A DNA stretch of 33,110 nucleotides from a virus: IMG/VR virus record IMGVR_UViG_3300030389_001516, positions 1 through 33,110 of that record; one strand, written 5' to 3'. A program made the position numbers and the translations under genes. This document shows, piece after piece, positions 1-33,110 of the stretch. Within the stretch, counting starts at the first letter, position 1, and each line of letters begins with the position of its first letter. The notes beneath the pieces were generated by a model. It was not told the DNA's origin. It saw only the letters and a list, made by a program, of their open reading frames with translations, and did no database searches.

Positions 1-631
1 TCTCATTTGCAACCAATACTGTCTTAACTTCAGCTTTAAACTTATCGTCAGTCTTTAACTCTTGATGTTCATCCATAAAGTTATTTAACTTTTGTCTGGC
101 TTGTGCCTTTTGTTGCTCTTGATACATTGGTTCAAGAACAGACTGTAATCTTTTAGCTACTGCTTTTTCGACGTACTTTTTAAAAGATGTTTCATCAAAC
201 GGATCAAACTCTTCACCTGCTTCATCAGCAAGAGACTGTAAGTTTTTATAAGCATCAGACTCGTATAGATTTTTTTGAAGAGCCAACGCTTTTTCATGTT
301 GTTCTTTAGCTTCCTTGCGTTGTTTACTAAGCTCTTGAGTTTTCTGTGTATAGTTTTTACGCAGCGATTGCATAGCCCTTTTAACTTCGTCAGGTTGATT
401 TTTATAAATAGAATCCCATGACTCGCCATCGCGCAGACTTTCTTCTTCAACCACTTCACCATTTTGTTTAGCCTCATGCTTTTGCAGTATCGCTTCAATA
501 CGATCTTCTGGAGTATCAGGTGTGGGTTGAGGCTCACCAACAGCTTCTGGAGCCGTTGCCACCGCGTCTTCTGAAGTTGTTGGGGCCTCGTTTGTATCAC
601 CTGCCGTCACAGGGGCTGTTTCTTCTACCAT
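1..631 (-). CDS. Scaffolding (capsid assembly) protein, N-terminal part; gene crosses the contig join
   Basis: The frame opening at the ATG at 629-631 has no stop down to base 1 and continues in the same frame in the copy at the other end (32814-33110), giving a 282-residue protein. The N-terminus is acidic and Pro/Thr/Glu-rich; the middle (about residues 75-165) is charged and helical with many Lys, Gln and Glu, likely coiled coil. Such a protein immediately upstream of the major capsid gene is the usual scaffold, which shapes the procapsid and then leaves. The start has an AAGGAG site six bases upstream and its ATG shares one base with the TGA of the preceding gene (TGATG). A 147-codon frame at 157-600 on the same strand is out of register and is a shadow. 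Function rests on composition and position. Confidence 0.8.
   Translation of the reverse strand, partial: MVEETAPVTAGDTNEAPTTSEDAVATAPEAVGEPQPTPDTPEDRIEAILQKHEAKQNGEVVEEESLRDGESWDSIYKNQPDEVKRAMQSLRKNYTQKTQELSKQRKEAKEQHEKALALQKNLYESDAYKNLQSLADEAGEEFDPFDETSFKKYVEKAVAKRLQSVLEPMYQEQQKAQARQKLNNFMDEHQELKTDDKFKAEVKTVLVANE
3..79. repeat. Terminal direct overlap, left copy
   Basis: These 77 bases are identical to 33034-33110 (offset 33,031). Base 2 is C here and T at the matching position 33033. Because the scaffold frame runs through the overlap, it marks a circular or circularly permuted assembly rather than a non-coding terminal repeat; a short true terminal repeat is not excluded. Confidence 0.9.
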
Positions 632-1116
632 CACATTCTCCTTAAAAATAACTCTTCATCAGTTTCAACAGGGCCTTCTGGTGTTTCTTCCATAGTTGCT
701 TCTTCAGCAACAGGCTCTTCTTGTTCTTGTCCCATTTGATTAGTAATAAAATCAAGTAAAGATTCATTTTCTGCAAGTTGCGATACTTGTCCAGCAAGCA
801 TAGCAAGATCACGATCTGACTCTACAGCAGACAAATCAAACGGTGTTTCTATTCCAGCTTGGCTTGCTACATCAGCTATACCAGTAAGAACATCTACAAA
901 CTCAGGCGGGAATACGGTTATATCTTCGCTAAATGTAGGATATAAAGGCATACCCATCTTAGGTAAAAGCTTATTAACTTCATCAACTAAACGGTTTAAA
1001 GCTTGTGCGCCAAACTGTCCTCTTGGTGCCATGTCCATCATATCATCGACGGCCATCATTTCTTTTTGCGCTGCAACATCATCAATGTCAGCTTGAATAT
1101 CTTGGGGTATAGACAT
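631..1116 (-). CDS. Acidic hypothetical protein of the head gene cluster
   Basis: A 161-residue protein I do not recognise. It is acidic, Met/Gln/Glu-rich and ends in a low-complexity Glu/Thr/Pro tail, so part of it is probably disordered. The start has an AGGAG site six bases upstream and overlaps the preceding TAA by one base; its own TGA overlaps the scaffold ATG. Translational coupling between portal-side genes and the scaffold suggests a head assembly role, perhaps a scaffold partner. The first residues (MSIPQDIQAD) resemble those encoded at the 5' end of the first late gene (MYIPEDIMAD). No enzyme motif is visible. Confidence 0.6.
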   Translation of the reverse strand: MSIPQDIQADIDDVAAQKEMMAVDDMMDMAPRGQFGAQALNRLVDEVNKLLPKMGMPLYPTFSEDITVFPPEFVDVLTGIADVASQAGIETPFDLSAVESDRDLAMLAGQVSQLAENESLLDFITNQMGQEQEEPVAEEATMEETPEGPVETDEELFLRRM

Positions 1117-1514
1117 TATATCTCCTGAGTCGCAAACGTATTGTCGATTGCTTTGGTTGTATCATTGTGTTTAGCCAGTTCCGATTGAAACTTAACCACA
1201 TCTTTTTCATGTTGTTTGTGAGTAGTGTATGATTCGTGTTGCGCTTCGTCAATCTCTTGTTGAGATACAGGTCTAATGTTGCGCTCTTTCATAATCTTAT
1301 CACGATGCACGTTAGATTTTACATATGTACCAAGACCACGATCAAAATAACCATGAGAATCGCCCCACCTGCTGGGAGTATTAGCCCATAATGTTACGCA
1401 TCTCTTCATAACACCGCTACATTGCTCGCAATTAACTATATCTTCTGCATCAAAAGACATATAATGTTCTTCTGTTATGTTGCATTTGTGGCATTTATAG
1501 TCGTATATAGGCAT
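1116..1514 (-). CDS. FmdB-type zinc-ribbon protein
   Basis: This 132-residue protein begins MPIYDYKC and carries two CxxC pairs (C8/C11 and C29/C32), the layout of the FmdB-type zinc ribbon common in bacteria and phages, with a charged helical C-terminal extension rich in His, Lys and Gln. The ribbon most likely binds one zinc ion. FmdB proteins are often listed as regulators, but the biochemical role is not settled; inside a head gene cluster it could be a small virion or assembly factor. It lies one base after the preceding gene's stop and overlaps the next start by one base. Confidence 0.75.
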   Translation of the reverse strand: MPIYDYKCHKCNITEEHYMSFDAEDIVNCEQCSGVMKRCVTLWANTPSRWGDSHGYFDRGLGTYVKSNVHRDKIMKERNIRPVSQQEIDEAQHESYTTHKQHEKDVVKFQSELAKHNDTTKAIDNTFATQEI

Positions 1515-1515
1515 A

Positions 1516-2097
1516 CTATTCTTCTAATAACAGTGTGTATGTAAAGGTTTCGGCTTTTAACATTTTTTCTTGCATTTTACACAAGTCTATAAACTCATTA
1601 AAGTCTTCAGTAATAGCAAATACTTGGCAACCTGCGCTCCATTTATTTACTTCATTAGAATGTTTACCAGCTTTGTGGATATTAATACCATATAGTCCTT
1701 CATGTATGTTATCAGGCTCCATGTCATGGATAGAATCTTTGTCATTGTCCCTAAATACCTGCACTGGCTTGCGTTGACATAAAGCAGTATAGACTCCTCT
1801 GTGTTTTGCCAGCTTCCATGCGCCTCTATATTGCTTGTTATGCACTAATATAGCCGTACCCTCTACTCGCATAGGAAAATGCAGCCAATAAATCCCTGGA
1901 TCGGTGGTAATAGCGTAGCGTTTTTCTTGCCATAACCCCCATTTTTTGTAGATAACCACTAATGTATCATCAAACTTGTTGGCGGTTCCCAGGTATTTGC
2001 GTACACCTATAATATTCAGGTTGTAGTCTCCGTTTTCAAAGACAGCAAACCCCATTTCTTCTAATTTATCTAACAGTTTTGGGCGTGGATTAAGCAT
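1516..2097 (-). CDS. Putative cell-wall enzyme with YkuD-like His...Ser-x-Gly-Cys motif
   Basis: A 193-residue protein with His141 (GINIHKAG) followed after twelve residues by SAGCQVF (Ser154-Cys157). This spacing and order resemble the catalytic His/Cys motif of L,D-transpeptidase (YkuD-like) folds, although the second His of the classical SHGC motif is Ala here. Similar proteins occur in phages and bacteria with uncertain annotation. It could cleave or modify peptidoglycan during lysis or entry; no other lysozyme, amidase or endopeptidase is recognisable in the genome, so it is the best endolysin candidate. It overlaps the portal gene by 8 bp, an unusual place for a lysis gene. There is no signal peptide. 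Enzyme class is inference. Confidence 0.5.
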   Translation of the reverse strand: MLNPRPKLLDKLEEMGFAVFENGDYNLNIIGVRKYLGTANKFDDTLVVIYKKWGLWQEKRYAITTDPGIYWLHFPMRVEGTAILVHNKQYRGAWKLAKHRGVYTALCQRKPVQVFRDNDKDSIHDMEPDNIHEGLYGINIHKAGKHSNEVNKWSAGCQVFAITEDFNEFIDLCKMQEKMLKAETFTYTLLLEE

Positions 2098-3778
2098 TTG
2101 GTAAGAACATGGCTATATCTTCTGGGCTGGGTTGTTGTCCAGGGGCAAGACCAGATGATTGTTGAACACCCGCTTCTGCTGTTGTAGTTGCTGCGGGATC
2201 TGGAGACTGTGGTGCTGATGCAAGATGATCTAAAAAGGAGTGTGGCAAGTCAAGGTAGCGCACTAATTCTTCTAATACCTTGTCTTGAGGCACACCCATA
2301 TTAATTAATGTAGGCAATGCAGCCATAAACTCTTGTTTTTTAATAGCTTCTGAAACAGGAGTAGCACCAGAATCTTGTGCATAAAAGGTAAAGTCACCAT
2401 CTAAATCTTTGAATCCAACTATAGTAGGCATTCCGTTTAATACCATCATGTCGCCTTCATCTTTAAGATACAATTTAAGCATTGAACAATAAATGTTAGC
2501 GGTCATTTCTATAGCAGCGTCACGTTCTCTGGCCAGTCTACCTACTTCAGAAGAAGAATATGCAGCCAATGCAGTTATTTCTGTGGCTGTGGCTCTGGTT
2601 GATTCGCCTCTTGTAAATGGTGCGAGTACAGATCCGCGTTCAAAATCTGTCTGTACTTGTTGGACGTAAGCTTGCAGTTCATTTGGTACTGGTGTGTGCG
2701 GTACTGATATAATTGAACCTGACAACTGTTGTCCAGGGGATAGTTCAACTTCTATAAACTCGCCATCAACACCTTGCGAAAGCTTAGCCATGCACTCAGC
2801 ATCAAAAACGCCAGACTCTACAATCCATTGCCGCGCAGCGCGTCTTACCATTGATGCTTGATATGACCGAATAATATTATGTTCTTGAACCTGATCGTAT
2901 ACTCTTCTTAAACTCGAATATCCTCGCATCGGGACATCCGGTTGGCGGCTGTAATAGAGAGGTACAATAGGAACAAGGGGATAGCCCGCACTATCCTTAA
3001 AGGGTATTTGGTCATATTTCTTTTCTTTAATCTCACCGTCTGGTCCTTCTGGTAGCATAATGCCATCAGCTACAAACTTTTCGCCATTCTTATAGTCTGG
3101 ACTCCAGACAAGAAAGCGGTCATGCTCTATATCATAAAACTCTACAATCTCAACGTATTGAAAGTTAGGATCTTCTGGTGGTTTTTCTTCGTTATAGCCA
3201 AGGTTTACTGTTTCAGCGTCTTGATCTAAGTATCTAACCAATGGGTGTGGGCTAAACTTCTTATTGCCGTAACGACTCTTTGCTTCTTTTTCAGTTAAAT
3301 AATAACGATGGCCTACAAATCTTTGGCTGCTCCAAGACTGCGCATCAGTATCAACCAATACATCCCAAGGAGCAACCGCAGATACCGACACACGCTTGTA
3401 TGGATCAGGGTGATCATTTGGCACCAGCTTTAAAAATGAACAAGGATTTATTAATCCTAATCTGGTGGCATCCTCTAATTGATTTCTTATATGCCCTAAG
3501 AACTCGTTGACAATGGCCTGTACCTTTTCTGGGTCGCCATCGCCTCTAATGTCGCCCTTAACAACAACAGCAGGTGAGCGAGCAAACAAGGAAGCAACAT
3601 AGCCTTCAATAAATTCATATGCTCTACTAGTCTCTATAAGTATTTGATCAGGTGTATGCGATTTATCCCAATATCTACACATGTAGGCAGCTCGCATTTG
3701 TCTTAGTTCAGATCGCAAATCATCCCAATACTTTTTGTGATCTTCATAATAGAGTTCTACAACTTTTGGCGTTATCAT
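2090..3778 (-). CDS. Portal protein
   Basis: A 562-residue protein directly after the large terminase with a 4-bp ATGA overlap. Length, position and sequence style fit podovirus portal proteins: a helical N-terminus with conserved aromatic residues, a central mixed domain, a long helical segment around residues 380-440 (ATEITALAAYSSSEVG region) and a Pro/Gln/Ala-rich tail. The portal forms the dodecameric ring at one capsid vertex through which DNA enters and leaves, and it docks the terminase and the adaptor. The C-terminal 40 residues are low complexity, as in many portals. I am confident of the role but not of the closest subfamily. Confidence 0.88.
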   Translation of the reverse strand: MITPKVVELYYEDHKKYWDDLRSELRQMRAAYMCRYWDKSHTPDQILIETSRAYEFIEGYVASLFARSPAVVVKGDIRGDGDPEKVQAIVNEFLGHIRNQLEDATRLGLINPCSFLKLVPNDHPDPYKRVSVSAVAPWDVLVDTDAQSWSSQRFVGHRYYLTEKEAKSRYGNKKFSPHPLVRYLDQDAETVNLGYNEEKPPEDPNFQYVEIVEFYDIEHDRFLVWSPDYKNGEKFVADGIMLPEGPDGEIKEKKYDQIPFKDSAGYPLVPIVPLYYSRQPDVPMRGYSSLRRVYDQVQEHNIIRSYQASMVRRAARQWIVESGVFDAECMAKLSQGVDGEFIEVELSPGQQLSGSIISVPHTPVPNELQAYVQQVQTDFERGSVLAPFTRGESTRATATEITALAAYSSSEVGRLARERDAAIEMTANIYCSMLKLYLKDEGDMMVLNGMPTIVGFKDLDGDFTFYAQDSGATPVSEAIKKQEFMAALPTLINMGVPQDKVLEELVRYLDLPHSFLDHLASAPQSPDPAATTTAEAGVQQSSGLAPGQQPSPEDIAMFLPNA

Positions 3779-5304
3779 CGGTTAACCTTCCAGGGAATAG
3801 GCATATCTCTCAGTTTATTAGCCCGTTGTTCAGAGATTAGCATATCCATATGATTCCGTCTTGCATTAGTTAACAATCTTCTGGGTATATCCCGAAGGCA
3901 TCTATAGGCTAAAGCCATCGACATTGCCATATCATCGTGCATACCTCTTGGTGCCTCTGGTGTTACGCGCAACACAACTAACGCTCTTAGTTCAGCTAAT
4001 ACCTGCATATCTAAACAAGTAATCATACCTGCGTTAACATATTCTCGTAATGTTTCAAATGCATCAAGTTTAGATTTAACAGATGTAACCCAATCCATAC
4101 CTTTGTGAGATAGCCACAAGTTTTTATATCCAAGATGGCGCAAGCGATACAATACAACGTGTCCATGGTTATTAGACTCACACAACACTTTGGCATCATT
4201 GTAATTTTGTGCCACTCTTAATACCACATCACTAAAGTCAGTAGGACTAATTGTATTGCTGCGATAATGATACACTGGTTGATTTGTAGACATTGACACT
4301 ACGGTTATAGCCGAGTAGTCAGATCCTACACCAGCAGCAACATCAACACCAATAGAATAACGATCATGCTCTAATGGCTCCTCATATATGCGTTCAGTAT
4401 CCGTAAAAGGAATAGCTTCTATCTTTAACAAATCATCAGGATTAAAATACGTCGATGAAGCAAAGAAAAAAGCATCGTCCATACATGCCGGGTATTCCCT
4501 TCTAAACTTTTCTATACCCAGTGTCGCTATCTGCTGTCTTCTCCAATACAACTGCTCATTATCTAAACCATAACGCTCTACTAAAGCTTTCTCTTGGTCT
4601 GTTTGTCTAAACTTTTTAGGTGCTGGCAATCTATACTTTTCATGCTCCCACCACCAAAATGTTACAAGTTCCCATCCATTCTCAGGACAGCCTTGCACCA
4701 AACGATGAAAGGCATCACCAGCCTTATTAGACGTAGACTCTATAATAATTTGACCGTTACCAACAGTAGCTGTAACCTGCGCTAACAACTCCTCTGGATC
4801 ATCATAGAAAGCAAACTCAGACAAATGCGCTGCTGTCAAAGTAAAAGATCGAGTACCACCCTTAGATCCGGCAGTATAAGAACACAAAGAAGCCTGTGTA
4901 TCTTGAAACTCCAATGTAGTTGTATTGTTTAGCGATAACTCACGATGCAACAACTTAGGCATCGAGTTTAATAGAGTATTATCCATGCGCCTAAGATGCT
5001 TAGCAGAACGATCATGAAAGCTAATAACACCAAACTTTAACGGATCAGCAGTCTTGTATACCTGCCACAAAGCATAAGCCCTAATCAATGTAGAAACACC
5101 AATCTGACGTGGCTTCAATACAATCACACGCTTACGGCCTATTAGCTTCTTTAACAACCGTAGCTGCTCTAAATTAGGGTCAAACCGTACACGCTTACTG
5201 CTCGCTTTATCCGGTATATGCAACAGCTTTATAAACTTCTCTGGATCTTCCAGTATAGCTTTAAGCTCATCTTTTAAGTCTTGGGGTAAATCCTCAATTC
5301 TCAT
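3775..5304 (-). CDS. terL: Terminase large subunit (packaging ATPase/nuclease)
   Basis: A 509-residue protein with the two domains expected. The N-terminal ATPase has a Walker-A-like motif LKPRQIGVST (63-72), a Walker-B-like segment ending at Glu163 (AAHLSEFAFYDD) and a coupling motif IIESTSN near 188-194. The C-terminal RNase-H-like nuclease has Asp321 (GVDVAAG), Asp329 (SDYSA), Glu376 and the Asp457/Asp458 pair (MHDDMAM). It translocates DNA into the procapsid and cuts concatemers. It overlaps its upstream neighbour and the portal by 4 bp each. The small-subunit candidate is not adjacent but at 12908-13402. Confidence 0.95.
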   Translation of the reverse strand: MRIEDLPQDLKDELKAILEDPEKFIKLLHIPDKASSKRVRFDPNLEQLRLLKKLIGRKRVIVLKPRQIGVSTLIRAYALWQVYKTADPLKFGVISFHDRSAKHLRRMDNTLLNSMPKLLHRELSLNNTTTLEFQDTQASLCSYTAGSKGGTRSFTLTAAHLSEFAFYDDPEELLAQVTATVGNGQIIIESTSNKAGDAFHRLVQGCPENGWELVTFWWWEHEKYRLPAPKKFRQTDQEKALVERYGLDNEQLYWRRQQIATLGIEKFRREYPACMDDAFFFASSTYFNPDDLLKIEAIPFTDTERIYEEPLEHDRYSIGVDVAAGVGSDYSAITVVSMSTNQPVYHYRSNTISPTDFSDVVLRVAQNYNDAKVLCESNNHGHVVLYRLRHLGYKNLWLSHKGMDWVTSVKSKLDAFETLREYVNAGMITCLDMQVLAELRALVVLRVTPEAPRGMHDDMAMSMALAYRCLRDIPRRLLTNARRNHMDMLISEQRANKLRDMPIPWKVNR

Positions 5305-5738
5305 AATTCATCATATTCAGCATCCAATTGTTCCATCAATAATTCAAACTCTTCATCTGTTAAGTCACCAGAAGCATACATTTTTTCAACCATATCAGCT
5401 TTTAAATTAACAGCTTCAAGTTGTTTATTAACAGCGGCTTTAGGAGGTGATGGTGTAAATTGCCTGCCCTTTCTAAGGTTCTTTAAAAACTCATTACGCA
5501 CCCTGCGATACTCTACTGGGTCAAAATTATCATCACTATTTGATGAAACTTTTCTGCGCTTTAAAGTCTTTTCAATTGGAATATTTAATAATTCCATAGC
5601 CTCTATTTTTTTGTATTCTGGAACATCAAGTTTTTTGTAAACAGCATCCATCCTTTGCTTGTTTATTTTTTTCTTTAAATTATTTTTTAGGTCAGAACCA
5701 GTAACTACACTTCGCAACATTTCATAATCATCAGCCAT
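5301..5738 (-). CDS. Hypothetical protein, first gene of the late unit
   Basis: A 145-residue charged, mostly helical protein ending in an acidic stretch. I do not recognise it. It overlaps the large terminase by 4 bp, where a small terminase subunit often sits, but no helix-turn-helix is visible. Two starts are possible. The one chosen (ATG at 5738) has a GGAGG six bases upstream; an in-frame ATG at 5759 has no visible ribosome site but would add MYIPEDI, similar to the start of the 161-residue protein at 631-1116. A packaging or head role is inferred only from position. Confidence 0.65.
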   Translation of the reverse strand: MADDYEMLRSVVTGSDLKNNLKKKINKQRMDAVYKKLDVPEYKKIEAMELLNIPIEKTLKRRKVSSNSDDNFDPVEYRRVRNEFLKNLRKGRQFTPSPPKAAVNKQLEAVNLKADMVEKMYASGDLTDEEFELLMEQLDAEYDEL

Positions 5739-5938
5739 TATATCCTCCGGTATATACATACTATAGCGTGTTGTGAGGGGTAAGAAAAATTAGGGCGTAT
5801 TTTTTGAGGGGTCACCTCTGGGGAGGTGTTAGCGGGCCTTGGGGGGGGCCTATGTGTATGGGATATGAATATTCCTATATACCCTAAAATATCCCTATTT
5901 TGATATATATGATGATTAAAATATATGGTATCCCTATA

Positions 5939-5967
5939 ACTTTATTTAAAAGACTCCACTTTTTCAA
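5939..5967 (-). promoter_or_regulatory. Candidate leftward (late) promoter
   Basis: On the minus strand TTGAAA (5967-5962) and TAAAGT (5944-5939) are separated by 17 bp, giving 4 of 6 matches to the sigma70 -10 box. Transcription would begin near 5932 and enter the late genes after about 190 bases of leader. Other AT-rich hexamers nearby could serve instead, so the exact placement is uncertain. Confidence 0.4.
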
Positions 5968-6010
5968 AATTACATACCATTGTCGACGAGATATCGCAGC
6001 TCTACTCTCT

Positions 6011-6027
6011 ACCATTGTTTGAATGGT
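6011..6027. promoter_or_regulatory. Palindromic operator-like site
   Basis: Perfect 6-bp arms ACCATT and AATGGT around GTTTG. The left half with its flank (ACCATTGT) recurs 35 bp away at 5976-5983, on the upstream side of the candidate leftward promoter. It could be a binding site for a phage regulator; no protein can be assigned. Confidence 0.35.
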
Positions 6028-6118
6028 GAGGTGTCGATTATATTTTATTCCTTATGTCATAAAATATATTTAATTAATCACAACAATATACAACAATAAG
6101 ATAATTATTTTCATTTAT

Positions 6119-6132
6119 TTGTAGACAATGAC
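6119..6132 (+). promoter_or_regulatory. Control box copy 1 (TTGTAGACAATGAC)
   Basis: A 14-bp box identical to that at 6163-6176. It ends one base before the -35 hexamer of the rightward promoter. Its left part, TTGT-AG-ACAA, is a short palindrome, as expected of a dimeric repressor or activator site. The two starts are 44 bp apart, about four helical turns. Confidence 0.55.
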
Positions 6133-6161
6133 TTGACGATATATTTAAAACATGCGATATT
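6133..6161 (+). promoter_or_regulatory. Rightward early promoter, sigma70 type
   Basis: TTGACG at 6133-6138, a 17-bp AT-rich spacer and GATATT at 6156-6161, placing the start near 6168, about 20 bases before the first early ATG at 6188. It is the best host-type promoter in the window and reads into the early block. The flanking identical boxes suggest it is regulated. Confidence 0.7.
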
Positions 6162-6162
6162 A

Positions 6163-6176
6163 TTGTAGACAATGAC
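6163..6176 (+). promoter_or_regulatory. Control box copy 2 (TTGTAGACAATGAC), over the transcription start
   Basis: Second identical copy of the 14-bp box, lying just after the -10 hexamer and covering the expected start point. A protein bound here would block initiation or escape. It is followed by an AAGGGG ribosome site for the first early gene. Confidence 0.55.
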
Positions 6177-6187
6177 AAGGGGATAAA

Positions 6188-6370
6188 ATGATTACACTTT
6201 TGAAAAAAGCCTGGTCTTTAAATTGGGAACTAATATTACATAGCGTCGCACTATTCTATGTTCTCGCTGGCATCATCTTTGTCTTATATACATACGAGAT
6301 GGAAGTTGCTCGAACTATGAAAAGAGCTGCGGAAAGACAACACACAACACAACACAACATACAACAATAG
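6188..6370 (+). CDS. Small membrane protein, first early gene
   Basis: A 60-residue protein with one clear hydrophobic span (about residues 15-37, from LILHSVALF to FVLYTY), a basic N-terminus and a polar C-terminal tail. The last residues (HTTQHNIQQ) are encoded by the CAACA-type repeat tract that recurs before other early genes, so the tail may be there mainly because of that tract. The start is preceded by AAGGGG seven bases upstream. First early genes of phages are often host-takeover factors; no specific function can be given. Confidence 0.65.
   Translation: MITLLKKAWSLNWELILHSVALFYVLAGIIFVLYTYEMEVARTMKRAAERQHTTQHNIQQ
6336..6369 (+). repeat. CAACA-rich leader tract 1
   Basis: ACAACAC units repeat here just before the ribosome site of the gene at 6380. 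Related tracts lie at 6531-6560, 7171-7197, 7374-7394, 9636-9648 and 12015-12027. They contain no G in their core and should be unstructured RNA. Confidence 0.6.
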
Positions 6371-6379
6371 GAACGTAAA

Positions 6380-6532
6380 ATGAGTCGTTTAAATAAAATC
6401 GATTTACGAGACAGGATTTTACTTTATTCAATAGGTATTCTTCTTTTATGCATGCTTTATGGAATACATTATCTTGATAATAAATCACATTTAATGATGT
6501 GCATTTATTTAAAACATGTGCCTAATTGCTAA
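6380..6532 (+). CDS. Small membrane protein
   Basis: A 50-residue protein (start MSRLNKIDLR) with a hydrophobic span at about residues 13-32 (ILLYSIGILLLCMLYGIHYL) and a short Cys/His-containing tail ending HVPNC. An AGGAA site lies seven bases before the ATG, and the upstream CAACA tract separates it from the previous gene. It is shorter than usual gene-calling cut-offs. The adjacent gene is also a small single-span membrane protein, so the pair may act together at the host inner membrane. Function unknown. Confidence 0.6.
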   Translation: MSRLNKIDLRDRILLYSIGILLLCMLYGIHYLDNKSHLMMCIYLKHVPNC

Positions 6533-6560
6533 CACCACAACACAACACAACACAACAAAA
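6531..6560 (+). repeat. CAACA-rich leader tract 2
   Basis: CACCACAACACAACACAACA directly before an AGGAA ribosome site. Its CCACAACACAA portion is exactly complementary to the TTGTGTTGTGG arm of the hairpin at 11982-12030. Confidence 0.6.
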
Positions 6561-6570
6561 GGAAAATAAA

Positions 6571-6960
6571 ATGTTTAAACAATCAAAAGACATAAGAGAA
6601 CATATTAGGTCAGCTTTAACGCATGACTATTCCACAAAAGAATCACTTGAAGATCTTGTACAAAAATATGGTGATGCTCATATCGGATTACACCAAGAGC
6701 TTTTTAATATGGACTATTATATCATAGGCTATTTTAATGCAGAACAATGGTTAAAGGGTTCGACGTTTGAGGCAATGGCATTAATAAAAGACTATGAAGA
6801 GTCTAACTTTGGCGAACTGACAACGGACATATCATGCCCAGAAAAGGTCGCTAACATGACAGCATATATATTAGGGGAGCAATGTATACATGATGAGTTT
6901 TATCATGAGATAAACGACATCCTGGAAGGCGAAGAAGAAAGCGAAGAGGCAACAGCATGA
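6571..6960 (+). CDS. Hypothetical early protein, acidic
   Basis: A 129-residue soluble, acidic, helical protein, ending in a Glu-rich tail. I do not recognise it. The ATG at 6571 is chosen because an AGGAA site stands six to seven bases before it; an upstream in-frame start at 6526 would translate the CAACA leader tract and is unlikely. It contains two well-spaced Cys and several Tyr/Trp in a DYYIIGYF-type core, so it probably folds. It overlaps the next gene by 4 bp (ATGA). Confidence 0.65.
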   Translation: MFKQSKDIREHIRSALTHDYSTKESLEDLVQKYGDAHIGLHQELFNMDYYIIGYFNAEQWLKGSTFEAMALIKDYEESNFGELTTDISCPEKVANMTAYILGEQCIHDEFYHEINDILEGEEESEEATA

Positions 6961-7226
6961 AAGACCAAAGGATTAACATGTCTGAGCTTCAATCACTGGT
7001 TGACTATCTGAACAAGGAAACAGATAATAGGTATGGTTTTTCTGTAGCCTATCGGAAAGGAGGCGTAACACTACAGAGAAACGGAATAGATGAATCAAAA
7101 AAAATGACCAAGCAAAAACTATTCGACTTCATTCATGGGATGTTGTCGGGAATATGGCTTATTCAAGAGAACACACACACAACACAAGGACAACACAATG
7201 ACAGAAAGAGAACAGAGAACGCTTGA
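6957..7226 (+). CDS. Hypothetical early protein
   Basis: An 89-residue protein that starts at an ATGA overlap with the preceding stop. Residues 5-75 look like a small alpha/beta domain with a YGFSVAYRKGGVTLQ strand pair, followed by a Gln/Asn/Thr tail translated from a CAACA tract. Its last 29 bases overlap the next gene, which begins at 7198. No family recognised; a small early modulator of host functions is a reasonable guess from position only. Confidence 0.55.
   Translation: MKDQRINMSELQSLVDYLNKETDNRYGFSVAYRKGGVTLQRNGIDESKKMTKQKLFDFIHGMLSGIWLIQENTHTTQGQHNDRKRTENA
7171..7197 (+). repeat. CAACA-rich leader tract 3
   Basis: ACACACACACAACACAAGGACAAC-type tract containing an AAGGA ribosome site and running up to the ATG at 7198. 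Unlike the other tracts it lies inside the coding end of the previous gene. Confidence 0.5.
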
Positions 7227-7410
7227 GACTCTGACCATTGAGATAGAAACTATTGAAGGCTTTCTATTAAGCATTGAAAAAGACAAGCAAAGGACAACAA
7301 GAAAGCAATACCGAAAAGAGAAACGCTTTTTTCAAAATGAATTGTACATAGCAATGAATCGATTCAAACAACTAACACACAACATCATAACAAAGGACAT
7401 GAACAAATGA
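7198..7410 (+). CDS. Small helical early protein
   Basis: A 70-residue, strongly charged, helical protein (start MTEREQRTLETL) with a probable coiled coil across residues 3-60, rich in Lys, Arg, Glu and Gln. The ATG at 7198 is preferred over an upstream in-frame ATG at 7135 because of the AAGGA site eight bases upstream. Its stop overlaps the next start by 4 bp. Function unknown. Confidence 0.55.
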   Translation: MTEREQRTLETLTIEIETIEGFLLSIEKDKQRTTRKQYRKEKRFFQNELYIAMNRFKQLTHNIITKDMNK

Positions 7411-7805
7411 GACACACCACAACAGAAACACATAAGCTTATGCTTGACTTAATCGACGGTATTCGACGCTCACCAGGACTATCCCAAGGAGTAAAGCACA
7501 GAGCTGAGAAGCTAAGGGAAAAGCTTGACGGTATGGGACACACAGACGGAGTCTATGAGATAGGCGATCTGCACGAGATAGCCGAGCAATCTATATGCGA
7601 TCAAGGATTTGAACCACCGATGAGATACAATATTCATACGGCTAACTGTCCGCCAGAGTGGGACCATGCACACATAATATCTCGTATGGCTTCACATGTA
7701 ATTGAGCCGACAACATGGGATGAGATAGAGAATGATGTCATACCTGAAGCAATAAAGAACCACATCGATGAGCTTGTTTACAATGCTTTCGATAGGAGCG
7801 TATGA
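7407..7805 (+). CDS. Hypothetical early protein
   Basis: A 132-residue soluble protein with a helical N-terminal half rich in Arg and Lys and a C-terminal half containing His, Cys and Trp residues (CPPEWDHAH, TWDEIENDV). It begins at an ATGA overlap and ends one base before the start of the DnaA-like gene, so it is probably translated with it. I do not recognise the family and see no catalytic motif. Confidence 0.6.
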   Translation: MRHTTTETHKLMLDLIDGIRRSPGLSQGVKHRAEKLREKLDGMGHTDGVYEIGDLHEIAEQSICDQGFEPPMRYNIHTANCPPEWDHAHIISRMASHVIEPTTWDEIENDVIPEAIKNHIDELVYNAFDRSV

Positions 7806-7806
7806 C

Positions 7807-8259
7807 ATGAACCCATATATCAAAAAGATAAACGAGTTAGATTTAAAAGTCATCAAGCTTCAGACAGAGAACGATAAGCTTAGAAAGCTTCTTAGTCCAA
7901 GACAGAAACGCATAGCCGAGAATAAAATCATACCGATAGATCAACATCCATTCAGACGATTCATTCATTGCATTGTCAATCATTGCTCTGATAAGTTTAA
8001 GGTTCCTACATACATGTTTGAACGTCAAGGCAAAGACCATAGAGTAAGCAGAGCCAGACAGACAGCATGGTATCTTATGAAGCTACATGAAGACAGGATA
8101 CAGCTAACAGAAATGGGTCGTTTTTTTGGTCGTAACTGGTCAACGGTTGCATCTGGAATACGACGGGTTGAATCTGTAGTGACCAAGCATAAGCAAGGCA
8201 TAGCACTATCGAATGATGAGCTTAGACAGATAGAAACTATTCATTCATTTGGACGTTGA
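7807..8259 (+). CDS. Stand-alone DnaA domain-IV-like DNA-binding protein
   Basis: A 150-residue protein. Residues 5-30 form a likely coiled coil, and residues 50-125 match the C-terminal DNA-binding domain of bacterial DnaA: the helix around SRARQTAWYL (81-90) and the signature region GRFFGRNWSTV (104-114), equivalent to the FG-R-D-H-S-T-V motif that reads DnaA boxes. The AAA+ ATPase domain is absent. It could bind DnaA boxes on host or phage DNA, competing with host DnaA or helping phage initiation. The start at 7807 has AGGAG eight bases upstream; a 13-codon longer form from 7768 would overlap the previous gene. Confidence 0.75.
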   Translation: MNPYIKKINELDLKVIKLQTENDKLRKLLSPRQKRIAENKIIPIDQHPFRRFIHCIVNHCSDKFKVPTYMFERQGKDHRVSRARQTAWYLMKLHEDRIQLTEMGRFFGRNWSTVASGIRRVESVVTKHKQGIALSNDELRQIETIHSFGR

Positions 8260-8266
8260 CAATGAC
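8255..8266 (+). promoter_or_regulatory. Variant control box (GTTGACAATGAC)
   Basis: Matches 11 of 12 bases of the GTAGACAATGAC core found at 6119, 6163 and 12002. It spans the DnaA-like stop and the start codon of the next small gene. It may be an internal regulatory site or a chance match at a start codon. Confidence 0.3.
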
Positions 8267-8381
8267 AAGACAATCTTTTAAGGGACATATAGATGGTTTG
8301 GTTTTCACCATCTTACTGTGTTGCTATCCGTTAGCAGCATATATATTTTTGAAGGCTATCACACACACAATAGGACAATGA
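8262..8381 (+). CDS. Small membrane protein
   Basis: A 39-residue protein (start MTRQSFKGHIDG) with one hydrophobic span of about 18 residues (LVFTILLCCYPLAAYIFL) and a short polar tail. It fills an otherwise empty gap between the DnaA-like gene and the next gene, begins three bases after the preceding stop and ends two bases before the next start, as expected for a real gene in this packed block. The ribosome site is weak. It is the third tiny membrane protein of the early unit. Function unknown. Confidence 0.45.
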   Translation: MTRQSFKGHIDGLVFTILLCCYPLAAYIFLKAITHTIGQ

Positions 8382-8383
8382 CA

Positions 8384-8662
8384 ATGAATCCATATCAAGA
8401 GCTGGAACAATCACTTATATTCAATGACTTCTTAGATTCAATTCTAAGGCCAACACCATCACACAGCGACACATGTAAATCACAAGTAGGAGACATTTTA
8501 AACTTGGATTGTGTGGAAGATAGCGACAAGCTAACGCGCGTTATCAAAGCAATGGAGAACCCGTTGAATCATACCCTTCTGCTTCGGATTGTATTGAATA
8601 CAAGTGGCGGAACAAGTGAAATGATAAGACTATTTGCAAGCATGGTGTCGCCTAATGATTAG
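8384..8662 (+). CDS. Hypothetical early protein
   Basis: A 92-residue soluble acidic protein (start MNPYQELEQSLI). The ATG at 8384 is chosen for the TAGGA site eight bases upstream; an ATG at 8378 is two codons longer, and an even longer form from 8318 would overlap the small membrane-protein gene. Its end overlaps the resolvase gene by 8 bp. No family is recognised. Confidence 0.55.
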   Translation: MNPYQELEQSLIFNDFLDSILRPTPSHSDTCKSQVGDILNLDCVEDSDKLTRVIKAMENPLNHTLLLRIVLNTSGGTSEMIRLFASMVSPND

Positions 8663-9068
8663 GCACTACCGTTTACAAGGTCAGCCTATCGCATTGCCAA
8701 GACAGCGATTCACCAGGACAGGCAGAAGCTACAAACCTGCATCATATATGAAGCGGAAAGAGGCAGACGTTATGATCTTGCGATCGGCACATCTTGGTGA
8801 TGCTATAGGCCAGCCTATCAAAATGGTCATAGAGTTTTTTCATGAAAGACCTAAGCGATTAATGAGAAAGAAAGATAGCTATGATGCTATCCCAAAGAAC
8901 ACCAGACCAGACATAGATAACCTTTCAAAGCATGTATTAGATTGTATGCAATCGGCTAACGTCATTAAGGATGATGGTCTTGTGTGGCATCTTACATGTA
9001 TTGATATGTACTGTGCAAAGGATGAAGAGCCACACACATTAATCACAATAAGGGGAACCAATGAGTAA
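8655..9068 (+). CDS. rusA: RusA-family Holliday junction resolvase
   Basis: A 137-residue protein with the RusA signature: RPDIDNLSKHVLD (Asp86, Asp88 and downstream helix) and the second acidic pair KDDGLV (Asp106/Asp107). These correspond to the metal-binding aspartates of the family. A conserved N-terminal strand (residues 5-18, GQPIALPRQR) and a basic middle are also typical. RusA dimers cut four-way junctions symmetrically; phages use them to resolve recombination intermediates and debranch DNA before packaging. The ATG at 8655 is preferred to an upstream TTG at 8634. It overlaps both neighbours by 8 bp. Length matches the family. Confidence 0.93.
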   Translation: MIRHYRLQGQPIALPRQRFTRTGRSYKPASYMKRKEADVMILRSAHLGDAIGQPIKMVIEFFHERPKRLMRKKDSYDAIPKNTRPDIDNLSKHVLDCMQSANVIKDDGLVWHLTCIDMYCAKDEEPHTLITIRGTNE

Positions 9069-9396
9069 ATCAGCACAAAGATATATAGATGAGTTTGGAT
9101 ATGATGATGACTTTCATTGTGACCATTCCTCACCATATGACATAGCAACGGATCATCCTAACTGGCATCATGCCATGGGCGTAGCTATCTATGCTCTAAG
9201 CATGGTATTAGAGGAACAGAATGGAAAGTATGATGCTACATTTTTCGACGTTCACAATGCAGCTATTGAGCTGAGCGTTGAATCTATTATGAATGAATCG
9301 CTAATAACAAAGGATAAAGCGTACATAGCGTTAGGCTATCCAGTAGAAGACATGCCTAAGGACATGTTCGACGATGACTTTCCACTACCATTTTAA
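9061..9396 (+). CDS. Hypothetical acidic early protein
   Basis: A 111-residue acidic protein with many Asp, Tyr and His in its first 40 residues, a helical middle (IYALSMVLEEQ) and an Asp/Pro/Phe-rich C-terminus. It overlaps the resolvase stop by 8 bp and is followed after 11 bp by the ribbon-helix-helix gene. No family recognised. Confidence 0.6.
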   Translation: MSKSAQRYIDEFGYDDDFHCDHSSPYDIATDHPNWHHAMGVAIYALSMVLEEQNGKYDATFFDVHNAAIELSVESIMNESLITKDKAYIALGYPVEDMPKDMFDDDFPLPF

Positions 9397-9407
9397 GGAG
9401 CATAACA

Positions 9408-9593
9408 ATGGACATCATTAAGAAAGAGAAAGGCGGTACGTATGAAGGCAAGCCAAGAGCGCAGAAGACTTCAAGCATATCCACCAGAATAACAACAGAC
9501 CAGGCACAAGCAATCGAGCAAGCTTGTCAAGACAATCAATGTACAAAGTCAACCCTTCTATATTCAATCATAGAAGACTGGCGAACCAAATAA
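9408..9593 (+). CDS. Ribbon-helix-helix DNA-binding protein (putative repressor)
   Basis: A 61-residue protein with a basic disordered N-terminus (1-22), a short beta strand SISTRI (24-28) and two helices (about 30-42 and 46-60), the pattern of Arc/MetJ-type ribbon-helix-helix regulators that bind DNA as dimers through the strand. AAGGAG lies seven bases before the ATG. It is the only classical small transcription regulator in the early block, so it is the first candidate to read the TTGTAGACAATGAC boxes or the ACCATTGT sites. It is followed directly by a 14-bp hairpin. Confidence 0.72.
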   Translation: MDIIKKEKGGTYEGKPRAQKTSSISTRITTDQAQAIEQACQDNQCTKSTLLYSIIEDWRTK

Positions 9594-9594
9594 A

Positions 9595-9635
9595 AAAGGG
9601 TAGGACATGGCTGCTCGGCTAATGTCCTACCCTTT
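9595..9635 (+). terminator. Strong hairpin after the ribbon-helix-helix gene
   Basis: Perfect 14-bp inverted repeat, AAAGGGTAGGACAT (9595-9608) and ATGTCCTACCCTTT (9622-9635), loop 13 bases, preceded by a run of A and followed by TTT within the arm and then ACAC. It is probably a partial terminator, processing site or attenuator between the regulator and the initiator gene. The weak U-tract makes full termination doubtful, and on the opposite strand the A run would give TTTTTT. Confidence 0.6.
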
Positions 9636-9664
9636 ACACACACAACAAAGGAACGTGTTGCATC

Positions 9665-10531
9665 ATGAACGTATCACACAAGCAAAGGAGTGTAAAGTTG
9701 AACGGATTATTTACACCAATACCACAAGGTCTACGATATACATTTGTCGATGTTGACAGACCCGCATCTGACATAGAATGTTTTTACTGGACCATAACGC
9801 AGCTGAGACAAGGCAAGACACTAAGCATAAGGGTCATTGCAAGAGCATGTAAAATAAGCAGACACAAGGCCAGAAAGATACTCGAAGAAAGCCAAAAATT
9901 AATCGGCCAGGAGTCGGCCACCAAGCGGCCAGCAATCGGCCAGCAATCGGCCAGGAGCAAGGGACCAGTACGTCTTTCAATAGTGGAAACCAGCCAGCAA
10001 TCGGCCAGCAATCAGCCAGAGAGCAGCCAACAGACAGACAACATAATAATAGAGAGTAAGAGTAAGAGTAAAGATATAATTAATTATACCAAAAAACCAT
10101 TGGGAAAAAGATGCAAGCCGGAACTTGTAACCAAGCAAGTTGGTGATGTTTGGAATCATTGGTATTCATTCAATGCAAAGACAAGGACAGTCAATGGTGA
10201 GTGCGCCAGGGTTATCAGGACAGCATTGAAGAACAACTACACAGTAGATGAATTAAACCTGATTGTATCCTGGGCAATGGAAAGCGAAGACTACAAATGG
10301 CAGAGAGAGAACGGCTATCAGTATTGTAAAAACTTCATGAACCTGGATAAGATTGACGGCAACCATGAGAAAGCACAAGATTGGAGCGAATCAGTAAACG
10401 CCCCAAATCAGGACGATAACAGGTCTTTTATTGATAAGGCATATGATGCCCTAAGTGATTGGCGATATGGGCCTAACGGCTATTTGCTTCCGAAATACGG
10501 AGGCCAATTTAGGCCAGCAGGAGACTACTAA
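9665..10531 (+). CDS. Lambda-O-like replication initiator with internal origin
   Basis: A 288-residue protein with a winged-helix/HTH N-terminus (helix-turn-helix at about 52-74, LSIRVIARACKISRHKARK), a Ser/Gln-rich linker (79-123) and a C-terminal helical domain (about 150-245, VWNHWYSFNAK to YCKNFMNLDKI) like that found at the end of many phage replication proteins. The linker is encoded by nine 11-bp direct repeats, so gene and origin coincide, as in lambda O. The N-terminal domain would bind the repeats and the C-terminal part would contact the loader encoded next. Start ATG at 9665, after an AAAGGA about 11 bases upstream, so spacing is long. Its TAA overlaps the next ATG by one base. 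Confidence 0.78.
   Translation: MNVSHKQRSVKLNGLFTPIPQGLRYTFVDVDRPASDIECFYWTITQLRQGKTLSIRVIARACKISRHKARKILEESQKLIGQESATKRPAIGQQSARSKGPVRLSIVETSQQSASNQPESSQQTDNIIIESKSKSKDIINYTKKPLGKRCKPELVTKQVGDVWNHWYSFNAKTRTVNGECARVIRTALKNNYTVDELNLIVSWAMESEDYKWQRENGYQYCKNFMNLDKIDGNHEKAQDWSESVNAPNQDDNRSFIDKAYDALSDWRYGPNGYLLPKYGGQFRPAGDY
9901..9955 (+). repeat. Iteron cluster A, five 11-bp units
   Basis: Five head-to-tail units AATCGGCCAGG, AGTCGGCCACC, AAGCGGCCAGC, AATCGGCCAGC, AATCGGCCAGG. Consensus AATCGGCCAGC. The 11-bp period keeps every unit on the same helical face and is not a simple amino-acid repeat, since three units (33 bp) are needed to return to frame. Confidence 0.85.
9988..10031 (+). repeat. 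Iteron cluster B, four 11-bp units
   Basis: Four units AACCAGCCAGC, AATCGGCCAGC, AATCAGCCAGA, GAGCAGCCAAC, starting 32 bp after cluster A, about three more repeat lengths and so nearly in phase. The last units drift from consensus. Confidence 0.75.
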
Positions 10532-11148
10532 TGGCACACCCTATGACAATAGAAGAAAGTCTACGAGAGTTTGTAACCAATTGGGGTCGTGGCCAGGAGC
10601 ATATAAACAAGCTTCTATCCATATGGCTTTATGAGTTTGCACAAACACCAGACAAGGTATTATCTGGAGCCATTCGCAGACTCATGAGAGAATCTACTGC
10701 TTCATTCATTCCACCATTGGGAGTTGTTAGAGACTATGTATTGGCAGAGAACAACGGAAGCGTAGGTATTAAGTCATACAACAAATGCAATGACTGTAAC
10801 CAGCATGGCATGAGATGGGTAGCGATACACTACAATGAAGCACCAAGATCGTTTAGTCGTTATCATGGCGAACCATTCTGCTATCACTTCACTTGCGCTT
10901 GCTCCTGTGATTTGGGAAAGGCTAAGAAAGAAACGACGATACAAACCATTGTAAACAATCTTGATAATGCAATGGCAAGACATAACCGTATCAGATATTA
11001 TTATATCAATGGAGATGGAAAGCCATTAACATCACAAGAGTCTACATTGGAGGAGACATGGCAACAGAACCAGGAGCTGATTCAATCCCAAGGGGTCAAC
11101 CCTTACAGAAAAATAATCTCTCGACTATTGCAGGAGCCCACAATGTAG
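10531..11148 (+). CDS. Helicase-loader-like replication protein with a Cys cluster
   Basis: A 205-residue protein immediately after the initiator (one-base TAATG overlap). Residues 1-75 are a helical domain of the type seen in phage helicase loaders and replisome organisers (WLYEFAQTPDKVLSGAIRRL). Residues 84-126 hold Cys86, Cys89, Cys117, Cys122, Cys124 and Cys126, a probable zinc site. No Walker motifs are present, so it is not an AAA+ DnaC-type loader; a lambda-P-like role, delivering host helicase to the initiator-bound origin, is inferred from position. A DNA-binding zinc protein is the alternative. Confidence 0.6.
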   Translation: MAHPMTIEESLREFVTNWGRGQEHINKLLSIWLYEFAQTPDKVLSGAIRRLMRESTASFIPPLGVVRDYVLAENNGSVGIKSYNKCNDCNQHGMRWVAIHYNEAPRSFSRYHGEPFCYHFTCACSCDLGKAKKETTIQTIVNNLDNAMARHNRIRYYYINGDGKPLTSQESTLEETWQQNQELIQSQGVNPYRKIISRLLQEPTM

Positions 11149-11369
11149 ATGGAATTATTTATTTGATGCTTGTACCATTCGGTACTAACTCCCCACACAT
11201 GGTGTTTTTCCAAGAGACACATCCAATATGGGAAGACATAACTAATCAACTGGGAATGGATGATCCTGGCCTAATCATTCATTCTCCTAACCTACTAATG
11301 GGCCATGAGATAAACATATACACATACTTAAAGGAACAATACTATGACCATGCAGCCTACTATGAATAA
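11058..11369 (+). CDS. Hypothetical protein, 91-bp overlap with upstream gene
   Basis: A 103-residue protein in another frame over the last 91 bases of the preceding gene. The ATG at 11058 has a GGAGGAG sequence directly upstream, the strongest ribosome site in this area, which supports the long overlap; an internal ATG at 11166 would give a shorter protein without overlap but with a poor site. The C-terminal half (from about residue 37) is a beta-rich segment (IIYLMLVPFG, MVFFQETHPIW). Its end overlaps the next gene by 26 bp. Family not recognised. Confidence 0.55.
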   Translation: MATEPGADSIPRGQPLQKNNLSTIAGAHNVDGIIYLMLVPFGTNSPHMVFFQETHPIWEDITNQLGMDDPGLIIHSPNLLMGHEINIYTYLKEQYYDHAAYYE

Positions 11370-11961
11370 GACAGATCGCATCGTTAAGATCGCAGAAGTT
11401 AACGGACATATCTATGTCGATGGTGGTTTTCATCCACATTTTCAAGACGATATCAAAGCAAACTTAGATGCACAATTCCACAAAGAAAAGAAGATATGGT
11501 ATGTCAAAGCAGACAGAGCAGCAGAACTTGATGCATTAATAGATACATACTTTCCAAGTGCTACCATCGAAGACCATAGAAAGAAAGAACCAATGACCAA
11601 ACAAAAAGATGAAGAAGAAAACCTAATCCAAATGATGAAAAGCCAAGGATTCATCGTCAACCTAAAGGGTAAAAACTATGTATTGTTTTCTGGTCTGCTT
11701 CACTTGGCGCATTTGAATGGGCTTGAATCAATAGAGACCGATAGCGTAGTCCTAAACACAGAGAAGCAAACGGCCGTCTTTATAGCTACCGTCAAGGGAC
11801 CAAGGGGAACATACAACGGACATGGTGATGCAAGCCCACAAAATGTTTCTAAGATGATGGTTCCATCCTATATCCGAATGGCTGAAACCAGAGCGGTAGC
11901 CAGAGCATTGCGTTTCTATTTGGGTATGGGCATGACTTGCCGCGAAGAACTACCAGGATAA
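11344..11961 (+). CDS. Putative single-strand annealing / recombination protein
   Basis: A 205-residue protein with two parts. Residues 20-72 resemble the HARP-like small domain (YVDGGFHPHF...KIWYVKAD...DTYFP). Residues 95-205 contain GHGDASPQNV (159-168) and RMAETRAVARALR (178-190), motifs I associate with Rad52-like/Sak3-type annealing proteins and related viral proteins. Such proteins anneal complementary strands during phage recombination and concatemer formation, which fits the RusA resolvase in the same unit. AAGGA stands eight bases before the ATG. The assignment is by motif memory and needs a profile search. Confidence 0.55.
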   Translation: MTMQPTMNKTDRIVKIAEVNGHIYVDGGFHPHFQDDIKANLDAQFHKEKKIWYVKADRAAELDALIDTYFPSATIEDHRKKEPMTKQKDEEENLIQMMKSQGFIVNLKGKNYVLFSGLLHLAHLNGLESIETDSVVLNTEKQTAVFIATVKGPRGTYNGHGDASPQNVSKMMVPSYIRMAETRAVARALRFYLGMGMTCREELPG

Positions 11962-11981
11962 AAATCTTTTTTTTGTTGCAT

Positions 11982-12037
11982 CCTTATTGTGTTGTGGATA
12001 TGTAGACAATGACACCACAACACAATAGGGGTTTTTT
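11982..12037 (+). terminator. Long hairpin with T6 tract, attenuator before the last early gene
   Basis: Arms 11982-11997 and 12015-12030 pair over 16 bp with a single G-T wobble; the 17-base loop contains TGTAGACAATGACA. The right arm is followed by G and six T, then the ATG at 12038. The ribosome site AGGGG of that gene lies in the end of the right arm, so folding both terminates transcription and hides the site. Confidence 0.7.
12000..12013 (+). promoter_or_regulatory. Control box copy in hairpin loop (ATGTAGACAATGAC)
   Basis: Identical over 13 bases to the boxes at 6119-6132 and 6163-6176. A weak promoter (TTGCAT at 11976-11981, 17-bp spacer, TATGTA at 11999-12004) could place this box over a start point, as at 6163, but the -10 match is poor. 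Confidence 0.5.
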
Positions 12038-12280
12038 ATGTCAGATCAATTAAACAAAATGTTAGGCAAACTAAAAAAACAACAACAGGAATACATTGAA
12101 AAGAAAAAACTTAGAAGCGCAATACAATGGCCAGTTATTGAATCTTTAAATGTCGAGCCAGTCAAGCTGAAAGAAGCTGTTAAGAGAATCGAATCTCTTC
12201 CAGGTTATGTTAGAGAAGATGATATCAACTCTCTTGAAGAAGAATATCCAGAGCTTCAAGATTTATTCGGATCTTATTAA
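12038..12280 (+). CDS. Small charged protein, last early gene
   Basis: An 80-residue soluble protein, basic in the first 30 residues (KLKKQQQEYIEKKKLR) and acidic at the end, helical throughout. Unlike the packed genes before it, it sits behind its own leader containing the 16-bp hairpin and a control box, so it may be expressed on a separate schedule, for example as an early-to-late switch. Its stop overlaps the stop region of the convergent late gene by 4 bp. Family not recognised. Confidence 0.65.
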   Translation: MSDQLNKMLGKLKKQQQEYIEKKKLRSAIQWPVIESLNVEPVKLKEAVKRIESLPGYVREDDINSLEEEYPELQDLFGSY

Positions 12281-12435
12281 TACTTTTTCTTAGCAGTCTT
12301 CTTAGCTTTCTTAAATGCCTTGGCAGTAGGCGCGCCTTTACTGCCAGGCTTTCTCATTTTCTCTCCAGACCCTTTTGATATACGCTTTCGCTTAGCATGT
12401 ATATTAGCGTACAATCCTTTCTTTTTTGCTGGCAT
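12277..12435 (-). CDS. Tiny Lys/Arg-rich protein (52 aa)
   Basis: A 52-residue, strongly basic protein (start MPAKKKGLYANIHAKRKRI, end AKKTAKKKY) that is below usual size cut-offs. The sequence resembles a small family I have seen in marine phage genomes with no known function. Its ATG shares one base with the TAA of the gene before it. It is the last gene of the leftward unit and its stop overlaps the last early gene by 4 bp. A nucleic-acid-binding role is suggested by charge only. Confidence 0.65.
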   Translation of the reverse strand: MPAKKKGLYANIHAKRKRISKGSGEKMRKPGSKGAPTAKAFKKAKKTAKKKY

Positions 12436-12614
12436 TATTTACCTACCTTTTTCATTGCTATTTTATGAGCTGCACCAAATGTTTTTCCTGATAACATAAG
12501 TTTTTTCATTTGTGACATATGTTTTTTTGTATGATGAACGCTATGTTTTTTCAATGTATTTTTTTGTCGTTCAGTTAAAGTCTTTTTTTTCGATGTTCTT
12601 TTTTTTATAGGCAT
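12435..12614 (-). CDS. Tiny Lys/His-rich protein (59 aa)
   Basis: A 59-residue protein (start MPIKKRTSKKKTLTERQKN), rich in Lys, His and Met, with predicted helices HHTKKHMSQMKKLMLSG and AAHKIAMKKVG. It begins two bases after the preceding stop and ends with a TAATG overlap to the next gene, so the three basic genes form a coupled set. Similar small basic proteins are familiar from marine phages; no function is known to me. Confidence 0.65.
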   Translation of the reverse strand: MPIKKRTSKKKTLTERQKNTLKKHSVHHTKKHMSQMKKLMLSGKTFGAAHKIAMKKVGK

Positions 12615-12616
12615 TG

Positions 12617-12850
12617 TTATCTTCTTGATTTAGAACCAGAACAAGCCCAACGCTTACGACTTAATCTTAATGGTGAGTTGGGGTTCTTAGCTGCTTTAGG
12701 GTGCTTCTTCATTTGACCAGCAGAACGAGCGCAATAGCTATCACCCTTCTTAGTGCCTGGTTTAACCTTGGCTCCTTTCTGGCCATAGCGTACAGTCTTG
12801 GTCCTGCCTGTTTTCGCATTCCGTATGACTTTCTTTTTCGCTTTTTTCAT
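12617..12850 (-). CDS. Small basic Cys-containing protein, DUF6321-like
   Basis: A 77-residue basic protein with the stretch GTKKGDSYCARSAGQMKK and a C-terminus with PNSPLRLSRKRWACSG. This combination is typical of a widespread small phage family of unknown function that I recall as DUF6321. Two Cys might form a metal or disulfide site. AGGTGACACA precedes the ATG. It is first of three basic genes at the 3' end of the late unit; a DNA-condensing or virion role is conceivable but unproven. Confidence 0.72.
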   Translation of the reverse strand: MKKAKKKVIRNAKTGRTKTVRYGQKGAKVKPGTKKGDSYCARSAGQMKKHPKAAKNPNSPLRLSRKRWACSGSKSRR

Positions 12851-12907
12851 TGTGTCACCTGTACAAATTATATATTGATGGGTTCTTAGCGTCCGACGGA
12901 TTTTTTA

Positions 12908-13402
12908 TTAAGCTTTTTTATTTACAATTTGTAATGTTTTCCTAAGCTCATCTAACTCACCAGGATTGTAGTTACCTTTATCTAATAACCTACCATAGAT
13001 TGTATTTAATACAAACTTACCTGCATTTACACGCGCTTGATCCGAACCCTTTTTATCCATAAGGACATGACCCAAAGCATTAATAGATGGAGTTAACAAG
13101 CGAGCCAGGTGCATGTCTACATCTTCAGGCGTTAGCTCTGTTACAGTATCAACCGATGGCATAACCTGTACTTCATATTCATCATAGTACTTTACAAACT
13201 GTGGCTTCTTTAGCCAGTTAGTAATCGTATTAAAATGTACACCAACAGCTTTAGCCGTACGCGCTTTGCTATAGCCTTCTTTTAATAACTGTGCTGCTTG
13301 TAACTGTGCGACAGACAAGCCAGTGTTAAAGTCTATAATATCTTTTTTAGTTTTTTTAAGTTCTTCGCTACGTTTCTTAGCTTCTTCTTTGTATTTGCTC
13401 AT
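12908..13402 (-). CDS. terS: Putative terminase small subunit
   Basis: A 164-residue protein with a charged N-terminus (1-25), a homeodomain-like helix-turn-helix at about 47-66 (ARTAKAVGVHFNTITNWLKK), an acidic helical middle and a helical C-terminus that could oligomerise. This matches small terminase subunits, which recognise phage DNA and start packaging with TerL. It is distant from TerL (more than 7 kb on the other side of the early block), whereas the gene next to TerL has no such motif. A transcription regulator is the alternative. Confidence 0.6.
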   Translation of the reverse strand: MSKYKEEAKKRSEELKKTKKDIIDFNTGLSVAQLQAAQLLKEGYSKARTAKAVGVHFNTITNWLKKPQFVKYYDEYEVQVMPSVDTVTELTPEDVDMHLARLLTPSINALGHVLMDKKGSDQARVNAGKFVLNTIYGRLLDKGNYNPGELDELRKTLQIVNKKA

Positions 13403-13671
13403 GAAAAGCTAACCGTCATTTGGCCTCGCTTCTGCCAAACGCCATCATCTTTATTGCCAATGTGAAACAAGAACCGATGTGTATCATCGAAGTATCCCAT
13501 AGATGTTATACCAATAACTTTAACATCAAGCTTGCTTAACTTCTTATCTACACTATCGCGTATTGCATCAGTCTTAGATATATCTTCGCTATGCTGTACG
13601 GTTTTATTAAACTTAACTGTGTGTTCTTTAGAATCTATAGTAACCTTGCTGGCCTTAAATGCTGTACGCAT
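13399..13671 (-). CDS. Hypothetical protein
   Basis: A 90-residue alpha/beta protein with strands VTIDSKEHTVKFN and VKVIGITSMGYF separated by a helix, overlapping its neighbours by 4 bp and 1 bp. No membrane span or catalytic motif is visible. Lying between the lysis-like genes and the terminase candidate, it is presumably late. Family not recognised. Confidence 0.6.
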   Translation of the reverse strand: MRTAFKASKVTIDSKEHTVKFNKTVQHSEDISKTDAIRDSVDKKLSKLDVKVIGITSMGYFDDTHRFLFHIGNKDDGVWQKRGQMTVSFS

Positions 13672-14066
13672 TACAATCTCCTATCAAAATATTCAAGACA
13701 TGCTTTTTGTTGATCAACATCCTTGTTCTTACAGACTAACATGATTGCAGTCTTATTGTTTACATTGCTTATATCTTCGCATTCATCACCACTTGTCTTA
13801 CTGTCTATGCCTCGCGTAGTCATGCGGCAATAAAGCTCTCTACATAAGCCGTAGCTGTGTTCTTTAATAAACTCTGTTGAGCATGGAACTTCTAATATAT
13901 CTGTAGCCGTAAGATTTTTTTGTACTTCTATTTGTTCTTTGGCTACTTCTTCTCTAACAATTACAGGAGGAGGTGGTGGTTTAAGCCAATGGAATATAGC
14001 ACTGCCACCTACACCAGAACCTGTTCCAATTAATAACCATCCCCACCATTCCATTTTAAACCTCAT
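13671..14066 (-). CDS. Membrane-anchored Cys-rich protein, possible lysis accessory
   Basis: A 131-residue protein with an N-terminal membrane span (about residues 6-27), a Pro run (30-34) and an external domain with six Cys (62, 75, 80, 96, 112, 123), an even number compatible with three disulfides in the periplasm. Next to a holin-like gene, it could be a spanin-like or other envelope protein; it lacks the long coiled coil of i-spanins. The first ATG overlaps the previous stop (ATGA); a second ATG at 14054 has GAGGT upstream and may be the true start. Confidence 0.55.
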   Translation of the reverse strand: MRFKMEWWGWLLIGTGSGVGGSAIFHWLKPPPPPVIVREEVAKEQIEVQKNLTATDILEVPCSTEFIKEHSYGLCRELYCRMTTRGIDSKTSGDECEDISNVNNKTAIMLVCKNKDVDQQKACLEYFDRRL

Positions 14067-14449
14067 GTTTTACTTGCTTCTAATTTAACAAGCTCTTTTA
14101 ACTGGAACTCTTTCATTTGATCTTTCAATGTGTCTACACTTTGACCCATCAATTCAACTTCTTTCTTTAAACTATTTTGATTGTTTATTAAGAAATCTAT
14201 TTTATCAACTATAGAGTTACGCATAGTTTCTGACTTTAGCCTTAGCTCATCTATGACTTTATCGTATCGAGTACGCAATTGATCTTCACGCTTCAATGCT
14301 TTTTCTTCTTGCATATCTTGCGTCTGACGAGCATCAGATAAAATCTTATCTAACTTAGCATCAAGCTTATTATTCTTTGCAATTAAATATACAGAAAATA
14401 AACCCAATGGCCCTGCATTCATTAACAAATCATATACTGTTGCATCCAT
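14063..14449 (-). CDS. Holin-like protein (one membrane span plus coiled coil)
   Basis: A 128-residue protein with one N-terminal hydrophobic span (about 5-24, VYDLLMNAGPLGLFSVYLIA) followed by a long charged coiled coil. The NAGPLGLFSVYLI arrangement recalls BhlA/UviB-type holin-like proteins. It would form the membrane lesion that ends infection. The ATG at 14449 (GAGGTG upstream) is chosen; a frame from 14497 adds 16 residues translated from a terminator hairpin and is unlikely. It is followed by a Cys-rich membrane protein. Confidence 0.55.
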   Translation of the reverse strand: MDATVYDLLMNAGPLGLFSVYLIAKNNKLDAKLDKILSDARQTQDMQEEKALKREDQLRTRYDKVIDELRLKSETMRNSIVDKIDFLINNQNSLKKEVELMGQSVDTLKDQMKEFQLKELVKLEASKT

Positions 14450-14460
14450 TACACACCTCA

Positions 14461-14493
14461 ATAAATGGCAGGGAAGGCAACCCTTCCCCGCCA
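14461..14493 (-). terminator. Terminator after the tail fibre gene (minus strand)
   Basis: Arms 14482-14493 and 14466-14477 pair over 12 bp with one mismatch around a 4-base loop, and the minus-strand transcript then reads TTTAT. It lies 11 bases after the fibre stop and before the holin-like start, so it would lower lysis-gene expression relative to structural genes. Confidence 0.65.
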
Positions 14494-14503
14494 ACATAAT
14501 ACA

Positions 14504-16018
14504 TTATGCAATGTATGAAATAATAATAGCATCACCTGCTAACAAACCACCACCAAAAGTGATTCGAGCAACACCACCTGTACCACCAGTACGAGCTACA
14601 GTAAACTCATCTGAATCAGCAGCAGAACCACCCAGTGCAGTCATATTACGCAATGCCAAACCATTCTTAGTAATATGAACGCCAGAATCCCAATTGGTTT
14701 CAACTGCTCGCGCTAAATCAATTTGTGTCTGTCCAGCAGTAGCTTGCGCACCTTCAACGTATGGTCGGAAGCTTACTTTACCAATAGACACACCACTGTT
14801 TTTAAGTTGCAATGCATCACCAATAACTTCAATAGTTGTGTCATCAACATTAGCATTTAGGGTTACAGTACCACCAAGGGTAACTGCACCACCGCCAGCT
14901 AAACCAGAACCAGCAGTAACAGTTAAGTTCTTAGCTGTAATGGTTCCACCTGATGCATTAAAGTGTGTACTGTCAAACTGAGCAACACCTTTCTGTGAAG
15001 TAGATGCATCTTGCGCACTATAAGTAATGGTTCCAGAAGACTCAGCTACTAAGATAGCACCGCTTCCAGCATAGGTAATAGTACCACCAAGCGCAATTCC
15101 AGTAGAATCACCACCAGCAGCAACAGTAATGCTACTATTGCTAAGCTTACCATTGCTAATGCTGCCAGCCAACATAGCGTCAGTTACTCCACCAGCATTA
15201 ATTTTTAAACCAGAATCATTTGTAAGACTTGATCCACTTAACTGTACAGCAGAACCAGCTACTTTATCAGCACCTGTAATTTGTGAAAGCTTACTATCAG
15301 CTATGCCACCAGCTAAATCAGCATTAAGAATAGATCCAGTTAAAGAAAGTTTGCTATAGGCAATCGCTGCACTATTTGAAATCTGTGCGTTACCTAAACT
15401 TGCATCTGCAACTTTAATACCAGATGCAGTAATGTTAATAGTACTACCGTTAGCAATAGCAGAAAGAGTGTTTCCACTTTTACTTAAACCAGCACCAGCA
15501 GTGATAACACCTTGACTTGTGAACTGAGCAAATGAAATTACATCTGTACCAAGATTTACAGAATCATTTGTACATACCCAACCAGTATCGGCATATTGTG
15601 TACCAGCTCTAACAAATACAGCAGCACCAGGAAACTCAGCACCAGCATCCATATCGGTGCTTCGAGTCATTGCAGAAGCAGCACCATTGAAAATATAAAT
15701 ACCATTTTGTTTACCATCGGTTTGATCAGCTAACAAAATTCTATCACCACTTCCAGGTGACACACCATTAATAGATGAGCCTGGGCTTGATATATTTACA
15801 TTAGATACTGATCTTGTTGCAACACTATCTTTCCAATGTAATCCAGCAGCAACGCTATCTAAATCTTTTTTAGTTACAATATCATTATTATTAACAGCAG
15901 TACCTGCCCATTGTAATGATATAGAACTACCAAAATGATAGTTACCTGCCGTTAAATTTAAATTTGATGGGCTTATTGCACCCGATTTTATTTGTGATCC
16001 CGATATTTGTACAGCCAT
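14504..16018 (-). CDS. Tail fibre protein
   Basis: A 504-residue Gly/Ser/Ala/Thr-rich beta protein. The N-terminus (MAVQISGSQIKSGAISPSN) looks like a virion attachment segment. Residues 80-170 contain the motif WKDSV...GDRILL...NGIYIF...GAAVFVRAGT, a module repeated in many marine and T4-like phage fibres. The middle has repeating S-x-I-x-N-G-K-L/A-x-L-A-G units (ISNSAAIAYSKLSL, ADLAGGIADSKLSQ), typical of trimeric fibres. The last 80 residues are probably the receptor tip. Located after the internal proteins and two small beta proteins, and followed by a terminator. Confidence 0.82.
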   Translation of the reverse strand: MAVQISGSQIKSGAISPSNLNLTAGNYHFGSSISLQWAGTAVNNNDIVTKKDLDSVAAGLHWKDSVATRSVSNVNISSPGSSINGVSPGSGDRILLADQTDGKQNGIYIFNGAASAMTRSTDMDAGAEFPGAAVFVRAGTQYADTGWVCTNDSVNLGTDVISFAQFTSQGVITAGAGLSKSGNTLSAIANGSTINITASGIKVADASLGNAQISNSAAIAYSKLSLTGSILNADLAGGIADSKLSQITGADKVAGSAVQLSGSSLTNDSGLKINAGGVTDAMLAGSISNGKLSNSSITVAAGGDSTGIALGGTITYAGSGAILVAESSGTITYSAQDASTSQKGVAQFDSTHFNASGGTITAKNLTVTAGSGLAGGGAVTLGGTVTLNANVDDTTIEVIGDALQLKNSGVSIGKVSFRPYVEGAQATAGQTQIDLARAVETNWDSGVHITKNGLALRNMTALGGSAADSDEFTVARTGGTGGVARITFGGGLLAGDAIIISYIA

Positions 16019-16032
16019 TATTTACTCCAGTG

Positions 16033-16293
16033 TTAGCCGCGTTTATAATCCACCACCAAACTATCGTTGTTTGCTGGTGTCACACTTAAGGTGAATGTTT
16101 TAACCGTAGACTCCGATATAGATACGGCTCTCATTCGCAATCCATTCCAGAATATTCTAAGAGAACCTGACCTGTACACTTCGGGCATCGTAAAGGTTTG
16201 AGTAGTGCCGTCACACTGTGGAGTTAAATCGACTGTAAAAGTCTCATTAGATAAGGTCCCGCCTGATGGACCATAGACATCGTTGATCGCCAT
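16033..16293 (-). CDS. Small beta-rich virion protein
   Basis: An 86-residue all-beta protein with strands in the pattern ETFTVDLTPQCDG, TQTFTMPEVY, RIFWNGLRM and KTFTLSVTPAN. The phrase LRIFWNGLRM resembles segments of small fibre-associated or capping proteins in other phages. It lies between the fibre gene and another small beta protein, so a tail-fibre accessory role is likely. No enzyme motif. Confidence 0.65.
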   Translation of the reverse strand: MAINDVYGPSGGTLSNETFTVDLTPQCDGTTQTFTMPEVYRSGSLRIFWNGLRMRAVSISESTVKTFTLSVTPANNDSLVVDYKRG

Positions 16294-16300
16294 AAATCAT

Positions 16301-16705
16301 CTACTGCTCGTAGGTAATAGTCACACTATCAACAATAGCAGTACCAGTATTTGTTTTGCAAAATACATATACGACAGCAGGCGTTAATGCAACATCAACA
16401 TCTGCCCTATAATCTGCCGTACCATTTGTAGATGTAGATACACCTGGCGCAATGCTACTTATTGTATCAGTAATAATACAGCTATCACCAGTACTATCGC
16501 GAGTAATACGCATTGTTAATGAAGTTGGCAATCCAGAACCAGAAGAAGCTAAAGATTTTAATTGCACTGTAATTCCTGATATACGTGCAAGTATGTTACC
16601 ACCTGGGTTTAAATCAAGTGTTGAAAACTTAGATGCATCATACCCATCTAAGATATTAACGTCTGCTGTATCTGATGCATTTCTATATGATCTATGTATA
16701 AGCAT
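16301..16705 (-). CDS. Beta-rich virion protein
   Basis: A 134-residue Ser/Thr-rich protein, probably a jelly-roll or carbohydrate-binding-like beta sandwich (strands ILARISGITVQLKSL, SLTMRITRDS, AVVYVFCKTN, VDSVTITYEQ). It begins one base before the stop of the giant internal protein and precedes the small beta protein. Likely a tail appendage subunit; no homologue is recognised from sequence alone. Confidence 0.62.
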   Translation of the reverse strand: MLIHRSYRNASDTADVNILDGYDASKFSTLDLNPGGNILARISGITVQLKSLASSGSGLPTSLTMRITRDSTGDSCIITDTISSIAPGVSTSTNGTADYRADVDVALTPAVVYVFCKTNTGTAIVDSVTITYEQ

Positions 16706-19700
16706 TTATTTATCCTTTCGTTTGCCAGTATTATATTGATTTAATTCTTTTTGTTTGTCATTTATTAAAAAATCTAATGTTTTATTTATAGCTCTATTAT
16801 CTTTATTAACTTTAAAATACCTTTGTGTACCGCTATAAGACTCTAATCCAGTGCCTAAAGAATAAATACCAAAATCACTACCTGGTGTTAATGGTAAGTT
16901 TAATTCATATCCAAATACATCAGGACCAATCTCTATATCTTCTGCCATTAATGCGCCAGCGGCACTGTATATGGGTTGTTTAGCACCTGCTAACATTAAT
17001 AACCATTCAGTTATAGCCCAATTTTTAGCAACATTTTTATTTAACCATCTTCTTTGTGTCGCGTATGGAAAATCTGATGGTTCACCTGTTTGACGTTTAC
17101 CAAAATAAGTAGGTTTATCAAAATCTCTTTTGTCAAACTCTAAATCTTCCATAGGAAAATACTGCTCAAACCAATCTAAATTATTTGTGTTTCTTAAAAA
17201 ATATAAAAGTTTATCTGGTACTCTTTGACCTTTCCATTGATCATTTTTTTGAGCTATATCTATAAGCATATCAACTGATGGACGATAGCTTGGTTCAGTA
17301 ATTATTTTGTTTATTATAGAAGCAACATTTTTTTTCTTACTGTCACTCATAGTGTAATTAATTGCTTCAGCTAAAGTATTTACTACTTCTAATGCAGGTA
17401 TCCTTGGCCCAGAAGCTAAGTATTCTGAATCACCTTTTTTTATTGTTTGTAATGCTTTCCATATAGGATGCATTCTCATTTTAGTTTCATCTGATGAATG
17501 ATACCAAGCATCTGCTTCTTGTAGTCGTTGGTTTTGTACGCGAACATATCCTAAAAGCATATTAGGCTTATCATCTTTTAAGATTCTATACGCACCATTA
17601 ATAGTCTGTTTTATGTTTTCAATTCTAAATGTAGTAAACAACATAAATCTACTAAACATATTTTTAGCTTTTTGATTTAATGCACCGTAATCAAATATAG
17701 ATCGTCGTGCTAAAGCTGCTGCTTGTTCTGCTGTTTTACCTTCCATCAAACCTTTAATAAATACTTGATTTCTTATGTGTTGATCTACACCAATGTTTAT
17801 ACGATGGTAAATATTTTTGTATCTTGGATCTACATATTTAGAAAATAAAGCTTTTGCTTTGCCTTTAGGCATACCAGATACATACAATCCTAAATCTCTA
17901 AATACTTCTTCAGCAATAGTATCACTCAATACAACATCAGATTGGCTTAACCCAAGATTATGTTTACCCATTAAATATTTAAGTTCTGCATTTGTATACT
18001 TACGTCCACGCGCATTAGTAAAAACTACAGCATCATCTGGTGTATTCATTAATTTTTTTAAAGCTGCACCCGGTGAAGCTATAGCTGTCATTGCTCCTTT
18101 ATTACCTAAAGTAACTGCTGTTATTGCAGGCATACCAGCAATGTTATTAACTATATTTACAAGCCCAGGTGTCCATGCACCACCAAGCATACTTGCAGTA
18201 CCTAAACGTCTTGCATCATCAGCTATATTAGATACAGCCCTAATAAAATCAAACTTATCTGCTGGGGTCAACTTGTCTAAATGCGTATCTAACTTACCAT
18301 ATGACAACAAATCTTCTAAACGATGCAATGTTTTAGAAAACTCAGGACCATATATTAATGAAACATTAGCACCCTTAAAGTTTTTTGCATTCATTCTGTT
18401 AATGCCTAAAGATGTTTTCAATAAATTATTACTATCTACTGCACCAGAACCTCTTAATGTAGCTCTTAATTGTTTTAAGCTTTGTCCAAATGCATCAGTT
18501 CCTAATGATGTATTGACATTATTAAAACCTAAAAATCTATTTCTAATTTCTTTATAAAATCTATCTTTTTGACTTTGCGTAAGGTCTACATTTTTCATTA
18601 ATGTATCATATGTTTTTTTCAATCCAACTAAAGAATCACCAGCAATCATATCTGCTCTATGCATCAATGATTTAATATTTAAATCCATAGTTCCTTGTCT
18701 AATCATTGATCCCATCATCCATCGAATCATTTCTAAACGATCTTTTGGGCTTAATCTTGCAATGCTTTGTATATGTTTTTGCGCCATTTCATCAGCAAAC
18801 TTATCAATAAATGTTTGATCTACATTGGGTAAGTTTTGCGCTATAGTTGAGTATTGATTGTATAATTCTTTCCCATGTTTTAGATTCATTTCACCAACAT
18901 TTGGGTTTTCAATCATATTGATTACTTGTCTTGGATTTTCATCTACAAATCTTTGTAATCTTGTTTGTGCTGATTTAGCTTGCCTTTGTTGTAAAGCCCA
19001 ACTTAATAAAACTGTGCCAATAGGAGCGTCTTTACGCAGCCTTGCTTGTTGTCTTGTTTTTGGTGCTATTAACCTTGCTTTAACTACAGCTTTGCCTTTT
19101 ATACCAGGCTCTACATCTTCTAATCTATTTATAACTTCTCTAAATGTATCAACATTAGGATCTAAAACATTAGAAGCTCTTGCTCTTAACATTTGTTGTT
19201 CTATATTACCGGGAATAACACCTGGCCTATAATCTTTTTTAATAATAGCTGATAAATGTTTTCTGTTAGTTATTAAATTATTTACTAACTCACTATCACC
19301 ATAAAACTTTCTAACTAAGTTTTCCCATACATCAAACTTAGCAAGATATGTATCATAATCTATAATAATATTACGCAAATAATCTTCTGGTACATTTCCA
19401 TCTGGAAAGTTTTTAGCAATGTCTTTTCGTATTTGGTTAGCTATTGTTGTATGTCTATTTTTATCTCTGGATGTTAATATGTAATCTAAATATGCTTTAT
19501 AAGATCCATTAAAATTTCGGTTTACAAACTTATCTGTATCATTAGCTATATCGCTTGATTGTGCTTGCCATGTATCATTAAAGATTTTATTTTCGGCTTG
19601 ACCAGCAGGTAAATTCTTTCTGTTGTTCATTACCTCTTCAACAAATTTTTTGTAAACGCTTTGTGATTCTTCAGCAATATCATTTAATGCTATGTGCATT

Positions 19701-22700
19701 CGCGTAGTATCTTGTCTGCTTGGTAAGCTTTTTGTTTTATTTATCTTTATAAAGTCTTTTAAACCTTGATAAAGACCTGGCGTCCACCCAAGTGGTTTAT
19801 CTGGACCAGTAAATAAAGTGCTTGGTAATAGACTATCTTGTATAGTTTTATCTGTTTTAGCTCTTTTAGCCTGTGCGCCAAACAAGTTTAAAGCTTTACC
19901 ATCCATATGCTTTTTGGCTAAAAAGTCTTCTATTGTGCTTTTAACAAAAAGAAACTGATCCATATTTAATGGTTTATTTCCTTGCATATTAGACAATATT
20001 TCTTGCCATGCTGGTGATTCTCTTAATACATTTGGACCACCAATTTCTTTGGTTAATGCAGCAAACAGTTTATCTTTGTCTTTAATTTTTAAAACAACTA
20101 CACGCTCTCCATTTTCTTTTATGATTTTTGGAGTAATGTTATTGTCTATTAAATCTTTCCAATCTTTTTTTACAGCAGATAAACGTTTTCTATTAGTAGC
20201 AAAACTTCTTAATACTGCTGTATCATTACCTATAATAACAAAATCTATAGGCGATAAGTTTGAAAACACCTCATCTGCTTGTTTACTTAAAGCACCCTTA
20301 GAGGCCAGTAAATTAGTTTTTAAATCAGTAGGTATAAAGTCATACCCACTGCTTCTTATAATCTCTGCAAACGTGTCTGTTGTACGTTTATTAGCTGGTA
20401 CATTAGCAAATTGCTCAGCAAGTTTAGCTAAGTCTTTTTCAGAGTATTGACCTTTAGATATTTTATCTGCAAAATTAACTAAGAATGTTTCTTTTATTAA
20501 GTCTTCATTAAGAGCTGTTAACTCTCTAACTAAATCAGTATTTTCTGTTGTAACATTTGGTTCAAGTCTACCTGTTTTATTATTCTTTTTATATATAGTA
20601 GTTTTTAAAGTGTTTCTATTTTCTATAATTTTACCTGCATCTTGAGCGGTTAAAATCATATTGTTTAAACTTGTATCGCCTTTAGCTACTTGTTGTTTAG
20701 ATGTAAGTTTTAATCTTAAAATATCATCTTTAGTTATATTTCTAATTTCATTAAGTTGTTTTAAAGGATCATTTCTATGAACAGATGTACGCTCAAATAA
20801 TTTTTTTACATAATTAGAATATTGTTGCATATCCTTTAGTTCATTTAAAGTATCTAAAGAATCTGGATTAGACTTTATAAAACCATTTACTGTAAATGGT
20901 GAAGATATATTATCAGCAGTTGCTTCACCCATTCTTTTGTACAATGTATTTTGTAATGCATTGTTTTTAAACATTGTTTCAAAGTCTGCGCCTTTAGCCG
21001 TAGAACTGTACAAGTCTTTTACTGCTTCTTTACCTGCTCCATTAGCTATTTTATCAGCATGTCTTTTAACTTTGTTAATGTTCCATGCTTCAGCTGGATT
21101 AGTAACTATTCTTACAGCTTTTGCTGCTGTAGGTGCATTTGCATTTTTTAATACAAACGATGTAGCCCGACCTGCTTTTGATAAAGCTTTTGCTGCACTG
21201 GGTACAAGCAATGGTGGTGTAATAAAATCACCCAATAAACCAACAGCACCAGCTTGAGTTCTTAAAGCAGGTTGTTTTTCAGGATCAATTCTTAATTCAG
21301 CAGCTTCTTTAACACCTTGTAGATTTGCAACATTAATCATTAATTGATCATAAAACCCACGTTCTTTATCTATTTTTTGATCACCTTTATATATTTTTCC
21401 TGGTAATGCTACATTAAAAGCTTGTATAGCTCCTGGTCCAAGATTTAATGGGCCTCTTAATAATGCTGCAAATGTGGTTTCAGTAAAATCTGGGCCTTTT
21501 TTATCAATTAATAATGATTGCAAAAAGCCTTCATCTTTTTTTTCTGATGCTATTTCTAAAGCTTTATCAGTTATATTTCCTTCTTCATCTAAAGCATATC
21601 TATTTTGTATAGCTTTATATTTTTTATATGAATTAGGATACTTATCTTTAAGCTTTGATATGTCACCATTAACTAAATTAAAATGTAAATCGATTCCTGA
21701 AGAATGAATATCTGCATTTATCTTCTTTTTTAAATCTAAATATAATTTATCTTGATTTGCTTTTTCTTGCTTATCTGCTTTTAATGCTTTAGCTATGCTA
21801 ACTTTTGCTAAAGACGCATCTCTTTCTGCTGCTGTTTGTATTACTTGTGGCTTGAAAGCATTTGTTAACATTTCTAATGGTGTAGCTTTTCTTCTAACTC
21901 CATCTTTTAAAATAATATTATTTTCCCAATCAACAATATCAGATTTAATTTTTTGTGAACGATAATTAGGATCACCAGAAGCTATAGTAAAATTAATTGT
22001 TTCTGCTACTCTTAAAGCTTCAGCTCTGGATTTTTCTATACGATCTAATCTAACTTTTTGAAACTCTTCAGGACTTAACTTTGCATCATTAACAGCATTT
22101 TTTGCCATCATATCTTGCAATAATAATCTTTGAGTAACACTAAATGTTTTTTGTCTTATTTTGTTAAGATCATTTTGTTTAATTGTAACATCATTTAGTT
22201 TTTGTATTTGTCTTATTTGTTCTTTTGTAAAATATTTAGGTCGTAAAAAAAGTAAATGATCAATATCATTTAATACTATTGCTGCTTTTTTAGAATTAAC
22301 ACCAACATTTCCATCAATGTATCCTTTTGCTAAAGCATTAGCAGCTATTTTATCTTCTATTGCAGATGTAGATTTACCCTGATTTATCTTTTCAATAATT
22401 CTTTTTTGTTCATCTGCTGTTGCTTTACCGGATGCTATTTTTGTATCTGCAACAATATCAGTATTTAAACCAATTTTTTCTTGCATTGATCGTGGCAAAT
22501 AAAAACGTGCTATCGCTTTAACTTGTTTGCCTAATCCTCTTTCACCAGTAACATCAAATTTTCTTTTTTCTTTTTCTACTTTAAGATAATCTAATGCTTT
22601 ATCTCTTACACGTTTTTGTCTTTTTTCTTCGGCTTCAGCTTCAGCTCTTTGTTTTCTAATGCGCGTTAAATATTTATCGCCTTCTTTTAAATAACCTTCT

Positions 22701-23119
22701 GCATCAGGTATTTGATTAAATAAACTGTCTTGACTTGTGGCTTCTTTATATGCTAACTCTGGCGGTAAAGTTGGCATATCTTGCATGTAGCCTCGGCCTT
22801 GCATACCAGCATATTCAACTGAACGATAGGGTGTATCTGGATCTTCATCTATTTCTTGTAACTCTTTATATCTTTCAAGAGTTATACCAGCATTTTCTTT
22901 CAACCATTTTCTTCTTGCTTTATTTAATACATCTGCTTGTGATGTTTTATAATCTTGTGCAAGTTTTAATTGATAACCAACGCCTTGACCTGTTGCAGCT
23001 TCTATTCCAAGCTTTTTATATCTTTCTTTATCTGCAAAACTTAGCTTATTATATTCTTCGCTTCTAAACGGTATAGAAAATATATACTCATCAGAATACT
23101 GTCCTTCAGGATATGCCAT
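16706..23119 (-). CDS. Giant internal virion (DNA ejection) protein, 2137 aa
   Basis: This one gene takes about 19% of the genome. The protein is Lys/Asn/Asp-rich and mostly helical. Mildly hydrophobic stretches lie near residue 630 (GDFITPPLLVPSAAKAL) and near 1645 (MLGGAWTPGLVNIVNNIAG). Near 1800, a stretch running from RRSIFDYGALNQKA to FTTFRIENIKQ resembles a segment I have seen in large ejection proteins of podoviruses. It is last of three internal proteins in the T7 gp14-gp15-gp16 order, so it probably is injected with DNA to build the channel across the host envelope. No lysozyme or transglycosylase motif is evident. Confidence 0.75.
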   Translation of the reverse strand: MAYPEGQYSDEYIFSIPFRSEEYNKLSFADKERYKKLGIEAATGQGVGYQLKLAQDYKTSQADVLNKARRKWLKENAGITLERYKELQEIDEDPDTPYRSVEYAGMQGRGYMQDMPTLPPELAYKEATSQDSLFNQIPDAEGYLKEGDKYLTRIRKQRAEAEAEEKRQKRVRDKALDYLKVEKEKRKFDVTGERGLGKQVKAIARFYLPRSMQEKIGLNTDIVADTKIASGKATADEQKRIIEKINQGKSTSAIEDKIAANALAKGYIDGNVGVNSKKAAIVLNDIDHLLFLRPKYFTKEQIRQIQKLNDVTIKQNDLNKIRQKTFSVTQRLLLQDMMAKNAVNDAKLSPEEFQKVRLDRIEKSRAEALRVAETINFTIASGDPNYRSQKIKSDIVDWENNIILKDGVRRKATPLEMLTNAFKPQVIQTAAERDASLAKVSIAKALKADKQEKANQDKLYLDLKKKINADIHSSGIDLHFNLVNGDISKLKDKYPNSYKKYKAIQNRYALDEEGNITDKALEIASEKKDEGFLQSLLIDKKGPDFTETTFAALLRGPLNLGPGAIQAFNVALPGKIYKGDQKIDKERGFYDQLMINVANLQGVKEAAELRIDPEKQPALRTQAGAVGLLGDFITPPLLVPSAAKALSKAGRATSFVLKNANAPTAAKAVRIVTNPAEAWNINKVKRHADKIANGAGKEAVKDLYSSTAKGADFETMFKNNALQNTLYKRMGEATADNISSPFTVNGFIKSNPDSLDTLNELKDMQQYSNYVKKLFERTSVHRNDPLKQLNEIRNITKDDILRLKLTSKQQVAKGDTSLNNMILTAQDAGKIIENRNTLKTTIYKKNNKTGRLEPNVTTENTDLVRELTALNEDLIKETFLVNFADKISKGQYSEKDLAKLAEQFANVPANKRTTDTFAEIIRSSGYDFIPTDLKTNLLASKGALSKQADEVFSNLSPIDFVIIGNDTAVLRSFATNRKRLSAVKKDWKDLIDNNITPKIIKENGERVVVLKIKDKDKLFAALTKEIGGPNVLRESPAWQEILSNMQGNKPLNMDQFLFVKSTIEDFLAKKHMDGKALNLFGAQAKRAKTDKTIQDSLLPSTLFTGPDKPLGWTPGLYQGLKDFIKINKTKSLPSRQDTTRMHIALNDIAEESQSVYKKFVEEVMNNRKNLPAGQAENKIFNDTWQAQSSDIANDTDKFVNRNFNGSYKAYLDYILTSRDKNRHTTIANQIRKDIAKNFPDGNVPEDYLRNIIIDYDTYLAKFDVWENLVRKFYGDSELVNNLITNRKHLSAIIKKDYRPGVIPGNIEQQMLRARASNVLDPNVDTFREVINRLEDVEPGIKGKAVVKARLIAPKTRQQARLRKDAPIGTVLLSWALQQRQAKSAQTRLQRFVDENPRQVINMIENPNVGEMNLKHGKELYNQYSTIAQNLPNVDQTFIDKFADEMAQKHIQSIARLSPKDRLEMIRWMMGSMIRQGTMDLNIKSLMHRADMIAGDSLVGLKKTYDTLMKNVDLTQSQKDRFYKEIRNRFLGFNNVNTSLGTDAFGQSLKQLRATLRGSGAVDSNNLLKTSLGINRMNAKNFKGANVSLIYGPEFSKTLHRLEDLLSYGKLDTHLDKLTPADKFDFIRAVSNIADDARRLGTASMLGGAWTPGLVNIVNNIAGMPAITAVTLGNKGAMTAIASPGAALKKLMNTPDDAVVFTNARGRKYTNAELKYLMGKHNLGLSQSDVVLSDTIAEEVFRDLGLYVSGMPKGKAKALFSKYVDPRYKNIYHRINIGVDQHIRNQVFIKGLMEGKTAEQAAALARRSIFDYGALNQKAKNMFSRFMLFTTFRIENIKQTINGAYRILKDDKPNMLLGYVRVQNQRLQEADAWYHSSDETKMRMHPIWKALQTIKKGDSEYLASGPRIPALEVVNTLAEAINYTMSDSKKKNVASIINKIITEPSYRPSVDMLIDIAQKNDQWKGQRVPDKLLYFLRNTNNLDWFEQYFPMEDLEFDKRDFDKPTYFGKRQTGEPSDFPYATQRRWLNKNVAKNWAITEWLLMLAGAKQPIYSAAGALMAEDIEIGPDVFGYELNLPLTPGSDFGIYSLGTGLESYSGTQRYFKVNKDNRAINKTLDFLINDKQKELNQYNTGKRKDK

Positions 23120-23124
23120 GTGTG

Positions 23125-24786
23125 CTACCTATTTTCTTTATCATAAAGTCGTTTTGCTTCTTGATACATAGCAGGGGTTAATTCTTTATTGGTTTCTCTG
23201 CCATTTTTTATAAACCTAAATTTAGGTTGACCATCTTCATCTCCAATATATTTATATCCATAATTGTATGATGGTTTTAATCTATATATTTTACCTATAT
23301 TATCAGGCGCATCATCTAAAGTTGCGTTTTTATCAAGTGGGGCAGGTACTTTACTTATTTTAGGTTTATCTTTAACTTCAAACATTTTGGTTAATTGCTG
23401 TTCTTGTTCTTCATCTTCTTTTACTGTCCCTTTTACAGTATCAAAAATGCGAGCAATGCCGCGTATTCTCATTTCATCTTTAAATTCTTTAGGTATTTTT
23501 AATCCTTTTTCAAATTTAAAATAATCTTTTAATATATTAGTGTTCGTTGATTGATTTGGATCATATTCGTTTATATATTTATCAATAGCTTTTTTAGTAG
23601 CACTTTGAGAACCATCACTATGATCTGGTATACCTTTATTAGATAATTTTTCAGCACGTTTATAATATTTATAGAATTGCTTTTCTTCATCAGGCATGTT
23701 TTTTAATGCTTGTTTCATTCTATCGTTAGCTATTTTTTGCAATTCATTATTAAACAATATGCTACCAGCACGACCCGATAATGTTTGTGAACCTGTACTT
23801 ACTTTTGGTGCATCTAATTTAGATGTTAATTCAGTAATTCTTTTTTGTGTGTCGCCAATAGATCCTGTTGTTTGTCCGATCGTATCTTTTATTTCAGACA
23901 TTTCTACAGGAGTAACATTATTATCTTTGCCCCAATTTTTTATATTAACTTTTATTTGCTCTCCGTTTAATTGCAAATCCTTTAAAAGAGATGCAACACC
24001 AGGAGAAACATTGTTTTGCCCAGCAATTAAATTATTGTATTGTGTTTTTGCGTCTTCTTTTGATAATCTTTCTAAGCCTTCAAAAGGCCCTAATTCTTGA
24101 AATTTATTTTTTAAAATTTCTCTTGCATTATCTTGATCTCTACCTTGAATAAGCATAAATCTCATGCCTTTATGTTTATTAAAAATTAAATAATCAAACG
24201 CTATATTTTTTTGTATTGTTCCTAAATCATCCGAAGGTATTTCTGCAAAAGCTTTTTCTAATTTTCTTAATTGTTTTCCATTATTAGAATCTACATTACC
24301 ACCATCTGGTGTTCCTAAATATGCCGCTAAAGCAAAATCATTATCTATATCAGTATTAGGGTGTGCTGTACTGGCTACATATTCATCTATGGCTTGTTTA
24401 ATATCTGGTTGTAAATGGTATGCTTTATTCCAGCCCTCTATTTGTTTTAAATTGGTTTTATCAATACCTGCTTGTGCATTTATATATGCATCAGCATTAC
24501 GAACTAAAGAATTGTGCATACCAGTTAATTGAGATTGACTTTTAGGTGATGCACCAGTTTTACTTAGTTGTTTTTTTAATTGAGTCTTTTGTTTTCTTAA
24601 ATTATTAAGAAGGCTGTATTCTAATTTAAGACGATCCATTAAGTATTGTCTTTGTGCTAATTCAGATGCTTGTTCTGATTGCAATTGTCTTGCAGCTTCT
24701 TGAAATGCCATTTGTGTTTGCTGCCGTATATGTCCACTATAATAGCTCATAGCTTGTGCAAAAGGACTTCTAAATCTTTGTGCCAT
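23125..24786 (-). CDS. Internal virion protein, coiled-coil rich
   Basis: A 553-residue, strongly charged protein with heptad-rich stretches at about residues 30-70 and 285-330, and a Lys/Glu-rich C-terminal third. There is no membrane span. Position between the small membrane-inserting protein and the giant protein matches the middle ejection protein (gp15-like) of podoviruses. It likely packs inside the capsid near the portal and enters the periplasm on infection. Sequence similarity to T7 gp15 is not visible to me. Confidence 0.65.
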   Translation of the reverse strand: MAQRFRSPFAQAMSYYSGHIRQQTQMAFQEAARQLQSEQASELAQRQYLMDRLKLEYSLLNNLRKQKTQLKKQLSKTGASPKSQSQLTGMHNSLVRNADAYINAQAGIDKTNLKQIEGWNKAYHLQPDIKQAIDEYVASTAHPNTDIDNDFALAAYLGTPDGGNVDSNNGKQLRKLEKAFAEIPSDDLGTIQKNIAFDYLIFNKHKGMRFMLIQGRDQDNAREILKNKFQELGPFEGLERLSKEDAKTQYNNLIAGQNNVSPGVASLLKDLQLNGEQIKVNIKNWGKDNNVTPVEMSEIKDTIGQTTGSIGDTQKRITELTSKLDAPKVSTGSQTLSGRAGSILFNNELQKIANDRMKQALKNMPDEEKQFYKYYKRAEKLSNKGIPDHSDGSQSATKKAIDKYINEYDPNQSTNTNILKDYFKFEKGLKIPKEFKDEMRIRGIARIFDTVKGTVKEDEEQEQQLTKMFEVKDKPKISKVPAPLDKNATLDDAPDNIGKIYRLKPSYNYGYKYIGDEDGQPKFRFIKNGRETNKELTPAMYQEAKRLYDKENR

Positions 24787-24788
24787 TA

Positions 24789-25433
24789 TTATGTCCCTGA
24801 TCTTTCTTGATAATCTAGTACTGCTTTAAATAATCTCATAGCTCTATCTGTTTGAGATTCATTTAATCCGTATTCTTTACCCATATATATATATTTATTC
24901 TTTTGGGCATCTATTAAAGCTTTTTGTTCTTCTTTTGCTAATCCTAATTTAGTTAGCTCTGCTCCTATTTCTCCAGTTTGACCAAGCAAATCTTTAAAAC
25001 CATATATTAGAAAATCATCTTGTATTTTTTGCAATCCTTGCAATCTTTGCAGTTCTTGTTTATTCATTGCTTCTTGCTGTGCCATATCAACTTGTGCGCG
25101 TTTTGCAGCATCACTACGTTCTTTAGCAGCAGCAGACTCCATAGCTTGTTGGCCTCTAAAATAAGCACCAGAAGACATATCTTGTGTTGATACATTTTGT
25201 GCCATACGTTCTGTTGCTTCGCGCATAGCACCTTGCACTGGGGTCATTTGTTTACCCATAGCAACATTATAATCACCACCAAGCATACCTATTGCTTCCA
25301 TGCGCTCTAACTCTTGCAATCGTTTTTTTTGTTCTGGTGTAATTGCTCTATAAGCTTCTAAACCTGTCATTGTTGCGCCGCCTATAGCACCAGCCCCTGC
25401 TGCAATTAAACCTGTTAATGTTAATGGGTCCAT
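24789..25433 (-). CDS. Internal virion protein with N-terminal membrane segment
   Basis: A 214-residue protein. Residues 3-25 (LTLTGLIAAGAGAIGGATM) are a Gly/Ala-rich hydrophobic segment, followed by a long helical Gln/Ala/Lys/Met-rich region. This design is that of the smallest podovirus ejection protein (gp14-like), which inserts into the outer membrane. It is the first of the three ejection-type genes and lies two bases before the second gene. Confidence 0.65.
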   Translation of the reverse strand: MDPLTLTGLIAAGAGAIGGATMTGLEAYRAITPEQKKRLQELERMEAIGMLGGDYNVAMGKQMTPVQGAMREATERMAQNVSTQDMSSGAYFRGQQAMESAAAKERSDAAKRAQVDMAQQEAMNKQELQRLQGLQKIQDDFLIYGFKDLLGQTGEIGAELTKLGLAKEEQKALIDAQKNKYIYMGKEYGLNESQTDRAMRLFKAVLDYQERSGT

Positions 25434-25440
25434 AATACAC

Positions 25441-26115
25441 CTACATATAAAATAATTCTAAACATACGCCCCAAGACATTACTTGTGACCTTCTTGCGGT
25501 TGATCTACCAGTTAACCCTAAAAAGAAATTAATTGTACTACCTTCTTTAATAGTAAAACCAGACAAATAATTAGTACTATCTAATAAATCACCAAAAGCT
25601 ATACTATTTCCAGTACCAATTTCTTCACCACCACTACCAGTAGTAGATATATGTGTTCCATTTGGTAATATTCCTGGTTGTTCAGTAAAAGCAGCTACAT
25701 AAAAATTGTTTTTATTTGCTTCACTATAAACAGAATTTGTTTTTTCTTGTATCCACCATGAAAACAATGTTGTTGCTGGTCTACCTATATTTATAGTAAA
25801 CGCTGTTTCTGGTACAAAAACATTATGAAGAGTGTTTGTTGTTTGATTTGAATTAAACTTAGTTACAAATGTATAATTTAATGATTGATAAGAATGACTT
25901 TGACCACCAAACATGCCTGTGCAATTATGCGTAACATTTGTTTGTGCATCTATAGTACCTGGCATTATGTGTTGTGTATCTACAAATTGTGCGTTTTTTA
26001 AATCTGTAGTACCAATTTTATGGGTGTATTTTTTTAATCCAATAAGCTCATTATTAAGATCATCACCTGTTAATACATCACCAGTAGACCATGTTTTTAT
26101 AGGCGTATATGTCAT
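25441..26115 (-). CDS. Virion appendage protein, third of a similar trio
   Basis: A 224-residue protein with a short N-terminal segment (residues 1-55, TGDVLTGDDLNNELIGLKKYT) and a C-terminal beta domain ending VMSWGVCLELFYM. Its plan, a helical anchor with an Asn/Asp-rich motif and a beta sandwich, is shared with the two preceding genes. It overlaps the previous gene by 4 bp. Probably a tail appendage or spike subunit. Not recognised more precisely. Confidence 0.6.
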   Translation of the reverse strand: MTYTPIKTWSTGDVLTGDDLNNELIGLKKYTHKIGTTDLKNAQFVDTQHIMPGTIDAQTNVTHNCTGMFGGQSHSYQSLNYTFVTKFNSNQTTNTLHNVFVPETAFTINIGRPATTLFSWWIQEKTNSVYSEANKNNFYVAAFTEQPGILPNGTHISTTGSGGEEIGTGNSIAFGDLLDSTNYLSGFTIKEGSTINFFLGLTGRSTARRSQVMSWGVCLELFYM

Positions 26116-27011
26116 TTAGACCTCATTACCATAAAAACTAAAAATGTTTTTTTATAATTAACAGAAGGGTTTATGGTTGATAAATTAGTTGCGGTGCTAT
26201 GCACAAGATAATTATTTTCTGAACCACCAGTATTATCATAATATGGTGTTACTGGACCTTGCATTTTTACTCTAAATTCAATTGGTCCTGTTACAGCTTG
26301 TGCTGCTGTAACTTTATGTATCCATGATCCACTTAAAGTGTGTTCTGAATTGCTTGTTTCTACACGAAAATCTGACAACAAAATACTATCAGCAGATGAA
26401 TTAGGGTTAGCATCGGTAGGTGTCTCATTAGCAGCAGTACTTCCATTATCAGCAATAACTGCATAATGTATAAAACTTGTACCTTTAGTATTAGTTACTA
26501 ATGCACCAATTTTAGATCCATCTGGTGTTGTATTATTAAAGTTAGTTTGACCAGGTACAGGCGTATAAGCAGCACCATTAAAACTCCACTCTAAATATTG
26601 AGCAAAAAAATGATCTCTCATTTGTGCTAAAAAAGGTTTTCCACTGGGAGCGTTGTAATTTTTATAACATCTTGTATGCCAATAAACTCTTATAATATCG
26701 TCTTCTGTTAATGTTAATGTTCCAACATTAAATGTACCACTTTGCAATACTGGCGTAGTTAATGAGCCTTCATCTACATTAGTACCACCAGTTAAACCAA
26801 CAGACCCTGTTTCTAAATGAACTAATTGGATTCCTGATTTACCATTATTTGTTATTGTTTTAAATTGTGTTGTATCTATAGATGAATCTCTGATGTTTGT
26901 TTCATCTATTTGTGTATTTACAGCAGTAGCAACATCTTGAAACTTACTATTTAAAGGTGCTGGATCAAGTTTGCTATTTCTATTAAAGCTTGGACTAACC
27001 AGTTTACTCAT
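26112..27011 (-). CDS. Virion appendage protein, second of a similar trio
   Basis: A 299-residue protein with an N-terminal anchor motif LNSKFQDVATAVNTQIDETNIRD (split: LNSKFQDV, then IDETNIRDSSID) and a large beta-rich remainder. The ATG at 27011 overlaps the preceding stop by 4 bp; a GTG at 27017 would add two residues. Similar anchor segments recur in the neighbours. A tail-side structural protein is likely, based on its place between the nozzle and the ejection proteins. Confidence 0.6.
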   Translation of the reverse strand: MSKLVSPSFNRNSKLDPAPLNSKFQDVATAVNTQIDETNIRDSSIDTTQFKTITNNGKSGIQLVHLETGSVGLTGGTNVDEGSLTTPVLQSGTFNVGTLTLTEDDIIRVYWHTRCYKNYNAPSGKPFLAQMRDHFFAQYLEWSFNGAAYTPVPGQTNFNNTTPDGSKIGALVTNTKGTSFIHYAVIADNGSTAANETPTDANPNSSADSILLSDFRVETSNSEHTLSGSWIHKVTAAQAVTGPIEFRVKMQGPVTPYYDNTGGSENNYLVHSTATNLSTINPSVNYKKTFLVFMVMRSK

Positions 27012-27646
27012 CTCCACCGCCCTATTAACATTGTACGTATGCCAAATATATGAAACTGTGTTTTATTTAACCAATCAGTTTTACCCTTTGGTGTCATTTT
27101 TGCTTTAATAGTTAGTTTTCCTGTACCACCAGGACTAAATGTATTTGCAAATAATCTTATTGTTTGTATGGGTTTAGCAAAATCAAATGTATTTAACATT
27201 GGTACACCATTCCATTCTATTTGGAATTGCACACCCTTTTGGTTTATTTCTCCATCACCTCTTGAAAACTGTAAGTTTATATACAAATGAGCCATAAACT
27301 CTATTTGCATCATACCGTCTTTTAAGCCAGTGTATTCTCGATCTACTACTGTAATCCATCCACCACTATAAGTAGAGTACGTTAAACCTCTAAATCCAGA
27401 ATTAGTACCAATACCAGATAAAGCATCTACATTAAATGTATCTGTAGCAAACTCAGGTTCATCATTAAAATATACTGTATGAGTTGCATTATCTTTTATG
27501 TTATTTTTTCCAACAATATTTTGTGGTATTTGATTTCTATCTAAACCACCATTTATAGTTGATTTACTTGCATTGTATTCATTGTTGAATTGTTCATAAT
27601 CAACGATGTTAGCATTTCTAATATCTGCTTCAGTCCATCGTTTCAT
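27008..27646 (-). CDS. Virion appendage protein, first of a similar trio
   Basis: A 212-residue protein. Residues 1-55 form an anchor (YEQFNNEYNASKSTINGG, then NIVGKNNIKDNA) and the remainder is beta-rich, with jelly-roll-like strands such as GVQFQIEWNGVPML. It overlaps the nozzle gene by 4 bp. The three neighbours with the same plan may form different subunits of the tail tip or head-proximal fibres. Function is inferred. Confidence 0.6.
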   Translation of the reverse strand: MKRWTEADIRNANIVDYEQFNNEYNASKSTINGGLDRNQIPQNIVGKNNIKDNATHTVYFNDEPEFATDTFNVDALSGIGTNSGFRGLTYSTYSGGWITVVDREYTGLKDGMMQIEFMAHLYINLQFSRGDGEINQKGVQFQIEWNGVPMLNTFDFAKPIQTIRLFANTFSPGGTGKLTIKAKMTPKGKTDWLNKTQFHIFGIRTMLIGRWR

Positions 27647-29787
27647 GTCTTTTTACCTGCTATCATTTTAGTGCCAGCAGTAGTAAACTCTACCGCATAC
27701 CCTATCAACACCATATCATTTTCAGTGTTTATTTTAAATTGAAAATGGCTGCATGATCCTTGTGCTACTGGATAACGTATAGCGGTTGCTAATGGTTCTT
27801 CCCATGGTTTATCAGATCCTGTAATAACTTGAGCAGTATTGTACACTGATTGATCATTATGATCTGCTCTTTGCAATTTGCGACCATCGGCAACTATTCC
27901 AGAATAATAAAAGTCTTTAAAATATTCTATAGATATTGGATTATCGCCTTGTGTTAATACATATAAATAAACAAAATGAACATGTTTTTTTATTGTTTCA
28001 TCACCCATATCCATCCATGGGCTTCTAAACGTAGATACTGGTGGAGCTTTATCAACTATGGTATCACCAGACTTTTGTTCACCGTTAGCTCGTTTTTTAG
28101 ATATTACAAAAACACCAGGCTGTACATTGCCTTCATTTGTACTGCCAAAAAATATATTACCTATATAATCTCTGGCTAATGAAGTAACTGGAAACTCAGT
28201 ACGAGTGCTAAATGCATTTTTTTCAACATGATAAATTACACCTAATGGAGATGTGCTACTACTATTACCATCGGCAGGGTAATAACAATGCCACTCTTGC
28301 CATTTAGGAGAGTAAATAGCACAAGCTTTTGCAAGGCTATCTTCATTTATTCGATTCATTGTCTTTAGCATATGCCTTGATATTTGTTTTATTCCTGGGC
28401 TATCAGAATATTCCATGTTTGAACTTAAAGCATATATACCATCTGATGCTAAAAACATTAGCCCTACACCAGGCACATTGGTTACTGTGTTAGTTGCGCG
28501 TGTTCCAACCTCTGTTGATATAGGCACAGCAGTAAAGTTAGGATAATCGCCCATTATAGCGTCTATTCCACGTTCTCTGAATACCAATAAAAAGTTGAAG
28601 TAAGGGTGCAGCCCAGTAATCCCACCGCTATTACGGTTGCCCAGCTCAATAAAACTTGTTGCTTCATATTGGTCTGGTAACGTGGGTTTGCTATAAAAAA
28701 GCATAGTATCATTATCAGCACCGCCTTCTACAAATAAACAGTCCTTATATACCGCGCTAAAACGTGTTCTGGTAGCTGGAAATAAAATACTTGCTGTTTC
28801 ATCTGGTGCAAGTGATCCTAATGCGCCATCTGGAATAGAATCATATACAGATTTTTCAGTATTATTGTTTATGTCTTTTACAAAATAAAAATCAAATTCA
28901 GTGCCTACAGCAGCTGTCCCGAAGTTTTTAGTTCTATATAATCGTCTGGCTACTGTACCTTCTGGACCTGTTGGTATTTCAATATATATAGCATATTTAT
29001 TTTGGCCTAATGGAGCAGCTGGCGGTTCAGTTACCCAAGTTATTATGCGACTTTCTTCTGATAAAGGTGATTCAGCACCAGCATTATTAATAAATGATAC
29101 ACGATATTTATATCTATTAGTATCGCTTGTTGCAGTAGTATTTGTTCCTAATCCTTCGCCATTATATGTATAGCCGTTTATTGCTGTAAATGGAAAAGGA
29201 ATAGATACTGCTTGTCCTGTTAAAACGGTTGATGAAACAAACAATGCAACATCCCATGGATTAGGTGCTGATGGTACTGTATTCCAACCTAAATCATATA
29301 AATATGGAGTAAAAGTTATTGGATGTCTGTGTACTGGCCATGCTGCATATTTAAAAGATTTATCATAACCATTGCTTACAATTAAATATTTACCATAAGT
29401 TGTATACTGCGTTGGTGCTTCATTTGCAGCAGGTAGAGTTCTGTTGGTTGATATAGGATATAAACGAAAAGATGAACCATATGTTTCATCTAACTGATAA
29501 AGAGTTCCACCAGACTCTAATAATACAGATTGCATTGCACCTTGATGTCTTGAAAAAACAAATAATGAATCTATTTTATTAGTTGCTGTTGTTACACTAC
29601 CAGTGCTAAATGGTAAAAAATCACCAGAAGGTATAGGGTTGTATCGTTCATAGCCTATCCGATTATCCCATCCACCAGTGTATTTATCTACCGTCCAGTT
29701 TATTAATTCAGTAGCACCATCTTGTGCTTGAGGTAATTTTTCATATAAACCAGATAAGGCTTTTATTTGTACAGTAGTATTTTTCAT
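27643..29787 (-). CDS. Tail nozzle / tail tubular protein B-like
   Basis: A 714-residue, beta-rich protein with a start (IKALSGLYEKLPQAQDGATELINW) typical of podovirus nozzle proteins, which plug and guide DNA through the short tail. The central part shows repeated beta blades (FYFVKDINNNTEKS, SILFPATRTRFSAV, YFNFLLVFRERGIDAIMG), consistent with a propeller, plus an Ig/fibronectin-like insertion near residues 225-300. It follows the adaptor gene with a 4-bp overlap, as in many podoviruses. Confident in class, less so in subfamily. Confidence 0.8.
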   Translation of the reverse strand: MKNTTVQIKALSGLYEKLPQAQDGATELINWTVDKYTGGWDNRIGYERYNPIPSGDFLPFSTGSVTTATNKIDSLFVFSRHQGAMQSVLLESGGTLYQLDETYGSSFRLYPISTNRTLPAANEAPTQYTTYGKYLIVSNGYDKSFKYAAWPVHRHPITFTPYLYDLGWNTVPSAPNPWDVALFVSSTVLTGQAVSIPFPFTAINGYTYNGEGLGTNTTATSDTNRYKYRVSFINNAGAESPLSEESRIITWVTEPPAAPLGQNKYAIYIEIPTGPEGTVARRLYRTKNFGTAAVGTEFDFYFVKDINNNTEKSVYDSIPDGALGSLAPDETASILFPATRTRFSAVYKDCLFVEGGADNDTMLFYSKPTLPDQYEATSFIELGNRNSGGITGLHPYFNFLLVFRERGIDAIMGDYPNFTAVPISTEVGTRATNTVTNVPGVGLMFLASDGIYALSSNMEYSDSPGIKQISRHMLKTMNRINEDSLAKACAIYSPKWQEWHCYYPADGNSSSTSPLGVIYHVEKNAFSTRTEFPVTSLARDYIGNIFFGSTNEGNVQPGVFVISKKRANGEQKSGDTIVDKAPPVSTFRSPWMDMGDETIKKHVHFVYLYVLTQGDNPISIEYFKDFYYSGIVADGRKLQRADHNDQSVYNTAQVITGSDKPWEEPLATAIRYPVAQGSCSHFQFKINTENDMVLIGYAVEFTTAGTKMIAGKKT

Positions 29788-31067
29788 GTTCTGGTCAAAG
29801 GTGTGTACAAGGGGAGAGGATTAACAACACCGTCAAGCATACCGCGTTTGACAAATCTTCGAGGAATCTGCGTAAGGTATCTTTGTTCAAGTTTAACCAT
29901 CTCTTGAGCGACTTTACGCTCGTACATGTTTGCTTGTGGCAAGTTATCTAACTTTACAAATAGTTCTCTTAGTGCCATATAAGCTAATATATGGTGCGAT
30001 GATGACGGCATTTCTGGTGTGTCATTATCATTTACTAATGGCTGTGGCCTAAACATATATCGTATTGTTATATTATAATCTTGATCTTGTCTTGGGTACA
30101 ATCTTATACGCTGTGTATTACCATCTATAGCTGTGTAAGGTTTTGTCTCAAACTCAAAATTATCTTCAAAAATTGTATGTGCAATATTAAATGTTGCGCC
30201 TGAACTTGTTACTGGTATTAAATTTGTTGTTGATCCAGATACAGTTAAACACCGTTCACCTTTCCAACCAAGTGATGGATTGCTTACATATACCTTTCGA
30301 TAGTACCCAGTTCTATTAGGCAGTACTGTAAAACCTACAGTTAAGTTTGGTAAATCAGTTGTTATAGTTGTAAACGCAGATAATGCTGATTCTCTACCTG
30401 CATAAACATATGACATAGATACATTTAAAGTAACGCTTGTACCTGTTGCACCACCAGCAGGGGTTAAACTTTTAACTGCTCTTGGCGTAGATACATGATA
30501 TTCATCATAAGGAACCCAGTAATTAGGTAGGTTAACTTCATCTAACGGTAAGTTGTAATACTCGTCTTCATACCTGGCTAATGCTGTAAACATACCAGGT
30601 TCTTGTGGTGTTAATGTCATTGAGCGTTTAGCTACATTTAAAATAGAAACACAATCAGATGGTAAGTCTAAGTATCTAAATTTAATTTTTGCAGTATATG
30701 TTGTAGCCGCTGTTAAGTTTGGTGTATCTGTAGTTAACCACATTCTTGTAGTTGTTTCTACCCAAGCTATTTCATACTCAGTACCATCTATTTCTATAAC
30801 TTGTCCAGCCCAATGTGTAGGTATAGGGGTAACACCTGGTGCAAAATCTAACTGTGCTGTTGTCGGATTAGCAGTAGTAACATTAACCTCGATATCTTTA
30901 TAAGCTTTAACAATTGTTTCTTTCTGAGCAAATGTAAACTGCTTTTCTGTGTATAGCCTATAATACGCATCATTAATAAGATCGGTGATCTGTTGTCGAT
31001 AGGTATCAACCGCAGGGTCATAGTCCACTATGTTGGCTATCATGTTTCTTAAATCGACTAATCGCAT
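29784..31067 (-). CDS. Head-tail adaptor / tail tubular protein A-like
   Basis: A 427-residue protein. Residues 1-45 (LRNMIANIVDYDP, ITDLINDAYYRLY) and 330-400 (MPSSSHHILAYMALRELF, NMYERKVAQEM) have the helical pattern of podovirus adaptors that extend the portal ring. Between them lies a beta-rich insertion, roughly residues 195-305, with an Ig-like look (SVTLNVSMSYVYAGRE, GYYRKVYVSNPS). The adaptor joins portal and nozzle, and this gene lies directly before the nozzle gene. Confidence 0.8.
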   Translation of the reverse strand: MRLVDLRNMIANIVDYDPAVDTYRQQITDLINDAYYRLYTEKQFTFAQKETIVKAYKDIEVNVTTANPTTAQLDFAPGVTPIPTHWAGQVIEIDGTEYEIAWVETTTRMWLTTDTPNLTAATTYTAKIKFRYLDLPSDCVSILNVAKRSMTLTPQEPGMFTALARYEDEYYNLPLDEVNLPNYWVPYDEYHVSTPRAVKSLTPAGGATGTSVTLNVSMSYVYAGRESALSAFTTITTDLPNLTVGFTVLPNRTGYYRKVYVSNPSLGWKGERCLTVSGSTTNLIPVTSSGATFNIAHTIFEDNFEFETKPYTAIDGNTQRIRLYPRQDQDYNITIRYMFRPQPLVNDNDTPEMPSSSHHILAYMALRELFVKLDNLPQANMYERKVAQEMVKLEQRYLTQIPRRFVKRGMLDGVVNPLPLYTPLTRT

Positions 31068-31083
31068 ATATCACCTATTAAAT

Positions 31084-31117
31084 AAAACCCCCCCCCACCA
31101 GTAACGGAGGAGGGGGG
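31084..31117 (-). terminator. Terminator after the head genes (minus strand)
   Basis: On the minus strand CCCCCC (31117-31112) pairs with GGGGGG within the G9 run (31096-31088), followed by TTTTATT. It lies about 55 bases after the head-decoration stop and 16 bases before the adaptor start. Two smaller hairpins, 31120-31135 and 31144-31165, sit upstream in the same 103-bp gap. Such an element commonly raises capsid over tail gene output by stopping part of the transcripts. Confidence 0.65.
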
Positions 31118-31143
31118 AGTGGGCGAGGATGCCCAAGGCGGGT

Positions 31144-31165
31144 AGAACCCCCCTGTGACGGTTCT
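31144..31165 (-). terminator. Small hairpin after the decoration gene
   Basis: Perfect 6-bp arms AGAACC (31144-31149) and GGTTCT (31160-31165) around a 10-base loop, just after the stop codon. No T-run follows, so it may protect the 3' end of the capsid message rather than terminate. Confidence 0.4.
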
Positions 31166-31170
31166 TAGAA

Positions 31171-31671
31171 TTATGTGTTTCGCAAAATTAGAACTTTTTT
31201 CAAAGCCGCAGCACTAGAGCTTACTACTGATTCAAGAGCAATAGCCGAAGGCAATTCAGTTGGTCCACTTTTGAACATAAAAACACCATCAACATTACCA
31301 GCAGTAAGCAAGTCTCCTACTGCAATAGGTGAGTTACCACTAGCATCTTTACCTTCAACTTGCGCTGAAACGATTCCACCAATAACTACCCGTATAGGCT
31401 CATTAACAGTAAAAAGACCAGCACTATTAGCAGCTTCTAAAACAACACCAATAGCATTTCTTTTAGCAGCAGCCTTACTTGCTTTTCTAACATAAAGTGT
31501 TTTTTTACCATCGTCTGCATTAGCATAATCAAAGGTAACAACGTCACCAATAGCAAGTGTTTCAGCAGCAAGATAAGTTTCAATTTGTCTACGATTAGAA
31601 GGTGTTACTCCGCGTGAAGTTCCATCTTCGTATGTAGAGTCTAAGGATTGTAAATAAGTTGCACTAGCCAT
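31171..31671 (-). CDS. Capsid decoration / minor head protein
   Basis: A 166-residue Ala/Val/Ser-rich beta protein with the pattern LAIGDVVTFDYANADDG, AIGVVLEAANSAG, IRVVIGGIVSAQV and PIAVGDLLTAG, similar to DUF2190-like and other head decoration proteins that bind the capsid surface. It lies two bases after the major capsid gene, the standard place. Its stop is followed by a terminator region. Confidence 0.7.
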   Translation of the reverse strand: MASATYLQSLDSTYEDGTSRGVTPSNRRQIETYLAAETLAIGDVVTFDYANADDGKKTLYVRKASKAAAKRNAIGVVLEAANSAGLFTVNEPIRVVIGGIVSAQVEGKDASGNSPIAVGDLLTAGNVDGVFMFKSGPTELPSAIALESVVSSSAAALKKVLILRNT

Positions 31672-31673
31672 GA

Positions 31674-32708
31674 CTAAGCCTCCGCATTAATAAGCACACC
31701 ATGACCAGCAAGGTGGCTAATAGCCAACTGTGTACGAGTCATAATGTTAGATGACATAGCAGCATACCCAGAAATGGCTTTCATTTCGCCCATTTCAAAG
31801 AATGCATCTTGATCAAAGTATAGATTGAACAGTTTAGAGTTCAAGAAATACATAGACATTTTATCGGTACCACCGATATCAAAACCAAGGTTAGGCTCAA
31901 TGTACATCATAGCACCATTGTAAAGCAATCCAAGCTTACCTGAAGTACCTCGCATTTGTTCCATGCTTGAGTATCTTTCTTGTTGTGTCAAAGCATTGCG
32001 ATACAATTCATATGATAATGGAGAAGCAAGAATAATATCTACTTCGCCTTCTGGTGCATATTGTTGTGTTTCAATCATTAGACGGCTCATTGATCTTAAA
32101 CCATCAGAGGCAAAATTAGCACCACCACCACCAGCAGTTACATTAGCAACTTGATTTTGCCATGATTGTGGAAATGCGCCTTTGCTAATACCACCAACTT
32201 CATTGGTTTGTGTTTTAAAATCTGCTTTTTCAAAAAAGCCTTTGGTTGGATTTGTAATAGCAGTTTCACCATTAAGTGTATTAAGCTCAGTCAAAACGGT
32301 AGAAGAACCAGCAACAACCTGCTTGCAAAACTCACGTTGTAGCATACCCATAACGGACTTCAATCGTGCTTCGGCAATACGGATTACTGCTCGGTCGCCT
32401 TTGTTTGTAAGTTGTTCTTTTTCTGTAACAACAACAGGCGCAACAAAGTCACACCAGTCAAACTCGGCAGTTCGCAGCGGATCTTTAACAGCAAGGTTAA
32501 CGCTTTCATAACCAGTTGATAATTGTGTAATAGATGAATGTTCGGCCAGAATGACCGGGTGATTGACTTTAGAACCACCGTTTGTTTTCTCGATGTTTCC
32601 CTTAGCTTTAACTGCATCCAAGAGAGGGATAGCCTTAAATGTATTATCCACTTCCCTATCGCGCAGAATGCGTAAGGTACTCGCGAGTACGTCAAATGAC
32701 AACGCCAT
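31674..32708 (-). CDS. Major capsid protein
   Basis: A 344-residue protein of the size and style of podovirus HK97-fold capsid subunits: N-terminal arm, helical spine and beta core segments such as VAPVVVTEKEQLTNKGDRAVIR and a C-terminal part with MYIEPNLGFDIGGTDKM and AFFEMGEMKAISGYAAMSS. It follows the scaffold gene with a 105-bp gap holding a repeat, and precedes the decoration gene. A GGAG lies seven bases before the ATG. No protease gene is seen, so maturation probably occurs without proteolysis. Confidence 0.88.
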   Translation of the reverse strand: MALSFDVLASTLRILRDREVDNTFKAIPLLDAVKAKGNIEKTNGGSKVNHPVILAEHSSITQLSTGYESVNLAVKDPLRTAEFDWCDFVAPVVVTEKEQLTNKGDRAVIRIAEARLKSVMGMLQREFCKQVVAGSSTVLTELNTLNGETAITNPTKGFFEKADFKTQTNEVGGISKGAFPQSWQNQVANVTAGGGGANFASDGLRSMSRLMIETQQYAPEGEVDIILASPLSYELYRNALTQQERYSSMEQMRGTSGKLGLLYNGAMMYIEPNLGFDIGGTDKMSMYFLNSKLFNLYFDQDAFFEMGEMKAISGYAAMSSNIMTRTQLAISHLAGHGVLINAEA

Positions 32709-32744
32709 TTTAGTCTCCAGTTTGTTTAATGTTTAGTCTCTTGG

Positions 32745-32793
32745 GGCGTATCCGCTAAGCGGGGCCTGACTTAGGCGTATCCAAACTGGGGCC
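32745..32793 (-). repeat. Two imperfect repeats upstream of the major capsid gene
   Basis: GGCGTATCC-N7-GGGGCC (32745-32766) and GGCGTATCC-N5-GGGGCC (32774-32793), starts 29 bp apart, in the scaffold-capsid gap. The first contains the palindrome CCGCT-A-AGCGG. They may be a promoter element, RNA processing site or regulator site for capsid expression. A TTGACA hexamer on the minus strand (32801-32796) stands next to the distal copy but has no good -10 box. Confidence 0.55.
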
Positions 32794-32813
32794 ACTGTCA
32801 AATAAGTAGTACC

Positions 32814-33110
32814 TTATTTTCTTTGAGATAGCAAGTATTCATACAATTCTACTGCTTTCATTTCTTTTGCGTTAGGTGGTGCAGTAATACCAGCACGCTT
32901 ACCATTGGCAATTTTTAATCCAGCAGCTCTTGCAGCACGTCTTCTATTTTCTTCTTTCATTGTAAGCGCATTGTTTTGTTCTTTTGCAGCTTTGCCTTTA
33001 ACAATCCAATATGCTTGTTCTAATGTAAGGTTTTCATTTGCAACCAATACTGTCTTAACTTCAGCTTTAAACTTATCGTCAGTCTTTAACTCTTGATGTT
33101 CATCCATAAA
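32814..33110 (-). CDS. Scaffolding protein, C-terminal part (continues at 1-631)
   Basis: This is the end of the scaffold frame that starts at 631; base 33110 corresponds to base 79, and the ATG seen at 33107 is an internal Met in frame with the true start. The visible part is charged and helical (DEHQELKTDDKFKAEV), then Ala/Arg/Lys-rich (RRRAARAAGLKIANGKR), ending LYEYLLSQRK. Basic C-terminal helices of scaffolds usually bind the capsid subunit, in line with the major capsid gene being next. Confidence 0.8.
   Translation of the reverse strand, partial: FMDEHQELKTDDKFKAEVKTVLVANENLTLEQAYWIVKGKAAKEQNNALTMKEENRRRAARAAGLKIANGKRAGITAPPNAKEMKAVELYEYLLSQRK
33034..33110. repeat. Terminal direct overlap, right copy
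   Basis: Identical to bases 3-79. Removing one copy gives a circle of 33,031 bp with an uninterrupted scaffold gene. Confidence 0.9.

Follow-up and report, generated by a model that had tools for sequence, protein, structure and literature searches.

The window analysed here is the whole of IMG/VR record IMGVR_UViG_3300030389_001516, from a small environmental phage, positions 1 to 33,110 (33,110 bp). Its ends, 1–79 and 33032–33110, overlap by 79 bp, of which 78 are identical, and the joint between them is spanned by a contig of a related phage, L003; the record is therefore a closed, essentially complete map of ~33,031 bp. Despite this overlap, the record is listed as lacking end repeats. 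Profile scans of its genes recognise a terminase with T7-like similarity, a podovirus major capsid protein, and RusA. Among the genes scanned, which leave some open reading frames aside, no DNA polymerase, primase, or helicase was recognised.

A putative replication initiator gene of 288 aa lies on the + strand at 9665–10531 and has homologues in two related phages, L002 and L003. The next gene (205 aa, 10531–11148, + strand) starts at the initiator's stop codon and is the initiator's neighbour in both relatives too. Its product has no family match in profile searches and is a probable helicase loader, judged by position and a cysteine-rich motif only. Earlier in the map, at 7768–8259 on the + strand, is a gene for a 163-aa protein that carries the DnaA C-terminal DNA-binding domain (PF08299, E 1.3e-10), also found in both relatives; the protein could bind host DnaA boxes. 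Between the preceding small open reading frame and the initiator gene stands a strong hairpin at 9595–9635 (14-bp perfect inverted repeat, −30.4 kcal/mol, z −5.5), which resembles a terminator or attenuator placed before the initiator gene. Several early genes have A/C-rich leaders (ACAACACAACAC) directly before the ribosome-binding site, at 6333–6366, 6531–6558, 7168–7203, 7374–7400, and 9637–9650. Early-gene leaders reach 84% C+A in 45 nt, against at most 69% for late genes, and may serve as an unstructured translation enhancer.

Within the initiator gene, nine 11-bp units on the + strand form two clusters. Five units occupy 9901–9955 (starts 9901, 9912, 9923, 9934, and 9945) and four occupy 9988–10031 (starts 9988, 9999, 10010, and 10021), exactly as a preliminary description of this DNA had claimed. 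Eight of the nine lie within two mismatches of AATCGGCCAGC, the ninth, GAGCAGCCAAC, is a weaker match to the consensus, and a degenerate tenth unit, AGACAGACAAC, can be listed at 10032–10042 (+ strand). The 11-bp unit is asymmetric, with no internal dyad. The clusters are separated by 32 bp, and the step from unit 5 to the next unit measures 43 bp, 1 bp short of 4 × 11, in agreement with the proposed near-phase spacing. The motif CRGCCAG has eight + strand copies in 33.1 kb, seven of them in the array, and none on the − strand. Elsewhere in the closed genome there is no second iteron-like array of comparable strength.

The periodicity resides in the DNA. At shift 11 the best self-match over 44 nt scores 36/44, and no shift from 5 to 30 gives a higher value anywhere in the window. 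That score was reached by none of 2000 synonymous recodings, which keep the peptide and follow the codon usage of the phage's early genes (mean 22.3, maximum 33), by none of 2000 permutations of the gene's own synonymous codons (maximum 35), and by none of 500 codon-order shuffles taken over all shifts. The 11-bp period is thus not a by-product of the encoded peptide, as had been proposed. Each 11-bp step shifts the reading frame by one base, so the peptide contains no repeat matching the unit.

Conservation was assessed in the window phage and its two relatives, three closely related sequences in which the 288-aa protein is 90–91% identical. All nine units are kept in both relatives. Positions C4, C7, C8, and A9 are invariant in 27 of 27 units, whatever their codon position, while position 6 is not G twice and position 5 alternates between A and G. 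None of the 36 invariant-core nucleotides varies, including the 13 at third codon positions; elsewhere, 86 of 244 third positions do. The peptide encoded by the units varies more than the remainder of the protein. Variable codons change the amino acid rather than staying silent in a ratio of 13:3 in the units against 31:71 elsewhere in the gene (Fisher p 1.6e-4, a guide only, the sequences being few and related). A conserved unit core together with a changing peptide favours a function of the repeats at the DNA level. The preliminary description had held that relatives keeping the peptide and losing the DNA repeats would speak against it; the opposite is seen.

Directly after the array lies a candidate DNA unwinding element (10043–10092, + strand), with three purine-rich AGAGTA repeats at 10053–10071 followed by an A+T palindrome at 10075–10088, which matches the purine-rich repeat and AT-rich stretch described earlier. 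By nearest-neighbour stability over 50-nt stretches, 10043–10092 is the least stable segment of the early region (rank 0.9998) and ranks at ~0.995 for instability across the genome, and cluster 1 has about the highest stability of the whole window. Bases 10053–10088 are identical in all three phages. An adjoining, easily melted A+T-rich stretch, one element of the lambda O plan, is accordingly present.

The protein itself is divergent. A phage family annotated as replication initiation protein, phrog_16167, matches residues 80–247, which comprise the linker and C-terminal domain, at a weak E of 1.7e-4. The C-terminal part alone matches it at E 0.0022 and also touches phrog_20981 (E 0.0091), a family matched too by the initiator L013, which has a Phg_2220_C domain. 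In the N-terminal part, weak matches predict with low confidence a helix-turn-helix (HTH) at codons 50–84 (9812–9916, + strand), a low-confidence structure model places a helix at residues 66–84, and a profile alignment sets residues 54–87 on the HTH of O/DnaD-like initiators in a sensible register that is not significant. A match to an IS21 transposase (NF033546, E 0.0016) falls far short of its cut-off and was taken as generic HTH similarity. Profile searches gave no family match to the DnaD-like/O-like phage initiators phrog_2514, phrog_345, and phrog_186, and profile comparison with them was not significant. A tblastn search with the protein matched none of the annotated phages, the genome collection yielded no relative, and a sequence search of the PDB returned nothing. 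The AlphaFold model of the protein, built from three sequences with a pLDDT of 33, is too weak to rely on, and a fold search with it was discarded as meaningless.

The suggested HTH N-terminus and helical C-terminus like those of replication proteins stand as an architecture, with weak HTH signals, and the suggested profile search returned phrog_16167 but none of the DnaD-like/O-like families. The identity of the protein as an initiator is supported by the weak direct profile match and more strongly by the order of HTH, repeats, linker, and helical C-terminus; this reading is strengthened because annotated O/DnaD-like initiators carry 11-bp repeats at the corresponding place. From its sequence, the protein can be placed in the O/DnaD-like class only weakly.

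The 32-bp spacer between the clusters (9956–9987, + strand) encodes SKGPVRLSIVE, a peptide identical in all three phages. Its pN is 0.000 and its pS 0.080, against a pN of 0.11–0.13 in the flanking unit-coded segments. Residues 102–110, encoded by the spacer, form a predicted beta strand in the low-confidence model, and the peptide resembles the wing strand (VTIxNWxxY) of the O/DnaD-like class. Nine other initiators also have 11-bp CRGCCA arrays; the strand motif could be located in eight of them, and in every one of these the array comes after the wing strand. In the L013 model, the array encodes a low-confidence linker (pLDDT 34–43), presumably disordered, that follows a confident winged-helix domain (~residues 10–110). 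Structural neighbours of this domain are winged-helix proteins at a weak E of about 0.1 and include entries titled “Structure of initiator” and “N-Terminal domain of DNA binding protein”. From the conservation and the weak model, we infer that in the window phage the wing loop houses five units and the other four follow the strand, whose coding bases carry none. A first cluster that seems to lie within the DNA-binding domain is a new feature.

These features are best explained if 9901–10092 is a replication origin embedded in the initiator gene, a reading that is very probably correct given the anatomy and conservation of the segment. Repeats, DNA-level conservation, an adjacent least stable stretch, gene order, and uniqueness in the genome are the observations behind it, and with the architecture of the protein they sustain the earlier proposal of an origin inside the initiator gene. 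The winged-helix N-terminal domain of the initiator would bind the array with one monomer on each 11-bp unit, in head-to-tail order and almost entirely on a single face of the helix. The filled array would then strain and melt the adjoining purine/A+T-rich stretch at 10043–10092. The C-terminal domain, with the product of the next gene as loader, would recruit the replicative helicase of the host, whose replisome would then copy the phage genome. Cumulative GC skew, which had been suggested as a check, follows gene orientation; it is uninformative on the origin and was dropped as evidence.

Initiators often autoregulate. The units could therefore be operators for repression or timing of their own operon, with the origin elsewhere, such as in the A+T-rich intergenic region at 5760–6190. 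The array does lie within a transcribed operon, and the 5.5–6.5 kb region is A+T-rich and partly non-coding. This arrangement is nonetheless improbable, since the array sits 240 bp into the gene, where promoter-like sites are no commoner than by chance, the genome has no other iteron-like array of comparable strength, and the adjoining unstable stretch is needed by an origin and not by an operator. Initiation by the DnaA-domain protein at DnaA boxes, with some other role for the repeats, would agree with the PF08299 match but is very unlikely: DnaA-box-like sites number 3 against 6.6 expected, with none between 5 and 13 kb, and the protein lacks an AAA+ domain, as its match is limited to the C-terminal part of DnaA. 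A tandem duplication born of chance or slippage, without DNA-level function, would be tolerated by a poorly conserved linker peptide, yet it is scarcely credible where the DNA core is kept while the peptide changes and where the period and position recur in other initiators not detectably related.

The plan of an origin within an initiator gene is already known, and what is new is a divergent initiator that uses it. In lambda, the loader gene P follows O. The lambda origin lies mid-gene in its initiator, with iterons and then an A+T-rich stretch (PMC3349717, PMC7466680), namely four 18-bp iterons and 38 bp of A+T-rich DNA in gene O (PMC3349717). The window shares this order, whereas lambda has a single array of 18-bp iterons and the window has nine asymmetric 11-bp units in two clusters. 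The preliminary description's comparison with the lambda O/ori plan is therefore apt for iterons inside an initiator gene but not for lambda proper; the origins of the phage L/Sf6 type are closer, because the unit is 11 bp with no dyad. Gene 18 of phage L contains six imprecise 11-bp repeats named as the likely origin (PMC8022706), and Sf6 is annotated in a similar way. Three initiator genes, namely Salmonella phage L gene 18, Shigella phage Sf6 gene 43, and the HK106 O-like gene, resemble that of the window: each contains two clusters of 11-bp direct repeats, which separate the part for DNA binding from the C-terminal part and are followed by an A+T-rich stretch. They differ in iteron (TGTCCAACGGA), in their 3+3 units, in having both clusters after the wing strand, and in a following helicase gene where the window has a small loader-like gene; sequence comparison detects no relation between their initiators and the window protein. 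The lactococcal replisome organizers TP901-1 ORF13 and Tuc2009 Rep2009 are reported to bind direct repeats inside their own genes, which act as origin (PMC8965321).

The period recurs more widely. Viral contigs were scanned for four CRGCCA motifs at a given period, and an array was counted only if its open reading frame matched a profile of annotated phage initiators, since several period-11 matches in other contigs were simple repeats in spurious open reading frames. At period 11, 11 of 41 contigs carry such an array; at period 10 none of 30 does, and at period 12 there is none among the 120 matches listed. DnaD-like initiators L007, L009, L013, L015, L039, L043, L044, L051, L058, and others share with the window the 11-bp period, the CRGCCA core, and the protein region, but their proteins are not detectably related to the window protein and their single array lies after the wing strand. 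Open reading frames in L029, L030, L035, L047, and L048 are replication-like and hold 11-bp CRGCCA arrays with no initiator-profile match; they are possible additional divergent initiators. Among ten annotated initiators similar to L013, the best self-match in the linker is at shift 11 in nine, in a sample chosen by protein similarity to L013, which was itself found via its repeat, with several members related to one another and some of the selecting alignments including the linker. Their units are quite different, for example TGTCCAACGG, GAACAGCTACC, ACAAATCAACA, and GCAAACGAATC. These sequence comparisons are new evidence that an 11-bp period, often with a CRGCCA core, recurs in O/DnaD-like phage initiators.

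One further idea, which we rate somewhat below even, is that unrelated initiator lineages share a spacing rule of 11 bp, about one helical turn, often with a CRGCCA core, under which the reading frame steps through its three phases and the DNA code is kept rather than the peptide. In the window phage, cluster 1 would have moved into the wing, placing recognition surface and target in the same bases. The open literature searched yielded no paper stating a common 11-bp rule.

The locus is well supported as an origin of a familiar kind that lies in an unusual, divergent gene, and not as a new category, its function being read from anatomy and conservation. A complete small phage genome in which annotation recognises next to nothing thereby gains a candidate origin and initiator. 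An 11-bp period in the DNA of an early gene offers a simple, alignment-free marker of divergent phage initiators and origins in metagenomes, and an 11-bp spacing common to phages of Proteobacteria and Firmicutes suggests a shared binding geometry.
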